Assembly: GCF_014202225.1 (NCBI RefSeq)
Contig: NZ_JACHGE010000002.1
Coordinates: forward strand, 490,636 to 554,635
Origin: Algibacter amylolyticus
GTDB taxonomy: Bacteria; Bacteroidota; Bacteroidia; Flavobacteriales; Flavobacteriaceae
Direction of reading: 5' to 3'
DNA length: 64,000 bases
Positions within the stretch are counted from its first letter, which is position 1. The number at the start of each line of letters is the position of its first letter. The position numbers and the translations under genes were made by a program. This document shows positions 1 through 64,000 of the stretch, piece by piece. The notes under the pieces were generated by a model. It worked only from the letters and a program-made list of their open reading frames with translations, was not told the DNA's origin and made no database searches.

Positions 1-2062
1 AGCCCGCGGCATCCACTTGAATTCTGGCGGTTTCATCGCCATCTTGATTTGGATCTATAATTGTATTGAAGGTAACCTCAACCTCTTTTTGGTTGGCAGG
101 AATTGTAACTGTATCTGGCAGCTCGATAATGTTTCCTAAATCGCTAGATAGGTTTACAATTACTGTGTTTTGAAGAATGTTTGGGTCTTCAGTGTTTCTT
201 GAAATAACAAGCGTGTTATTATCTGCACCTGCTTTAATTGTTGACGGCGTTATTTTTATATTTAATGCTAGCCCATCATTATCTAAAATTGTAATATTTC
301 CATTTACAGAGGCGCTTGGTTCTGTATCATCAACACATGAGCAACTATCAAACTTAATTTTTGAAGTTATGATAACTGTGCGCTCACCTTCAACCTCGGA
401 ATTATTTACAGCTCCAATATTGAATATTTTCTCAGATTCTCCTATTTGAAATGTAATTTCGGAGGGTAATATTAATTGATTAGCGGTATTTGCGCTAATT
501 TTTACTGTAACAGGTTTATCTAATTGATCTGTTCTTTTTAAGGTTGCATAAGAAGCTTTGATGCCATCGCCTTCAGAAATTTGAGCAGGGTTTATGCTGA
601 TAGTGAAATCGGGAAGGTTTATAGCTCCTAATTTAATTTCCTTAACAGCAGTAGTATAACCATCTGCCTTTGCAATAATATTAGCTGTTTCTGCTTTTTC
701 TATGATTTGAGAATCTAATATTGTGCCATTAAAGGTTATTGTTGTAGAATTGGCTAATAATGTAACTTGGCTAGGTAATTGTAATCTTTGTGGCAAATCT
801 GTAGACAGTGTAATAGTTCTATCTTCATCTACAGAAAAATTAGCATTTAAAGTAAAGGGTATGTTACTGCCTATTGCAGATTCAAATACCTCTGGATATT
901 CTAAGCTAAGTACAACATCTTCATCATCTAGCAATGTTAAACTAACACTTTCATCGCTATAAGCAGCGCTTTGGGCGATAATATTAACGGTTCTGTCGCC
1001 TTCGTAAGTTTCATTATCAATCGTGTTTACATAAAGAAATTTTGATGATTCATTTTCACCAATTGTAACCGTACTAGGCAAATTGAAAGCACCTACAGCA
1101 TCAGAAGAAACTGTAAAATCTTCGGCTATACTTGTATCACCACTTCTTACAAGTTTAAGTCTTAATACATCATCTGAGTTTTCAAAAACTTCATTTTTAG
1201 ATAGTGTAAAAATTAATCTTTTTAATAAATTTTGGGTGTCATTTGAAATGGCTGTATTATTTTCTTTAGTATTTGCAGGTTCTCTAACTTCGGCATTTGT
1301 AATTAGAGTAATTTCAATTTTTACTTCGCCATCAAAACCAATAATTCTAGGGATAATAACGTCTATATCTCGTGTTATAGTTTCATTCTCTGTAAGCGGA
1401 TTGGAATAATTTGCATTTCCGATAATATATTTTTTTCCATTGGTTTGAGATACTATTGCTATTTGTTCTCTCCAACCTCCAATTGCAGCAGATAAGCCAA
1501 TGTTTTCAACTTCCCAACTAATGCTGTATGGCGCATTAGGTAAAATATCATTTTGCAGTACGGATATTGCTCCAACTTGTAAATCTGGATTTTCACCTTC
1601 AATAATGGTTAATTCTCCGTTTTGGTGGTTGCTTCCTATATCGACTCCTGCACTAGAACTTACTATGGTTTCTGTGAATGTCATATCATATGTGTCACCA
1701 GTATTATAGGTTAATGGTATTTCTATAGGAATTTCAATAAGGCTACCTGTTTGTCCTGTAAAATTAGCATTGCTTCCAGAGAAACATAAAAACAAATATT
1801 CGCCATTACCCATCCTTTTTGGGTAAATAAGGTGGTCTGTATTTCTACCAGTAAAACTTACCTCTTTTTCTTTAACTATTAAGTTGTTTGGGACTTTTAT
1901 TTTAAATTGAAAACCCGAAATACTTTCAGTGTTATTTAGTGCAATTACTATTTTTGTATCATCTCCAGAAGCAGCCTCCAAGTCTTCTATAATTAGGCTG
2001 TTTTGTCCGTATGCTGTTGTAATAAATGACAACAGTAATAATGTGAATTTTATAGCTCTCAT
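1..2062 (-). CDS. Secreted cohesin-like / CARDB / Calx-beta repeat protein (partial, C-terminus beyond window)
   Basis: An open frame runs leftward from an ATG at 2060-2062 without a stop to the window edge, so about 687 N-terminal residues are visible. Residues 1-20 form a signal peptide ending AYGQ. Residues 21-150 read as a cohesin-like beta-sandwich (conserved pattern ESISGFQFKIKVP near the start, hydrophobic strand pattern later). Next comes a CARDB-type domain (about 155-270), then at least four Calx-beta-like modules, recognisable from recurring phrases such as TVTI followed by EGDRTV or EGERTV. It starts 12 bp downstream of the LRR gene stop and is probably co-transcribed with it. It is likely a surface or extracellular adhesion or scaffold protein. 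I would expect a T9SS sorting domain in the missing C-terminus, but that cannot be seen. The domain calls are by eye. Confidence 0.75.
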   Translation of the reverse strand, partial: MRAIKFTLLLLSFITTAYGQNSLIIEDLEAASGDDTKIVIALNNTESISGFQFKIKVPNNLIVKEKEVSFTGRNTDHLIYPKRMGNGEYLFLCFSGSNANFTGQTGSLIEIPIEIPLTYNTGDTYDMTFTETIVSSSAGVDIGSNHQNGELTIIEGENPDLQVGAISVLQNDILPNAPYSISWEVENIGLSAAIGGWREQIAIVSQTNGKKYIIGNANYSNPLTENETITRDIDVIIPRIIGFDGEVKIEITLITNAEVREPANTKENNTAISNDTQNLLKRLIFTLSKNEVFENSDDVLRLKLVRSGDTSIAEDFTVSSDAVGAFNLPSTVTIGENESSKFLYVNTIDNETYEGDRTVNIIAQSAAYSDESVSLTLLDDEDVVLSLEYPEVFESAIGSNIPFTLNANFSVDEDRTITLSTDLPQRLQLPSQVTLLANSTTITFNGTILDSQIIEKAETANIIAKADGYTTAVKEIKLGAINLPDFTISINPAQISEGDGIKASYATLKRTDQLDKPVTVKISANTANQLILPSEITFQIGESEKIFNIGAVNNSEVEGERTVIITSKIKFDSCSCVDDTEPSASVNGNITILDNDGLALNIKITPSTIKAGADNNTLVISRNTEDPNILQNTVIVNLSSDLGNIIELPDTVTIPANQKEVEVTFNTIIDPNQDGDETARIQVDAAG

Positions 2063-2074
2063 AATTTTTTAATA

Positions 2075-5000
2075 TTAATTATCTTTTATTATCATTTTAC
2101 CTTTTAATGTAGCGTTATAACCCTTAGTGTTTATTAAATAGAAATAAATTCCAGATGGCAATTTTTTACGTTTAAACAGGTATTGGTTATTTCCTTTTAA
2201 TAGAGTTTTTATAACTATTTCTTCTACTTTTCTGCCGCGTACATCGTAAATTGATAAGGTTGTGTTTGCTCTATTGTTATCTAAATAGAAATCGATTGTA
2301 GTTTCATCTTTAAAAGGGTTTGGGAAATTGTATGTGTGAGATGTTTTTCCGATATCAAATTCATTAGTGCTTAGTGCGTTTTCTAAAATTTCTGAAGGAA
2401 TCTCATTGGCATCTATACCTGCTAAAAGAACGGATTGAACAGAAGCGCTCGTGTTGGCCAATTTAGCTAGTGCTATTTTTCCATTTAAACTCGAACTAAA
2501 AGAGTAGGCAATAAGATTAACACTATTGTTTTTATTAGCCATGTTTACTGAAAAACCAAGCGGAGAAATTAATTCTTCTATTGTTTCTTTAGTGGTGTCA
2601 TTAATTAAAATTTCGAAACTAGTAACATCATGTCCATTAGTGTCTAAGTATAAAAATCCGTTTTCTATACTAATTTTTGAAGTCGTGGCACTATGTGTTT
2701 TTTCTTTGGCTAAGGCACTTTTGGTGGTGACTTCCTTCTCTTGATTTTGTATAATATTAACTTGCCCAATAACATCTAGAATATTGATGCTATTACTACT
2801 GTTCACATCGGCTGCATTAAAATTAAAATAAGGAACATAGTTATTAATTATATGATTAATTGAAGTTTGTATATCCAAAACATTCAATTGACTATCTAGA
2901 TTGGAATCTCCAGATTCATATTGTAAATAATAATTTATGATACTGTTTTTAGCATCACCAGAAATTTGCCTTAGTTCTACTTTTTGATTATTGGGTACTT
3001 TCCAGGTCTTAATTAAATCTATTAATTTAATACCAGTTTCTGAAAGATTAATGGTTCTTGAGAAACTCCCAATTCGTAAATTATAGGTTTGATTATTAAA
3101 ACTGCTTTTAGAATGTTCGTAGGTATTAATACTAAAATCTTTTATAGTGGTCTCGCTATTTAGGTTAATATCTCCAGCTTCAATAGTTTGTCTATCGTAC
3201 ACAAAATCTATGGTTGCTGGTAAAGCGGTATCAATGCTAGTTAATTTGTTTGATGATAAGTTTAATGTGTTTAAAAAAGGCAAATCACCAAATATATTAG
3301 GAACACTGTTTGATACATTGTTTGCACTTAAGTTTATAGCTACAATATGCCCATCGTAAGTGCTTACACCATACCATTTGTTAGTGTGTAGGTTATTGGT
3401 TGAAATATCCCAACTATTAGTCCAATCATCGCCATCTAAACTGTTGTATAAACTAACTAATGCAAGATATTCTTGTTCAACAACAGGAATATTGGATTTG
3501 TCTTCAATACCTTCATAATTAAACTCTGTATTTCTAAACGTACCTGTAGTTTGACGAATTGAAATTTTAGCATTGGAAGGAATTTCGCCAATTCTTACAT
3601 CTTCGAATATAATTTCACCAACATCATTGGTAATAGTAGAGGTGTGGGTAACATCGTTAACTAGTAAAACAAACGTGTTTTTGGCATCGAAATTATTGTT
3701 TTCTAAATCGTATTTTGCAACGTTTCCTAGTTCGACGGTTAGTTCACTACCTTCTAAATTTAATACCGTATTAAAATTAATAACTTGGTTTCGTAAATCT
3801 ATATAGGTGTTAGTAAAATCGTAGTACAGTTTCTTTTCAACATTATCGAAACCATTACTAGAAATATCTAAATGCTCTAGGGCTACAAAATCTGATAATA
3901 CAGATGGAACCGTACCGGTAAAATTATTATTACCAATGGCAAATTTTTTCAAGTATTGTAAATCAGAAATAGTATTAGGTATATTGCCAGATAACGCGTT
4001 AGAACTTAAGTCCAATGTTTCTAAATCTGTTAATAAACTAATATTTGTAGGTATACTACCTTGTAAATCGTTATTATTTAAAGCTAGTATTTGTAACTTA
4101 CTCAAGCCCGTAATATCCGCAGGAATAACCCCAGATAGATTATTATTAAATAAATTAATAGAAACCACGTGCCCTCCTTTTATACTAACACCAAACCAAC
4201 TGGTTGTATTTACATTATTTACACTAATATCCCATGAGTTTGTCCAGGAATCGCCGTTTGTTGCGTTGTATAATGTTTTTAAAATTTCAAATTCTTCATC
4301 TACAAGAGGTAAACCAAAACTTAAAGTGTTATAGTAAATATTGGAGTATTGCGCTGCACCTGTAGTTTGATAGATTCTAATGTTATCAGTTACTTCTAAG
4401 TTTAGTAAATTGATATTAGAAAATATTAATTTCCCATCGCTTGAAAAGCTAGTTTTTTGATACACATTATTTACAAATAGTTGAAATTCGTTGCTGGCAT
4501 TAGTATTTACTTCTCCTGTATTGAAATCAATTATTAACGCGGTTGGCAGATCAATATTAATCTCGTTAGATTCAATTTCTATATTTTCAATATTAATGGT
4601 CTGGTATCGAAGATTAAGAGTGGTTAATTGTAAATTAGAAAAATTAACTTCCGAATTCTCTAAAGAATTATAACTTAAATCCAATACTTCTAGGTTCGTT
4701 AAGCTATCTAGTTCTGCCGGTATTGAGGTTATGTCATTATCCCTAATGGATAGGGATTTTAAATTAGTTAATTGACTCCATGAAGCGGGTAGTGGACCAG
4801 AAATATTGCAATATCTTAGATTTAATTCTTCTAAACTTTCTAGACCAGAGAGGTTATTGAGATCTGTAGAACTAAAATCATGAGTATAATAGCTTGAGGT
4901 TGTAGTCGAACTTAAATCAAGTTTCCTAAGAAATTTTAAATTACTGAATGAGGCAGGTATTGCACCTACTATTCTATTGTTTGGTAAGCTTATTTCAACA

Positions 5001-8000
5001 ATATGTCCATCTTCAATTGCTAAACCATACCATGCTCCTAAGTTTAGGTTGTTTATACTAACATCCCATTGGTTTATCCAATTGCTATCGCCTTGTGTGG
5101 CATTGTAAAAATCTACTAGTGCTTGATATTCTTCATCTGGAATTTCTTCCAAATCTAAAGTAGTGTTGGTAAAGTTGATAGTTGTGCCATATGAAGTTCC
5201 ATTTTGTTGGAAAATGGACACTTGTTGCTCTGGAGTTAAAGAGCTTAGGTACTCTTTTGGAATTATAAGACTTCCGTCTGCCTCCATACCAAGATTTGTT
5301 GCTACATTACTATTGTTTATTCTTAAATAAAAACTGTTTAATTCCGAAAAATCATTATTAGCCCTATTGTAGCGGGTAATATCGGGTAGGTTGGTTAATA
5401 CCACATCATCTCCACTATACACAAACTCATCTCTGGTTATGGTTTGATAATATATACTTAAATTAACGCTAGGAGTTAAAAAAGCCTCGATATCAGTAAT
5501 CTGATTATAATAAACATTCAATGTGGTTAGATTAGTAAGATCTTCTAATTCTTGTGGTAAGATGGTAATTTCGTTATTTCTTAAATTAATAGTTTTTAAG
5601 CTTGTTAAATTGCCTATAGAGGTCGAGATAGCTGTTATGTTATTATAGGAGAAATCAACCTCTTCTAATGCTGTTAAGTTATCTATCTCGCTAAAAATAG
5701 TTCCTGAAAGCGCATTGTTATTTAATGTTAACGATTTTAAATTGGTAAGTTGCGACCATGAAGATGGTAGGCTTCCGGATATATTGCAATACCTCATATT
5801 AAGTTCTTCTAGGCTTTCCAATCCCGATAGATTATCAAGATTGGTAGAACTGAAATCGTGGGCATAATAAGAAGAAGAAGTAGAACTTAGGTTAAGCGTT
5901 CTTAGAAACTTTAAATTACTAAAAGTAGCTGGAATGGCACCTATAATTCTATTGTTTGGTAAGTTTATTTCAACAATATGTCCATCTTCAATAGCTAAAC
6001 CATACCATGCTCCTAAGTTTAGGTTATTAACGCTTACATCCCAGGTGTTTATCCAAGAGCTATCGCCTTGGGTAGCGTTATAAAAATCAACAAGTGCTTG
6101 ATATTCGTCATCAGGAATTGCAGGTAAATCTAACGTGGTAGTGGTAAAGTTGATAGTTGTGCCATATGAAGTTCCATTTTGTTGGAAAATGGACACTTGT
6201 TGCTCTGGAGTTAAAGAGCTTAGGTACTCTTTTGGAATTATAAGACTTCCGTCTGCCTCCATACCAAGATTTGTTGCTACATTACTATTGTTTATTCTTA
6301 AATAAAAACTGTTTAATTCCGAAAAATCATTATTAGCCCTATTGTAGCGGGTAATATCGGGCAAGTTGGTTAATACCACATTATCTCCACTGTACACAAA
6401 CTCATCTACGGTTATGGTTTGATAATATATACTTAAATTAACGCTAGGAGTTAAAAAAGCCTCGGTATCCGTAATCTGATTATAATAAACATTCAATGTG
6501 GTTAGATTAGTAAGGTCTTCTAATTCTTGTGGTAAGATGGTAATTTCGTTATTTCTTAAATTAATAGTTTTTAAGCTTGTTAAATTCGCTATGGAGGTGG
6601 GAATACCTGTTAAATTATTATATGAAAAATCGATTTCTTCCATGTCTGTTAAATTACCTATCTCGCTAAAAATAGTTCCTGAAAGCGCATTATTATTTAA
6701 TGTTAACGATTTTAAATTGGTAAGTTGCGACCATGAAGATGGTAGGCTTCCAGATATATTGCAATACCTCAAATTCAGTTCTTCTAGGCTTTCCAATCCC
6801 GATAGATTATCAAGATTGGTGGAACTGAAATCGTGGGCATAATAAGACGAAGTAGTAGTAGAACTTAGGTTAAGCGTTCTTAGAAACTTTAAATTATTAA
6901 AAGTAGCTGGAATGGCACCTATAATTCTATTGTTTGGTAAGTTTATTTCAACAATATGTCCATCTTCAATAGCTAAACCATACCATGCACCTAAATTTAG
7001 GTTATTAACGCTCACGTCCCATGTGGTTATCCAAGAGCTATCTCCTTGGGTCGCATTATAAAAATCGACTAATGCTTGATATTCATCATCAGGAATTGCT
7101 GGTAAATCTACAGTGGTAGTTGTAAAGTTAATATAAGTGCCTCCTGCTGATCCGGACTGCTGGTATAACCTTACCTGTTTTTCAGAAGTTAAAGTATTTA
7201 ATAAAGATTTTGATAGCACAATGCTGCCATCAGCTTCCATTTTAATGTTTGTAGCCACATTGCTTCCATCTATTTGTAAATAAAAATTATTTAATGCAGA
7301 GAAATCGTTGCTAGTTCTGTTGTAACGCGTAATATCAGGTAAATTAGTTAAAATCACATCTACGCCATTGTAAACAATTTCGTCCAATATTACTGTTTGG
7401 GAATTTATACCTAAATAAATATTGGTATTTAAAAATCCTTCTATATCGTTAATCATATTATACTCTAAATATACATGAGTTAAATTAGTAAGGTCTTCCA
7501 ATTCTTGTGGTAAGATGGTAATCTCATTATATCTTAAATTGATAGTTTTTAAGTTTGTTAAATTGCTTATTGATGCTGGAATAGCTGATAAATTATTATT
7601 AGAAAAATCTATAGATTCCAATGCTGTTAAATTACCTATCTCGTTAAAAATAGTATCTGCAAGTTCGTTATTGCTTACTATTAAGGATTTTAACTCTGTT
7701 AATTGACTCCACGACGTAGGAAGGCTACCTGAAATACTGCAATACCTAAGGTTTAAATCTTGTAAACTTTCTAATCCAGAAAGGTTTTCAAGATTTGATG
7801 AACTCAAATCATGGCTATAAGAACTTGAGGTTGTGGTTGCACTTAAATCAAGTTTTCTAAGAAATTTTAGATTGCTGAATGAAGCAGGTATAGCACCTCT
7901 AACTTTATTGTTTGGTAAACTAATTTCAACAATATGTTCATTTTCTACAACAACTCCATACCATGTTGTAGTATGTAAATTATTACTACTAATATCCCAT

Positions 8001-8146
8001 TTGGTTCGCCAATCGTCTCCTCCCATTAAATTGTAGAAATCTACTAAAGCTTGATATTCTACGGTTGGTACAGGGGCATTTTGTGCAAATAAAGGAGTCG
8101 AAAATACTAAAAGAATAATTTTTAGTAAAAAGTACTTTTTCTTCAT
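2075..8146 (-). CDS. Giant leucine-rich-repeat protein with dockerin-like segment and T9SS sorting domain
   Basis: The 2023-residue protein has a signal peptide (about 1-21, ending LFAQ). Six repeated modules follow, starting near residues 30, 355, 681, 1006, 1285 and 1558. Each opens with an E-(Y/F)-x-x-L-x-x-(F/L)-Y-N type helix, a W-x-x-x-WD motif and N-x-W-(Y/F)-G, then plant-type leucine-rich repeats (LxxLxLxxNxLxGxIP). Residues about 1744-1805 look like a type I dockerin: two calcium-loop segments, DSNLDSQLNVLD and DVNSSNSINILD. A cohesin-like beta region lies at about 1825-1920. The last 85 residues are a T9SS type A sorting domain (YNFPNPF, then G-I-Y-F-Y). It is probably a cell-surface binding protein. 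The partner is unknown, but the downstream gene encodes a cohesin-like domain. Modules 2 and 3 are near-identical at DNA level. Confidence 0.85.
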   Translation of the reverse strand: MKKKYFLLKIILLVFSTPLFAQNAPVPTVEYQALVDFYNLMGGDDWRTKWDISSNNLHTTTWYGVVVENEHIVEISLPNNKVRGAIPASFSNLKFLRKLDLSATTTSSSYSHDLSSSNLENLSGLESLQDLNLRYCSISGSLPTSWSQLTELKSLIVSNNELADTIFNEIGNLTALESIDFSNNNLSAIPASISNLTNLKTINLRYNEITILPQELEDLTNLTHVYLEYNMINDIEGFLNTNIYLGINSQTVILDEIVYNGVDVILTNLPDITRYNRTSNDFSALNNFYLQIDGSNVATNIKMEADGSIVLSKSLLNTLTSEKQVRLYQQSGSAGGTYINFTTTTVDLPAIPDDEYQALVDFYNATQGDSSWITTWDVSVNNLNLGAWYGLAIEDGHIVEINLPNNRIIGAIPATFNNLKFLRTLNLSSTTTSSYYAHDFSSTNLDNLSGLESLEELNLRYCNISGSLPSSWSQLTNLKSLTLNNNALSGTIFSEIGNLTDMEEIDFSYNNLTGIPTSIANLTSLKTINLRNNEITILPQELEDLTNLTTLNVYYNQITDTEAFLTPSVNLSIYYQTITVDEFVYSGDNVVLTNLPDITRYNRANNDFSELNSFYLRINNSNVATNLGMEADGSLIIPKEYLSSLTPEQQVSIFQQNGTSYGTTINFTTTTLDLPAIPDDEYQALVDFYNATQGDSSWINTWDVSVNNLNLGAWYGLAIEDGHIVEINLPNNRIIGAIPATFSNLKFLRTLNLSSTSSSYYAHDFSSTNLDNLSGLESLEELNMRYCNISGSLPSSWSQLTNLKSLTLNNNALSGTIFSEIDNLTALEEVDFSYNNITAISTSIGNLTSLKTINLRNNEITILPQELEDLTNLTTLNVYYNQITDIEAFLTPSVNLSIYYQTITRDEFVYSGDDVVLTNLPDITRYNRANNDFSELNSFYLRINNSNVATNLGMEADGSLIIPKEYLSSLTPEQQVSIFQQNGTSYGTTINFTNTTLDLEEIPDEEYQALVDFYNATQGDSNWINQWDVSINNLNLGAWYGLAIEDGHIVEISLPNNRIVGAIPASFSNLKFLRKLDLSSTTTSSYYTHDFSSTDLNNLSGLESLEELNLRYCNISGPLPASWSQLTNLKSLSIRDNDITSIPAELDSLTNLEVLDLSYNSLENSEVNFSNLQLTTLNLRYQTINIENIEIESNEINIDLPTALIIDFNTGEVNTNASNEFQLFVNNVYQKTSFSSDGKLIFSNINLLNLEVTDNIRIYQTTGAAQYSNIYYNTLSFGLPLVDEEFEILKTLYNATNGDSWTNSWDISVNNVNTTSWFGVSIKGGHVVSINLFNNNLSGVIPADITGLSKLQILALNNNDLQGSIPTNISLLTDLETLDLSSNALSGNIPNTISDLQYLKKFAIGNNNFTGTVPSVLSDFVALEHLDISSNGFDNVEKKLYYDFTNTYIDLRNQVINFNTVLNLEGSELTVELGNVAKYDLENNNFDAKNTFVLLVNDVTHTSTITNDVGEIIFEDVRIGEIPSNAKISIRQTTGTFRNTEFNYEGIEDKSNIPVVEQEYLALVSLYNSLDGDDWTNSWDISTNNLHTNKWYGVSTYDGHIVAINLSANNVSNSVPNIFGDLPFLNTLNLSSNKLTSIDTALPATIDFVYDRQTIEAGDINLNSETTIKDFSINTYEHSKSSFNNQTYNLRIGSFSRTINLSETGIKLIDLIKTWKVPNNQKVELRQISGDAKNSIINYYLQYESGDSNLDSQLNVLDIQTSINHIINNYVPYFNFNAADVNSSNSINILDVIGQVNIIQNQEKEVTTKSALAKEKTHSATTSKISIENGFLYLDTNGHDVTSFEILINDTTKETIEELISPLGFSVNMANKNNSVNLIAYSFSSSLNGKIALAKLANTSASVQSVLLAGIDANEIPSEILENALSTNEFDIGKTSHTYNFPNPFKDETTIDFYLDNNRANTTLSIYDVRGRKVEEIVIKTLLKGNNQYLFKRKKLPSGIYFYLINTKGYNATLKGKMIIKDN
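5132..7084 (-). repeat. Two near-identical tandem coding units (about 975 bp each) inside the LRR gene
   Basis: Modules 2 (6107-7084, 326 codons) and 3 (5132-6106, 325 codons) of the LRR protein are tandem copies. The stretch from about 5166 to 5400 is almost base-for-base the stretch from about 6141 to 6375. The single-codon length difference lies in the serine/threonine run after TLNLSS. Such high identity at silent sites points to a recent duplication or gene conversion. It is also a likely spot for assembly collapse or copy-number variation. Confidence 0.85.
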
Positions 8147-9110
8147 TTTTTTTAATTTTAGTTGTTAGATAATTTTTAATGTTTTCCAATTCTATAGATT
8201 TTAAGATACATGATAACCTATTACTAGATGTTCTCTTGATTTATTATTGGCATTCGAAATACTAAAAAGGAATAGAGTATACCAATATGAGAGGGACCGG
8301 AAAAAAATATTTTAGAATTTGTAGAGAAATGATAATTCTTAGAATAAATTTTTTTACCACATACATTATTTGAGAGTATCAGAATAATTATTGGAACAAT
8401 TAATATGAAGTAATTTGTTATCATGAGTAGCAACTTATATCAATTAATCTATTGCCAATTTTTTGGCAAAAGTTAATTATCAACCTATTAGTAAATTGCT
8501 ATTAATAATATGGAGGAACACTAATTTAAAAGATTTTTGAATTAATCTGATTTATTTCCGATTAAAGTCAATATTATCAGTTTATAAGCAGTAGGTGTTT
8601 GTTTTTTTTAATCTTAAATATTGTGACTAATATTTCGTTATAAGCGGATAATTAAATTAATTTCGAATAATGGCAAATGAAGTATAAGGTTTAGGTATCT
8701 AATTGTTATTTCTTGCTATACGGTGTAGCTTTTTATTAAAATTTAAGCACCTAATCAGGCAATTTTCATGTGGCATTATTTCATTTTATAAGATACCTAA
8801 TAAAATGTAAAAAGCCCATAAACATAAAGTTTATGGGCTTTTGTGGAATTTAAGCAATTCCTTGATGAGAATGAGGAACTATCCAAACCAATTTTTTTAC
8901 AGCATTCAAAGTGCTTTACCTTATATGATAGTTTTTAACGTACCCGTCTAGATAATTTAAACCATTTATTTTTAATTGTAGAGATAAGATGGTTTTTAGC
9001 TAGTGAATTGGTGGTTAAAAAGTTATGTGTCAAGGTTAATATTTGTTTTATTAATATTATGGTAGCATGATAATTTCCCTTGTAGTAAGTAAAACTAAGC
9101 TCAAATTAAT
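8147..9110. other. Intergenic stretch separating the LRR genes from the L-AHG operon
   Basis: These 964 bases are very AT-rich. The only clear element is a minus-strand terminator near 8810. A 69-codon minus-strand frame at 8224-8433 has low-complexity hydrophobic content and no supporting context, so it is not called. I see no tRNA or other RNA gene. Confidence 0.6.
8810..8842 (-). terminator. Rho-independent terminator, probably ending the L-AHG operon
   Basis: A perfect 14-bp stem (AAAAGCCCATAAAC with GTTTATGGGCTTTT) closes a short loop. On the minus strand it is followed by a T-rich tail. It lies about 270 bp beyond the GH117 stop codon, the last gene of the minus-strand operon. Confidence 0.8.
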
Positions 9111-10319
9111 CTAATCTTCACTCACACCTTTAGCAGTATGTTTTTTCATTCTCCATGTTTTAAAACCTCTAATATATTGGTAATCGGAGTTTTTGTATTC
9201 ATGAGTTAAACCCCAACGTAATATTTCGGTAGGTTCTTTTTCGTTATCAGTAGTTCTATCTAAACCTATAGCATGTGGAGCTCCTTTTACTACACCTTTA
9301 ATATCGAAGTTAATACCATCTGGAGACCATTGTACCGTGTTTTTCTCTGGGCCATCTGTAGTAATTAATGCTGCTATACCGCCATTATAAGGCCAAACAC
9401 AAATTTCGTGTCCGCTATTTGAAATCGGGTTGTATGGAGATTTCACGTAAGGTCCTTTAGGATTATCAGCAATGGCAACACCATGTCTAATTTGTCTGCC
9501 TCCAAAAGTAATAGCTTCCCCCATTTGTTCACCTTTATAGTACAAGTAGAACTTCCCTTTGTATGGAATAATGCAAGGATCGTGTACTTTATGACTATCA
9601 AAATCCCCTTTCTTTTCTACGGCAAATCGGTCTTGTTTTTCTCCTTTCCAAATGCCATTATCAGCAGGACTTAAAATAGGCTCTTCACTCTTAGTCCAAG
9701 GACCATTTGGTGATTTAGACCAAGCTAAACCTACTTGATTTTTAACACGAACACTATATGGGTTTTTAACCGTTTGGTAGCATAAGTAGTAGGTGTCTTC
9801 GTGTTTCATGATTTCTACGGTAAATACCGAGCGATCATCATAAGCGCCAGCTTCTCCTCGAGCTACCGCTAAGCCTTCTTCTTTCCATGTAATTCCATCT
9901 TCTGAAGTTGCATACCAAATATCACAACGATCCCAAGGGAACACTTTATCTTTAACTACATCGCCGCCAAATCCTTGAGAAGGACCAGTACTTCTACTGT
10001 ACCAAACATAGTATTTTCCATCTTCTTTAATTAATGCGCTAGGGTCTCTTCTTACAACACCTTCTTCATAAGCTAAATCGCCTTTTAAATCGAAAACTTG
10101 ATATTCAAAAAACCATTCATTTCCTAAATCTGTTGGCCATTTAAGAGCTCTTTTTGAAGCAGCACTTAAATATTCTTTATTGGTGATGCCTAAAAAATCT
10201 TGTTGTTCGTCAGAAATTAAAGTCTCAGTTTCTGTAACATCTTGTTTTTTTTCTACGTTATTGCATGAGGTTAAATTCATTGCCATAGCAATAGTTAATG
10301 TGTATATTATTTTTTTCAT
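9111..10319 (-). CDS. GH117 alpha-1,3-(3,6-anhydro)-L-galactosidase (neoagarooligosaccharide hydrolase)
   Basis: The 402-residue protein starts with a lipoprotein-type signal (AMNLTSC, cysteine about 19), so it is probably anchored in a membrane facing the periplasm. The N-terminal motif S-A-A-S-K-R-A-L-K-W-P (about 53-63) is the helix typical of GH117 dimers. The five-bladed propeller follows. D92 (RRDPS), D247 (VHDPC) and E305 (SGHEICVWPY) have the same spacing (155 and 58) that I recall for the catalytic residues of Zobellia AhgA. The family releases 3,6-anhydro-L-galactose from the non-reducing end of neoagaro-oligosaccharides. It is the last gene of the L-AHG operon, 24 bp after the transporter gene, which fits: it makes the sugar the other genes consume. 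Confidence 0.92.
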   Translation of the reverse strand: MKKIIYTLTIAMAMNLTSCNNVEKKQDVTETETLISDEQQDFLGITNKEYLSAASKRALKWPTDLGNEWFFEYQVFDLKGDLAYEEGVVRRDPSALIKEDGKYYVWYSRSTGPSQGFGGDVVKDKVFPWDRCDIWYATSEDGITWKEEGLAVARGEAGAYDDRSVFTVEIMKHEDTYYLCYQTVKNPYSVRVKNQVGLAWSKSPNGPWTKSEEPILSPADNGIWKGEKQDRFAVEKKGDFDSHKVHDPCIIPYKGKFYLYYKGEQMGEAITFGGRQIRHGVAIADNPKGPYVKSPYNPISNSGHEICVWPYNGGIAALITTDGPEKNTVQWSPDGINFDIKGVVKGAPHAIGLDRTTDNEKEPTEILRWGLTHEYKNSDYQYIRGFKTWRMKKHTAKGVSED

Positions 10320-10343
10320 TTTCTAATGATTTAATTTTTTTAT

Positions 10344-11357
10344 TTATGAAATTCCATTTCCGTATGCCACAATCACAATACCGACTACCATGCATACTAA
10401 TCCAAAATATAAAAAGCTTTTTGCTTTTCCTGAAGCCTTTATCCATTCTTTAGTAATAATACCACTCAAAATAGCTGTAACTACACAAGATGTATTAAAG
10501 ATAGCATAACCAACAGTATTTCCACTTTCTCCTAACTTAAAGGCGGCAAATGCAAATAAAGCTGAAGCCGCATAATGAAAAACGGCCATGATTAAAATAA
10601 GCATAAAGTTTTTGCTAAATGCAGGTGTTTTAAATTCTCCCCATGCTTTTTTCTGAGATAACTGCCACAAGAAATAAGCCGTCATTACAATACCTCCACT
10701 AATAAAAATAGGAAACATAACGGCAACAGCAGTAATCCATTCTGCATTACCAGCCGCTTGACAAGCCTCATGTAAATACGGGCGACCCGCAGCATTGGCA
10801 TAACTAAAACCAGTGGCTAATAAACCTCCAATAATAGCAATTAAGATACCTGTAAGCATAGAGCCTTTTTTCTCCTTTTTTTCAGAAGAATTAGCCTCGT
10901 CTTTTTCACGTAGTAAACCTGCTTTTCCATTAGCAAAAACACCAACTAAAACAACAGCTAAACCTATTAGAATAGTGGTTAGTACGTTTGTTGCAGGTAA
11001 ACCTTCTTCAATGTAAGGTAATAGAGAACCTACAAGAATAATGGTGCCTATAAATAAAGAAAACCCTAAAGATAACCCAATGTGATTAATGGCTTTACTC
11101 CACATCATAACACCAATTCCCCATAGAAAACTTGTTAGACCCATTTTAACCCAAATATCGGTGGGCATGTTTCCAAAAATATCACCGAAACCATTAATTA
11201 AAGTTATTGAAGCGATAATTGGCACGACAAACATGGTTAGTAAAAAAAATAAACTCCAAGTATTTTCATACTTAAAATCTTTGGTAAATTTTTCTGGGAG
11301 TGCGTACAATCCCAACATTAATCCTGCGAAAATCGCTAATAAAACGCCTTCAATCAT
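10344..11357 (-). CDS. RhaT-like (DMT superfamily) sugar/proton symporter, candidate L-AHG transporter
   Basis: The 337-residue protein consists of about ten hydrophobic segments with short loops, apart from a charged loop near residues 155-170 (KDEANSSEKKEKKG). The opening, G-x-x-L-A-I-F-A-G-L-M-L-G-x-Y-x-L-P, and the general layout resemble the L-rhamnose:proton symporter RhaT and related drug/metabolite transporters. It would sit in the inner membrane. It lies between the aldose epimerase and GH117 genes of an operon otherwise devoted to 3,6-anhydro-L-galactose, so import of L-AHG (or a related L-sugar) is the natural inference. L-rhamnose import is the alternative, but no rhamnose isomerase or kinase gene lies nearby. 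Confidence 0.8.
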   Translation of the reverse strand: MIEGVLLAIFAGLMLGLYALPEKFTKDFKYENTWSLFFLLTMFVVPIIASITLINGFGDIFGNMPTDIWVKMGLTSFLWGIGVMMWSKAINHIGLSLGFSLFIGTIILVGSLLPYIEEGLPATNVLTTILIGLAVVLVGVFANGKAGLLREKDEANSSEKKEKKGSMLTGILIAIIGGLLATGFSYANAAGRPYLHEACQAAGNAEWITAVAVMFPIFISGGIVMTAYFLWQLSQKKAWGEFKTPAFSKNFMLILIMAVFHYAASALFAFAAFKLGESGNTVGYAIFNTSCVVTAILSGIITKEWIKASGKAKSFLYFGLVCMVVGIVIVAYGNGIS

Positions 11358-11398
11358 AATTGGTTTTTTTAGTTATTAATTTAGTTCTGTTATTGTAA

Positions 11399-12433
11399 TT
11401 ACCATCCAAATTTAAAGATGGTAGTACTTTTAAATTCTTCACCCGCTTTTGTTATTGATTTTGGTGAGTTTTCAATGTTTGGCCCATTTTGATATCGATG
11501 AGTTTCACAACAAAAACCGCGGTATTTTCCATATTGTTCACCATTTTCTCTTTTAATAGCGTCCGATGTGTATTTTCCAGTATATAATAACATACAAGGT
11601 TCTGTTGATGATACTGTTAATGTTCTTCCAGATTCATCCGATGTAATTTGAGCTACTTCTTGAAGTTTAAAATCAGGATTATCAAATACATAAAAATGCT
11701 CAAATCCATCACCCATTGCAGTGTGTACATCTCCAATGCTTTTTCCTTTAGATAAATCATCAATCTTACCTTCTATATTTTCAATTGCTCCCGTTGCCGC
11801 ACCTGTATCGTCCATTTTGTGCCTTTTAGTTGTATTTATTTTAGCATTATGGTTTTCTACATTTGAAGAAAAAGCATTTAAATTGAAATACGTATGATTT
11901 GTTAAAGAGAGCGGAGTGTCCTGATCTGGTTTGGCAGAATAGTCAATCCTTAACTCATTATTTGATGATAATGTAAATGTTACAGAAACTTCAACGTTTC
12001 CAGGGAATCCTTCTTCTAAATCCTTACTATAAAGAGACATTTTTACGGCATTATCAAAAGTTTCAGCTTTCCATATTCTTTTATCAAACCCAAGAACGCC
12101 ACCATGAAGATTATTTTCTCCACAATTTTTAGCTAAATGATATATTTTTCCATTTAAAGTAAATTTTGAATCTTTTATTTGAGAACAATATCTTCCAATA
12201 GTACCTCCAAAGTATGGTGAGTTTTCAACATATTCTTTACCGAAATAACCATCTAAAGTATCAAAACCACAGGCAATATTTTCAATTTCGCCCTTTTTAT
12301 TTGGAACCGTTATTGAAGTTATAGTTGCTCCATAATTAGTTATTTTCACTTCAATACCATGTTCATTTTTCAATAAAAACTGTTTAATTTCTTCACCTTG
12401 GTAATTTCCGAAAATTGAAATCTTTGCACTCAT
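11399..12433 (-). CDS. galM: Aldose 1-epimerase (galactose mutarotase family)
   Basis: The 344-residue protein has the GalM fold signatures: N-YGATITSI near the N-terminus, a NNLHGG motif (N and H bind substrate), TNHTYFNL around residue 180 (catalytic histidine), and a C-terminal (C)CxETHRYQNGPN segment with the catalytic glutamate region. There is no signal peptide, so it is cytoplasmic. It interconverts alpha and beta anomers of D-galactose or a related hexose. In this operon it probably helps process galactose released together with anhydrogalactose. It lies 35 bp downstream of the cycloisomerase gene. Confidence 0.92.
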   Translation of the reverse strand: MSAKISIFGNYQGEEIKQFLLKNEHGIEVKITNYGATITSITVPNKKGEIENIACGFDTLDGYFGKEYVENSPYFGGTIGRYCSQIKDSKFTLNGKIYHLAKNCGENNLHGGVLGFDKRIWKAETFDNAVKMSLYSKDLEEGFPGNVEVSVTFTLSSNNELRIDYSAKPDQDTPLSLTNHTYFNLNAFSSNVENHNAKINTTKRHKMDDTGAATGAIENIEGKIDDLSKGKSIGDVHTAMGDGFEHFYVFDNPDFKLQEVAQITSDESGRTLTVSSTEPCMLLYTGKYTSDAIKRENGEQYGKYRGFCCETHRYQNGPNIENSPKSITKAGEEFKSTTIFKFGW

Positions 12434-12468
12434 AAGATTTTTTTTAGATTTAGTTTATTGTTAACTTA

Positions 12469-13563
12469 TTATTTAGCTTCAAAAGGCGCTAATTTTTCCC
12501 AATCGAAAATCACACCAATTCCTGGGTAATCTGGGGCAACAGCTCTATGGTTTTCTACCACTAAAGGTCTTGTTGTATATTCATCTATTGGAAAGCTATG
12601 TACTTCTAACCAGCCTGAATTGGGTTGTGCAGATACTAAACTTACATGCAATTCTTGCATACCGTGAGAGCAAGCAGGAACCCCATGTTTATCTGCCAAT
12701 CGTGCTGCTGCTAGCCAACCAGTAATACCGCCACAGTTTGAGGCATCTGGCTGAATAAAGGATAGTTTTGCCTGATCGAAAGCATATTCAAATTCATGAA
12801 TAGTATGCAGATTTTCTCCCATAGCTAACGGAAAGCCTGTTTTATCGACAATTTCCCCAAAGCCTTTGTAATTATCTGGAATAATTGGTTCTTCAAACCA
12901 AGTGATATCATATTTTTTAAAACCTTCAATAGCTTTTATGGCTTTTTCAACAGTCATAGAATAATTAGCATCAACCATAAACGTAACATCTGGACCAATA
13001 AATTCTCGAACTGCCTTAATACGGTCTAAATCTTCTTGAAGATTATCTCTACCTATTTTAATCTTAACCGCTTTAAATCCCTTAGCTAAATAGCCTTCCA
13101 TATTCTTTAAAAGCTTTTCAATAGGAAACATTAAATCAATACCACCACAATACGCTTTACAGGTATTATTAACTCCCCCAGCCATTTTCCATAATGGTAA
13201 TCCTGCTTTTTTACATTTAATATCCCATAGGGCAATATCCACCGTAGAAATAGCAAAAGATGCAATACCACCGCGGCCTACGTAATGTACATGCCATTCT
13301 AAAAAGTCGTAAATACCATCAATATCGGTTCCGTCTTTACTTATTAAAACATTTGCAAAATCATGTTCAATCATGGCTTTAATGGCATAACCACCTTTTC
13401 CTCCAGTATAGGTATATCCTGTGCCTTCGCTTCCATCTTCTAAAGTGATGGTTGTGGTTACTAGCTCAAAATGATAATGGTCGCCATGTTTAGCATCCGA
13501 CATAATTTCGGGTAATGGTACCGTAAATAGACGTACATCTACTTTTGAAATTTTTGTACTCAT
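12469..13563 (-). CDS. 3,6-anhydro-L-galactonate cycloisomerase (enolase superfamily)
   Basis: The 364-residue protein belongs to the mandelate racemase/muconate-lactonizing branch of the enolase superfamily. The catalytic lysine motif KIK is at 167-169. The metal ligands are D198 (MVDANYS), E224 (WFEEP) and E250 (MGENLH). A likely catalytic histidine, H300, lies in CSHGMQELH. It sits beside an aldehyde dehydrogenase, an SDR and an MDR in the order expected for L-AHG catabolism, so the best match is the enzyme that opens 3,6-anhydro-L-galactonate to 2-keto-3-deoxy-L-galactonate. It is cytoplasmic. The alternative is a sugar-acid dehydratase of the same superfamily; the context and the C-terminal half favour the cycloisomerase. 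Confidence 0.85.
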
Positions 13564-13578
13564 ATTATAAGTCTTTTA

Positions 13579-15765
13579 CTATTTTAGTTTAATTGTTATT
13601 TCAATAGGTTTTGCTGCTCCAAGTTTTAAGCTTTTTTTACTTGGTAACGCATTGCCTATCATTAATTTGTAATTTCCTTTTATCCACGCCTTTTCTCCTT
13701 CCAAATTAGTTTGATAGAAATCTTGATTAGAAATATTAAAGCTTATGTTTTTTGTTTCACCTGCAAGTAATTCTACTCTTTTAAAGGCTTTTAAAGAATA
13801 TTTTGGTAAGAAGCCTTGAGTATCTTCAGGCACTAAATAGACTTGAATAACGTCTTCAAAGTTTACTTTACTAGTATTCTTAAAATCTACAGAAAAGGAG
13901 AAATCTTGTTTTTTACTAATGCTTTTTAAATAGCCGCTAGCATTGGAGAACTCTGTTTGGCCATAAGTTAGTCCGAAACCAAAAGGATACATCGGTTCTT
14001 TTTCCATGTATTTATAGGTTCTGCCTTTCATACTATAATCATCAAAAGCAGGTAATTGATCTACGTTTTTAGGAAATGTAATTGGTAAGTGACCAGAAGG
14101 AGATACATCGCCAAATAGAATATCGGCAACGGCATTGCCGCCTTGCTCTCCGGGATACCACATTAATACAATAGCATCTACATAAGGTTCTACATCTTCT
14201 AGCGAAACTGGGCTACCTGTGCCGATAACTAGAACTAATGGACCTTTTTTTACTTCACTTATTTCTTTTATATAATCTATTTGGCTTTGCGGTAGTTTTA
14301 AATCTTTTCGGTCACCTTTATGTTCAGATGCAATAGCATCAACTTCTTCACCTTCAATTTCGTTCGAAATACCAACAACTAGAATGGTAGCGTCAATTGT
14401 TTTTGCAACATTTGGTGCCCAATTAAGAGGATTTAAATTCTTTTGAAAAGGTAATACGCCTTGTCTGTAATTTAAAGAGGTTCCTAACGATACTTTTTCT
14501 GTAACACCTTCCAAAACCGTTACTAAATTGGAAGACATACCATAGTAATTTGCTATTAAAATATTACTTGAAGAGGAAAATGGTCCGGTGACATAAAGTG
14601 ATTTTATTTTTTTATCAAGCGGTAAAACGTTATTATCATTTTTTAATAGAACTATAGATTGTTGCGCTACTTTTCGAGCAAGTTCTTTATTTTCTTTAGA
14701 GTTGATAACTTCAGTACCTATACTATTATATGGATTGCTTTCATCTTTATCAAAGAATCCTAGTTTGAAACGTATTAAAAATAATTGTTTTAAACGTTCA
14801 TCTAATAAGGACTCAGATATAAGTCCTTTTTCAACAGCAGATTGAATTTCATTATAAACCCATCCGCAGTTTAGGTTAACACCGGCAATAAGTGCTAATG
14901 CCGCTGCTTCTTCAACAGTTTTTGCCTTTTTATGTCCCTTTAGAATATCTCCTAAAGCACCACAATCGGAAACTATATAACCATTAAAACCCCATTGTTT
15001 TTTTAAAATATCATCTAACAAGAAAGTACTACTTGTTGATGGTTCTCCATATACCGCATTGTACGCACCCATAACACCTTGTACATTTGCTTGTGTAACT
15101 AAGGCTTCAAAAGCAGGTAGGTAAGTTTCGTTTAAATCTAATTTTGAAGGATTAGCATTAAAACTATGACGTAGTTCTTCGGGGCCAGAATGTACCGCAT
15201 AATGCTTTGCACAAGCTGTAGTTTTTAAGTATTTTGGATGATCACCTTGTAAACCTTCCACATAAGCAATGCCTATTTTTGAAGTTAAAAAGGGATCTTC
15301 TCCGTAAGTTTCTTGTCCGCGCCCCCAGCGAGGATCTCTAAATATATTCACATTTGGAGACCAGTAGGTTAAACCGGCATATTGACCTCTATTATTTATA
15401 GATTTTGAAACTTGAAATTTGGCTCTGCCTTCATCTGAAATTGCAGTTGAAACTTCCTTTATTAATTCAGGATTAAAAGTGGCTCCCATAGCTATTCCCT
15501 GAGGGAAAATAGTTGCCTTTCCGTTTCGTGCAACACCATGTAGAGACTCATTCCACCAATTGTATTCTGGTACGTCTAATCTTGGTATTGCTGGTGATGC
15601 TGAAACAAATTGACTGCATTTTTCTTCAAGAGTCATGGCTTGAACCAATAAATTGGCTCTCTCTTCAAAGGGTATACTTTCATCAAACCATTTAAAGTTA
15701 TTTTGAGCATAACTTTGCAGGGTTAGAATAAATAGAATTATAAAGATTAAAACGTTGTTTTTCAT
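13579..15765 (-). CDS. Glycoside hydrolase family 3 (beta-glycosidase; substrate uncertain)
   Basis: The 728-residue protein has a signal peptide (1-21, ending SYAQ) and the three-part GH3 layout. A TIM-barrel contains the KHYAVHSGPE motif and the nucleophile D267 in VSDCGAL. An alpha/beta sandwich follows (LLKNDNNVLPL, IGTGSPVSLED, WYPGEQGGNAVADILFGD). The C-terminus is a fibronectin-III-like domain. SDC rather than SDW after the nucleophile is more common in beta-xylosidase-like GH3 enzymes. It lies inside the L-AHG operon, 63 bp from the aldehyde dehydrogenase gene and 15 bp from the cycloisomerase gene. A role in clipping a beta-linked D-galactose or a side branch (for example xylose) is possible. 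The sequence alone does not settle the substrate. Confidence 0.85.
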   Translation of the reverse strand: MKNNVLIFIILFILTLQSYAQNNFKWFDESIPFEERANLLVQAMTLEEKCSQFVSASPAIPRLDVPEYNWWNESLHGVARNGKATIFPQGIAMGATFNPELIKEVSTAISDEGRAKFQVSKSINNRGQYAGLTYWSPNVNIFRDPRWGRGQETYGEDPFLTSKIGIAYVEGLQGDHPKYLKTTACAKHYAVHSGPEELRHSFNANPSKLDLNETYLPAFEALVTQANVQGVMGAYNAVYGEPSTSSTFLLDDILKKQWGFNGYIVSDCGALGDILKGHKKAKTVEEAAALALIAGVNLNCGWVYNEIQSAVEKGLISESLLDERLKQLFLIRFKLGFFDKDESNPYNSIGTEVINSKENKELARKVAQQSIVLLKNDNNVLPLDKKIKSLYVTGPFSSSSNILIANYYGMSSNLVTVLEGVTEKVSLGTSLNYRQGVLPFQKNLNPLNWAPNVAKTIDATILVVGISNEIEGEEVDAIASEHKGDRKDLKLPQSQIDYIKEISEVKKGPLVLVIGTGSPVSLEDVEPYVDAIVLMWYPGEQGGNAVADILFGDVSPSGHLPITFPKNVDQLPAFDDYSMKGRTYKYMEKEPMYPFGFGLTYGQTEFSNASGYLKSISKKQDFSFSVDFKNTSKVNFEDVIQVYLVPEDTQGFLPKYSLKAFKRVELLAGETKNISFNISNQDFYQTNLEGEKAWIKGNYKLMIGNALPSKKSLKLGAAKPIEITIKLK

Positions 15766-15828
15766 TTAAATTTAATGCTATTAAATTGAATTGGTTTTGA
15801 TTCATTCAAAACCAATTCAATTCACTAA

Positions 15829-17283
15829 TTAGGCTTTATGTTTTATGTAAAAAGTTTTCTTTTCCATGTACTGTTCAAAACCATATTTACCATCTTCACC
15901 ACCAGAACCAGATAATTTGTAACCGTTATGAAAGCCTTGGTGTTGTTCTCCATGACCTCTGTTTACGTAAATTTCTCCGTATTCTAACTCATCATTACAT
16001 TTCATGATAGTATTCATGTTATTTGTGAAAACCATAGCCGCTAAACCATATTCACAATCGTTAGCATAACCAATAACCTCATCAAAAGTTTTGAATTTTA
16101 AAACAGGTAAAATAGGACCGAAGGATTCTTCATGAACAATAGTCATATCTTGTTTAACGTTGGTTAAAACGGTTGGCTCAAACCAATAGCCTTTTTCAAA
16201 TTGAGAACCTTCTGGTCTTTTACCACCAGTAGCAACAGTTGCACCTTCTTCAATACTTACAGCAACCAAATGTTCCATATGTTTTAATTCCGAAGCATTT
16301 ACTTTTGGTCCCATATCTGTATCGTCTAACATCGGGTCTCCAACTTTAAGCGCTTTTGTGGCAGTAATAAACTTTTCCATAAAAGTTTCATAAATATCTT
16401 CATGAATATACATGCGCTCATTACAAGTACACACTTGTCCGCAGTTATCAAAACGAGAATGTAAAGCCGATGCTACAGCGGCATCAATATCAGCATCTTC
16501 AAAAACAATAAAAGGTGCTTTTCCTCCTAATTCTAATTGTACATGTGTTAAGTTTTGTGCAGCGTTTCTAGCAATTTGTTGACCAACAGGCGTAGACCCA
16601 GTCATGGTTACCATTTTACAAATAGGGCTTTCAACTAAAGCATTACCCATAGCTCTTCCTGGGCCAGTAAGAATATTAATAACACCGGCAGGAATACCTA
16701 CTTTATTGGCTAAATTTCCTAATTCTAAAGTTGCCAAAGGCGTTTCAGAAGTTGGTTTTATAACAATAGTATTTCCTGCAACTAGGGCAGGGCCTAACTT
16801 ACGTCCAGCTAACGCTAAAGGGAAATTCCATGCTGTAATAGCAACTACAACTCCTCTAGGTATTTTTTGAATCCATATTTGCTCGTTCGGATTATCTGAA
16901 GGGATAATATCGCCTTCAATTCTTCTAGCGCCTTCGCAAGCATATTCAATAAAAGATGCTGTAACAGCAACTTCCATTTTTGCTACTTTTAATAATTTAC
17001 CTTGCTCTTGTACTAGCAATTCAGCTAAATAATCAGAATTTGCTTTAATTTCCGCTGCTAATTTATATAGTAAATCTGCTCTAGAGCGTGCAGGTAATTT
17101 TTTCCATTCTTTTTGTGCTTTATCAGCAGCTTTTAGAGCTTCAATAGCTTCTTCAGCAGTACCGTTTTGTACACGTGCTACTATCTCTTCAGTAGAAGGG
17201 TTTACAATATCAATGGTATCACCAGAAGTTGAAGTTCTCCATTCTCCATTAATAAATAATTGGTATTCTTTAATTTCTGCCAT
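15829..17283 (-). CDS. Aldehyde dehydrogenase, probable 3,6-anhydro-L-galactose dehydrogenase
   Basis: The 484-residue protein is a complete NAD(P)-dependent aldehyde dehydrogenase. The oxyanion-hole asparagine is in AWNFPLA (about 153), the cofactor-site lysine in IKPTSETP (176), the general base is E251 (ELGGKAPF), and the catalytic C285 is in NCGQVC. It is close to the AldA (lactaldehyde dehydrogenase) type. There is no signal peptide. Next to the anhydrogalactonate cycloisomerase gene, its likely reaction is oxidation of 3,6-anhydro-L-galactose to 3,6-anhydro-L-galactonate, the first intracellular step. Oxidation of L-lactaldehyde from deoxy sugars is the alternative, but no fucose or rhamnose catabolic gene is adjacent. 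Confidence 0.85.
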   Translation of the reverse strand: MAEIKEYQLFINGEWRTSTSGDTIDIVNPSTEEIVARVQNGTAEEAIEALKAADKAQKEWKKLPARSRADLLYKLAAEIKANSDYLAELLVQEQGKLLKVAKMEVAVTASFIEYACEGARRIEGDIIPSDNPNEQIWIQKIPRGVVVAITAWNFPLALAGRKLGPALVAGNTIVIKPTSETPLATLELGNLANKVGIPAGVINILTGPGRAMGNALVESPICKMVTMTGSTPVGQQIARNAAQNLTHVQLELGGKAPFIVFEDADIDAAVASALHSRFDNCGQVCTCNERMYIHEDIYETFMEKFITATKALKVGDPMLDDTDMGPKVNASELKHMEHLVAVSIEEGATVATGGKRPEGSQFEKGYWFEPTVLTNVKQDMTIVHEESFGPILPVLKFKTFDEVIGYANDCEYGLAAMVFTNNMNTIMKCNDELEYGEIYVNRGHGEQHQGFHNGYKLSGSGGEDGKYGFEQYMEKKTFYIKHKA

Positions 17284-17338
17284 TTTAGTATATTTTTTGT
17301 TTAAGTTTTATTGTATTTCAAGGTTTATAATTTGTGCA

Positions 17339-18109
17339 TTATCGCCCCATCCAGCCACCATCTACTAGTGTTATAGAACCATGCATATAATCTGATGCTT
17401 TTGATGCTAGGAATACAATAGGTCCCGCAAAATCTTTAGGTTCTCCCCATCTACCAGCTGGTATACGCGCTAAAATAGAATCTGCTCTTTCTGGGTTGTT
17501 ACGTAATGCTTCTGTATTATCGGTAGCAATATATCCTGGCGCAATACCATTTACATTAACACCTTTACCTGCCCATTCGTTAGCAAAAGCCATAATCATT
17601 TGACCAATAGCACCCTTACTTGCTGCATAACCTGGTACTGTAATACCTCCTTGGTATGTTAATAATGATGCTGTGAAAATGATTTTACCAGAACCACGAG
17701 CAATCATATCTCTTCCAAATTCACGAGTTAATATAAATTGTGAGTTTTGGTTTACTTCAATAACTTTATCCCACATATCATCTGGATGTTCTGCCGCTGG
17801 AGTTCTTAAAATAGTTCCTGCATTATTAACCAAAATATCTATTTGAGAGTGATTCGCTTTTACACTTTTTATAAATGTGTATAAAGCTTTTCTATCTGAA
17901 AAATCACATTGATAAGCTGTGAATTTTTTTCCTAAGGCAGTTACTTCTTTTTCGATAGCACTACCTTCTAATTCTAATGAAGCTGATACGCCAATAATAT
18001 CTGCACCGGCTTCGGCTAAAGCAATTGCCATACCTTTACCAATACCTCTTTTACAGCCTGTAACTATAGCTGTTTTTCCTTCTAAACTGAAACTATTTAA
18101 AATACTCAT
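17339..18109 (-). CDS. KduD-like short-chain dehydrogenase/reductase
   Basis: The 256-residue classical SDR has the cofactor motif TGCKRGIG (17-24), NNAG at 95-98, and the catalytic S148, Y161 and K165 (YAASK). It ends with SITLVDGGWMGR, as 2-dehydro-3-deoxy-D-gluconate 5-dehydrogenases (KduD) typically do. In the known L-AHG route, 2-keto-3-deoxy-L-galactonate is oxidised at C5 and then reduced to 2-keto-3-deoxy-D-gluconate. This SDR plausibly does the second (reductive) step and the neighbouring MDR the first, though the two roles could be swapped. It is cytoplasmic. It lies 32 bp downstream of the MDR gene and 55 bp upstream of the aldehyde dehydrogenase gene. Confidence 0.85.
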   Translation of the reverse strand: MSILNSFSLEGKTAIVTGCKRGIGKGMAIALAEAGADIIGVSASLELEGSAIEKEVTALGKKFTAYQCDFSDRKALYTFIKSVKANHSQIDILVNNAGTILRTPAAEHPDDMWDKVIEVNQNSQFILTREFGRDMIARGSGKIIFTASLLTYQGGITVPGYAASKGAIGQMIMAFANEWAGKGVNVNGIAPGYIATDNTEALRNNPERADSILARIPAGRWGEPKDFAGPIVFLASKASDYMHGSITLVDGGWMGR

Positions 18110-18141
18110 CGTTTATATTTTTATGTTTTTTACTTAATTTA

Positions 18142-19158
18142 TTATGCTTGACAGTCCATAAGTACCTTTAAACCATCAGGGTTATTGTCTATGTTTTCAA
18201 ACACTTGTTGAATATTGCTTAGAGGCTGCACATCTGTAATCATATCTTCAAATGGTAAATCGTTTGCCGTAATTAGAGTAATTGCTTTTTCATAATCCTC
18301 TTTTTCGTAAACACGAGCACCAATTAATTTTAATTCTTTCCAGAAGAATTTAAATAAATCAACTTCTTTTTTAACACCATGTATGGCAACCATAACAATA
18401 CGTCCGCGAATACCTGCAACTTCACACATTACATCTAATGCAGGTTGTACACCAGCAACTTCAAAAACTACATCTGCTTTTCTACCCTCCGTTTTGCCAC
18501 TCACATAATCAACAAGATCGACATCGATAGGGCTTACAGCATCAAAACCTAATGATTTTGCTTTTTCAATGCGTTTTGGGTTTACTTCGGAAATAATAAC
18601 TTGAGCACCAGCTTCTTTAGCAACCATAGCAACTAATAAACCAATAGGGCCACCACCTAAAACTACAGCAGTTTCACCTTTAACCAAACCGCTTAAGCGT
18701 ACATCGTGTGCTGCAACAGACAAAGGTTCTATTAAGGCTGCTAATTTTAAATCTGTATTTTCTTTTAGTTTGTGCAATGTAAATGCTGGCACATTCCAAT
18801 ATTGTTGCATAGCACCAGGGCTATCAATACCAATAAATTTTAACTCTTCACAAATGTGATTAAATCCTTTATCAGATGATTTTACTTTTCTGTCATCCAA
18901 TGGGCGAACAACTACTTTTTCACCTACCGAAAAACCACTTACTCCTTCGCCAACAGCTTCTATAACTCCAGACATTTCATGACCAATAGTTTCTGGAATG
19001 TTCACACGTTTATCCATCATACCATGATAAATATGCACATCTGTTCCACAAACGCCAACATAGGCTACTTTAATTTGAACTTCTCCAGTTTTTGGTTGTT
19101 CAATTTCTTTGTCGATTACTTTGAAGGTTTTATTGCCTTCGTAAACTGTTGCTTTCAT
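18142..19158 (-). CDS. Zinc-type MDR dehydrogenase, candidate 2-keto-3-deoxy-L-galactonate 5-dehydrogenase
   Basis: The 338-residue medium-chain dehydrogenase has the catalytic zinc site C37-G-T-D40 and G-H60-E61 near the N-terminus and a Rossmann motif VVLGGGPIGLL near residue 168. It resembles L-threonine/L-galactonate/sorbitol dehydrogenases. The four-cysteine lobe that binds structural zinc in many relatives is missing: the 90-115 segment has only one cysteine (HICEEL). As first gene of the L-AHG operon it probably oxidises C5 of 2-keto-3-deoxy-L-galactonate. The ATG at 19156-19158 fits the conserved MKA start. A long (about 320 nt) leader would precede it if the operator/promoter near 19487-19544 is the one used. 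Confidence 0.85.
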   Translation of the reverse strand: MKATVYEGNKTFKVIDKEIEQPKTGEVQIKVAYVGVCGTDVHIYHGMMDKRVNIPETIGHEMSGVIEAVGEGVSGFSVGEKVVVRPLDDRKVKSSDKGFNHICEELKFIGIDSPGAMQQYWNVPAFTLHKLKENTDLKLAALIEPLSVAAHDVRLSGLVKGETAVVLGGGPIGLLVAMVAKEAGAQVIISEVNPKRIEKAKSLGFDAVSPIDVDLVDYVSGKTEGRKADVVFEVAGVQPALDVMCEVAGIRGRIVMVAIHGVKKEVDLFKFFWKELKLIGARVYEKEDYEKAITLITANDLPFEDMITDVQPLSNIQQVFENIDNNPDGLKVLMDCQA

Positions 19159-19584
19159 TATTATAGATTTTATTTTATATGAGTTTGTCTGTTGCTTAAA
19201 ACTTTACTGTTATACCAACACGACAATTTTAATTAATTTATATCCCGAGCTGTATCTGATATGGTTTTAGATATATCTCATATTGTTTTTTAAAATAAAA
19301 TTTAGTTTACTCAGCATGCTTTGCCTCTTCGTTTTATAACTTTAAATCTTTTACGAGCCTATTTAAAATGATATATTAGGGCGTATTTAAATAAACAAAT
19401 AAGGGTGTATGCTATAATGTACTCATCAAATAAAACAATCTAATAATCTTTGAATTATTTTAAATGAAGCAGTAAACTAAGGAGAGCTAATTTAGTAGAA
19501 AGCACCACGAAATGAGCTTAAATCAACTTGACTTAAACTTTACAAAAGCACGAAAAAGGCTTTTTAACATTGATAAAAACTATA
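19159..19584. other. Intergenic region with long putative leader of the L-AHG operon
   Basis: These 426 bases lie between the regulator gene stop and the first operon gene, both on the minus strand. The only clear element is the operator and -7 candidate at 19487-19544. The stretch from there to 19158 has no open frame above about 16 codons and no strong terminator-like hairpin that I can see. Confidence 0.55.
19487..19544 (-). promoter_or_regulatory. Operator and -7 element, candidate promoter of the L-AHG operon
   Basis: On the minus strand, 19544-19524 reads TGTAAAGTTT, A, AGTCAAGTTG: two direct half-sites with an 11-bp period, like those at 21496, 27728 and 33292. Exactly 30 bases from the operator's last base begins TAAATTAG (19494-19487), a 7-of-8 match to the Bacteroidota -7 consensus TAnnTTTG. 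The first gene starts about 330 bases further on, longer than at the other sites. Confidence 0.55.
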
Positions 19585-21240
19585 TTATAAAGAGTTTATA
19601 TAGTCTTCAAGATTAATATCACGAGAAAGGTTCATTTTTTTTCTTATACGATGTCTTGATGTATGCACAGACTCCACAGAAATACCAAGTAACCTGGACA
19701 TTTCTTTACTTGACATGTTTAATTTAATTAAAGCACATATTTTTTGGTCACCTTGACTAAGCTTTGGATATTTTTCAAATATTTTGTCATAAAACTCTTT
19801 GTTAACTTCTATAAAACGCAATTTGAATTCATCCCATGAACTTGTATTATTTATAGATACCGATCTCAGTATTTTATTTAATTCACTTTTCTTAATAGTT
19901 GGTTCACCTTCTCTAATTTTCGTTTTAAGATTTTTCATGAACTCGTCCTTTTCTATCAATTGAAGTGCAGAGGCAGCTAGTTCTTTATTTTTAAGTTCTA
20001 AAAGTTCTTTAGCTTTTTTTATTTCCAATTCCTTATTACGTCTAATAAGTTGTTTTTCTGCTTTATGTTTTGCGCGAAGGTTTTTAATGTAGAAATAACC
20101 GATGATAAGTATGAAAACAACAGAGACCAGTAAAATGATTCGTTGTAGGTTTTTTATTTTGTCTTCCTGTTCTAGCTGTCTTAAATGTTGAGCTTGTATA
20201 AGTTTTTCCTGCCTATCTTTTTCAAGTCTATAAGAGTCTTTAATTTCCATTATAAAATGATTGTAAGGGCTGCGGCTATCAAAGAATTTAGCATCTAAAT
20301 CTTTTGCTATTTGTAAATTTTTAAATGCATTTACATAATCATTTTGTTTTATATATAGCTCTGTAAGTTTTTCATGAATTAATGGTGTAAAGTCAATATG
20401 ACTTTTATATTCTTCAGATGCTTTAAGGGCTTTTTTGTATAATGTTTCACTTTTATCGAGTTGCATTAAGTTAAGGTAAACATCGCCCCAAAATTTGTAA
20501 AACAGCACTAAATATGACGGTTGATTCTCTTGAAACCAAGGATAAATGCGTTCAAAAATTTTCAATGCCTTTTCGTTCTCATTTTGTAATGCCAAAATAT
20601 TAGCTGTTTCAAATTCTAAAAAAGATTCTGCAATAGCAGGTTTACTTTTTGAGAAGTATAAATAGCTACTGTCTAAGTAAATTTGAGCAAGCTCTGTTTT
20701 TTTTAACTCTCTAAAACTAGTGGTAATTGAAAAATAGTAGGGCACAAGACCTGATGCTGGAATTTTATTTTCTTTAACTAAAGACTTGTGAATCTCTAAT
20801 GCTTTTTTTAGGTATTCTAGTGCTTTGTCTTCCCTTTTAAAGTAATTATAGATGCTCCCTAACCTGTTGTATATTACTGATTTAGTTGTTATTAGGTTTG
20901 TGTTGTCTGTAAGTAATAATGCATTCCATAATACATTGTAAGAGTTTGCGTACTGTGCCTTATTAGCATAAACTAAAGATAACTCCATTAAACTTTTTAC
21001 GGCATTAATAGTGTCTTTATTTTGTAAATAAGACTCATGACTTTTCTGAAAAAGGATGATTGAGCTATCTGGTTTTTTATATCGTAAATCCATCGCCTTA
21101 TCAAATGTTTGCATAGTATTCATTTGGGCACTTAGACTTCCTGTAATTAAAAAGAGAGTAAATACTAATATATTTAAAATTACAGCACTTTTTAGGTATT
21201 CTAAATTTTTGTAAAACTTAATATTCTTTTTTACTATCAT
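19585..21240 (-). CDS. Membrane TPR protein with C-terminal LuxR-type helix-turn-helix (regulator)
   Basis: The 551-residue protein has an N-terminal signal/anchor (about 18-40, ending LSAQ). TPR-like helical repeats follow (about 45-345, for example YNRLGSIYNYFKREDKALEYL). A transmembrane helix lies at about 366-384 (IILLVSVVFILIIGYFYI), then a charged coiled coil (about 385-440). The C-terminal winged HTH has the LuxR/FixJ look (LSQGDQKICALIKLNMSSKEMSRLLGISVESVHTSRHRIRKKM, about 495-540). Related Bacteroidota proteins are periplasm-facing sensors with a cytoplasmic DNA-binding tail. Position between the L-AHG operon and the agarase block suggests a role in their control, but no direct target is visible. 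It is divergent from the GH86 gene. Confidence 0.8.
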   Translation of the reverse strand: MIVKKNIKFYKNLEYLKSAVILNILVFTLFLITGSLSAQMNTMQTFDKAMDLRYKKPDSSIILFQKSHESYLQNKDTINAVKSLMELSLVYANKAQYANSYNVLWNALLLTDNTNLITTKSVIYNRLGSIYNYFKREDKALEYLKKALEIHKSLVKENKIPASGLVPYYFSITTSFRELKKTELAQIYLDSSYLYFSKSKPAIAESFLEFETANILALQNENEKALKIFERIYPWFQENQPSYLVLFYKFWGDVYLNLMQLDKSETLYKKALKASEEYKSHIDFTPLIHEKLTELYIKQNDYVNAFKNLQIAKDLDAKFFDSRSPYNHFIMEIKDSYRLEKDRQEKLIQAQHLRQLEQEDKIKNLQRIILLVSVVFILIIGYFYIKNLRAKHKAEKQLIRRNKELEIKKAKELLELKNKELAASALQLIEKDEFMKNLKTKIREGEPTIKKSELNKILRSVSINNTSSWDEFKLRFIEVNKEFYDKIFEKYPKLSQGDQKICALIKLNMSSKEMSRLLGISVESVHTSRHRIRKKMNLSRDINLEDYINSL

Positions 21241-21596
21241 TAAATTATGTGTAATACTGTTTTGAATGTTAAAAATATAAATTTATTTAGTTGATTTTAG
21301 GTATAACATAAAATATGTCTTTTTTTTTAAGAATTATATAAATTTTGGTGTGAGGTAAAAATATAGTATTAGTTTTTAATTGAGGGATATGTATGAGTAA
21401 TTATATAGAAAATAAATTAAACAATAGAATGAATTTGTTTTATTTTATTGAATGTTAAGCACTCCTAAAGGGTTATAAACCTTAAGAATTTGGTCTGTCA
21501 AGTTTTTGTCAAGTTTAAATTATCGATTGGCCTTCGCTATTTATATACATTTAGCATAATCAATTCTTTAAAAAACAAAATTTGATATATAAAATT
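21241..21596. other. Divergent intergenic region between TPR/LuxR regulator and GH86
   Basis: These 356 bases contain the perfect operator repeat at 21496-21516 and its -7 candidate, pointing to GH86. A motif GGTTATAAACCTTA lies just upstream (21471-21484). I see no convincing minus-strand promoter for the regulator gene. Confidence 0.55.
21496..21553 (+). promoter_or_regulatory. Perfect direct-repeat operator with -7 element upstream of GH86
   Basis: TGTCAAGTTT at 21496-21505 and again at 21507-21516 are identical half-sites, 11 bp apart. TACATTTA (21546-21553, 7 of 8 to TAnnTTTG) starts exactly 30 bases after the operator's last base. This is the best copy of the motif in the window. The spacing of one helical turn suits an AraC-family protein, whose two helix-turn-helix units contact adjacent major grooves. 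Confidence 0.75.
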
Positions 21597-24104
21597 ATGA
21601 AAAAAATTACTTTATTATTTTTTTTAACATCAGCGATAATAACAGCGCAAAGTTCAGTTTCTTGGACAAATGCACCAACTAATTTAACGTTTTTACCAGG
21701 GCAAGTACTTGATATGGAAATAACCTATAGCACTCCAGATTGAGATTATATTTGTGTCTGGATTCGCGAAGTTGATGCTGCAGAAAACACAGTTAATCAA
21801 TATGGCGCTTTTATGACTTGCCCACTTTCAGGCTCATCTTCAGATACGCATCCTAATAATGATGTTATTAATTATAATTATACAATTCCCGCTAATGTGC
21901 CATTTAGCAATACTTTAGCTAACGGTAATTACTATAAATTAATTGTTTTTTTGAAGGATGATGTAGATGGTACTGCTAATGGTAGTGTAAATATTACTAT
22001 ATCTTCAACTGGTAATAATTCTAAAATAACGGCAAATTTAAATGCAAAGCATAGCGTTGGAAATGTTGAAACACTTGATCGTTCAAAGTTTATAACTATT
22101 CATGCAAATCAAACAGAAAATGAATGGAATGGCACTAATTTTACTTCAGATTTAAGAGATCATTTTTTAAATGGGTATGACGTTTATATGGGTAGAGATA
22201 CTGGTGGCGTGTCATGGTATTCAAATCAAATGCAAGAAGATCCATCTAGAACAGGTTATGCTAACCCCGAGCATATAGCATCACTTGGTTTAAATAGACG
22301 TAATGCTTATGCCTCTCAAACAAATTTACATCAATATGAAGCTAGAAATACTTTAATTCTAGGTGCTCAAAAATATCCATTTTGGACAGGCGAAGGGCAA
22401 AAAGCAACAAATCAAGGTTGGAGTTTTGCTAATGGAACTGCAACAGGTGAATATATGGGACGCTATATCAATGAGTTTCATGGCAATAATGGTCAACCCG
22501 TTCCCGAATTTGTCGAAATTATAAATGAACCTGCTTATGAGCATCTTGGCGGACCAGAAGATTATACCAACTCGTTACAAGAGGTGGCGGATTTTCATAA
22601 CGATGTCGCCATAGCCATAAAGGCTCAAGCACCCAATGTTAAGGTCGGTGGTTATACTGCTGCTTTTCCAAATTTTGAAAAAGGTGATTTTCAACGTTGG
22701 ATAAATAGAGATAAGCTATTTATGGATGTAGCAGGTAATAATATGGATTTTTGGTCTATACATCTATACGATTTTCCTTCTATTGGAGGCGGGCAGAAAA
22801 AGTTACGCTCGGGTAGTAATGTTGAAGCTACCTTTGATATGATGGAGCAATACAGTTACATGTCTTTTGGAGAAGTAAAGCCGTTTGTAATTTCAGAATA
22901 TGGTGCGCAAATGCACGATTATTCAAAGCAACAATGGAGTCCTTATAGAGACTGGCTTCATTTAAAAGCACAAAATGCACAATTAATGTCTTTTCTAGAT
23001 AGGCCAAACCATATTGCTTCTGCTATTAATTTCGTTATAGTAAAAGCAGAATGGGGTTATAACAATGGTATACCATACAATCACCGTTTAATGCGGAAAG
23101 AGAATGAACCAACCAGTTATACAGGACAATGGGTTTATACAGATATGGTGAAATTTTATCAGTTATGGAGTAATGTAAATGGCACTAGAATTGATACATT
23201 TTCAGATAATTTGGATGTTCAAGTCGATGGGTATGTAGATGGTAATAAGGCTTATGTTGTACTAAATAATTTAAATTTTACAGATGAAGAAATTGATTTA
23301 AATCTAATTGAAACCGATGGTTTATCTATTGCTTCTATAACAAAAAAATATCTGTATTTAGATGGAAGTAATTTACCCCAATTATTAGAAGAATCTATAG
23401 CAGTAAATACTTCAACAGTTACTTTAAATGCTGAAAGTACCATGGTTTTAGAATACACATTTAATAATACCATATCAATTAATGAATCCAATACGGAAAC
23501 TAAATATTATGCCACAACTTACTTACAGCCAATTGTTGCAAATCAAGAAGTAAATTTCCAGTTAAATGCCGTTTCAACAAATGCTTACGGAGAAGCTGTT
23601 TTAAGAGTTGGTATTGGTAGAATACATGGTTTATCGTTACGACCTTCAATTAAAGTAAATGGTACTTTGGTTGATGTGCCAAACAATTGGAGAGGTGATG
23701 ATCAGGCACAGCGAGAACGCTTTTTTGGTGTTTTAGAAATTCCTGTTCCATTTGATTTAATTCAAACAAACAATATAATATCAGTTGAGTTTGGTGATAC
23801 GGGAGGTCATATAAGTACTGTATCACTGCAAGTATTTAATTTTAGTAGTGATTTAAGAAGCCAAACTTTAAGTGTTAATAATACTAAATTAACATCTTCC
23901 ATGAAAATTTATCCTAACCCAACTACTGGAGTAATAAGTATTAAGGACGCTATTCATTATAAACAAATTAGTGTTTATAGTATTTCTGGAAAGGTGGTAA
24001 AAACATTTAAATCAGATAAGGTTATTGATATTTCAAATCTTGCTAACGGAATTTATTTTTTAAAAACAGATACGGGTTATAACTTTAAAGTGCTTAAAAA
24101 GTAG
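21597..24104 (+). pseudogene. GH86 beta-agarase/porphyranase with an in-frame TGA near the N-terminus
   Basis: An ATG at 21597 opens a frame with a signal peptide (MKKITLLFFL...ITAQ) and an Ig-like domain. Codon 49, TGA at 21741-21743, interrupts it. The same frame then continues to 24104 (836 codons in all). The first ATG after the stop, at 21813, gives 763 residues without a signal peptide. The GH86 catalytic part is complete: the acid/base glutamate is codon 311 (IINEPAYE), the probable nucleophile codon 434 (VISEYGAQ), and the C-terminus is a T9SS sorting domain (YPNPTTG). Without the signal peptide the enzyme should not be secreted, so the gene is probably inactive unless the TGA is a sequence error or is read through. 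The operator upstream is perfect, implying the damage is recent. Confidence 0.85.
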
Positions 24105-24115
24105 ATTTTTAGAAT

Positions 24116-24173
24116 TGTCTAGTTTATGTCAAGTACCTTTTCTAGTTTTTATTTAATTAAAACATTTGATTTG
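24116..24173 (+). promoter_or_regulatory. Direct-repeat operator with -7 element upstream of the small T9SS protein gene
   Basis: TGTCTAGTTT (24116-24125), one base, then TGTCAAGTAC (24127-24136). TTGATTTG (24166-24173, 7 of 8 to TAnnTTTG) starts 30 bases after the operator end. An overlapping alternative -7 is AACATTTG at 24161. The gene starts at 24202. Confidence 0.6.
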
Positions 24174-24201
24174 TTACATAATTAATCTAAAACTAAATAT
24201 T

Positions 24202-24840
24202 ATGAAAAAAATTACTTTATTATTTTTATTATTGAGTGGAACATTTGCTTTTGCTCAACAAATTGTTTCATTGGTTTCTATAAATGGTCAGACTGTTACT
24301 GAATTTAAAACGGAAACTAATGCAACGCTAAATGTTGCATCTAGTTATGATTTCGTTATCGATTATTCAGGTCAAGATGTTTCTAATCCTAATGAGGTGA
24401 TTGTAAAGATATTAGCAGGGGGTAGTTTTGCTGATACGCCTAATTTTGCTTCTGCTCCAATTACAACAGCATCTGGACAGGTTACTGTTACACTAACCCC
24501 AACAACTATAGTAGATCCTGCTATATTACAAATAAGAACTACATCATCAACGAATTTTGGTAATTCTGGTGATAATATATTTGATTATAGTTGGAAAGTA
24601 GCGGCAGCACTATCTACCGAAGATTTTGCTAAAGAAGTATTCACTTTCTATCCAAATCCTGCCAAAACTGAAATTAATATAAAAACTAATATGCACTTTG
24701 AAAGTTTTCAGGTTATAGATGTAACAGGTAAAGTAATCAAAAAAGGTGATTTTAATAAAGTTATAAATATTGAAAAGTTACAAAAGGGTATATACTTTTT
24801 AGGTCTTGACAGTATTTACCAAAAATTTATTAAAGATTAA
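24202..24840 (+). CDS. Small secreted T9SS-sorted protein, function unknown
   Basis: The frame is open from 24166, but the ATG at 24202 starts a proper signal peptide (MKKITLLFLLLSGTFAFAQ) and lies downstream of the predicted -7 element, giving 212 residues. Residues 20-130 form a single Ig-like beta-sandwich with no recognised catalytic motif. The last 75 residues are a T9SS sorting domain (FYPNPAKTEINI, then KGIYFL). Its first bases are nearly identical to those of the GH86 gene upstream. Own operator and own terminator make it a separate transcription unit. It is probably a surface or secreted glycan-binding accessory protein; no known family is recognised. Confidence 0.8.
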   Translation: MKKITLLFLLLSGTFAFAQQIVSLVSINGQTVTEFKTETNATLNVASSYDFVIDYSGQDVSNPNEVIVKILAGGSFADTPNFASAPITTASGQVTVTLTPTTIVDPAILQIRTTSSTNFGNSGDNIFDYSWKVAAALSTEDFAKEVFTFYPNPAKTEINIKTNMHFESFQVIDVTGKVIKKGDFNKVINIEKLQKGIYFLGLDSIYQKFIKD

Positions 24841-24870
24841 TTAATTATTTAACAGATGATTATTCATTAA

Positions 24871-24902
24871 AAAAAACACGTATTCTACATACGTGTTTTT
24901 TT
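24871..24902 (+). terminator. Rho-independent terminator
   Basis: The stem AAAAAACACGTA pairs with TACGTGTTTTTT across a seven-base loop and ends in a T run. It lies 30 bp after the small T9SS gene. The sulfatase gene starts only 37 bp later without an obvious promoter, so sulfatase expression may depend on readthrough. Confidence 0.88.
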
Positions 24903-24939
24903 ATAAGTTCTAGTTTAATAAATCCTTTAAGTTTAAAAT

Positions 24940-26415
24940 ATGATAAAGAAAGTTTCAAGTATGTTCCTTCTAATTATTTTGCTATTGCACGGACAATCTA
25001 TAGTTCTTACGGCACAAAATCGTCCTAATGTATTAGTAATTCTCGCCGATGATTTAGGATATCACGATGTTGGGTTTACCGGATGTAAAGATATTTTTAC
25101 GCCACAATTAGATAAATTAGCAAATAATGGTATTGTGTTTACAAATGGTTATGTAACACATCCCTATTGTGGGCCCTCTCGTGCAGGACTCATAACGGGT
25201 AGATACCAAGCTAGGTTTGGAATGGAAATCAATTCAACCTATTCTCCTTTTGATCTGTATATGGGTTTACCGCTTGAAGAAAAAACCTTTGCCAAACGTA
25301 TGCAGGAAACCGGTTATAGAACGGGAATTATTGGTAAATGGCACTTAGGTGCGGCAGCTCCTTACCATCCTAATAATAGAGGTTTTGATCATTTTTATGG
25401 GTTTTTATCAGGTGGACATACCTATTTTCCAGAACAAGTAAATACTATTAAACCTCTAGTAAATAAAAAAGGAAAACCTAATTATGGAGCCAACGAAGGA
25501 GATTTTTATCCGCTTGTTTTAAATAATGGGGCAGGAGAATTTAATGAATATCTTACCACGGCCTTAAGTCGTGATGCTGCCAAATTTGTTAAGGAATCAG
25601 ACACGCCTTTTATGTTGTATTTGGCTTATAACGCTCCACACATGCCACTGCAAGCTCCAAAAGAAACTATTGAAAAATATAAGCATATCGAAAGTAGAGA
25701 ACGTCGCATTTATGCGGCCATGATTGATAAGATGGATGAAGGTATTGGTATGGTTGTGGATGCGCTTAAAGAAAGTGGAAAATTAGACAATACTATTATT
25801 TTCTTCCTTTCCGACAATGGCGGGGTCGCAACTACCGGATATAATAAAGAGATTTTTTCTAGTAATTATCCATTTAAAAAAGGTAAAGGTTCTATGTACG
25901 AAGGTGGGAGTCATGTTCCATTTATAGTGCACTGGCCTAATGGAATTAAAACCCCTAGACAGTTTGATGGGTTGGTTTCATCATTGGATATTGCAGCCAC
26001 AGCTATTGCAGTTGCTAAAGCTGACACCGAGAATGCAAAACTTGATGGTGTGAATTTGTTGCCATACCTACAAAAAGAAGTAAAAGACTCTCCTCATAGT
26101 GCACTGTTTTGGCGAGCATCAGAAGGTAAGGGGTGGGCTGTAAGAACTCCAACTTCAAAATTTTTATTAGAGAATAAAAATATGGCGCTTTATAATATGG
26201 AATTAGACCCATTTGAATCTAATAACCTTATAGAATCTAGTAACCTACAGCGAAAGAAAATGGCGAATTTGTGGAATAGTTGGAATGCCAATAATCAACC
26301 AGTTATCTGGCTGCAAGCTAATGCCTATCAAAAAAAGCGATTAGAAATGTATAGAGAATTACATGAAGAATTAAAAGTAGAAGCTTTAAAACGTACTCCA
26401 AAAACAATTGAATAA
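24940..26415 (+). CDS. Secreted S1-family sulfatase
   Basis: The 491-residue formylglycine sulfatase has a signal peptide (about 1-25, ending LTAQ). Metal-binding aspartates are in ILADDLGYHD (about 35-36). The activation motif C77-G-P-S-R81 is followed by AGLITGRY, and the active-site motif GKWHLG is near residue 130. Two further metal ligands are in FLSDNGG. C77 would be converted to formylglycine by an anaerobic- or aerobic-type maturase, which is not in the window. It lies between agarase genes, so it probably removes sulfate from porphyran or agar oligosaccharides (for example L-galactose-6-sulfate). Its exact S1 subfamily cannot be told by eye. It ends 35 bp before the GH16 gene. Confidence 0.92.
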   Translation: MIKKVSSMFLLIILLLHGQSIVLTAQNRPNVLVILADDLGYHDVGFTGCKDIFTPQLDKLANNGIVFTNGYVTHPYCGPSRAGLITGRYQARFGMEINSTYSPFDLYMGLPLEEKTFAKRMQETGYRTGIIGKWHLGAAAPYHPNNRGFDHFYGFLSGGHTYFPEQVNTIKPLVNKKGKPNYGANEGDFYPLVLNNGAGEFNEYLTTALSRDAAKFVKESDTPFMLYLAYNAPHMPLQAPKETIEKYKHIESRERRIYAAMIDKMDEGIGMVVDALKESGKLDNTIIFFLSDNGGVATTGYNKEIFSSNYPFKKGKGSMYEGGSHVPFIVHWPNGIKTPRQFDGLVSSLDIAATAIAVAKADTENAKLDGVNLLPYLQKEVKDSPHSALFWRASEGKGWAVRTPTSKFLLENKNMALYNMELDPFESNNLIESSNLQRKKMANLWNSWNANNQPVIWLQANAYQKKRLEMYRELHEELKVEALKRTPKTIE

Positions 26416-26449
26416 TTTGATTTTCACATTTTTAAAAAAGGTAAAAGAA

Positions 26450-27385
26450 ATGAAAAATATAAGTTATATAATATTATTATGCGTTTTTGCTTTCTGTTGT
26501 GAGAAAGCTGATTCTCCTATAAAAGAAGTTGAAGTTGAAGAGCAGGAACAAACTGATATTGAAGATTCAGGCGATGAAACTGAAGATAAATATATGCTTC
26601 CTGAGCAATTACCTATACCAAATGAAGGTAAATTATGGAAATATCAAGATAAATTCTCAAACGAATTTTCATCCGATAAATCATCTGCTGAATTTACAAC
26701 TAACTGGCAAGATAAATTTTTTAACGGATGGAGAGGTCCTGATAAAACCAGGTATTCCCCTTCTCGTTCCGCTATTAGTAATGGAGAGTTGATATATGAA
26801 GCGGCCATAATTAATGGAACTGTGGAAACAGGTTGCATTAGCTCAAAAGAAATGGTTAAATACCCTTTATATATGGAGGTTCGGGCAAAAATAAGTAACT
26901 CGCCTTTAGCGTGTGCTGTGTGGATGCTAAGTGAAGATTCTACACAAGAAATAGATAATCTTGAAGCTTATGGTGATGTAACTAACGATTATTTTTCTAA
27001 GAGATTGCATTTAAGTCATCATGTTTTTATTAGAAGTCCATTTCAAGATTATCAACCTACAGGTGCAGAAACTTGGTATGCTGATGGTAAAAATACAGTT
27101 TGGTCCCAAGATTACCATAGGTATGGTGTATTGTGGTGGGGACCCAAAGATTTGCGGTATTTTGTAGATGGTAAAGAGGTTAGAAGAACTCCAGAGAATC
27201 AAATAGACCCAGAGAACTACACAAATGGTACAGGTTTAAATAAGCCTATGTATTTAATTATAAGTCAAGCAGCGCAAGGTTGGAGAGAAAGTAATGGTAT
27301 TGACTATCTTACCGATCCAGGAGTAACAAACCCTGAAAGAACAAGAAATTATTTTGATTATATAAGGGTTTTTAAACCTGAGTAA
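26450..27385 (+). CDS. GH16 beta-agarase/porphyranase lipoprotein
   Basis: I chose the ATG at 26450 because it begins a lipoprotein signal (VFAFCC, cysteines 16-17). An upstream ATG at 26408 would overlap the sulfatase stop and put 14 residues before the signal. The resulting 311-residue protein has an acidic linker (about 25-50) and one GH16 domain. The catalytic motif is E167-I-D169-N-L-E172 within WMLSEDSTQEIDNLEAYG, the form seen in agarases and porphyranases. It is probably anchored at the outer membrane and cuts beta-1,4 bonds in agarose or porphyran. It shares a transcription unit with the sulfatase, suggesting action on sulfated substrate. Confidence 0.9.
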   Translation: MKNISYIILLCVFAFCCEKADSPIKEVEVEEQEQTDIEDSGDETEDKYMLPEQLPIPNEGKLWKYQDKFSNEFSSDKSSAEFTTNWQDKFFNGWRGPDKTRYSPSRSAISNGELIYEAAIINGTVETGCISSKEMVKYPLYMEVRAKISNSPLACAVWMLSEDSTQEIDNLEAYGDVTNDYFSKRLHLSHHVFIRSPFQDYQPTGAETWYADGKNTVWSQDYHRYGVLWWGPKDLRYFVDGKEVRRTPENQIDPENYTNGTGLNKPMYLIISQAAQGWRESNGIDYLTDPGVTNPERTRNYFDYIRVFKPE

Positions 27386-27437
27386 TTATTTATTGAGTCG
27401 TCCTGTAATAGGTTGATAGTTTTAATAAAATTGAATT

Positions 27438-27469
27438 AAACCAGAGAAGTTAATTTCTCTGGTTTTTTT
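27438..27469 (+). terminator. Rho-independent terminator after GH16
   Basis: The stem AAACCAGAGAA pairs with TTCTCTGGTTT, with a short loop and a run of seven T. It lies 53 bp after the GH16 stop. Confidence 0.9.
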
Positions 27470-27727
27470 GTTCCAATTTTAAAAAAAAAAGCAAAAATCA
27501 TTGCTCTTTAAAAAGATTTTAAGGTGCTTAGGAAATAAATGATTTAAATTCAGAAGGTTTATAGGTGTTATAAACTTTAAAGTGATGGTTTCTTCGTAGA
27601 CAACTGTGATTTATACAAACTCTTTATTTTTTAAGCTTATTAATTGTGAATATCGCAAAAAAAGATATTGAGTTGTTGTCAAGTTTTACATCTGTAAAAT
27701 AAGTGTTTTGTCGAAATTTTATTTATT

Positions 27728-27785
27728 TGTCAAGTTTTGGTCAAGTTTTAAATCATTGATATTGTTGTGGTTAGGTATAAGTTTA
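27728..27785 (+). promoter_or_regulatory. Direct-repeat operator with -7 element upstream of T9SS protein/GH86 unit
   Basis: TGTCAAGTTT (27728-27737), one base, GGTCAAGTTT (27739-27748). TAAGTTTA (27778-27785, 7 of 8 to TAnnTTTG) starts 30 bases after the operator end. The promoter rules out the upstream ATG at 27767, which would lie before the transcript start. An extra half-site lies 51 bp upstream at 27677. Confidence 0.7.
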
Positions 27786-27811
27786 CTATGATAAAATCTA
27801 AATTAACTATT

Positions 27812-28672
27812 ATGAAAAAAATTACATTATTATTCGCTATCCTCGGTTTACAAATCGGGACATTAAATTTAAATGCACAGACAGTTATTCTTGATCAAAC
27901 TTTTGATGCTACTTATGCCTCTAGTACTGCAAACGGTAAAACCGCTTGGGGACCTAACCAAACTTTAATATTGACTGATTACGCAGATGGTTTTGGTTTT
28001 ATTAACCCATCAACTGGGTGGAGCAATAGTTCAGTAAGCTCTTGCAGTTGGTTACAAGGTTTTCTAACTCTGGGCAGCCCTGGTAACGGAAATACAACCG
28101 CAGATGAAGAGGCTTGGTTTACCTTTACCAAATCAGGGTTAACTATTGGGAACATGTACCAAGTTGAAGTTCCCGTAGTTCGAAAACAAGGTCGCCCAGA
28201 GGTAGACCACACATTACATGCGTGGAGTACAACGCCTCCATCAACTAACTTTGCTTCAGCTAATTCTTTATATACTACTACCACTGGGTTAGAAGAACCT
28301 GAAGAGCTTTTAACCAAAAACTTTGTAGCTGATGCTACCACCATGACTTTTGGAGTAGGAATTGGTAGAGATGGCACTGTTGATATGTTTAACAAAACGC
28401 GAATTTTAAGTATGAAAATAACTGATTTAGGAACTACTTTAAGCACAGACAATGATGTATTAAAAAATAGTTTCACAGTTGTTAAAACAGGAGTTACTTT
28501 AAAAGCTATTTCGGGAAATGTTCAAATTATAGATTTATTTGGTCGTTTATTAGCTTCCAAACAGTTAAAAAATAATGAGACACTAAATTATCAATTTAAC
28601 AATACCTCTATTTATGTGGTTAGACTAACTTCTAATATGGGAAGCCTAACCAAAAAGGTTGTTTTTAAGTAA
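27812..28672 (+). CDS. Secreted T9SS-sorted protein with jelly-roll-like domain, function unknown
   Basis: I chose the ATG at 27812 because it begins the signal peptide (MKKITLLFAILGLQ...LNAQ) and lies 34 bases after the predicted -7 element. The product is 286 residues. Residues 27-205 read as one beta-sandwich, rich in aromatic and polar residues (W in KTAWGPN, GWSNSS, CSWLQGF), of the kind seen in carbohydrate-binding modules. No catalytic motif is recognised. The C-terminus (about 210-286) is a short T9SS-type sorting domain ending LTKKVVFK. It lies 111 bp before the large GH86 gene with no terminator between, so the two are probably co-transcribed. It is a candidate galactan-binding accessory protein. 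Confidence 0.8.
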   Translation: MKKITLLFAILGLQIGTLNLNAQTVILDQTFDATYASSTANGKTAWGPNQTLILTDYADGFGFINPSTGWSNSSVSSCSWLQGFLTLGSPGNGNTTADEEAWFTFTKSGLTIGNMYQVEVPVVRKQGRPEVDHTLHAWSTTPPSTNFASANSLYTTTTGLEEPEELLTKNFVADATTMTFGVGIGRDGTVDMFNKTRILSMKITDLGTTLSTDNDVLKNSFTVVKTGVTLKAISGNVQIIDLFGRLLASKQLKNNETLNYQFNNTSIYVVRLTSNMGSLTKKVVFK

Positions 28673-28783
28673 AAAAAGATGCCCTTTCAATAGCAAAGGA
28701 TAATACTTAAAAAAAAACGACTTTTTATCAAAATTAAGTAAATAATTTAATTATAAATCTCACATTAAACTAAACCAATAATA

Positions 28784-31700
28784 ATGAAAAGCTACAAAAC
28801 TATATTGATGTTGCTAGTAGGCATTATTTATTTCAACACAGGAGTATCACAAAACATAATGGTTGATGTGAACTTGAATATGAAACATGCCGTTGATGGT
28901 GTTTCAGATTTTGGAAGAGAACGTCGTATGACTATTCATGCTACACCACAAGAATCAGATTGGAGAGGTCATGAAGATATGTTGGATTACTTAATCAATG
29001 ACCTCGATGTTTACTTTGGTCGTGAAACCGGTGGAGCAACTTGGAAAATGCAATTCGTTGAAGAAGATCCTAATAAATCTGGTTGGGCTAACGAAACTCA
29101 AATGATTGAGCATGGTGGTGGCTTAAAGCAATGGTACAACTCAAACGACTTTATTTCCCGCCACCAATATGAAGCTAAATCAAAGGGCATGATTATGGGT
29201 ATTAATGACTTTTCGCCTATGTATTCAAACTTATCTTGGTATCCTGGTTTTGGTAAAGGTGCAGATGGTTGGTTTGTAAAAGATACAGATGCTGCTGCAG
29301 ACTGGGTCGCTAATTATTTAGCACATTATTTTGCACAATCAGACCAAGACATTGGGGAACCATTACCAAAGTATTGGGAAGCCTACAATGAACCTGATAT
29401 GAACTTTATGAATACGGGTTTTGGAATGATAGTATCAAGTCTAGAAAAAAATTGGGAGTATCACAAACGAGTTGCCCAAGAGGTCCGTGCTAAACTCGGT
29501 AATAAAGCACCTTTGATTGGTGGGATGACTTGGGGACAATTAGACCTTTATAAACCAGATGGTCTTAACCGAACAGACGGACAATTTTGGTATGATAACT
29601 CAAGTGAAGCAGCAGGTTTGTGGTATGATAATATGCTGTCTGGAGTAGGAAGCGGTATTCCAAATCCAGGAATTGGTAATGCTGTATGGCCAAAAGCATG
29701 GGATAATACAAAGGACCAATGGTGGCAGTGGGATTTCATGTACCAAGGATTCATTGACTATGCTGGTGCCGATATGGATTTCTATGGAGTACATATGTAC
29801 GACTGGCCTAGTGCAGACCTTGCTAGAGATAAACAACATACCAGAGCAGGAGGACATATAGAAGCTTTCCTTGATATGTTTGAGTGGTATGACAGTACGC
29901 TATTTGGAGACAAAAAAGATATTGTCCTTTCTGAGTTTGGAGCCGTAAGTGGCAATTATATTTTGTCATTGCCAAATGGTGTTCGTGACTGGCCGTTCTT
30001 AAAGTCTTTCAACCAAATGCAGATGCAGTTTTTAGAGCGTCCATCACATGTTGTTTACAGTATGCCCTTCGCTCCAACCAAGGCGGTTTGGGGAGCATCT
30101 TTTTCAGGTAACAATGTAGTTCGATATCAAGGAGCTACTTTGATGGAGCCACGGGGATCATGGACAGGTGATCCAAATACTTGGACGATGAATGAACCTA
30201 CTGAAGGTTGGGGATGGAGTAAGATTCTCTCCTTTTTCGAACTTTGGAAAGGTGTGGATGGTACAAGAATTGACACCCAATCAACTGACAATGATGTACA
30301 GGTAGATGCATACGTGCTTGATGATCGTGCGTATTTAATCTTAAACAATACACAGGATTTCAGTAAGACCATGAATCTGAATTTTCATGGAGAAGGTGAA
30401 AATACTGTTAGTAATGTTGAGTTTCGTCACCTATTTAAAGGAGATGACGGCATTCCAGTATTGACAATAACTCAAATGGCAGATGCACCAAGTCAAGTGA
30501 CTCTTAAACCAAACTCGACTATTATTTATGAATATTCGTATGACTCAAATATTACTCTAGATGAGGAGTCAAAGGAATCGAAGTATATGTGCGATCCATT
30601 AGCAGGAAATGCAACCAACAAGCGTGGTACTCAGCTTTGTCACACGCCTCGACAAACTAGTATTACGGCAACTGTAAATGGTGTTGTTAAGCCAGCAACT
30701 GGAGAAGCAATAATTAGAATTGGAGGATTCTTTGATGGTCCTACGGACGGCACATTAGCCGATGGGTCTTCAGGTATAAAAGTAAAGAAGCTTACCGTAA
30801 ACGGAAATGAAGTTATTGTAGATGCCGATAATTTTGTAGCAAATACACGGGGTTATGGTGTTGGAAGTTGGGGAGGTAGCTGGTTTGGTGTCGTTGAGTT
30901 AGAATGTCCGGTTGAATATCTTGTAAACGGACAAAATACAGTTTATTTCGAGAGGTGGCGAAACGTTCAGTTTACAACAGCCATGATTCAAGTGTTTGAT
31001 ATGACAGCAGATCCTGGTCGCACTGATGATACCGCTGTAGAGCTAACCTCAATTTCCTTAGGAAGCGATGCGGAATCATTAATGAACGGAAATACTTTAG
31101 GAATTGTACCAGTTTTTACACCAGAAAACGCTTCAAACAAAGGACTAATATGGACCTCTTCTGATACCAATGTTGCAACCGTTGATGAAAACGGTGTAGT
31201 TACTGCAGTTGCAGATTCTGGCGTTACCGTTATTACAGCAACAAGTCAAGTGTCAGCGAGTATATTTGATACTAAAACGATAACTGCTATTCCTTATATA
31301 GAATCAATAGTTACATCTATTGAGATTTTAGAAGGTAACCAGATTACCGCAGACCAATACGTAAATACACCTTTAACTTTGCAATTAATACCAGAGCCTG
31401 AAAATGCACCTGAAATTGAGTGGACTTCAAGCAATGATGCTGTTGTGGAAGTACTTTCAACAGGCAAAGTGGTTGGTAAAGTTATAGGAGGTTCTGCAGT
31501 AATAACAGCAAAAGTAAAAGGAACAAATATCTCCGACAATATCACAGTCGATGTACGTATAGCTGGGCAAGAGAGTATATTTACTCGAAATTTACCAGAT
31601 TATATGCGGCCATTTACCTCAGGAGATGTTTCAGTGCCTATAACAGCAATGGGAGACCGCACAGTAGTAATGGAATTGGTAAAAGACGGTTCTATTTTAG

Positions 31701-33028
31701 GCTCTGGGTCTTTAAATATTAATGCGCTAGGAGATAAAACAGTAACGGTTCCATATATACTGGCTAGTGAGCCAACTCCTGGTACTGGATACGAAATAAG
31801 GCTAACCCTAAAAGATGGCGCTAATGTATTGGATACTGAAACTAAAGGAATTGAAATTATAGACCATATTCGTGTTTCTTCTTTAACTATAGAAGACGGT
31901 GTTACTGTGGTACAAGTTGGAGAAACCATTACTCGTATGGCAACTGTTTTGCCTACAGGTGCTTTTAATACGAATATAAAGTGGAGTTCTAGCAATGAAG
32001 GAATTGCAATAGTTGATGAAAACACTGGGGTTTTAACAGGAATAGCAGAAGGAGATGTAGTTATTAGAGCTACTTCAAATGATATGCCAACAATTTTTGA
32101 TGAAGTTACCATTAATGTTCAAGAAGGTGAGGTTATAGTTCCCATTGAGTCGATATCAATACCTTCATCAATAAACTTATTTCCAGGATTGAATAAAACT
32201 TTAACTGCTATACTTACTCCTGAATATACAACAGAGACGGATATTAACTGGACATCGGACAATGATATTGTAACCGTAGATCAAAATGGCGTTGTAAACG
32301 CAGGACTTACAGATGGTGTAGCTACCATTACAGCAACCTCAGCAACAAATAGTAGTGTGTTTGCTACCTGTACCGTAAATGTAAGTAAAACTATTTATAT
32401 TGAAGCAGAAACTCTTGTAAACACGGGAGGCTCTTCCGATGGCATGGTGGTAAATCCTGGTGTTGGATTAAACAACAATACTTCTGGAGATTGGGCAGAC
32501 TACACCGTTAATATTCCGGCTAGTGGTTTATATGAAATTCAATTTAACATTGGCACTCCAAGTACGACAGGAATAGGAGTAAATGTATATGTAGATGGAG
32601 TTTTGTTGAACACCACAGATTTATCGGGAACTGGAGCTTGGGAGACATATACCACTCAACCAGGTTCTGGTGTTATTAATATTGCAGAAGGCGCTCATAA
32701 TATTCGTTTTGAATCTACAGGTGCCACAACTTGGCAATGGAATGCAGATTGGTTTAGTTTAACCTATACTGGTATTTTATCAGTAGGCAAAAAGAACTTA
32801 AGTAGTATTTCTGTTTATCCAAATCCTACGTTTGGGGATCTTATAATAGAAGGGTTAAGTGTATCAACAACTATTACTATTTTTAGTATACAAGGTACTA
32901 TGATACAACAAATGGAGGTAACAGAAAATAGGGTTAATATTAATCTTAGTGACTTTCAAAGTGGGCTTTATTTAGTTAAAGTCAGCAGGGATGGATTTAG
33001 CGATTTATTTAAGGTAGTTAAAAAATAA
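28784..33028 (+). CDS. GH86 beta-agarase/porphyranase with four Big2-type Ig domains, CBM6 and T9SS sorting domain
   Basis: The 1414-residue enzyme has a signal peptide (about 1-22, ending GVSQ) and a GH86 catalytic region starting directly after it. The acid/base candidate is E203 (YNEPDMN) and the probable nucleophile E384 (LSEFGA). The catalytic and beta-sandwich region extends to about 740. Bacterial Ig-like (Big2) modules follow at about 750-835, 840-930, 1028-1115 and 1121-1203 (recurring IxWTSSDxxVATVDENGVVT). A CBM6 lies at about 1204-1329 (YIEAETLVNTGG to WNADWFSLTYTG), then a T9SS sorting domain at about 1338-1414. It is an endo-acting surface or secreted enzyme on agarose or porphyran. 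It is the intact counterpart of the interrupted GH86 upstream. Confidence 0.92.
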   Translation: MKSYKTILMLLVGIIYFNTGVSQNIMVDVNLNMKHAVDGVSDFGRERRMTIHATPQESDWRGHEDMLDYLINDLDVYFGRETGGATWKMQFVEEDPNKSGWANETQMIEHGGGLKQWYNSNDFISRHQYEAKSKGMIMGINDFSPMYSNLSWYPGFGKGADGWFVKDTDAAADWVANYLAHYFAQSDQDIGEPLPKYWEAYNEPDMNFMNTGFGMIVSSLEKNWEYHKRVAQEVRAKLGNKAPLIGGMTWGQLDLYKPDGLNRTDGQFWYDNSSEAAGLWYDNMLSGVGSGIPNPGIGNAVWPKAWDNTKDQWWQWDFMYQGFIDYAGADMDFYGVHMYDWPSADLARDKQHTRAGGHIEAFLDMFEWYDSTLFGDKKDIVLSEFGAVSGNYILSLPNGVRDWPFLKSFNQMQMQFLERPSHVVYSMPFAPTKAVWGASFSGNNVVRYQGATLMEPRGSWTGDPNTWTMNEPTEGWGWSKILSFFELWKGVDGTRIDTQSTDNDVQVDAYVLDDRAYLILNNTQDFSKTMNLNFHGEGENTVSNVEFRHLFKGDDGIPVLTITQMADAPSQVTLKPNSTIIYEYSYDSNITLDEESKESKYMCDPLAGNATNKRGTQLCHTPRQTSITATVNGVVKPATGEAIIRIGGFFDGPTDGTLADGSSGIKVKKLTVNGNEVIVDADNFVANTRGYGVGSWGGSWFGVVELECPVEYLVNGQNTVYFERWRNVQFTTAMIQVFDMTADPGRTDDTAVELTSISLGSDAESLMNGNTLGIVPVFTPENASNKGLIWTSSDTNVATVDENGVVTAVADSGVTVITATSQVSASIFDTKTITAIPYIESIVTSIEILEGNQITADQYVNTPLTLQLIPEPENAPEIEWTSSNDAVVEVLSTGKVVGKVIGGSAVITAKVKGTNISDNITVDVRIAGQESIFTRNLPDYMRPFTSGDVSVPITAMGDRTVVMELVKDGSILGSGSLNINALGDKTVTVPYILASEPTPGTGYEIRLTLKDGANVLDTETKGIEIIDHIRVSSLTIEDGVTVVQVGETITRMATVLPTGAFNTNIKWSSSNEGIAIVDENTGVLTGIAEGDVVIRATSNDMPTIFDEVTINVQEGEVIVPIESISIPSSINLFPGLNKTLTAILTPEYTTETDINWTSDNDIVTVDQNGVVNAGLTDGVATITATSATNSSVFATCTVNVSKTIYIEAETLVNTGGSSDGMVVNPGVGLNNNTSGDWADYTVNIPASGLYEIQFNIGTPSTTGIGVNVYVDGVLLNTTDLSGTGAWETYTTQPGSGVINIAEGAHNIRFESTGATTWQWNADWFSLTYTGILSVGKKNLSSISVYPNPTFGDLIIEGLSVSTTITIFSIQGTMIQQMEVTENRVNINLSDFQSGLYLVKVSRDGFSDLFKVVKK

Positions 33029-33106
33029 TTAATCGTTTATAAATACATTATGTTTTAGTTTGTTAATTAATTATTACAAAATTATACTATTCAACATTTT
33101 AAATAG

Positions 33107-33135
33107 AACCCTTGCACATTGCGAGGGTTTTTTTT
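33107..33135 (+). terminator. Rho-independent terminator after GH86
   Basis: The arms AACCCTTGC and GCGAGGGTT pair (one wobble) across a five-base loop, followed by eight T. It lies 79 bp after the GH86 stop. Confidence 0.85.
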
Positions 33136-33291
33136 AAGCATTAAATTTTACAAAGGTTAACTATTTTATGTTTGATTTTTTTCTTTATAGAAGATTATTA
33201 GGTTAATAATTAACATAAAAAAAACATATGTATGACTCTGATTGTATAAATTGCTGTAAATCAACACCTTGCATGGTTGTTTATGCGTAGG

Positions 33292-33391
33292 TGTCAAGTT
33301 TTTGTCAAGTTCGTAAATGTTAAATTAATACACCGTAAAGTTCATGTCAAGTCTATTTTGGTTTGTTGTTTTATCAAATTTACAATATTTG
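33292..33391 (+). promoter_or_regulatory. Double operator and -7 element of the first SusCD operon
   Basis: Copy one is TGTCAAGTTT, one base, TGTCAAGTTC (33292-33312). Copy two is CGTAAAGTTC, one base, TGTCAAGTCT (33334-33354), starting 42 bp after the first. AATATTTG (33384-33391, 7 of 8 to TAnnTTTG) begins exactly 30 bases after copy two. It is the only promoter in the set with two full operators, as might suit the uptake operon. Confidence 0.68.
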
Positions 33392-33441
33392 GGTATCAAT
33401 TTTATAAACTAAATAAACTTATGAGTATTAAACTAACGATT

Positions 33442-36400
33442 ATGAAATATGGGTTGGCGTTTTTGCTGTTTTTGAGTTATGGACTCATGCACAGTCAAAA
33501 CCTAACTGTTAAGGGAAAGGTAACCTCTGATGGCCAACCTTTACCCGGTGTAAATGTTTTGGTTAAGGGAACAGCCAAAGGAAGTGTTACAGATTTTGAT
33601 GGTTTTTTTGAAATTAAAGCTGATGCCAATGAGGTGTTAGAATTTAGTTTTATTGGTTTTAAATCTAAAAACATTGCAATAAAAGGAAAAACACAAATTG
33701 ATGTAGTTTTAGAAGAAGACTTATCTGAATTGGATGAGGTTGTAATTGTCGGCTATGGTACTCAAAAAAAGAAAGAGGTTACTGGTGCGGTTGTAAATGT
33801 AAGTTCGGAAGATATTGTGAGTATTGCTACTTCAGATTTAGGATCGGCCATTCAAGGTAAAGTAGCCGGAGTTAATATTCAAGCATCTAGTGGGCGACCT
33901 GGTGAAGCGGCTAACGTTCAAATTAGGGGATTGGGATCAATAAGTTCGGGAGCATTAGGACCATTATACGTTGTAGATGGTATTCCTTATGAAGGAAATC
34001 CTAATATAGCCCCAGAGCAAATTGATAGTATCGACATTCTAAAGGATGGTGCTGCGGCATCTGTTTACGGAACCAGAGCATCAAACGGCGTTATATTAAT
34101 TACCACAAAGAAAGGTAAAGTGGGTAAAATGCAGGTTGATATTAGTACGTATGCTGGTGTTCAAAATATTACTTCTGGTACACCTTTAATGAATACAGTT
34201 GAACAACTTTATAATTTGGAAGTAACCACTGAATTATTAGGAACAGAACCTTTAACGTTCTTTTTTAATGCAGATCCATTAGATTATGATACCGACTTTG
34301 TTAGTGATGTGCAAAACGATAATGCAGTAATTAGAAACTTAAATTTAAACATTTCTGGTGGTCTTGAAAATTTAACTTTAAACTTTGCTACAAATTACTT
34401 TGAACAGGACGGTGTTTTAATAAATTCTGGGTTTGATAGATTATCAAATAGATTAACAGGTCAATTTACAAAAGGAAAATTTAAAGCTTTTGCTACTATT
34501 GGATACACTGTAGAGAATCGTACTCAGGAGCCATGGTCACTTTATGAATATGGAATTGGTCAGCAACCATGGGCTAGACCGCTAGGAGACATTCCTTCTG
34601 TTGGCGAGAATAGTGTGCAGTTGGATGTTGGTAACGAAATTTTTTACAGTTATTTATCACGTCAATTAGATAATGTTGATGAAAGAGAAACAAAGTCTAA
34701 TAACATAGCACTTAACCTAGAATATGAAGTCGCTAAAGGTTTAAAATACAAAGTAAACCTAGGTAGAAACGAATTTAACTATTTTAGAAAGTTTTTTAGA
34801 CCTCAATATTTGGCATACACGCGAACAGGCGATTATAATGCTACGGCATCAACACCAAATGCATTGTTAAATGAAGATTATATATTTTCTAAAAGAGAGT
34901 CCATTGAGAATATAATAAATTATTCTACCAATTTCGGAAAGCATAATCTTTCTTTATTAGGTGTGCTTTCTTATGAGAAATTTGAAAGAAGAAATTTAGG
35001 AGTTGGCGTTATTTTTAGTGATGATGCAAGTAACGATTTACAAACTTTAGGAAGCGGATCGGAAGGTATTAAGCCAACTAGTTATAACGAAAAAACAACA
35101 CTAAGTGGTAAACTAGCTAGAGTACAATATAACTATGATGAAAAATATTTATTATCTGCAAGTTATAGACGAGATGGATCTTCTAAATTTTCAGAAGTTA
35201 ACAGGTATGGTAATTTCTTTGGTTTTTCTGCGGGTTGGAATATACATGAAGAAAACTGGTTTAATATTGATGCTATTAGTAATTTCAAAATAAGAGGAAG
35301 TTGGGCTGAGGTAGGAAACCAAGGTATTGCACCGTATTTATTTACACCTATTATCGAGTCTGGAATAAACTACCCTTTCGGACCTAATGAAGAGCTAAAT
35401 TTTGGAGCAATTCAAAGACGTTACGTAGATCCTAATATTAAATGGGAAACCACATTGTCTAAAAATATAGGTGTGGATTTAGCATTGTTTAAAAACAAAC
35501 TAAACATAACTGCAGATGTGTATCAAAATGATAAAAAAGATATGCTACTTCAAGAGCGTTTACCAGCATCATCAGGTACTTATCAAACTGGCGCTTCGGG
35601 AGTTTACGATGTAAAAGTTGTAAATGCTGGTAACATGGTTAATAAAGGGCTTGAAATCGCTATTAGTTATAAGGATCAAATTGGAAGCGAATTAAAATAT
35701 GGCTTGTCAGGTACATTCACTAAAAATATAAACGAAGTAACAGATTTAAATGGTATTGATAGAGGGTATGCTAATGGTAGACCTGTAATATCAATGGGTA
35801 ATAATGTTGAATACACAACATTTTTAGCTGAAGGTTATGAAGCTGGAGCCTTTTTCCTTCTGCAAAACGATGGTGTTATTAAAACTCAAGAACAATTAGA
35901 TGAATATAAAAAGTTAGATTTAAGTAGTTTAAGTACACCGCAATTGGGCGATATGATGTATAAAGATGCCAATAATGATAACAAGGTTGATGATAACGAT
36001 AGGGTTTACTCGGGTTCAGGACAAGCGGAGTTTGAGGTAGGGTTAGTTTTAAACTTAGATTATAAAGGTTTCGATTTTAGCGCTCAAAGTTTTTATTCAC
36101 ATGGAGCCGAAATTTATAATGGAGCGAAGCTATATGCATACAAAAATGGAAGACATAGAGATTTATTGTACATGTGGTCTCCACAAAACCCAACTGCAGA
36201 TGTACCCACATTTAGACAAAATGGATTCCATAGTAATGTAAAAGCCGGTTCAGATTATTTTTTAGAAGACGGAACCTATTTTAGAATTAGAGCTTTAACT
36301 CTTGGTTATACTATACCAGGTATTACAACTACAGGTATAGAAAAGGCAAGAGTGTATTTAACATCAACTAACCCATTTACATTTACAAACTATTCTGGAT

Positions 36401-36504
36401 ATGATCCAGAAGTAGGGGGCGATGGAATATTTACTCGTGGTGTAGACCGTGGTAACTATCCCGTTACACGTCAGTTCATGTTAGGTTTTCAAATAAGTTT
36501 TTAA
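33442..36504 (+). CDS. SusC-family TonB-dependent outer-membrane transporter (first system)
   Basis: I chose the ATG at 33442 (MKYGLAFLLFLSYG...MHSQ, signal peptide), giving 1020 residues. The ATG at 33421 adds seven residues and is possible. Starts further upstream would precede the promoter. A carboxypeptidase-regulatory-like domain comes first (about 22-105, GKVTSDGQPLPGVNVLVKGT). The plug follows (about 115-225, with the SusC hallmark VVIVGYGTQKKKEVTGAV and IRGLGSI), then a 22-stranded barrel ending in F. With SusD it forms the 'pedal-bin' importer that takes oligosaccharides from the surface into the periplasm. Its promoter carries the same operator as the agarase genes, so it probably imports agar/porphyran oligosaccharides. 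Confidence 0.95.
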   Translation: MKYGLAFLLFLSYGLMHSQNLTVKGKVTSDGQPLPGVNVLVKGTAKGSVTDFDGFFEIKADANEVLEFSFIGFKSKNIAIKGKTQIDVVLEEDLSELDEVVIVGYGTQKKKEVTGAVVNVSSEDIVSIATSDLGSAIQGKVAGVNIQASSGRPGEAANVQIRGLGSISSGALGPLYVVDGIPYEGNPNIAPEQIDSIDILKDGAAASVYGTRASNGVILITTKKGKVGKMQVDISTYAGVQNITSGTPLMNTVEQLYNLEVTTELLGTEPLTFFFNADPLDYDTDFVSDVQNDNAVIRNLNLNISGGLENLTLNFATNYFEQDGVLINSGFDRLSNRLTGQFTKGKFKAFATIGYTVENRTQEPWSLYEYGIGQQPWARPLGDIPSVGENSVQLDVGNEIFYSYLSRQLDNVDERETKSNNIALNLEYEVAKGLKYKVNLGRNEFNYFRKFFRPQYLAYTRTGDYNATASTPNALLNEDYIFSKRESIENIINYSTNFGKHNLSLLGVLSYEKFERRNLGVGVIFSDDASNDLQTLGSGSEGIKPTSYNEKTTLSGKLARVQYNYDEKYLLSASYRRDGSSKFSEVNRYGNFFGFSAGWNIHEENWFNIDAISNFKIRGSWAEVGNQGIAPYLFTPIIESGINYPFGPNEELNFGAIQRRYVDPNIKWETTLSKNIGVDLALFKNKLNITADVYQNDKKDMLLQERLPASSGTYQTGASGVYDVKVVNAGNMVNKGLEIAISYKDQIGSELKYGLSGTFTKNINEVTDLNGIDRGYANGRPVISMGNNVEYTTFLAEGYEAGAFFLLQNDGVIKTQEQLDEYKKLDLSSLSTPQLGDMMYKDANNDNKVDDNDRVYSGSGQAEFEVGLVLNLDYKGFDFSAQSFYSHGAEIYNGAKLYAYKNGRHRDLLYMWSPQNPTADVPTFRQNGFHSNVKAGSDYFLEDGTYFRIRALTLGYTIPGITTTGIEKARVYLTSTNPFTFTNYSGYDPEVGGDGIFTRGVDRGNYPVTRQFMLGFQISF

Positions 36505-36523
36505 AAAATTAAAATTAATTATT

Positions 36524-38257
36524 ATGAAATTATTAAAAAACATAACTTTTACATTAATTTTTCTTTGTTCGTTTGCATTTGTTGCTTGTGATGAAGATAA
36601 ATTTTTGGAAGAAATTAATCCGAACGCGATTACAACAGATACCTTTTGGAAGTCTGAAAGACAGTTTAATAGCGCGCTAACAACCGTTTATGGTGCACTT
36701 CAATTTCAAGGCATAAGTGGTGGTGATTTACAATATGAATTTATTTTAGGGGATATAGCAGGAACAGAATCTTGGTATAGACCACAAGCTTTTAGAAGTT
36801 TAACTTTTAATGCGGGAATTTATCATGTTACTGATAAATGGAATGAACTTTATGTTGGTATTTTTAGAGCTAATCAAGTTATTCAATATATTCAAGAAGC
36901 AGATGATAATGTGTTTACTGGAGATACAAAAAATCAAATAGAAGCACAAGCACGTTTTTTAAGAGCATTCTTTTATTTTCAGTTAGCTCATACTTACGGT
37001 GGTGCGGTAATTCATGATAAAGTTGCCGAAACTAAAGAAGAGCTTTCTAAACCTTTTTCTAGTATTGATGATGTTACAGACACTATTATTATTCCCGATT
37101 TAGAATTTGCACAATCAAATTTACCACAAGTTTGGAATGGTACAGATAATGGTCGTGTTACTTGGGGAGCGGCAAGAACATTGTTAGGTAAAGTATACTT
37201 GTATAAAAAAGAATGGCCAACAGCAGTAACGGTTTTAAAGAGCGTTATCGATTCTGATGTGTATTCATTAACCAGAAATATTAGTGATAATTTTGGTCAT
37301 GAAAATGAGTTTAATGAAGAATCTATTTTTGAAGTAAATTACTCGTTCGATTTATCTGCAGGAGCACCCGGAAATGCTGTTGATGATACTCCAAATCAAA
37401 CAGGAGCAGAATCATCCACTATGGCTACGGCTGTAGGGCAACTAAATTACGGAGCTTTTAATACCATATTGCCTACTTATAACTTGCATGAAATGCTTGT
37501 TAATGATGAAGTAGATGTTAATAATTCTATAAACGATGATAACTTAGAATCTAGAAGAATGAACGCTACCATTGCCGTTCGAAATATGGAAGGAACGTAT
37601 TATAATTTAGAATCTTCAGAAGTTAAAGGTTTTGGATTTGGACAAAGTGCATACGTTAAAAAGCATTCAAATTGGTATCATTTAAGTGCTGAGCCTGCCT
37701 TATCTAGATCGGGTATTAACTTTAGGCATATGCGCTATGCAGACGTATTATTAATGTATGCAGAGGCTGTACTTATGGCAAATTCAGATTATGAAACAGC
37801 CATAGATTATATTGACATGGTAAGAAGTAGAGCAGGTGTTATTACTTTACAACAATACATGGACGAGAATAGTGGTATGTTCCCACAATTGCATGTTAGT
37901 AAACAAGTACATGGTGCTCAACCCATGGTACCTGCTAATGCAGCAACAGTTTTAACACATTTGCAACGTGTAGAGCGCGTTGTTGAGTTATGTTTTGAAG
38001 GCCATAGATGGAAAGATTTAGTACGTTGGGGTATTGTTCAAGAAGTATTTGATGAACTTAGAGCAGATGAAGTTTGGAGAGAAGAAAATAAGGAAACAAT
38101 TTTAAATGTTGGTTCTGGCGGGGTAGCACCATTATTTATAGTTGAGAGAATTAGACCAGATTTTGTTCAAAGTGCAGCTAATTATAAGGCAGCCCAACAC
38201 AATTATTTCCCTATACCAACTCAAGAAGTTCAAACCAACGATAGTTTATTTAATTAA
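36524..38257 (+). CDS. SusD/RagB-family glycan-binding lipoprotein (first system)
   Basis: The 577-residue lipoprotein (lipobox FVAC, cysteine about 22, then DEDKFLEE) has the SusD layout: N-terminal TPR-like helices (for example ARFLRAFFYFQLAHTYGG) and the C-terminal RagB/SusD region (FRHMRYADVLLMYAEA, LCFEGHRWKDLVRWG). It covers the SusC barrel as a lid and binds the oligosaccharide at the cell surface. It starts 19 bp after the SusC stop and clearly shares its transcript. Confidence 0.95.
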   Translation: MKLLKNITFTLIFLCSFAFVACDEDKFLEEINPNAITTDTFWKSERQFNSALTTVYGALQFQGISGGDLQYEFILGDIAGTESWYRPQAFRSLTFNAGIYHVTDKWNELYVGIFRANQVIQYIQEADDNVFTGDTKNQIEAQARFLRAFFYFQLAHTYGGAVIHDKVAETKEELSKPFSSIDDVTDTIIIPDLEFAQSNLPQVWNGTDNGRVTWGAARTLLGKVYLYKKEWPTAVTVLKSVIDSDVYSLTRNISDNFGHENEFNEESIFEVNYSFDLSAGAPGNAVDDTPNQTGAESSTMATAVGQLNYGAFNTILPTYNLHEMLVNDEVDVNNSINDDNLESRRMNATIAVRNMEGTYYNLESSEVKGFGFGQSAYVKKHSNWYHLSAEPALSRSGINFRHMRYADVLLMYAEAVLMANSDYETAIDYIDMVRSRAGVITLQQYMDENSGMFPQLHVSKQVHGAQPMVPANAATVLTHLQRVERVVELCFEGHRWKDLVRWGIVQEVFDELRADEVWREENKETILNVGSGGVAPLFIVERIRPDFVQSAANYKAAQHNYFPIPTQEVQTNDSLFN

Positions 38258-38269
38258 AAAAAACGAATT

Positions 38270-39856
38270 ATGAAAAATATAGGAATTTTTAAGCTTATTC
38301 TCTTCATGGCACTAGTATTAGTTGCTTGTTCCGAGGAAGAGTCGGTTAATTTAGTAGAGCCAAGTCATAGAGCTATTGTAACTTCAGAGATGAATTTTGA
38401 TAATACAATTAATGTTGGAGGTCATATCGATTTTGCCGATATTTCTCGAGGTGTAAAATCTAGAACATGGACATTTCCAGAAACTGTTTCCAAAATATCT
38501 GGAAGCGACACAAATACATCTTCAGAAGATGTTGTTAAAGGATTTTTCTACACCCCAGGAGAATATAACGTAACGTTAAATCAGGTGTTTAAAGGGGATG
38601 TATACCCAAATGAAGATAGTGCGATGCCTAACAATAGTAGAGAAATTGATACTACAATTGTAGTAACTGTACTTGGTGCGGTCGAGGCCTCTATAAAAGC
38701 TCATTATATAAATGATGACGGAAGTACAGGTGATGAATTAACTTTATCTGATAATGCTGAAAATGAAATTACAGCGAGTAAAGCAATAAGATTATCTTAT
38801 ACTACGGAAGGAGGACCAATTAGTTTTGTTTGGAATTTACCAGGTGCTAAACCAATCCAAATAATGGATGCGGCTCCAGAGGTAGATGTAAAATATAGCA
38901 AATTAGGTTCTTGGGATTTGCAATTTATAACCTCAAGAACTAGACCTGGAGGAGCAGATACTATTAATGTTAAGAAATTCATTAAGGTTATTCCTTCTAC
39001 CGAACCTGTTACATTGGATAGAGTTTTTGAAAAAGAAGCTCAAACAAAAATAGGATTAGAGTTTAGTAGAGAAATGGATCCTGCAACCGTTAATAAAAAT
39101 AATTTTTCATTAACAATCGAAACTGCAGGTGGGGCTGTATTAAAACCAGTAATACGTAGTGTACTTGTAGATTCTGAAGAAGGCAATATTTTAATTATTG
39201 AATTGGATAATGAAATTATGTACAATGATGATGTTGTAAAAGTATCTTATATACCAGGAAATTTAGGAACACTAGATGCTGTTGCTTCTGATGCATTTAC
39301 CGATGCTGTTTTAACAGATTTTATAAAAGAAAACTTGTTTGAGGATCCAGATTTTTCAAATATTGATAGTTCATTTGAAAAATCTGAAGTTAGCAATTGG
39401 CCATATCTTTGGTGGGGTGCACCATGGGATGGGTATAGCATGAGTTTTTCTTTTGATCAAGCACATTCCGGATCAAAAAGTATGTACTTAGAGTTTGATC
39501 CTAATGGAGGAATGATTATTGGAAATACAGACGCAGATGGTAATAATATCACATTCCCTACAGAAAAAGGATTTAAATATGAAATGGGAGCATGGATTTA
39601 TGCTGTAGATGTTGGAACTCCTGTAACATCTAACATTAGAATGTTTTGGAGACCTTCTACAGATTGGGGTGTACCAGATAACCCTGCTTTTAGTGCTACT
39701 ACTCCAATAGGAGAATGGTTTTATACATCAGTTGTTGTATCTTTTTCAGCAGATGGAAATGAGAGTTTTATGATAAGAGGGCAAAATGTTAATTCTGAAA
39801 CGCTTAAGTTTTATATGGACGATTTAGCCTTATATAAACTAACAAGTAGACCTTAA
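38270..39856 (+). CDS. Surface glycan-binding lipoprotein (third gene of first SusCD operon)
   Basis: The 528-residue lipoprotein (lipobox LVACSEEE) lies 12 bp after SusD. It contains two PKD/Ig-like N-terminal domains (about 35-230), an SbsA-type Ig-like domain (about 245-345, SREMDPATVNKNNFSLTIE), and a C-terminal jelly-roll resembling CBM4-type modules (about 355-525, with aromatic-rich WPYLWWGAPWDGY and ending FYMDDLALYKL). It has no hydrolase motif. It most likely helps capture the polysaccharide at the cell surface, like SusE/SusF. The protein coded in third place of the second SusCD operon has the same plan. Confidence 0.85.
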   Translation: MKNIGIFKLILFMALVLVACSEEESVNLVEPSHRAIVTSEMNFDNTINVGGHIDFADISRGVKSRTWTFPETVSKISGSDTNTSSEDVVKGFFYTPGEYNVTLNQVFKGDVYPNEDSAMPNNSREIDTTIVVTVLGAVEASIKAHYINDDGSTGDELTLSDNAENEITASKAIRLSYTTEGGPISFVWNLPGAKPIQIMDAAPEVDVKYSKLGSWDLQFITSRTRPGGADTINVKKFIKVIPSTEPVTLDRVFEKEAQTKIGLEFSREMDPATVNKNNFSLTIETAGGAVLKPVIRSVLVDSEEGNILIIELDNEIMYNDDVVKVSYIPGNLGTLDAVASDAFTDAVLTDFIKENLFEDPDFSNIDSSFEKSEVSNWPYLWWGAPWDGYSMSFSFDQAHSGSKSMYLEFDPNGGMIIGNTDADGNNITFPTEKGFKYEMGAWIYAVDVGTPVTSNIRMFWRPSTDWGVPDNPAFSATTPIGEWFYTSVVVSFSADGNESFMIRGQNVNSETLKFYMDDLALYKLTSRP

Positions 39857-39880
39857 AAAGTATTATAGTTAGTCATTCTT

Positions 39881-39917
39881 AAAAAGGGAGAGTTTATTTT
39901 TAAACTTTCTCTTTTTT
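39881..39917 (+). terminator. Rho-independent terminator after SusCD operon
   Basis: The arms GGGAGAGTTT and AAACTTTCTC pair with two wobble pairs, extended by A/T pairs on the outside. A T run follows. It lies 25 bp after the third operon gene. Confidence 0.75.
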
Positions 39918-40029
39918 AGTTGTAAGTAGTAAAAAAGCGAAGGAGGCATTTTAAAATCTTGGAATTGTAATTTTCAATCTTATAAATTAACAATCAAGGC
40001 TAATGGGCTGAAAATATTTTTTTTTAAGA

Positions 40030-40087
40030 TGTTCAGTTTATGTCAAGACAGAAAAACTTTAAAATTATTACTTAATCAATAGTTTTG
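40030..40087 (+). promoter_or_regulatory. Operator with perfect -7 element upstream of GH16 gene
   Basis: TGTTCAGTTT (40030-40039), one base, TGTCAAGACA (40041-40050). TAGTTTTG (40080-40087) matches TAnnTTTG at all eight positions and starts exactly 30 bases after the operator end. This site has the best -7 element and weaker half-sites. Confidence 0.65.
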
Positions 40088-40160
40088 ATTTCTATAAATA
40101 AGAATAAATTATATGTAAATGAATTTGTTTCAAGTACATATAATAAAACTCGAAAATAAA

Positions 40161-41456
40161 ATGATAGAATTAAATTTTTTTAGTAAAAAAGTGTATTTGT
40201 TAATCCTTACACTTAATTTATGCTTAACAAGTTGTAGTAGTAACGATTCAAAATCAGATGATTTAGTTGAGGTTGTTAACTCTAAACCTACTGCTAATAA
40301 TGATGAGTTAACTGTTGATGAAGATAGTACAGCAGGAGTTTCAAATCAAGTAAATGTTTCTACAAATGATGATATTGGTAAAGATGGAGGAGATGGAGAT
40401 GATTATAAGCTTGAAACTGACGCAACCAACGGTACAATTACCGAAATAAGCGATGGTGTATTCGAATATGTACCAAATGCAGATTTTAGTGGTGTTGATA
40501 GTTTTACTTATACCATTACAGATCAAGATGGAGATGATGATACGGCAACTGTAAATATTACGGTTAATGATGTTGTTGATGGACCTACTGCCGAAGATTT
40601 TAACAACATTGACCCAGCACAACCATCTTTTACATCTATAGACAACACAACACCAGATGGAAAAAAATGGGTGAAGTTAGAAAGTATGTCCGACGAGTTT
40701 GATGCATGGGATGGTAATAAATGGTTTAAATCTACCTGGAATTATGGTGTGCCTGTTTTCATGACTTCCGCTGCTACCAACTCAGGAGTAACAGATGGTA
40801 ACCTATGGATAAAAGCGACATTAAACGAAAGTAATCCCGAAAATAGATGGTTTCAAACCGCTAGAATTCATTCAAAAGCCGAAACAAGTTATCCTATGTA
40901 TACCGAGGCTAGAATAAAAGCCGCTCATATTTCAGCATATAATACTTATTGGTTAAATAATGGAGATATTAATAATAGAGATGAAATTGATATTATTGAA
41001 AATAATTCTAAACCTTCTTGTTTTGGCTGTTCTCAGGCAACAGATTTTCCTAACCAAATGAATTCGCAATATTTTCATGCCGATTCCAGTAAATCTCCGG
41101 TAACGATTAGAGATGAAGATAATTATAACCGTTCGGGGTTATCAGATACTAATCCCTTAAAAAATGTAAAATGGAATGAAGATTATCACACATTCGGGGT
41201 TTGGTGGAAAGATGCTAAACACATTCAATTTTATTTAAACGGAGAACCAGCAGGAAGTGTTGAAGTTGGAGAAGATCGATCTGGGCAAACTTACACCGAT
41301 AGAGTGTTTACAAGAGATTTAGAAATTATTTTCGATTTATGGACAAATGAAGCTGTTTGGGTAGGTGGACTTCCTCCAAAATCTGATTTAGGAGATAATA
41401 CTATAAACACCATGAAAATTGATTGGGTTAGAACATGGAAATTAGAAGATGAATAA
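40161..41456 (+). CDS. GH16 beta-agarase lipoprotein with cadherin-like Ig domain
   Basis: I chose the ATG at 40161 because it begins a compact lipoprotein signal (lipobox CLTSCSS); the ATG at 40119 would add 14 residues. The product is 431 residues. An Ig/cadherin-like module typical of tandem-95 repeats (about 40-130: NDELTVDEDS, GVFEYVPNADFSGVDSFTYTI) is followed by the GH16 domain (about 150-431). Its catalytic motif is E275-I-D277-I-I-E280. The entry KKWVKLESMSDEFD and the end DWVRTWKLEDE are shared with the next gene. It is probably a surface-anchored endo-beta-agarase (the motif and flanks fit agarases better than carrageenases). Confidence 0.9.
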   Translation: MIELNFFSKKVYLLILTLNLCLTSCSSNDSKSDDLVEVVNSKPTANNDELTVDEDSTAGVSNQVNVSTNDDIGKDGGDGDDYKLETDATNGTITEISDGVFEYVPNADFSGVDSFTYTITDQDGDDDTATVNITVNDVVDGPTAEDFNNIDPAQPSFTSIDNTTPDGKKWVKLESMSDEFDAWDGNKWFKSTWNYGVPVFMTSAATNSGVTDGNLWIKATLNESNPENRWFQTARIHSKAETSYPMYTEARIKAAHISAYNTYWLNNGDINNRDEIDIIENNSKPSCFGCSQATDFPNQMNSQYFHADSSKSPVTIRDEDNYNRSGLSDTNPLKNVKWNEDYHTFGVWWKDAKHIQFYLNGEPAGSVEVGEDRSGQTYTDRVFTRDLEIIFDLWTNEAVWVGGLPPKSDLGDNTINTMKIDWVRTWKLEDE

Positions 41457-41512
41457 CACATTGATTACGGAATGTAAACACGATAAAAAGTCTTTTATTT
41501 AATATCATGTTA

Positions 41513-41572
41513 GGCGTAATTGTAAATTTTAGTTTAAAAACTTTAAAATTTATAATTACGCTCATTTTTTTT
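41513..41572 (+). terminator. Strong rho-independent terminator after GH16
   Basis: The long arms GGCGTAATTGTAAATTTTA and TAAAATTTATAATTACGCT pair almost fully (one wobble), followed by a run of T at 41565-41572. It isolates the two neighbouring GH16 genes from each other. Confidence 0.9.
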
Positions 41573-41703
41573 AATGATAATAGTGGTTTACCAAGGTTTA
41601 GTGATAAATTTTAACTGCATAGAACCATTTGTTATAGTTTGAAATACATATGAAAAGTCGATTTTTCTAAATGAAGACTAAGTTTGTAAAAAAAAATAAA
41701 CTT

Positions 41704-42897
41704 ATGTTTCAAAAAATAGAAAAATATACACTTTTGGCACTAACATTAGTTATGCTTACAGCATGTAGTAGTGGAGACTCAGATGAAAATGAAGAAGTAG
41801 CTCAAGTAGATAAAACAAACCCATCAATAACTTGTGAGTCTTCTATTACTGTTTTTATTGATGCAGGAAAAAATGTAGCAACCGTTAATTATGCCACACC
41901 TGTAGGTACGGATAATTTACCTGGTACAGTTACCGAACAAACGGCTGGTTTAGCATCTGGGGCATCATTCCCAATTGGTACAACAACAAATACTTTTGTA
42001 GCCACCGATAAAGCAGGAAATACTGCTACATGTAGTTTTGATGTTGTTGTTACGGAACCTTCGAGTAATAAGCCTTATGCTGTAGCAGACGGTGTTGAGG
42101 TGCCTACCGGAAAAAAATGGGTAAAAGTAGAAGATATGTCAGATGAATTTGACGGTACTACTTTTAATGATAATAAATGGCATAGATATCCTTCATCAGA
42201 TGGATTTAGTTGGATAGGAAGACCACCTGCATTATTTGAAGCGGATAACGTAACAGTAGCTAATGGTAATTTAAATATTACTGTTGAAAAATTTGACGCT
42301 CCAAAACGTGTTAATGGTATAGATTGGACTCATGGTGGAGCTATTGTGAGATCAAAAATTACAGCTAAACCAGGCTATTATTACGAATGTAAAATGCAAG
42401 CCAATAAAACAATAATGTCCTCTACATTTTGGATAGCTTTTAAACAAAATTGTAATACAGGACCTGTTAGAAAACTAGAATTAGATATACAAGAATGCGT
42501 TGGCCGACTTACAAATACAGCAGCTTGGGCAGATAATTTTGATCAAATATATGCGTCTAATACATGGAGGCATGAAAGGGATTGTGATACAGAAGTTACA
42601 GGCTCTAAGCAAAGCCCAGCCAAAACTATTTTAACCGAAAAAAATAATTCAAGGTACTTTGTTTATGGTTGCTGGTGGAAATCGCCAACAGAAATATTGT
42701 TTTATTTAGACGGAAAATTAAGCCATTCAATTACAAATCCTCCAGCCGATTTTGATTTAGAAGGCCATATTACAATGGCTATTGAAACCTATGATTGGAA
42801 TCCAATTGATGCGAATACTATTTTCGAAACAGCCTCTTTTGATGACCTAACTACAAAATATGATTGGGTAAGAACATGGAAGTTAGAAGATGAATAA
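41704..42897 (+). CDS. GH16 beta-agarase/porphyranase lipoprotein with HYR domain
   Basis: I prefer the ATG at 41704, giving a 20-residue lipoprotein signal (lipobox MLTACSS); the ATG at 41671 adds 11 residues. The product is 397 residues. An HYR-type Ig domain (about 35-115: NPSITCESSITV, PIGTTTNTFVATDKAGNTATCSFDVVV) precedes the GH16 domain. The catalytic motif is E259-L-D261-I-Q-E264 (numbered from 41704), with glutamine in the fifth place where most GH16 agarases have a hydrophobic or small residue. Six or more cysteines in the catalytic part suggest disulfides. The end DWVRTWKLEDE matches the preceding GH16, so the two are paralogues with exchanged accessory domains. No operator copy was found upstream. 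Confidence 0.88.
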   Translation: MFQKIEKYTLLALTLVMLTACSSGDSDENEEVAQVDKTNPSITCESSITVFIDAGKNVATVNYATPVGTDNLPGTVTEQTAGLASGASFPIGTTTNTFVATDKAGNTATCSFDVVVTEPSSNKPYAVADGVEVPTGKKWVKVEDMSDEFDGTTFNDNKWHRYPSSDGFSWIGRPPALFEADNVTVANGNLNITVEKFDAPKRVNGIDWTHGGAIVRSKITAKPGYYYECKMQANKTIMSSTFWIAFKQNCNTGPVRKLELDIQECVGRLTNTAAWADNFDQIYASNTWRHERDCDTEVTGSKQSPAKTILTEKNNSRYFVYGCWWKSPTEILFYLDGKLSHSITNPPADFDLEGHITMAIETYDWNPIDANTIFETASFDDLTTKYDWVRTWKLEDE

Positions 42898-42985
42898 TAA
42901 TATAAAAACCAAATATGACTAGATATTAAATATCTACTTTAAATATAAAATTTAGTTAGTAGTTTTAGTTAGTTTTTTTTGTTGT

Positions 42986-43018
42986 AAAAATCGTCTGAAT
43001 TGGTTCAGGCGATTTTTT
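42986..43018 (+). terminator. Rho-independent terminator after GH16
   Basis: The arms AAAAATCGTCTGAA and TTCAGGCGATTTTTT pair with one wobble across a four-base loop. The T run ends the signal. Confidence 0.88.
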
Positions 43019-43149
43019 GTTAGTATTAATATGGCGCTTTACATTGTAAAGTAGAATAAACATATGTAGTGTTCTAAAAACCATTCATATCACTGTATTT
43101 TATTATAAATCAGGAGTTTTGTAAACATATTAATTTAAACAACTATATT

Positions 43150-43953
43150 ATGATTAAAAATTTACTTGTTACTACCTGTTTAATAATAGGTGGTTTAGCT
43201 CACGGGCAGTATTCTATGGACTTCGAGTCTGGAACTCTATCTCCAATTGTTAGGGCAGGTGCAGCAGCACAAGCCACCGCTGTTAATGCCTCTAACCCTT
43301 CAACTACAGATATAAATCCTAGTGCAACGGCTTTTCAAATTACTTTAACAGATACAGCTCCAGCATGGAGATGGTTGGCTATTCAAAACCCTGGAGGAAC
43401 TTATGGAGTAACTGATGGAACTTGGTGTAAATTTAAAATTTTATCGACTAATGAAACCGCGGTAGATGTACAGTTAGAACCTTGGTTTGGAGGTGCTAGA
43501 TATTTAACAAATACGGTTTCACTTTCTGGTTTAACACTAAATACTTGGTACGAAGTTGAATTTAATTTTGAAGAAGCGGTAAAAGAGTCCGATAATAGCA
43601 TTCTTGCAGGAACTGAGCCAGGATATTTATCAAGACTAGACATTAAACTTAATGCCACAGGTACGTATGACGGTGATGTATTTTATATTGATGATATTAC
43701 GCAAAATGCAGCAATGACTTTAAGTACAGTAAAATCAAAAAAAATAAATGATCTTGCAGTATATCCTAACCCAACAAATGGGAAAGTAAATATTGTTAGC
43801 CCCGGTGTTACAGTTGAAAGCATTAAAGTATATAATGTTATTGGCGCTTTGGTAAGTACTTCTGCCGATTTAACAAATCTTGTAAATGGAGTTTACTTTA
43901 TGAAATTAAATACCGATGCAGGAAAGGTTACTAAAAGGATAGTTAAGCAGTAA
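43150..43953 (+). CDS. Small secreted T9SS-sorted jelly-roll protein, candidate carbohydrate-binding
   Basis: The 267-residue protein has a signal peptide (1-19, ending AHGQ). A single jelly-roll-like domain follows (about 20-190: YSMDFESGTLSP, WRWLAIQNPGG, WYEVEFNFEE, GDVFYIDDI), with the strand pattern of CBM4/CBM-like modules. The C-terminus is a T9SS sorting domain (VYPNPTNGKVNIVS to KRIVKQ). No catalytic residues are recognised. It is convergent with the GH2 gene and shares a bidirectional terminator with it. Presence at the end of the agarase block suggests a galactan-binding role, unproven. Confidence 0.8.
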   Translation: MIKNLLVTTCLIIGGLAHGQYSMDFESGTLSPIVRAGAAAQATAVNASNPSTTDINPSATAFQITLTDTAPAWRWLAIQNPGGTYGVTDGTWCKFKILSTNETAVDVQLEPWFGGARYLTNTVSLSGLTLNTWYEVEFNFEEAVKESDNSILAGTEPGYLSRLDIKLNATGTYDGDVFYIDDITQNAAMTLSTVKSKKINDLAVYPNPTNGKVNIVSPGVTVESIKVYNVIGALVSTSADLTNLVNGVYFMKLNTDAGKVTKRIVKQ

Positions 43954-43970
43954 GGATTTTAAACATCACA

Positions 43971-44009
43971 AAAAAAAACGAAAATCAACTTGATTTTCGT
44001 TTTTTTTTG
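43971..44009. terminator. Bidirectional terminator between convergent T9SS protein and GH2 genes
   Basis: A nearly perfect palindrome, CGAAAATCAA and TTGATTTTCG, is flanked by A on the left and T on the right. It can therefore end transcripts from both strands. Confidence 0.9.
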
Positions 44010-44036
44010 TATTTAGTTTTAATGTAATTAAAAAGC

Positions 44037-46604
44037 TTAATTTATACTTACTTTAATTGAGGTAGAAGGCAAACCTTCCGATTTAGCTATAACTTCTATA
44101 TCATCTGCTTTGTCCATAGCTTGTATAATTAATAAAGTGGTCCCGTTATAGGTTGTATTCACGTTAGTTTGAAATTTTTGAACACTCTTTTTCCATCCAT
44201 TATCAATGCCTAATAATTTGGCATTTCCTTTTATTTCATAAGTAATTTCTTTGTTATCCGTTTTAATAGGATTACCGTTATCATCAGTTAATTGTACAAT
44301 AATATGCGAAACATCATAATTGTTGGCGTTGATTGATTTTTCTTCTGTAGAAAGGTTTATTTGTGTTGCCTTTCTTGCTGTAATTATTTCAGAAGTTATT
44401 TCTTTTCCGTCTTTAATGCCTTTTGCTATTAACTTACCATCAGCAAAAGGAACGCCCCATTTGTAAATGTGGTCTTCAAAATCTGATAATTTCTTTTTAC
44501 CAAGAGGCTTTTGATTTAAAAACAACTCTATTTCATCACAGTTAGAATAAATTTCTACTGATATCATTTCGTCTGTATTATAATTCCAATGTTCGTTTAC
44601 GTCTTGCCATTCCCAAAGTGCATGCTTCCATTTTTCAGGGTTTTTAGCAGTGATTTTGCCGTTAGAATCTATTTTATTTAATGATTTTTCAATGTTCTGA
44701 GTAGCAATATGAAGGTGTGGTTCGTTAGTCCATAATGTTTTCATCATATGGTACGATCCTTTTTTGAATCCAGCAGTATTTAATAAACCAGAAGGTTGAA
44801 CACGAACAGGCCAAGGCGATCTAATTTCACCCATATAATCTATACCAGTCCATAAAAATGTTCCAGAAATATGAGGGCGTTCCATAATGGCTTTCCACTC
44901 GTGGTATTGTGCTAAGTTTTCGGTACCCATTATAGGTTTATCTGGGTAGTTTTTATGACCATAATCGTATAAAACACGTCTGTAACTATAGCCAATAACA
45001 TCTAAAGCGTCGGCATATCCAGATAAATGACTAGCAGAAGGTAAAATAAAGTTTGCCGTAACAGGACGTGTTGTATCTAGAGCTTTAGTCCATTTTGAAA
45101 GTTTTTGCGCTGTTTCGCCTATATCATATTTTCCTCTAGGTAAGGTTTCTAGTTGATGCTTAATTTCTTCAACAGAATATGGAGGTTCATCCCAAAAATA
45201 ATTTCCATTCCAGTTCATATTGTTAAAAAATCCGGTTGCTGCAGCATTCCTTGGGTAGGTCCATTCTATTTCGTTTCCAATACTCCATTGAAAAATAGAA
45301 GGATGATTTCTGTGACTTAGCATTACAGCTTCTAAATCTTTATGAGCCCATTCTTGAAAATGTTCACCATAACCACGGGTAATATAATCGGTGCTTTTAG
45401 ATTCGTTTTGGTTTAGACGTTTGTCTTTTGGGTTATCCCATTCATCAAAGAATTCATCTTGAACTAAAAAGCCCATTTCATCACAAAGGTCTAAAAGCTC
45501 TGTTGATGCAGGGTTATGCGAAATTCTAATGGCATTACAACCTCCATCTTTCAAAATTTGCAATCTGCGTTTCCAAACACCTTTTGGCACTGCGGTGCCA
45601 ACAAGACCAGCATCGTGGTGTAAACAAACACCTTTAATTTTCATGTTTTGGCCATTTAAAAAGAAGCCTTTATTTGTGTCGAATTTAATGGTTCTAATTC
45701 CAAAATCAGTTTTGTAAGTATTAATATCTTGTTCCTCTTTTATAATGGTAGTTATGGCTTTGTAAAGATTCGGGTTGTCAATATCCCATAACGATGGATT
45801 AGCTATTTCAATATTTTGAGTAACATTTTTTAAACTATTCGCTGCAAGACTTAAGTTGCTGCTAGTCGAGGCAACTTCTACATTACTTTGATTAACAATA
45901 CTTGTTTTTACAACAACATGTTCTTCTGAAGAAAAATCGTTTTTTACAGAAACTATTATTTGTGCTGTTGCTTTTTCAGTTGAAACTTCTGGTGTGGTAA
46001 CAAATGTTCCCCAAACCGGAACGTGTATTTTGTTAGCTGTAATAAGCTGTACGTTTCTGTAAATACCAGCGCCTGTGTACCAACGACTATCGGCATATCT
46101 AGTATGATCAATTTTTACGGTTAGCACATTGTTCTTTCCGTTTTTATTTAAATACGAACTTAAATTAAAATAAAAAGGAGAGTAGCCATAAGGGTGGAAT
46201 CCTAATTTTTTACCATTAATCCAAACTTCAGAATTGTTGTAAACGCCATCAAAAAGAACATAGGTAACTTCGTTTTCGTTAAACGGTTTATCAAATGTTT
46301 TTCTATAATAACCATAACCTTTACTTGCTAAGTAGCCGGTTGCCTTGGCATCGTTAGCTAATAAAGAATCGAATTTACTTTCTACCGCCCAATCATGTGG
46401 TAAATTTAGTGTTCTCCAATTTTCATCATTAAATTCGGGAGTGTTAGCTAGAGAAATACTATCATTTGATAATTTAAATTTCCAATCAAAATTAAAGTCT
46501 TTAATGTGTTCTGTAGCAAGTTTGTTGTTTTCTGCGGGCTTGCAATTAAATAAAGCTATACCTATAAAAACGTATAGAATGGTTTTTAGATTTTTAAATT
46601 TCAT
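44037..46604 (-). CDS. GH2 beta-galactosidase-type lipoprotein
   Basis: The 855-residue protein has a lipoprotein signal (lipobox ALFNC, cysteine 21). The GH2 domains run in order: N-terminal jelly-roll ([25 protein letters not shown]), Ig-like domain, TIM-barrel and C-terminal Ig-like domains. The barrel acid/base is E445 (SIGNE) and the nucleophile E562 (MGTENLAQ). It is likely periplasmic or surface-bound and removes non-reducing-end beta-D-galactose from agaro- or porphyrano-oligosaccharides, alternating with GH117 or GH29. It lies between the agarase block and the AraC gene, on the same strand as the latter, with 235 bp between. I found no convincing operator in front of it. Confidence 0.9.
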
Positions 46605-46839
46605 TTTTTAGTTTATTTTGTATTAGTGATTTTATTAGAATTCTTTCAGGTCAATTAATACAACATTAAGGAGCGTCTTTGTTAGCAGGTTTATACTTTT
46701 TACAACTTAATTGGAGTAAATTAAATACTGCATTTACAAAGCAACTTGTAAAGTTTAAAAGTAAAGTTGTTTGTTAAGTTGATACATAATAAATGTATTG
46801 TTTTATAACACATTTGATTATTATATTAAATAGTGTTTA

Positions 46840-47709
46840 TTATATGGTTACTTGCTCTTTTCTAAACGCAGCGGGTGTTTTTGTTGTATGTTTTTTAAAC
46901 GTTCTAGAAAAGTATGCTAAATTTTCAAATCCAACTTTTTGAGCAATTTCTTTAAGTGAACTTGATGTGGTTAATAACAGTAATTGTGCACGCTCTATCC
47001 TTTTCGATTGTATATATTTATTAGGTCTAATACCGTGAGTTTTATAAAAAAGTCGTGAGAAATAATCGGTGCTATAATGGCACTTGTTAGCCAATTCATC
47101 TATAGTAATTTGCGTATGTAGATTTTCATTAATATAGTTCTGAATTAGGTAAATTGCTTTGTTTGGAGTAACCTGGTCTTTATTTATTTTGTGGTTGGTT
47201 ATAAATTTTGACAATAAAGTGGTTAATATTCCTTGGGTTTCTAGTAACTCTTTGGCGTTTAACGTGTCGTTTTGTTTAATAAAATCTTGTAAAGTTGGTC
47301 GATTGTCGTACGTTTTGGGGTTACTGTTTTTTATTTTTCTGTTATTATTTAATTCTACTAGCCGTTCAAAATAGTAAAGACAGTTTTGGTCTGCTTCAAT
47401 TTCATATTCAAAATCTTTTATACCGTATATAGAAAGTCCGTTATTGATATCTTCTAAAAAACTTATGTAGTATTGTTCATGATAATCTTCGCAGGTATAT
47501 CGAGCATAAGTGTAACTTGGTACTAAATAAATATGGTTTGGTTTTAAATTAAAAACCTTATTACTATGGTAAACTTTTGCAGAGCCTTTTGTTATATAAT
47601 ACATACGAGTAAACGGGCTGATTACATTATCAAAATCCCATAAAGCATTTAATTTGGCATAACCGGTATTAAGTAATGTTAATCTTAAAGACTGAAAAAC
47701 TTTTAGCAT
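46840..47709 (-). CDS. AraC-family transcriptional regulator
   Basis: The 289-residue protein has an N-terminal cupin-like sensor domain (about 1-150: YYITKGSAKVYHSNKVFNLKPNHIYLVPSY) and a C-terminal double helix-turn-helix (about 190-285: TIDELANKCHYSTDYFSRLFYKTHGIRPNKYI, then SSSLKEIAQKVGFENLAYFSRTFKKHTTKTPAAFRK). It is a cytoplasmic sugar-responsive activator by family. Its own upstream region carries a copy of the 11-bp-period operator found in front of the agarase, SusCD and L-AHG units, making it the best candidate for the regulator that binds those sites. Confidence 0.92.
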   Translation of the reverse strand: MLKVFQSLRLTLLNTGYAKLNALWDFDNVISPFTRMYYITKGSAKVYHSNKVFNLKPNHIYLVPSYTYARYTCEDYHEQYYISFLEDINNGLSIYGIKDFEYEIEADQNCLYYFERLVELNNNRKIKNSNPKTYDNRPTLQDFIKQNDTLNAKELLETQGILTTLLSKFITNHKINKDQVTPNKAIYLIQNYINENLHTQITIDELANKCHYSTDYFSRLFYKTHGIRPNKYIQSKRIERAQLLLLTTSSSLKEIAQKVGFENLAYFSRTFKKHTTKTPAAFRKEQVTI

Positions 47710-47757
47710 GTTTTTATGATTAGTTTAATTACTGATTTGTTTACAAGAGACTCTTTT

Positions 47758-47827
47758 CAAAATTACACCAATTCATTCATAAAACTACAAATAATAAGCG
47801 TGTTTTATACTTGACAATAACTGAACA
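47758..47827 (-). promoter_or_regulatory. Operator and promoter of the AraC-family gene
   Basis: On the minus strand, 47827-47807 reads TGTTCAGTTA, T, TGTCAAGTAT. A perfect -7 element TAATTTTG lies at 47765-47758 and a TTTG at 47791-47788 serves as -33. The operator-to--7 distance is 42 bases, about one turn longer than the 30 bases at the other sites. The gene starts at 47709. Confidence 0.6.
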
Positions 47828-47863
47828 TATCGGAAATGTGTATTTTTAAGACTGATTTATACA

Positions 47864-47893
47864 GTTTTAACGGAAATGTAAAATTTATCTTTG
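47864..47893 (+). promoter_or_regulatory. Promoter of the cytochrome/DUF1501 cassette
   Basis: TATCTTTG (47886-47893) is a full match to TAnnTTTG, with TTTT (47864-47867) 18 bases upstream as a weak -33 element. It supports the gene start at 47917 rather than the in-frame ATG at 47836. A nine-base sequence CGGAAATGT occurs at 47831 and 47871. Confidence 0.5.
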
Positions 47894-47916
47894 AAAGGTC
47901 AACTAATTATAATTTT

Positions 47917-50900
47917 ATGTTTAAAGGTATGAGTTTTTACACCCTGATTTTGGGGGTGTTATTTATGTTTTCTTGTGGCGGACCAGATTTGCCGGAAGCT
48001 GTTTATGTAGCTTATACAGAGCTACCAAAAAGCATAGATTTTAATCAACATGTTAAACCCATTTTGTCGGATAAATGTTATTTGTGCCATGGGCCTGATG
48101 CTGGCAATATTAAAGGAGGGTTACAATTGCATACAGCAGATGTGGCCTATGCGGAGTTGCCAGAATCACCAGGTAAAGTAGCTATTACACCCGGGAATTT
48201 AGAAAAAAGTGAATTTTTTCATCGTATTATTTCCAATGATCCGGATTTAATTATGCCAGATCCCGGTTCTCATCTTACTTTAACCAATTATGAAAAAGCA
48301 GTGCTCATTAAATGGATTGAAGAAGGAGCAGAGTATAAAGAACATTGGGCCTTTTTAAAACCCGAAAATCCAGAAATTCCTAAGGTTAAACAAACCGCTT
48401 TTATATCAAATCCTATTGATAATTTTGTGGTTAAACAATTAGAGAATTTTAAATTATCACCTTCAGAAATAGCAGATAAAGAAATTTTATTACGTCGCGC
48501 TTCTTTCGATTTAACAGGATTACCTCCAACTTTAGAAGAATTAGATGCTTTTGTAAAAGATACATCGCCGAATGCTTTTGAGAAACAAATAGACCGTCTT
48601 TTAGCATCGCCTCATTATGGTGAACACATGACTTTGGATTGGATGGATCTTTCGCGTTACGCAGATACACATGGGTATAGTAATGATAGATATCGAGATA
48701 CTTCGCCCTGGAGAGATTGGGTTATTGAGGCCTTTAATAAAAATATGCCTTATGATGAGTTTGTTACCTGGCAATTAGCAGGCGATATGTTCGAAAATGC
48801 GACGCGAGAGCAAAAATTAGCAACAACATTTAATAGATTACACCCTCAAAATCTTGAAGGAGGTATTATTGATGAAGAGTTTAGATCGGAATATGTAGCA
48901 GATAGAACCGCAACTGTTAGTCAAGGTTTGTTAGGTTTATCTTATGCTTGTGCTAAATGTCATGACCATAAATACGACCCGATTTCTCAGAAAAACTACT
49001 TCGAAATGTACAGTTTTTTCAATAATGTAGACGAAACGGGATTAATTCCGTGGGATTTGGCAACACCAGTGCCTGCAATGATGCTTCCTACTAAGGAACA
49101 AGAAGAGGTTTTAGCTTACTTAGAAACTTTAGTAGACGATTCCGAAGAAAAAGTAAAAACAACAACTAGTAAAGAAAAGCCTAAAGCCGAAAAATGGATT
49201 GCTAGTAATCAATTCAAAAAAATACCATCAAAAAAGCAACCTAATGGCTTAGTTGCTGCATTTAATTTTGATAATGAAAAACTTATCAATTTAGCAGGTG
49301 GTAATGGGCAGAATAAAATAAGAATGCGTCAGCAATTTGTTGATAACGAAAAGGCTATTTATAAAAAAGGAGCAAGTGGTAAAGGTCTTTTTATGAATGG
49401 TGATACTTGGTTAGATTTAGATAACATTGGTATTTTCCAAAGAAGTCAACCTTTTAGTATTGGCATTCAGGTATACATTCCTAAAGACTTAGAAACAGGC
49501 GTAATTTTTCATAAAATGAATAGTCCTGAACTGCATAGTTTTAGAGGGTATCACTTAAAAATTAAGGATAATAAAATAGAAGCCTTATTAGCGCATGTAT
49601 ATCCTGATAATGCTATTGTTGTAGAGTCGCTGAACGATGTGCCAAAAGAAAAATGGGTGCAATTAACCATGACTTATGATGGTTCTAGTAAAGCAAATGG
49701 CGTGTCTATATTTATGGATGGAGAAAAACTACAAACAAAAACTGTGTTTGATAATTTATACAAAGACATTGTTTTTCATGGTTTAAGATTATACGGTAAG
49801 GATAGTCCGCGTCTAGAACCTGGTTTACGTATTGGAGCAGTTTGGAGAGGAAAAGGAATTAAAGATGCTACTATTGATGACCTTATGGTATTCAATAAAG
49901 AATTAACAGAAATTGAAGTTTTGCAAATTGCAAACCCTGATAATTTAGATAAAATTAAGCAAAAGAAATTAGCCGATTTAAATGAAACTGAAAAAGAAAA
50001 ATTAGCTGAGTATTATTTAGCTAATAATTCTGAAGCTTATAGCTCTGCGCTTAAAGATTTAGAACAAAAGCGTTTGGTATTAGCAGATAGTATAGATCCT
50101 ATTAAGCAAATTATGGTGATGAAGGAGAGTAAGCTTAATAGACAAACCTATATTCTAGATCGTGGTAATTATGATTCTCCTACGGATAGTGTTTTTCCAA
50201 ATGCTCCCGAAGATATATTTCCTATGACGGAAGATATGCCTAAAAATAGATTGGGGCTTGCTAAATGGATTACACATAAAGACAATCCGTTAACAGCTCG
50301 AGTAACAGTAAACAGGTATTGGCAAAATATCTTTGGTAGAGGACTTGTAAAAACGTCCGAAGATTTTGGAAACCAAGGTGAGTTACCAAGTCACCCAGCA
50401 TTATTAGATTGGTTGGCTATTCAATTTATTGAATCGGGTTGGGATGTAAAAGCTTTGCATAAAACTATAATGATGTCTAGCACCTATCAACAAAGCTCTG
50501 TAATTACTGAAGCACTTTTAGCAGTAGATGGAGAAAATAAATGGTTGGCACGAGGCCCATCAACCAGATTATCTGGAGAAATGCTTCGCGATAATGCCTT
50601 ATATGCATCCGGATTATTAAACACTAAAATAGGAGGGGAAAGCGTAAGGCCATACCAACCAAAAGGTTTATGGAAAGTAAGCGGTGGTACTTATGTGCAA
50701 GATGGAGAAGAAGGTTTGTATAGACGCAGTATGTATACCATTTGGAAGCGTACAGTGCCAAACCCAACAATTTCAATTTTCGATGCGCCAACAAGAGATT
50801 TATGTTCTACACGTAGGCAAAAAACAAATACACCACTTCAAGCTTTAGTAATTTTAAACGACCCTACTTACATAGAGGCTTCTAGAGTTTTAGGAAAACA

Positions 50901-51171
50901 AATTACAGAAGCCGATGATTTAAAAACGGGAATTACTAGTGCTTTTAAGAGGTTAACTGGACGCCAAATTACGAATGAAGAATTAGATTTATTAACTGCG
51001 TTGCAAAAAGAGGAATTTAAAAAATTTGACGCTAACCTAGAGAAGGCAAAAGGATGGCTCCAAACTGGTGCTTTTCAAATTGCTGAAACAGATAATAAAG
51101 CTCTTATTGCTGCAAATGCGGTGGTAGCAAGTACTATTATGAATGCTGATGCTAGCATAACTAAAAGATAA
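47917..51171 (+). CDS. Planctomycete-type cytochrome c (PSCyt1) / DUF1549 / DUF1553 lipoprotein with ConA-like insert
   Basis: I chose the ATG at 47917 because it gives a lipoprotein signal (lipobox FMFSCGG) and lies after the promoter. The product is 1084 residues. Order: a PSCyt1 heme domain with C54-Y-L-C-H58, DUF1549/PSCyt2 (about 120-400, with a second heme-like CAKCHDHKYDP motif), a concanavalin/LamG-like carbohydrate-binding domain (about 442-673), and DUF1553/PSD1 (about 740-1060, WITHKDNPLTARVTVNRYWQNIFGRGLV). Such proteins are common in Planctomycetes and Verrucomicrobia and scattered in marine Bacteroidota near sugar genes. No reaction is established to my knowledge. The heme motifs and lipid anchor suggest extracytoplasmic electron transfer. 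Confidence 0.88.
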   Translation: MFKGMSFYTLILGVLFMFSCGGPDLPEAVYVAYTELPKSIDFNQHVKPILSDKCYLCHGPDAGNIKGGLQLHTADVAYAELPESPGKVAITPGNLEKSEFFHRIISNDPDLIMPDPGSHLTLTNYEKAVLIKWIEEGAEYKEHWAFLKPENPEIPKVKQTAFISNPIDNFVVKQLENFKLSPSEIADKEILLRRASFDLTGLPPTLEELDAFVKDTSPNAFEKQIDRLLASPHYGEHMTLDWMDLSRYADTHGYSNDRYRDTSPWRDWVIEAFNKNMPYDEFVTWQLAGDMFENATREQKLATTFNRLHPQNLEGGIIDEEFRSEYVADRTATVSQGLLGLSYACAKCHDHKYDPISQKNYFEMYSFFNNVDETGLIPWDLATPVPAMMLPTKEQEEVLAYLETLVDDSEEKVKTTTSKEKPKAEKWIASNQFKKIPSKKQPNGLVAAFNFDNEKLINLAGGNGQNKIRMRQQFVDNEKAIYKKGASGKGLFMNGDTWLDLDNIGIFQRSQPFSIGIQVYIPKDLETGVIFHKMNSPELHSFRGYHLKIKDNKIEALLAHVYPDNAIVVESLNDVPKEKWVQLTMTYDGSSKANGVSIFMDGEKLQTKTVFDNLYKDIVFHGLRLYGKDSPRLEPGLRIGAVWRGKGIKDATIDDLMVFNKELTEIEVLQIANPDNLDKIKQKKLADLNETEKEKLAEYYLANNSEAYSSALKDLEQKRLVLADSIDPIKQIMVMKESKLNRQTYILDRGNYDSPTDSVFPNAPEDIFPMTEDMPKNRLGLAKWITHKDNPLTARVTVNRYWQNIFGRGLVKTSEDFGNQGELPSHPALLDWLAIQFIESGWDVKALHKTIMMSSTYQQSSVITEALLAVDGENKWLARGPSTRLSGEMLRDNALYASGLLNTKIGGESVRPYQPKGLWKVSGGTYVQDGEEGLYRRSMYTIWKRTVPNPTISIFDAPTRDLCSTRRQKTNTPLQALVILNDPTYIEASRVLGKQITEADDLKTGITSAFKRLTGRQITNEELDLLTALQKEEFKKFDANLEKAKGWLQTGAFQIAETDNKALIAANAVVASTIMNADASITKR

Positions 51172-51202
51172 AAAGCTAAACTCTAAATAAAGAAAAGACA
51201 TT

Positions 51203-52717
51203 ATGTGTAACGATCACCACAATAAACTAACATCTAACAATAGAGATTTACAAAAAATTGAACGGCAAATAGACCGAAGACATTTTTTAAAGAAAACCTC
51301 TTTAGGCCTAGGTGCCATAGCGCTAAGTAGCTTACTTGGGGCAGAAAAAATGTTTGGTGCTACAGGCAGCAAAACTAAGGAAGATATAATTCTAGAGAAC
51401 TACAATAAAAACAGACTGGGCTTACCACACCATCTCCCTAAAGCAAAACGTATAATTTACTTATTTCAAAGTGGTGGACCTTCGCAAATGGATTTATTCG
51501 ATTATAAACCAAAGTTGGTCGATATGTTTGGTAAAGAATTGCCAGAGTCTATTATTGGCGGGCAACGTTTAACAGGGATGAGTGGCAGCCAAAGTACCTT
51601 GCCAATTGCACCGTCTACATTCAACTTTAAACAATATGGCAAATCCAAAGCGTGGGTAAGTGATGCTATGCCTTATTTATCTGAAGTTGTTGACGATTTA
51701 TGTTTTATGAAAGGTATGCAAACCGATCAAATTAACCACACACCGGCTATAACCTTTATGCAAACTGGACATCAATTACCAGGTAGACCATCAATCGGTT
51801 CTTGGTTAAGTTATGGTTTAGGGTCCGATAATGAAAACCTTCCAACGTTTATTACACTAGTTTCAAAAAATGGTAAAGGGCAACCGTTAAAAGCAAGTTT
51901 ATGGGGTAATGGTTTTTTACCAACAGAACATCAAGGTGTACAATTCAGATCTGGTAAAGACCCGGTATTGTATTTAAGTGATCCTGAAAATTATGATGGT
52001 AATGATAGAAGACACATGTTGGATTATCTTGGAGGATTGAACGATATTCAAAATGATGCTTACGGCGACCCTGAAATTCAGGCAAGAATGTCTCAGTACG
52101 AAATGGCATTTAAAATGCAAACTTCTGTTCCGGAAGTAGCCGATTTAACTGATGAGCCAGATCATATTTTTGAATTATACGGTAAAGATAGTAGAGACCC
52201 TGGAACCTATGCTGCAAACTGTTTAATGGCTAGAAAGCTATTAGAAAAAGGAGTGAAATTTGTTCAATTATATCACCAAGGGTGGGATCAGCATAATAAC
52301 TGTCCAGGTGGCTTAAAGCATCAATGTAAAAAAACAGATCAAGGTACAGCTGCTTTAATAAAAGATTTAAAGCAACGTGGTATGCTAGATGATACCCTTG
52401 TAATTTGGGGAGGCGAATTTGGAAGAACGGTTTATTCTCAAGGTCAATTAACAAAGGAAAATCACGGAAGAGATCATCATCCAAAAGCATTTACAATGTG
52501 GATGGCTGGAGCAGGTGTTAAGCCTGGGTTTTCTTATGGAGAAACAGACGATTTTAGCTATAATGTGATAAAGGATCCTTTACATGTACATGATTTTCAT
52601 GCAACATTAATGCATCTGGTTGGTGTAGATCACGAGCGTTTAACCTTTAAACATCAAGGGCGACGATATCGATTAACAGATGTTCATGGTCATGTTGTAA
52701 AAGATTTATTAACCTAA
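51203..52717 (+). CDS. DUF1501 protein with Tat-type signal
   Basis: The 504-residue protein has an N-terminal twin-arginine signal (DRRHFLKKTSLGLGAIALSSLL, about 24-45), so it is probably exported folded. The body is DUF1501, distantly like sulfatases/alkaline phosphatases: F-QSGGPSQMDLFDYKP, MQTDQINHTPA, WGGEFGRTVYSQ, NHGRDHHPKAFTMWMAGAGVKPG, HDFHATLMHLVG. Metal-binding His/Asp residues are conserved. It always pairs with DUF1549/DUF1553 cytochrome proteins in the genomes where this arrangement is known. It starts 31 bp after that gene. The biochemical role is unknown. Confidence 0.88.
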   Translation: MCNDHHNKLTSNNRDLQKIERQIDRRHFLKKTSLGLGAIALSSLLGAEKMFGATGSKTKEDIILENYNKNRLGLPHHLPKAKRIIYLFQSGGPSQMDLFDYKPKLVDMFGKELPESIIGGQRLTGMSGSQSTLPIAPSTFNFKQYGKSKAWVSDAMPYLSEVVDDLCFMKGMQTDQINHTPAITFMQTGHQLPGRPSIGSWLSYGLGSDNENLPTFITLVSKNGKGQPLKASLWGNGFLPTEHQGVQFRSGKDPVLYLSDPENYDGNDRRHMLDYLGGLNDIQNDAYGDPEIQARMSQYEMAFKMQTSVPEVADLTDEPDHIFELYGKDSRDPGTYAANCLMARKLLEKGVKFVQLYHQGWDQHNNCPGGLKHQCKKTDQGTAALIKDLKQRGMLDDTLVIWGGEFGRTVYSQGQLTKENHGRDHHPKAFTMWMAGAGVKPGFSYGETDDFSYNVIKDPLHVHDFHATLMHLVGVDHERLTFKHQGRRYRLTDVHGHVVKDLLT

Positions 52718-52728
52718 TCCTAAAAGTT

Positions 52729-53835
52729 ATGTCATCAAGAAGAAATTTTATAAAAAAAACAGGTTTAGCAGGGGCGGCATTAACCGCTATGCCGTCATTT
52801 GGATTTCATATTATGAGAAAACCAAGGGGTAAAGAAGTTATTTTAGGTCATGGAGATTATCAATATAAATTAATAAAAGATTGGGCTAAAATGAGTGCCA
52901 TTGAAACACCTTTGCTTAACTGCCACGAAATGCAAATGGACAGTAAAGGCCGATTAGTTATGATTGGAGATCATCCAAAAAATAACGTAATCATTTTCGA
53001 TAAATCTGGGAATGTAATAGATTCTTGGGGAACGGCTTATCCGGGTGGACACGGTTTAACGATATCAGACGAAGGCGGAGAAGAGTTCTTGTTTTTGGCC
53101 GATTCTGGTTGGTTTCTAAACAAACAAGGAGGCTGGACAAAGCATAATGGGCGTATTAGTAAAACCACAATGGATGGTCGTGTTGTTTTCGATATCGGTC
53201 ACCCAATTACTATAGGTATTTATAAACCCGGAGAATCTTTTTGTCCTACAGAAACAGCTATTGGGCCTAATGGCGATATTTATGTAGCCGATGGTTATGG
53301 TATGAGTAGAATTATTCAATATGATTATAATGGTAGATACATTAGGCATTGGGGAGGAAGTGATAATCCTGATAAAAATTACCAAATAATGAGTGCTCAC
53401 GGCGTAGCTATAGATTATAGAGAAAAAGGCAACCCAATGGTTGTTGTAACCTCTAGAAATCAAGCTAGTTTTAAATGGTTTACGCTAGATGGTAAGTATA
53501 TTAAAACATTACACTTACCGAATATGCAAGTTTGTAGACCGGTGTTTGATGATACTAATTTATATGCTGGTGTTTGTTGGTCTCAGCCCGAAGTAGGAAA
53601 AACAGATTGGACACAACCAACAGGATTTGTTACTATTTTAGAAGGCGACAAAGTGGTTTCAAACCCCGGAGCAACAGCACCTATTTATGTAAATGGAGAA
53701 CTTCAAAAATCTTATCAATTAACCGATAGACCAATTTCTCATGGACATGATGTTTGTGTCGATAATGATAAAAACTTATATATCTGCCAATGGAGAGCAG
53801 ACAAAACACCTCCTTTAAAATTAGAACGCATTTAA
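52729..53835 (+). CDS. NHL/6-bladed beta-propeller protein with Tat-type signal
   Basis: The 368-residue protein starts MSSRRNFIKKTGLAGAALTA, a twin-arginine signal. The rest reads as NHL-type propeller blades (for example SKGRLVMIGDHPKNNVIIFDKSGNVIDSWG, GPNGDIYVADGYGMSRIIQYDYNGRYIRHWG). Such propellers are found in peptidyl-glycine lyases and in scaffolding proteins. Histidine-rich spots (GGHGLTIS, SAHGVAIDY, SHGHDVCVDN) recur at matching blade positions and could bind metal. It lies 11 bp after the DUF1501 gene and belongs to the same operon. The function is unknown. Confidence 0.85.
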   Translation: MSSRRNFIKKTGLAGAALTAMPSFGFHIMRKPRGKEVILGHGDYQYKLIKDWAKMSAIETPLLNCHEMQMDSKGRLVMIGDHPKNNVIIFDKSGNVIDSWGTAYPGGHGLTISDEGGEEFLFLADSGWFLNKQGGWTKHNGRISKTTMDGRVVFDIGHPITIGIYKPGESFCPTETAIGPNGDIYVADGYGMSRIIQYDYNGRYIRHWGGSDNPDKNYQIMSAHGVAIDYREKGNPMVVVTSRNQASFKWFTLDGKYIKTLHLPNMQVCRPVFDDTNLYAGVCWSQPEVGKTDWTQPTGFVTILEGDKVVSNPGATAPIYVNGELQKSYQLTDRPISHGHDVCVDNDKNLYICQWRADKTPPLKLERI

Positions 53836-53856
53836 AAAATATAAAGAAAAAGATAT

Positions 53857-55251
53857 ATGGATAATAGTGTTCCAGATTTTGTATTGTTTTTAGGTAGGTT
53901 TCACCCGCTTGTAGTGCATTTGCCTATCGGTTTTTTGTTTTTTGCTTTTGTATTGGAAGTTTTTAGTCGATGGAAAAAAAATCCAATGTTAACTACAGGT
54001 ATTCCTTTGGCATTGTTTTTAGGCGCAATAAGTGGTGCAGTCGCTTGTGTTCTAGGATATATGCTATCTTTAAGTGGTGATTATGAAGTAGACGCTTTGG
54101 ATACGCACTTTTGGTTTGGTATAGCAACTACAGCTATAGCTTTTTTAGCATGGTTAATTCGAATAGAAAAAATAAAAATAGCCCAATTAAATAGATTGCA
54201 TCCTAATATTTCGGGGCTTACATTGTTAGTTATTCTATTAAGTGTTACAGGGCATTATGGAGGTAATTTAACACATGGAAGCGATTATTTAGTAAAATAT
54301 TTCCCTTTCGGGAAAGAAGAAAAAACAGAACTTGTAGCTGTAACAAAGTTAGAAGATGCTCAGGTTTTTAATCATTTGGTAGGTCCTATTTTGGATAATA
54401 AATGTGCTAGTTGCCATAATGAAAGTAAGAAAAAAGGAAGTTTGTCTTTCCACGATTCTATAGCGATTTTAAAAGGAGGGAAAAACGGTAAAATATTAAT
54501 TTCAGGAAATGCCTCGGAATCGGAAATGATTAAGCGTGTACTTTTAGAACCGCATCACGATGATTTTATGCCACCAGAAGGGAAAACCCCTTTAACAGAA
54601 GAAGAAATAGCCATATTAACCTATTGGATAGATAACGCTAAAGGAAATTTTGATACTACTGTTGCAAACGTTGAAACTCCAGAAGATATTTCGGGTATTG
54701 CAAGCACTATGCTAGGTTTGTCTCCTTCCGGAGCAAAAGGGGGAGATATTGCTTTACCAACAGTAAATATGGTAACAGCTAATCAAATTGTAGACCTTGA
54801 AAAAGAAGGGTTTACTTTAAGAGAACTTGTTTTCGATTCAGGGCTATATGAAGTCGTTTTGACTCCGAATTCACTGAGTAAAGATAATGGTCAAGGAGCT
54901 TTAAAGAAGCTTGAGAAATTACTTACCATAAAAGAAAATATTATTTGGTTATCTTTAGAAGATAATCAATTAACAGATGAAAGCTTGAAAATAGTTGGTC
55001 AATTACCTAATATTCAAAAGCTAAAATTAAATAATAATCCTTTATCAGATGCTGCTATTACTTCATTAGTTAATTTAAAAAGTTTAACGAGTTTAAACCT
55101 ATACGGTACTCAAATAACCTCAAAAAGTTTACAAACAATAGCACAAATAAATAGCTTAAAGCATGTATACGTTTGGAAAACTAACATTAAACAAGAGGAT
55201 ATAGATGAATTGGCATTTAATGATTACCCTGAAGTTATTTTAGGATTATAA
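53857..55251 (+). CDS. DUF2231 membrane domain fused to cytochrome c and LRR domain
   Basis: The 464-residue protein has an N-terminal DUF2231-type membrane region of four helices (about 10-140; FLGRFHPLVVHLPIGFLFF with conserved HP and H residues). A periplasmic planctomycete-type cytochrome c domain follows (C183-A-S-C-H187; later DFMPPEGKTPLTEEEIAILTYWID), then a C-terminal leucine-rich repeat region (about 300-460). DUF2231 helices can carry heme b, so this could be the membrane entry point that takes electrons from the lipoprotein cytochrome. It lies 21 bp after the propeller gene and 11 bp before GH29. Confidence 0.85.
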   Translation: MDNSVPDFVLFLGRFHPLVVHLPIGFLFFAFVLEVFSRWKKNPMLTTGIPLALFLGAISGAVACVLGYMLSLSGDYEVDALDTHFWFGIATTAIAFLAWLIRIEKIKIAQLNRLHPNISGLTLLVILLSVTGHYGGNLTHGSDYLVKYFPFGKEEKTELVAVTKLEDAQVFNHLVGPILDNKCASCHNESKKKGSLSFHDSIAILKGGKNGKILISGNASESEMIKRVLLEPHHDDFMPPEGKTPLTEEEIAILTYWIDNAKGNFDTTVANVETPEDISGIASTMLGLSPSGAKGGDIALPTVNMVTANQIVDLEKEGFTLRELVFDSGLYEVVLTPNSLSKDNGQGALKKLEKLLTIKENIIWLSLEDNQLTDESLKIVGQLPNIQKLKLNNNPLSDAAITSLVNLKSLTSLNLYGTQITSKSLQTIAQINSLKHVYVWKTNIKQEDIDELAFNDYPEVILGL

Positions 55252-55262
55252 AAACAACTTTT

Positions 55263-56750
55263 ATGAACAAAAGCATATTTATAAAAAGCATAATTTTTCT
55301 TTTGTTAGTATCATGTTCCTCTAAGAAAGGTTCAAAAGAAAAAGAATTAAGTGCGCCAAAATATACAGCAGATTGGGAATCATTGCAGAAATATGAAGTA
55401 CCAGAATGGTATAAAGATTTAAAATTTGGTATTTATTTCCATTGGGGACCATATTCTGTACCAGCATATAAAAATGAATGGTATTCTATGTGGATGTATA
55501 AAAATGGGCATGATATAAATAAGCATCATAAGGAAACCTATGGAAACTTGGATACATTTGGATACAAGGATTTTATACCCATGTTTAAAGCAGAAGAATT
55601 TGATGCCGATGTTTGGGCCGATTTATTTGTAAAAGCAGGTGCACAATTTGCAGGACCTATAGCAGAACATGCCGATGGTTTTGCCATGTGGGATAGTGAT
55701 TTAACAGAATGGGATGCTAAAGACATGGGGCTAAAAATTGATGTTGTTGGCGAAATGGAAAAAGCAATAAAATCTAGAGGTTTAAAATTTATTACCACTT
55801 ACCATCGTCATTGGTTATATTCATGGTACCCTACTTGGGATGAAAATACTGATGCTTCCAATCCGCTTTACGAAGGCCTTTATGGACCAAAAGTTCCGGA
55901 GGGTACTTTTGTTATGGCAAACAAGCCAACAAATCCTTTACCAGATGATAAATTTAATCAAGAATGGTTGGATAGGTTAACCGAATTAACAACCAAATAC
56001 GATCCTGATATTGTTTGGTTTGATAATAAAATGGATATTATAGGAGAAGACTATAGAAAACAGTTTTTAGCCAATTTTTATAACCAAGGACTAGCTAAAG
56101 GTAAAGATGTTGTGGTTACTTATAAGTTTACAGATTTAGCGGTAGGATCGGCAGTTTTAGATTTGGAGCGATCTAGAATGAGTGAAAAGAAAGATTTTAC
56201 TTGGTTAACAGATGATTCCATAGATTGGAATGCTTGGTGTAATATTCAAAACCCTGCTTATAAATCAACCAATAGATTAATCGATTTTTTAGTGGATGTT
56301 GTAAGCAAAAATGGAGCCGTTCTATTAAATATAACACCTACTGCAGAAGGTGTAATTCCTGAAGAAGTTGAAAAGCGACTATTACAAATGGGAGAATGGT
56401 TAACTGTAAATGGAGAAGCTATTTACGGAACTCGACCATGGAAAATTTATGGCGAAGGCCCTGCCGAAGTGATTGAAGGTCATTTAAGCGAACATAAAAA
56501 TAAAGACAATACAGCAAAAGATATTCGGTTCACTACAAAAGGAGAAACCTTATATGCTACAGTTTTAGATTGGTCTACAGAGCCTATTTATATTAAATCA
56601 TTATCAAATAAAGATCAAACCATTAAGAGTATTGAACTTTTAGGTAGTGATGAAACCATCATTTGGGAACAAAATAGCAACGAATTAACCATACAACCAT
56701 CAAAAGTAAAAATTGGTGATTACGCTTTTGTTTATAAAATAAACCTCTAA
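55263..56750 (+). CDS. GH29 alpha-L-fucosidase/alpha-L-galactosidase-type lipoprotein
   Basis: The 495-residue protein has a lipoprotein signal (LLVSCSS). The GH29 barrel starts at about 35 (WYKDLKFGIYFHWGPYSVP, HADGFAMWDSDLTEWDA, TTYHRHWLYSWYPTW). D254 in DIVWFDNKMD is the expected nucleophile by family position. C-terminal beta-sandwich strands follow (about 390-495). The family cleaves alpha-L-fucose or, in some members, alpha-L-galactose. In an agar/porphyran region the latter is attractive, since porphyran contains L-galactose-6-sulfate; I recall a GH29 with that activity from a gut Bacteroides porphyran locus. It is linked by 11 bp to the cytochrome cassette, so it shares its transcript. 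Confidence 0.9.
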   Translation: MNKSIFIKSIIFLLLVSCSSKKGSKEKELSAPKYTADWESLQKYEVPEWYKDLKFGIYFHWGPYSVPAYKNEWYSMWMYKNGHDINKHHKETYGNLDTFGYKDFIPMFKAEEFDADVWADLFVKAGAQFAGPIAEHADGFAMWDSDLTEWDAKDMGLKIDVVGEMEKAIKSRGLKFITTYHRHWLYSWYPTWDENTDASNPLYEGLYGPKVPEGTFVMANKPTNPLPDDKFNQEWLDRLTELTTKYDPDIVWFDNKMDIIGEDYRKQFLANFYNQGLAKGKDVVVTYKFTDLAVGSAVLDLERSRMSEKKDFTWLTDDSIDWNAWCNIQNPAYKSTNRLIDFLVDVVSKNGAVLLNITPTAEGVIPEEVEKRLLQMGEWLTVNGEAIYGTRPWKIYGEGPAEVIEGHLSEHKNKDNTAKDIRFTTKGETLYATVLDWSTEPIYIKSLSNKDQTIKSIELLGSDETIIWEQNSNELTIQPSKVKIGDYAFVYKINL

Positions 56751-56934
56751 CAACGTAGACTCCTTAGTTCTACACGGATATTTAGTAAAAACCCGTTTTT
56801 ATTGGCTTCATAAAGTCCTTTTTTAACAATTTTTTATGATTTTATCCATATGTTTTGTTTAAAAAATCATTTGTTACCGTTCAATGCGTGAAGAAAAACA
56901 AAATTTGTGGAACTAAACATTAAACAATTTAAAT

Positions 56935-59900
56935 ATGAAATGTAATTTACTTGTTGGGTCTAGACACAAAACTCTTTTAACAATACTATTTTTTGTTATC
57001 AGTCTTAGTTTAGTGCAGGCACAAACAACAACCGTAACCGGAAATGTAACAGGAGAGGGGCAGGCTCTTCCTGGAGTAAGTATCTTGGTTAAAGGAACAG
57101 CTACGGGAACTGTTACTGATTTTGATGGAAATTTCGAAATTAAAACAGATTCTAAAAGTGTGCTAATTTTTACCTACATAGGTTATTTGGCCGAAGAAGT
57201 TCCTGTTAATGGAAAATCTACAATGAACGTAATTATGCAACCCGATGTGGCAGCACTAGATGAGGTTGTAGTAGTTGGCTATGGTACTCAAAAAAGAAAA
57301 GAAGTCACTGGAGCTGTTGGTCAGGTTAAAAACGAAGCTCTTGTTTTGTCTGCAACTGCAGATTTAGGAACAGCACTTCAAGGCCAAGTGGCAGGGGTTA
57401 ATGTTCAAGCTTCTGACGGTGCGCCAGGTTCAGAATCAAACATTACAATTCGTGGTATTAGTTCCATTCTTGGAAGTAGCAGCCCTCTTTATGTGGTAGA
57501 TGGTATTCCTTTTAATGGGGATCCAAAATTGAGTATGAATGAAATTGAAACCATTGATGTATTAAAGGATGCCGCATCGGCTGCAATTTATGGTACTCGT
57601 GGTGCCGGTGGTGTTATTTTAATAACCACTAAAAAAGGTAAAGAAGGTATAATGAAAATGAATTTTGACACCTATTATGGTATTCAAATGATTACTTCAG
57701 GAGTCCCTTTATTAGAAACAGAAGATTTTTTATATGTTAAACACTTAAGTGGAGCTGTCTTAAATGGTACTACTTTTGGTAATACATGGACGCCTATTGT
57801 TCAAGGGCCTCACCAATTAACAAATAATACAAACTTAACAGATATTATAGAAAATGATTTTGCTCCTATTCAAAACCATAGTGTGGGGATTTCTGGAGGA
57901 AAAGAAGGTTTAACATATAGTGTAAATGCTACGATTTTTGATCAAGAAGGAACTATTATTAATTCGGGATATAACCGTTTTAATGTAAGAGCTAATACAC
58001 AATACAAAAAAGGTAAATGGAGTGTTAACACAGGTATGGGATTTGGTATAGAACAGCACGAATTTGCGCCTTGGCAATTTTTATTAGATGCTTATAGATA
58101 TAATCCATACTCTCAAATGTTAGATCCTGATGTTGAAACTATTCAGCACCCAGGACCAGATAATGTTGATGCTCAGAATTTAAGTAATAATTTAGTTAAG
58201 TTTAAGCAAAGAGACAATAGGAATACAGAAAACTTTAATGCTAATATTACTGCAAATTATAAAATAGATAAAAATTTAACATATACCATTAGAGGAGGAC
58301 TATCATATAATAACAATACAAGAATAAAAATAAATCCTTTATTTAAAACTTATGATGAAGATGGAGAGTTGATACCATCAAATAATAGGTCTGGTGTTAG
58401 AAATGAAAGTGGAAGATCGCAAAGATCTACTATTGAAAATATCTTAAACTATAAAAGAAGGTTTGGACGTCATAATATTCAAGTAACAGCAGCATATTCA
58501 GCTGAAAAATATGAAAATGCTTGGTTTTTTGCCGAGAAAAAAGATTTAGTAAATAATGATATTACGGTTTTAAATGGAGCTTTAAATGATCCTGTTGTGG
58601 GTTCTGGAACTAACTTTTCTCAAAATGTAAGTAGAGGAACTTTAGGTTTGCTAGGTAGAATTCAATATAATTATAAAGGAAAGTACTTAGTTAGTGCTAG
58701 TGCACGACGAGATGGATCTTCTAGATTTTCAAAAAAATACCGCTATAATACTTTCCCGTCCCTATCTGTAGGATGGAATGTATCTGATGAAAATTTTTGG
58801 AAGTTTCTTAAACCAACGGTTTCTTTATTTAAATTAAGAGCTAGTCATGGTACTGTAGGAAATGATAATTTCTTGGATTACAGTAATGCAGCAGTAATTG
58901 TAAACAATAGAGATTATATTTTTGGTCCAGAAGAGGATGATAGATTGGTACAAGGGGCAATACAAGAGGCATTTGCAAATGAAAACATTAAGTGGGAAAC
59001 TTCTGTTTCTGATAATATAGGTTTCGATTTAGGTTTTTTTAGTAATAAGTTAAACGTTTCGGCAGATTTTTATAATACTAAAAAAGAAGACTTATTACTA
59101 GGTGTTATCCTACCTCCATCTGTAGGTGTAGGTACAGGAAATAACAGTAACGTTATTCTAAACGTTGGAGATATGGTTAATAAAGGTATGGAGTGGACTG
59201 TTAACTATAAGCAAGCTGGTACTTTTTCTTGGAACGCTGGTTTAACATTCACTAAGAATGTTAATGAAATTACAAAAATGAGTGGTTCTAATAAAATTCA
59301 ATATCTAGATAATAGTGAGGTTGTACAAGGTGTGCCTAATGAAGATTTGGTATCTGTATTAGCAGAAGGCTATGAAGCTGGTTCTTTTTTCCTAATTAAA
59401 ACAGATGGAATTATTGATACTCAAGAAAAATTGGACGCATATAATCCACTGGTAGGAGGCAACGCCAATTTAGGTGATTTGAGATATGTAGACGCACTTA
59501 CAGTAGATACGGATGGAGATGGTGTTCCAGATGCTGGTGATGGTATTATAGATCTTAATGATAGACAATATGCTGGTAGCGGTTCTCCAGAATTTGAAAT
59601 GGGTTTCAACTTTGGAGCCAATTATAAGGATTTTGATATTTCAATGCAGTGGTATGCTTCTTTTGGAGCAGAGGTTATGAATGGTAGTAAAGCTTATTCG
59701 TATAAAGCAGGTACACATAGAGATTTGTTATACCAATGGTCTCCACAAAATACTACATCTGCAATACCAACAAATAGAGGTCGTGATCACGAAAATTTTA
59801 GAGGTTACACAGATTTTTGGTTAGAAGATGGCACATTTGCAAGATTAAGAAATATTGCTATTGGATACTCATTACCAAAAGATATGCTTGAAAAAAATGG

Positions 59901-60069
59901 CATTTCTAAAGTTAGATTGTATGTATCTGCACAAAACCCAATTACAATTACTAAGTATACAGGGTTTGATCCAGAGGTTGGTAATAATAGCTTAGCTACT
60001 AGAGGTTTGGATAGAGGTAATTATCCAATAAGTTCTAGTTTTAGGTTTGGTGTTCAGCTTGCTTTTTAA
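56935..60069 (+). CDS. SusC-family TonB-dependent outer-membrane transporter (second system)
   Basis: The 1044-residue protein has a signal peptide (about 1-30, ending LVQAQ), a carboxypeptidase-regulatory-like domain (GNVTGEGQALPGVSILVKGT), the plug with VVVVGYGTQKRKEVTGAV and IRGISSI, and a barrel ending in the expected F (GVQLAF). It resembles the first SusC but is a separate paralogue. No TGTCAAGTTT operator lies in the 184 bp upstream, so it is controlled differently, possibly through readthrough from the GH29 operon. The substrate is inferred to be a galactan fragment, by neighbourhood only. Confidence 0.95.
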   Translation: MKCNLLVGSRHKTLLTILFFVISLSLVQAQTTTVTGNVTGEGQALPGVSILVKGTATGTVTDFDGNFEIKTDSKSVLIFTYIGYLAEEVPVNGKSTMNVIMQPDVAALDEVVVVGYGTQKRKEVTGAVGQVKNEALVLSATADLGTALQGQVAGVNVQASDGAPGSESNITIRGISSILGSSSPLYVVDGIPFNGDPKLSMNEIETIDVLKDAASAAIYGTRGAGGVILITTKKGKEGIMKMNFDTYYGIQMITSGVPLLETEDFLYVKHLSGAVLNGTTFGNTWTPIVQGPHQLTNNTNLTDIIENDFAPIQNHSVGISGGKEGLTYSVNATIFDQEGTIINSGYNRFNVRANTQYKKGKWSVNTGMGFGIEQHEFAPWQFLLDAYRYNPYSQMLDPDVETIQHPGPDNVDAQNLSNNLVKFKQRDNRNTENFNANITANYKIDKNLTYTIRGGLSYNNNTRIKINPLFKTYDEDGELIPSNNRSGVRNESGRSQRSTIENILNYKRRFGRHNIQVTAAYSAEKYENAWFFAEKKDLVNNDITVLNGALNDPVVGSGTNFSQNVSRGTLGLLGRIQYNYKGKYLVSASARRDGSSRFSKKYRYNTFPSLSVGWNVSDENFWKFLKPTVSLFKLRASHGTVGNDNFLDYSNAAVIVNNRDYIFGPEEDDRLVQGAIQEAFANENIKWETSVSDNIGFDLGFFSNKLNVSADFYNTKKEDLLLGVILPPSVGVGTGNNSNVILNVGDMVNKGMEWTVNYKQAGTFSWNAGLTFTKNVNEITKMSGSNKIQYLDNSEVVQGVPNEDLVSVLAEGYEAGSFFLIKTDGIIDTQEKLDAYNPLVGGNANLGDLRYVDALTVDTDGDGVPDAGDGIIDLNDRQYAGSGSPEFEMGFNFGANYKDFDISMQWYASFGAEVMNGSKAYSYKAGTHRDLLYQWSPQNTTSAIPTNRGRDHENFRGYTDFWLEDGTFARLRNIAIGYSLPKDMLEKNGISKVRLYVSAQNPITITKYTGFDPEVGNNSLATRGLDRGNYPISSSFRFGVQLAF

Positions 60070-60129
60070 TTAAAAAATCTAAACAATGAAAATATTAAAA
60101 TTAAGTACTAACAAAAAATATTAAAAATT

Positions 60130-61998
60130 ATGAAAAAGATGATATTTAAAAAGGCGGTGCTTGTAATGGTTTTAACCATAACATGCTTCGCATGTAGTAA
60201 AAGCTTTTTAGAAGAAACAAATCCAAATAGTATTTCTACAGAAAGTTTCTGGAATACAATCGGTGATTTAGATACGGGTTTATTTAGTGTTTATAACGCT
60301 TTTAAAAACCCATCGGTAATGTCTGTTGTAGATGAGTATAACCGAAGTGATATGACTTTTCCGGGATGGGGAAGGCCAAATACCAGCAATGTGTATTTTT
60401 TACAAACATTTAATAATTCTTCTGGTGCTCCTAATAATAAATGGTCTGCATTATATACTGGAATTTTTAGAGCAAATCAAGTAATTATAGCTACTGAAAA
60501 ATTAATGGGAACCTTTGGCAACGCAGAAACAGAGCTGTATGCAAAAGAAATTTTAGCACAAGCAAGAGGTTTTAGAGGACTGTTTTATTTTTATTTATAC
60601 ACAGGCTTTAATAAAGGGTCGGTGCCAATTTTTGATTTCATTCCAGAAAATGAAGAAGACTTTTATCAACCAGTTAGTACAGCAGAAGCTGTTCAAGCGT
60701 TTTATTTAGCAGATTTGGAGTTTGCACAAGAAAATCTTCCAACACGTGCAGAATATGCAGATAATGAATTAGGTAGAATTACTAAAGGCGCAGCTACTGC
60801 TTTATTAGGTAAAAGCTATTTATATGATGGCGACTATACTATGGCAGCGCAATATTTTAAATCTGTTATTGAAGATTATGATTATGCTTTAACTCCAGAC
60901 ATAGGAAGTAATTTTACAACCAGAGATGAGTTTAACGTAGAGTCTATTTTAGAAGTCGCATATTCATTAAATTTTAATGCTGAATTAAATGCATATGATC
61001 AAGCACAAACTTCTAGTATATTAAACTTTTCATTTAGTCCTGTTGGAGGTTTTAGAAGTTTATATCCTGCTACGTGGTTAAATGCTTTATATAGAAGCGA
61101 GCCATTGGATATGAATGATCCGGTAAATACGGTTGAAAGGCCAAAACTTAGAGATAATGGTATAAGAGAAGTAGATGAAAATGGCGAGTATATTATGGAA
61201 ACTGTACCAAGATCATTCTCTTTAAGAACATCAGCTTCTATTGCTTTACCAGATGATTATGATAGCTCATATTATGGGTTAACATTACCTCAAGCTACGC
61301 CATTTAACAATGCAGAACATAGTTACTGGAGAAAATATACAAACTGGGATATTACAGACAATGAGAAAAATATATCGGCAACAAATTCACGATCGGGTGT
61401 TAATGTACGTGTTATTCGTTTGGCAGATGTGTATTTGATGTATGCAGAATGTTTAATTAAGGGAGGTACGGACGACAGTGGTGTTTCTGAGGCTTTGAAA
61501 TATATTAACAAAGTAAGAAGACGTTCAGCAGTAAGACTATTAGGATTAGCATCGGAGAGCGAATATCCAATAAATGAACATGACGAGCTTACTTATACAG
61601 CAACTACTCTTATGGATCATTTAATGTATGTTGAAAGACCATTAGAATTGTCTGCAGAAGGTAATGCTATTCGTACACTAGATTTAAGACGTTGGGGTAT
61701 TACAAAACAACGCTTTGAAGATCTTGCACAACGTCATTATTACACCGCACACCTTAAGTTTGAAACTGAAGATGGTAAAAGTTTAACGCGTTGGCAATCA
61801 ATTCTTGCTGATGATCCAGTGAAGCTTGAAGAAATGGGGCCTCAAGTAACGCTTCCAGCTACTTATGATGTGCCAGTTAGTAAATGGGATAACGAACGCG
61901 GACCTGCTGCGTCAAATTACATCGAGGAGTTACACGCGTATTGGCCAATACCAAATAGCGAAGAAACGGCAAACCCGAAACTGTATTCCACACCATAA
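60130..61998 (+). CDS. SusD/RagB-family glycan-binding lipoprotein (second system)
   Basis: The 622-residue lipoprotein (lipobox CFACSKSFLEE) has a full SusD layout: ARGFRGLFYFYLYTGF in the N-terminal TPR-like region and VIRLADVYLMYAECLIKGG in the C-terminal part, then LSAEGNAIRTLDLRRWG. It starts 60 bp after the second SusC stop, a looser coupling than in the first system. It forms the surface lid of the second importer. Confidence 0.95.
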   Translation: MKKMIFKKAVLVMVLTITCFACSKSFLEETNPNSISTESFWNTIGDLDTGLFSVYNAFKNPSVMSVVDEYNRSDMTFPGWGRPNTSNVYFLQTFNNSSGAPNNKWSALYTGIFRANQVIIATEKLMGTFGNAETELYAKEILAQARGFRGLFYFYLYTGFNKGSVPIFDFIPENEEDFYQPVSTAEAVQAFYLADLEFAQENLPTRAEYADNELGRITKGAATALLGKSYLYDGDYTMAAQYFKSVIEDYDYALTPDIGSNFTTRDEFNVESILEVAYSLNFNAELNAYDQAQTSSILNFSFSPVGGFRSLYPATWLNALYRSEPLDMNDPVNTVERPKLRDNGIREVDENGEYIMETVPRSFSLRTSASIALPDDYDSSYYGLTLPQATPFNNAEHSYWRKYTNWDITDNEKNISATNSRSGVNVRVIRLADVYLMYAECLIKGGTDDSGVSEALKYINKVRRRSAVRLLGLASESEYPINEHDELTYTATTLMDHLMYVERPLELSAEGNAIRTLDLRRWGITKQRFEDLAQRHYYTAHLKFETEDGKSLTRWQSILADDPVKLEEMGPQVTLPATYDVPVSKWDNERGPAASNYIEELHAYWPIPNSEETANPKLYSTP

Positions 61999-62052
61999 GT
62001 GGATATAAGTTAAATTTTAAACAAGGTTACATTTAAAATAAATATTTATAAC

Positions 62053-63624
62053 ATGAAAAATAATATAGTAATATTAATGTTTCTTTTGGCAGTTCTTTTT
62101 ATAGGATGTCAAAAAGATGATGACTATGAAGCACCTAATTCATTTTCAGATGTGGGTTGGTATTTTAGTGATACAGAAGGAAATCTAGCAACAAAAATAA
62201 ATGGTTATATAACATTTGCCGATTTATCTCAAGGCGTAGTAAGTCATGAATGGTCTATTGGCGGAGGAAGTTATTATTTAGAAATGCCAATTGCAAGACA
62301 AGATTCAATTTTTGATGGAAAGATTATTGGTTCTGGTACTTCTACTGAAAAAACAGTAAGTGTTTGGTTTAAAAAATCAGGACTTCAGGGCGTAAGACTT
62401 TATAATGTTTTTGATGAAAAAGTAACATTTAGAGGACGTAAAGACGAAGAAAATGTGTTTATAGATGCAGAACAAGTTGGAGATAAATGGGTTATAGATA
62501 CTACATTTATTGTAGATGTTTATGATTCAATTGTACCACAAATTAGAATAGAGCATGCTGAAGGAGGTGTAGTTGGGCATACAAACCCACAAGATACTAT
62601 CTTTGTGGAAGCAGGTGGTACACTTAACTTTTTTGATGAAACAACAATAGGTAGGCCAGATACTTGGGAGTGGAATGTAGGTACAGCAAAAAGTAATGAT
62701 CAAAATGCCAGTATTGTTTTAAAAAAATTAGGCATATTTAAAGCAACTTTGAGTATTAGTAGAACAGGACAAAATATCCCCGGAGATTTTGAGTTTTACA
62801 GAATTCCATCACCTATAAAAGTGATTCCGTCAAGTCAACCATTTGTTGTAACACCAACCGATTTAATGGAACGGAAAGATCAAACTATTCAAGTTCCATT
62901 TAATGGTGAATTTGATGCATTTATAGATCAAGAATCGTTCTTTTCTGTAAAAGTTAATGGAGCAGAGTTTAATATTGCTTCAGTATCTATTAATTTGGAT
63001 GATGCTACTATACTTGATATTAAATTATCAGACCAAATTTATAGAAATGACGATATAACAGTAAGTTATGATGGTAACGGCACATTGTTGTCTACAGATA
63101 CACGTGTTCCAGAGGCTTTTACAGATTTACCAGTTGCAATGTTTCAACATGAAGCTATTAAGTTTGATTTTGAAACTGGAGGTGAAAATTTTGTACCAAG
63201 AGATGGAGAAAATTTAGCAACTACCACGATAGGTATATCGACTGAGCAGGCAGCCAGTGGGACCAATAGTTTAAAAATGGATGCAGCAGCATCAGGGAAT
63301 TTTTCCGCTTGGATTAATTATACAGACACATTTAGTTTAAATGCTGGGGTACCTGTAATGTATGAATATAAATTATACAAAGTTTCTGGTACAGCAATAA
63401 ATTTCTTGGCACCTTGGATTAATAAGGGAGGAAACGCTACTGTATCGCAATTTTGGCATAATACCATCCAATCGGCACCGTTTGATGAATGGACTACGAT
63501 AAGAACTCAATTAGTGACACCATCTGCAACGGCTGATGATTATAATATGTATTTTAGGCATAACGGATCAGGAACTATTTATTTAGATGATGTACGTATT
63601 ATTGAGCCAGATGAAAGACCTTAA
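62053..63624 (+). CDS. Surface glycan-binding lipoprotein (third gene of second SusCD operon)
   Basis: The 523-residue lipoprotein (lipobox LFIGCQKDD) has PKD/Ig-like N-terminal domains (about 35-260), an SbsA-like Ig domain (about 270-355), and a C-terminal jelly-roll of the CBM4 kind (about 365-520, ending GTIYLDDVRIIEPDERP). The plan is the same as that of the lipoprotein at 38270-39856, though the sequences differ. It has no hydrolase motif. It likely binds polysaccharide for the second SusCD importer. Confidence 0.83.
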   Translation: MKNNIVILMFLLAVLFIGCQKDDDYEAPNSFSDVGWYFSDTEGNLATKINGYITFADLSQGVVSHEWSIGGGSYYLEMPIARQDSIFDGKIIGSGTSTEKTVSVWFKKSGLQGVRLYNVFDEKVTFRGRKDEENVFIDAEQVGDKWVIDTTFIVDVYDSIVPQIRIEHAEGGVVGHTNPQDTIFVEAGGTLNFFDETTIGRPDTWEWNVGTAKSNDQNASIVLKKLGIFKATLSISRTGQNIPGDFEFYRIPSPIKVIPSSQPFVVTPTDLMERKDQTIQVPFNGEFDAFIDQESFFSVKVNGAEFNIASVSINLDDATILDIKLSDQIYRNDDITVSYDGNGTLLSTDTRVPEAFTDLPVAMFQHEAIKFDFETGGENFVPRDGENLATTTIGISTEQAASGTNSLKMDAAASGNFSAWINYTDTFSLNAGVPVMYEYKLYKVSGTAINFLAPWINKGGNATVSQFWHNTIQSAPFDEWTTIRTQLVTPSATADDYNMYFRHNGSGTIYLDDVRIIEPDERP

Positions 63625-63650
63625 ATCATTTTCTAATTAAGATATATTCA

Positions 63651-63684
63651 AAAAAGGTTTCGCATATTTTGCGAAACCTTTTTT
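63651..63684 (+). terminator. Rho-independent terminator after second SusCD operon
   Basis: The arms AAAAAGGTTTCGCA and TGCGAAACCTTTTTT pair fully across a short loop. It lies 26 bp after the lipoprotein gene, so the following sulfatase needs its own promoter. Confidence 0.92.
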
Positions 63685-63780
63685 ATGTTAACATAAACCA
63701 TAATTTATCGTAATAAAAACATATGTGATATTACTTGTTTGTATATATATGGATATTTACATGATTAAAAAAACTAAAAA

Positions 63781-64000
63781 ATGAATAAAATTCTTGCACT
63801 CTGTTTAGCAATCATAGCATTTTCTTCTTGCTCAGAAGGAACAAAAAAGAAAACAAAAACAACGACTACAAAACAACCAAATATCATCTACATCATGTCA
63901 GATGATCATACCACACAGGCATTTGGTATTTATGGCAGCAGGTTAGCGAGCTTAAACCCAACACCAACATTAGACAAAATAGCAAGAGAAGGTATAATTT
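63781..64000 (+). CDS. Sulfatase lipoprotein, S1 type (partial, C-terminus beyond window)
   Basis: An ATG at 63781 opens a frame running off the window. The first residues form a lipoprotein signal (lipobox FSSCSEG), then a lysine/threonine-rich linker, then the N-terminal sulfatase signature PNIIYIMSDDHTTQAFGIYGS and PTPTLDKIAREG. The D-D pair is the metal ligand site. The formylglycine motif would lie beyond the window. It is a second sulfatase for the second uptake system. Confidence 0.85.
   Translation, partial: MNKILALCLAIIAFSSCSEGTKKKTKTTTTKQPNIIYIMSDDHTTQAFGIYGSRLASLNPTPTLDKIAREGII

Follow-up and report, generated by a model that had tools for sequence, protein, structure and literature searches.

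Two adjacent genes at the start of the 64,000-nucleotide stretch of Algibacter amylolyticus DNA analysed here (the window) are probably transcribed together as one unit and encode the two parts of a surface complex, in which the dockerin of the first protein (A) would be plugged into the cohesin of the second (B); we put the probability of this reading at about 0.6. Cohesins and dockerins are best known for holding cellulosomes together. The original prediction had taken the presence of the two halves in neighbouring genes as a sign of a surface assembly, and this idea is supported by a gene order that recurs in other genomes and by the predicted folds of the modules, from which we infer binding. 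Both genes lie where they had been placed at the outset, with the downstream gene running past the window.

Gene A (2075..8146; this and all features below lie on the minus strand) is an open reading frame for a secreted LRR protein of 2023 aa, in which LRR families and the Por_Secre_tail family match over their cut-offs. Reading by eye, a putative signal peptide occupies about residues 1-22 (8081..8146) and is followed by the LRR payload at about residues 27-1690 (3077..8068), which matches Pfam LRR_8, LRR_4 and LRR_1 and whose limits, also set by eye, are approximate. Then come the dockerin (residues 1742-1803, 2738..2923), a short module with a predicted cohesin fold that we call coh' (about residues 1818-1933, 2348..2695) and a type A sorting tail of the type IX secretion system (T9SS; residues 1941-2019, 2090..2326), which scores 40.1 bits against PF18962 (cut-off 27) and 33.2 bits against TIGR04183 (cut-off 23). 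By the ORF coordinates a gap of 12 bp (2063..2074) separates A from gene B (1..2062), of which the first 687 of 2776 codons fall inside the window (whole gene, C2:484367-492697). The 2776-aa B protein starts with a signal peptide, again read by eye (about residues 1-19, 2006..2062), continues with an N-terminal cohesin (residues 21-155, 1598..2002) and ends in a T9SS tail of its own (PF18962, 29.8 bits, cut-off 27), while in relatives B is often a three-cohesin scaffold with HYDIN-type Ig domains as spacers. Thus A and B share with the T9SS type A cargo of Bacteroidota an N-terminal signal peptide (by eye) and a PF18962 tail over cut-off, and SprA is present in the genome (SprA_N matches).

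The dockerin of A was recognised through PF00404, profile A2 and its predicted structure, much as originally described for residues 1744-1805 of the LRR protein. In the genome search Pfam Dockerin_1 matched residues 1746-1792 with 23.4 bits, over the cut-off of 22.9; the isolated 64-aa segment reached 23.6 bits against the same cut-off, and in longer contexts the score fell below it (16.6 bits for the whole of A, 20.0 to 20.5 bits for fragments). Among 55 aligned dockerin rows, 53 match PF00404 at E <= 0.001, and an AlphaFold model of A residues 1736-1942 superimposes on the dockerin 6kg9 with a Z score of 10.2 and an rmsd of 2.0 A over 64 aligned residues. Loop 1 has D, N, D and D at positions 1, 3, 5 and 12, which we take to be the calcium-binding positions of type I dockerin loops (D1, N3, D5, D12). 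In loop 2 an S replaces the D that 53 of the 55 aligned rows carry at position 5.

For the cohesin of B the window's own segment gives no match to Pfam Cohesin (PF00963) in the genome search even at E 10, nor in two further Pfam searches. Judged by this alone, the cohesin half of the pair would have seemed mistaken, but relatives do match PF00963 and the predicted fold is that of a cohesin. In alignment A1 (ten rows) five members match PF00963 at E <= 1, the best at 3e-8, and in alignment A8 the family matches 42 of 112 rows at E <= 0.001. Compared with solved structures, profile A1, in which the window's row is included, has 6kgc as its top match (E 2.8e-5), and the first five of the 15 matches listed are cohesin scaffoldin chains at E <= 0.025. 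The AlphaFold model of the segment (pLDDT 95.9, pTM 0.88) has 6kge as its best match after re-comparison of the Foldseek top 1000 (Z 18.6, rmsd 1.6 A, 131 aligned residues), and all 50 matches listed are cohesin or cohesin-complex entries; one of them, 2o4e, is titled just 'protein-protein interaction module'. The cohesin-like sandwich first noted at residues 21-150 of the downstream protein is therefore upheld by its predicted fold and by profile A1. Two positions of the window's cohesin depart from those conserved in relatives, with K for D35 and L for R71 (model numbering).

Whether A carries a cohesin-like region of its own behind the dockerin, as the original prediction had also proposed, is decided by profile-profile comparison: hhalign aligns coh' with the B cohesins at a probability of 97.1% (E 6.6e-11), which at the level of sequence settles it as a cohesin, here one shortened on its N-terminal side. 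The model of coh' matches 6kgf (Z 11.9, rmsd 3.0 A, 110 aligned residues), and also matches non-cohesin entries at Z >= 8 (YcnI entries, 3esm and 3ml6), which indicates that a coh'-like sandwich occurs beyond cohesins. In the genome search the window's coh' had no match to profile A1. A coh' or a full cohesin stands behind the dockerin in all 55 aligned rows, with the full form in place of coh' at three loci (L086, L101 and L104). Fusions of the order cohesin-dockerin-cohesin were aligned as A7, in which the first cohesin is covered in few columns.

How common the pair is was assessed in a same-family sample of 249 genomes. In single-sequence searches with the window's dockerin and cohesin segments, one matched 5 and the other 8 genomes beyond the window's own, four of which are common to both, with the matches in adjacent genes in three (G092, G004 and G239) and in a single ORF in G246. 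Profile searches of the 249 Flavobacteriaceae genomes returned the dockerin in 6 and the cohesin in 5, a marginal cohesin fragment in G012 (E 5e-4, 97-aa frame) being left out of the count, so that the two modules are indeed unusual in this family, as had been thought. The profile search did not return several of the single-sequence matches: G074 (cohesin, E 0.003) is a subtilase-like ORF with a T9SS tail and no visible cohesin pattern, G054 (dockerin) is an ORF without a visible dockerin, and both were dropped together with G065 and G206 (both dockerin). In a phylum sample, all eight genomes with a strong dockerin match (E < 1e-17) fall among the nine with a strong cohesin match (E < 1e-20), and the two modules are adjacent in all eight. 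The weaker matches inspected there were G252, G323, G338, G402 and G531, and the first four of these are unpaired or single-ORF modules.

A further set of 78 named loci was gathered with a dockerin-only query. Once the architectures had been seen, they were divided into 43 A-type loci (dockerin 150-330 aa from the C-terminus), 20 with a C-terminal dockerin, 6 others and 9 that are cut off; counts refer to loci with at least 600 bp visible downstream, which removes the whole cut-off class of 9, 3 of the A-type and 1 of the others. A cohesin lies in the next same-strand ORF in 31 of 40 A-type loci, a rate that holds for this dockerin family rather than for all dockerins since the query dockerins were taken from paired loci (a script counted 32 of 40, and L084 was removed as its 'cohesin' is the coh' of a second A). 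It lies in the second-next ORF in three more (L072, L073 and L075), in the preceding ORF in two (L052 and L103) and in the same ORF in L086, giving 37 of 40 in these positions; a third upstream case flagged by the script, L099, was left out of this total, being another A's coh'. No cohesin gene was found nearby in the other three A-type loci (L084, at a contig end, L093 and L099). Among the 25 dockerin loci without the A architecture (20 C-terminal, 5 other) none has a cohesin in the next ORF, and in two of the C-terminal ones (L100 and L115) a cohesin is present elsewhere. The named loci span Flavobacterium, Ignavibacteriaceae, Cloacimonadota, KSB1 and Neomarinimicrobiota, and overlap with the genome samples in at least three cases (L049 = G092, L074 = G438, L086 = G246). 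As judged from gene order, the pairing of a dockerin gene with a cohesin gene is recurrent in Bacteroidota and allied phyla and is not due to chance. Most likely, A is docked on B outside the cell.

The payloads in front of the dockerin vary (LRR, as in A and in G444; FG-GAP; subtilase, as in L050), and what stays constant is the dockerin, the short cohesin and the T9SS tail. Cultured environmental relatives that have a pair include Psychroflexus salis and Flavobacterium laiguense. Across 27 pairs, and with two control domains taken into account, the distances between dockerins co-vary with those between B cohesins (partial r 0.55, permutation p 0.0005), descent being controlled in part only. 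The control labelled 'S8' is the stretch before the dockerin in all 27 pairs, which in L049 is FG-GAP-like and not a subtilase, so it is an imperfect control. Dockerin distances co-vary with those of coh' as well (partial r 0.47).

Putting these parts together, A and B would be co-transcribed, cross the inner membrane by their signal peptides and the outer membrane by the T9SS, and then be held at the surface or released. Outside the cell the dockerin near the C-terminus of A, with its calcium loops, would engage the N-terminal cohesin of B, presumably in a calcium-dependent manner, and B, built of Ig/CARDB-type domains, would form a long stalk on which the LRR blade of A is presented or anchored. 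This blade presumably binds a partner or a surface, perhaps in adhesion, and the same plug would bear other payloads in relatives, such as subtilases and FG-GAP propellers. The probable role of coh' is to shield the dockerin or to brace it. Several observations speak against a contact between A and B: the S in loop 2, the K and L at D35 and R71, the co-variation of dockerin and coh', the A-type loci without a nearby cohesin gene, the unpaired or single-ORF modules among the weaker phylum matches, and the confidence with which dockerin and coh' are modelled together. In that AlphaFold model both domains are near pLDDT 95, the linker is loose and the pTM is 0.78, and arithmetic with assumed error values leads us to expect about 0.5 if the two were free, which suggests that within A the dockerin is packed onto coh' and may be occupied in cis. 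The predicted contact with B may then be neither the sole nor the first contact of the dockerin.

If this were the whole story, the dockerin would clasp coh' and close the C-terminal end of A by the sorting tail into a rigid, calcium-stapled stem, and the cohesin of B would do something else, for example bind another ligand. The joint model fits such a docked pair, and so do the invariable cohesin behind the dockerin in the aligned rows, the full cohesins that can take the place of coh' and the co-variation of dockerin and coh'. However, a stem closed in cis leaves unexplained why a separate cohesin gene comes directly next in most A-type loci, and the co-variation of the dockerin with the B cohesins is at least equal; we regard this explanation as unlikely. 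A wider proposal that we advance as a tentative possibility would combine the two contacts into a phylum-wide T9SS plug-and-scaffold system, with the dockerin latched to its own coh' and, once exported, passed on to the neighbouring scaffold's full cohesin, and with payloads swapped in front of the constant cassette.

It is quite improbable that both folds are kept merely as stable beta-sandwich and calcium-binding spacers of large adhesins, with no cohesin-dockerin contact at all. In favour of this reading, PMC6030884 describes a cohesin-homologous domain in vertebrates (TMEM132), in which no dockerin homologues are detectable, and the window's pair is altered at conserved positions. For unlinked spacers, however, it would be unexpected to find the two modules in the same few genomes, side by side and behind changing payloads. 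As for a cut-down cellulosome, the pair has its assembly parts, and sugar-processing-like ORFs, read by eye, flank it on both sides. A cellulosome would have several dockerin-bearing carbohydrate enzymes and a multi-cohesin scaffoldin; by profile this genome has one dockerin and one full cohesin, the dockerin carrier is an LRR protein and not an enzyme, and B has no carbohydrate-binding module among its Pfam matches. The pair is thus not a cellulosome, a reading with next to no probability that the gene content of this genome already contradicts.

We know of no T9SS cargo paired through cohesin and dockerin, and in the open-licence literature no paper among the matches listed was recognised as describing the A-B pair. 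Some of these proteins may already be covered by the 2009 review of non-cellulosomal modules by Peer et al. The cellulosomal type I pairs, such as CaCohA2-CaDoc0917 of Clostridium acetobutylicum (6kgc-6kgf), share the predicted folds and the dockerin with duplicated calcium loops. In contrast to them, the pair described here is from a Gram-negative organism, has T9SS tails on both partners and an LRR payload, was found once in the genome and has a short cohesin behind the dockerin and its genes side by side. Non-cellulosomal cohesins of Archaeoglobus fulgidus (2xdh) and of Clostridium perfringens glycosidases (modules 2vo8 and 2jh2) likewise place the fold outside the cellulosome, in other organisms and on other carrier proteins, which presumably lack a T9SS. 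A further likeness is a genome-inferred, cellulosome-like complex of Candidatus Stygibacter (Cloacimonadota), which, in passages of PMC8542988, also combines dockerin proteins with a cohesin scaffold bearing a C-terminal sorting domain. In that complex glycosidases and peptidases carry the dockerins and the scaffold is one large protein with tandem cohesins and a CBM, and those passages make no mention of an adjacent two-gene unit, of a dockerin followed by a short cohesin or of members in Bacteroidota.

If A does dock on B, these bacteria would have a general route to surface complexes, with LRR, propeller or protease payloads on a T9SS-tailed pair held by what a passage of PMC6030884 counts among the strongest receptor-ligand contacts measured. 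It would also offer well-defined, testable partners that vary naturally from pair to pair, and it prompts the question of why a second cohesin stands behind the dockerin. Around the pair, an Rfam search of positions 1-12000 found no RNA family, and promoter-like sites in 8100-9120 were not in excess (8, against a shuffle mean of 7.5). Finally, A has a full-length relative in genome G444, with 41% identity over 2056 aligned columns.

In the window (C2:490636-554635), gene A, an ORF of 2023 aa on the minus strand (window 2075-8146), is followed after 12 bp by gene B (P0001) on the same strand, of which 687 codons lie inside the window and which, completed by fetching the neighbouring stretch, encodes 2776 aa. 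Both proteins begin with a signal peptide, read by eye, and end in a tail for the type IX secretion system (T9SS). Between these, A has LRR blocks followed by a dockerin and a sandwich module, and B has a sandwich at its N-terminal side followed by further domain matches; the T9SS component SprA is present in the 4.35 Mb host genome. The Pfam/family search places CARDB and carboxypeptidase-regulatory-like matches in B above cut-off, and Calx-beta-, LapA-, MG2- and Big_13-like matches all below it. Because 964 bp of intergenic sequence lie upstream of A and a terminator-like hairpin of the preceding gene (14 pairs, window 8810-8842, minus strand) stands between that gene (9111-10319) and A, A-B looks like a unit separate from its upstream neighbour.

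The original prediction placed a dockerin in the LRR protein and a cohesin at the start of the downstream protein, and both identifications hold. Pfam Dockerin_1 matches A residues 1746-1792 above cut-off in the genome search and as an isolated segment, and below it when scored in longer contexts. A profile from six dockerins (A2) finds dockerins in the PDB (best 5.7e-4) ahead of some EF-hand proteins, and in an AlphaFold model of A 1736-1942 the dockerin (model residues 5-68) matches 6kg9 with Z 10.2 and an rmsd of 2.0 Å. Pfam Cohesin does not match the N-terminal segment of B itself, and a single-sequence search of 249 same-family genomes returned weak but coherent relatives (best 7e-10). 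Pfam PF00963 matches 5 of the 10 B-cohesin domains in alignment A1 (E up to 1, best 3e-8) and, at E up to 0.001, 42 of the 112 in A8, which was drawn from named loci and the window; searched against the PDB, the A1 profile lists cohesin scaffoldin chains in its top five places (E 2.8e-5 to 0.025). The AlphaFold model of B 20-160 (pLDDT 95.9, pTM 0.88) superimposes on 6kge with Z 18.6 and an rmsd of 1.6 Å over 131 aligned residues, solved cohesins fit along its length, and all of the 50 matches listed are cohesins or cohesin complexes.

The adjacency of dockerin and cohesin genes, also part of that prediction, recurs and is a real pairing. Single-sequence searches of the window's two segments matched 5 and 8 genomes besides its own; four are common to both: G092, G004 and G239, where the two matches fall in neighbouring genes, and G246, where a single ORF holds both. 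Profile searches of the 249 same-family genomes found the dockerin in 6 and the cohesin in 5, plus the marginal G012; in G064, the only dockerin genome without a cohesin, the contig ends inside gene A. In a sample of 395 genomes from the phylum, 22 have a dockerin-profile match and 18 a cohesin-profile match at E 1e-4 or better. Strong dockerin matches (E below 1e-17) occur in 8 genomes and strong cohesin matches (E below 1e-20) in 9; the 8 are all among the 9, and in each of them A is directly followed by B. The remaining strong cohesin genome, G531, carries a weak dockerin (0.008) in the gene preceding B. Among the weaker phylum matches inspected, two genomes (G252, G338) hold both modules in a single ORF, while G323, G402 and a second place in G531 are unpaired. 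Finally, searching named genomes with only a dockerin as query yielded 78 loci. We classed as A-type those whose dockerin match ends 150-330 aa before the protein end (the observed range is 198-241 aa), and 31 of 40 usable A-type loci have a cohesin in the next ORF, as against 0 of 25 dockerin loci without this architecture; the script had counted 32, one of which was removed as the post-dockerin module of a second A. The count rises to 37 of 40 when the second-next, preceding or same ORF is included. Paired loci occur, among others, in Flavobacterium succinicans, F. laiguense, Psychroflexus salis and Polaribacter, as well as Ignavibacteriaceae, Prolixibacteraceae, Cloacimonadota, KSB1 and Neomarinimicrobiota.

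The payload of A varies. A subtilase is present in 5/6 A proteins of one set examined and 6/7 of another, whose seventh (L101) shows a dockerin and a cohesin only; in two of the subtilase proteins, L055 and L103, Pfam finds the dockerin below cut-off or not at all. LRR payloads occur in the window and L034, and also, as read from N-terminal similarity, in G632 and G760, and FG-GAP payloads in G004 and G239. The commonest B has three cohesins spaced about 235 residues, with HYDIN-type Ig domains matching between cohesins in 5/7 B proteins examined; in the window's type, a giant protein of about 2770 aa carries a single cohesin. The A and B of G444 align with those of the window over nearly the full length, at about 41% identity. 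This LRR-type B is patchy, occurring in 3/150 genomes of the genus of G444 (G444 among them) and 1/10 of the window's genus, namely the window's own; a dockerin gene adjoins B in G444, G522, G632 and G760. Two or three A genes stand in a row at L036, L058, L075 and L084, ending in a cohesin gene (L075, L036) or at the contig end (L058, L084), an arrangement that a scaffold would allow.

A cohesin-like region behind the dockerin of the LRR protein had also been anticipated, and it is borne out in shortened form. The cohesin profile picks up this region in some relatives (L042 1.9e-8, L044 5.8e-6, L037 8e-5, L038 0.002). Its alignment, from which full-length cases were left out, matches the B cohesins from position 20 of the cohesin on in a profile-profile comparison (97.1% probability, E 6.6e-11). 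The model of the window's copy folds like a cohesin (6kgf, Z 11.9, 110 aligned), and the 12 matches that Foldseek gives at E up to 0.001 are all cohesins. Together, profile and model indicate a cohesin shortened on its N-terminal side. The AlphaFold model of dockerin plus short cohesin has a pTM of 0.78 despite a loose linker, near the roughly 0.75 that we estimate for a fixed orientation (about 0.5 for a free one), so that within the model the two domains are probably docked in cis.

The best-supported reading of these sequences is that A docks on B outside the cell. Across 27 pairs, dockerin and B-cohesin distances co-vary with two control domains taken out and descent controlled in part (partial r 0.55, permutation p 0.0005), which supports docking beyond gene order, though dockerin-short cohesin (0.47) and short cohesin-B (0.41) co-vary too. 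The short cohesin could itself be the true partner of the dockerin, or it could be a brace, as the X module of type II dockerins is; alternatively, it could cap the dockerin until displaced by B, which would leave the rest of the A-B docking picture unchanged. Conserved positions of the cohesin include, in model numbering, Q33 (107/115 rows), D35 (102), R71 (103) and S76 (109), which fall on model strands E31-37 and E69-76; by analogy with clostridial cohesins, we take these strands to be part of the sheet that binds dockerin. In the window, G444 and G522, D35 is replaced by K or T and R71 by L or H (in G444 and G522, Q33 also by E), and in the dockerins of all three, position 4 of loop 1 is L instead of G; this departure of LRR-type pairs on both sides is suggestive only.

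Non-cellulosomal cohesins and dockerins are already known, as are the folds and parts. Among the open-licence literature matches listed, we found no description of a recurrent two-gene unit with exchangeable payload or of a short cohesin behind a dockerin; one report infers a T9SS-linked cellulosome-like complex for Cloacimonadota (PMC8542988).

Several further features were observed. A Cys/Gly-rich stretch in the middle of B (residues 1343-1520), where no Pfam match is listed, includes 11 of the 19 cysteines of B, all within 1356-1520. By reading, sugar-processing-like ORFs flank the pair: a glycosidase-type lipoprotein, sugar transporter, aldose epimerase, enolase-type protein and GH3 at window 9111-15765, and ribulokinase-, epimerase-, arabinose isomerase- and mutarotase-like ORFs in the adjoining stretch (L002:4021-9138). 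The third cohesin of the G004 B (L027:5829-10091, minus strand) is interrupted at residues 594-671 by a plastocyanin-like insert (PF00127, E 6e-4, 20.6 bits, under the 21.2 cut-off), and by alignment the G239 B (L028:10536-14297) has an equal pattern. A frame without ATG in Algibacter mikhailovii (L086:9392-10894, plus strand), ordered cohesin-dockerin-cohesin-T9SS tail and adjoining an ORF that reads like GH3, looks like a longer surface protein that has lost its 5′ part. A single 1831-aa ORF (L104:4203-9698, plus strand), immediately following an A-type gene, carries five cohesin matches and one dockerin, in the order four cohesins, dockerin, cohesin, and is possibly a self-assembling or adaptor scaffold.
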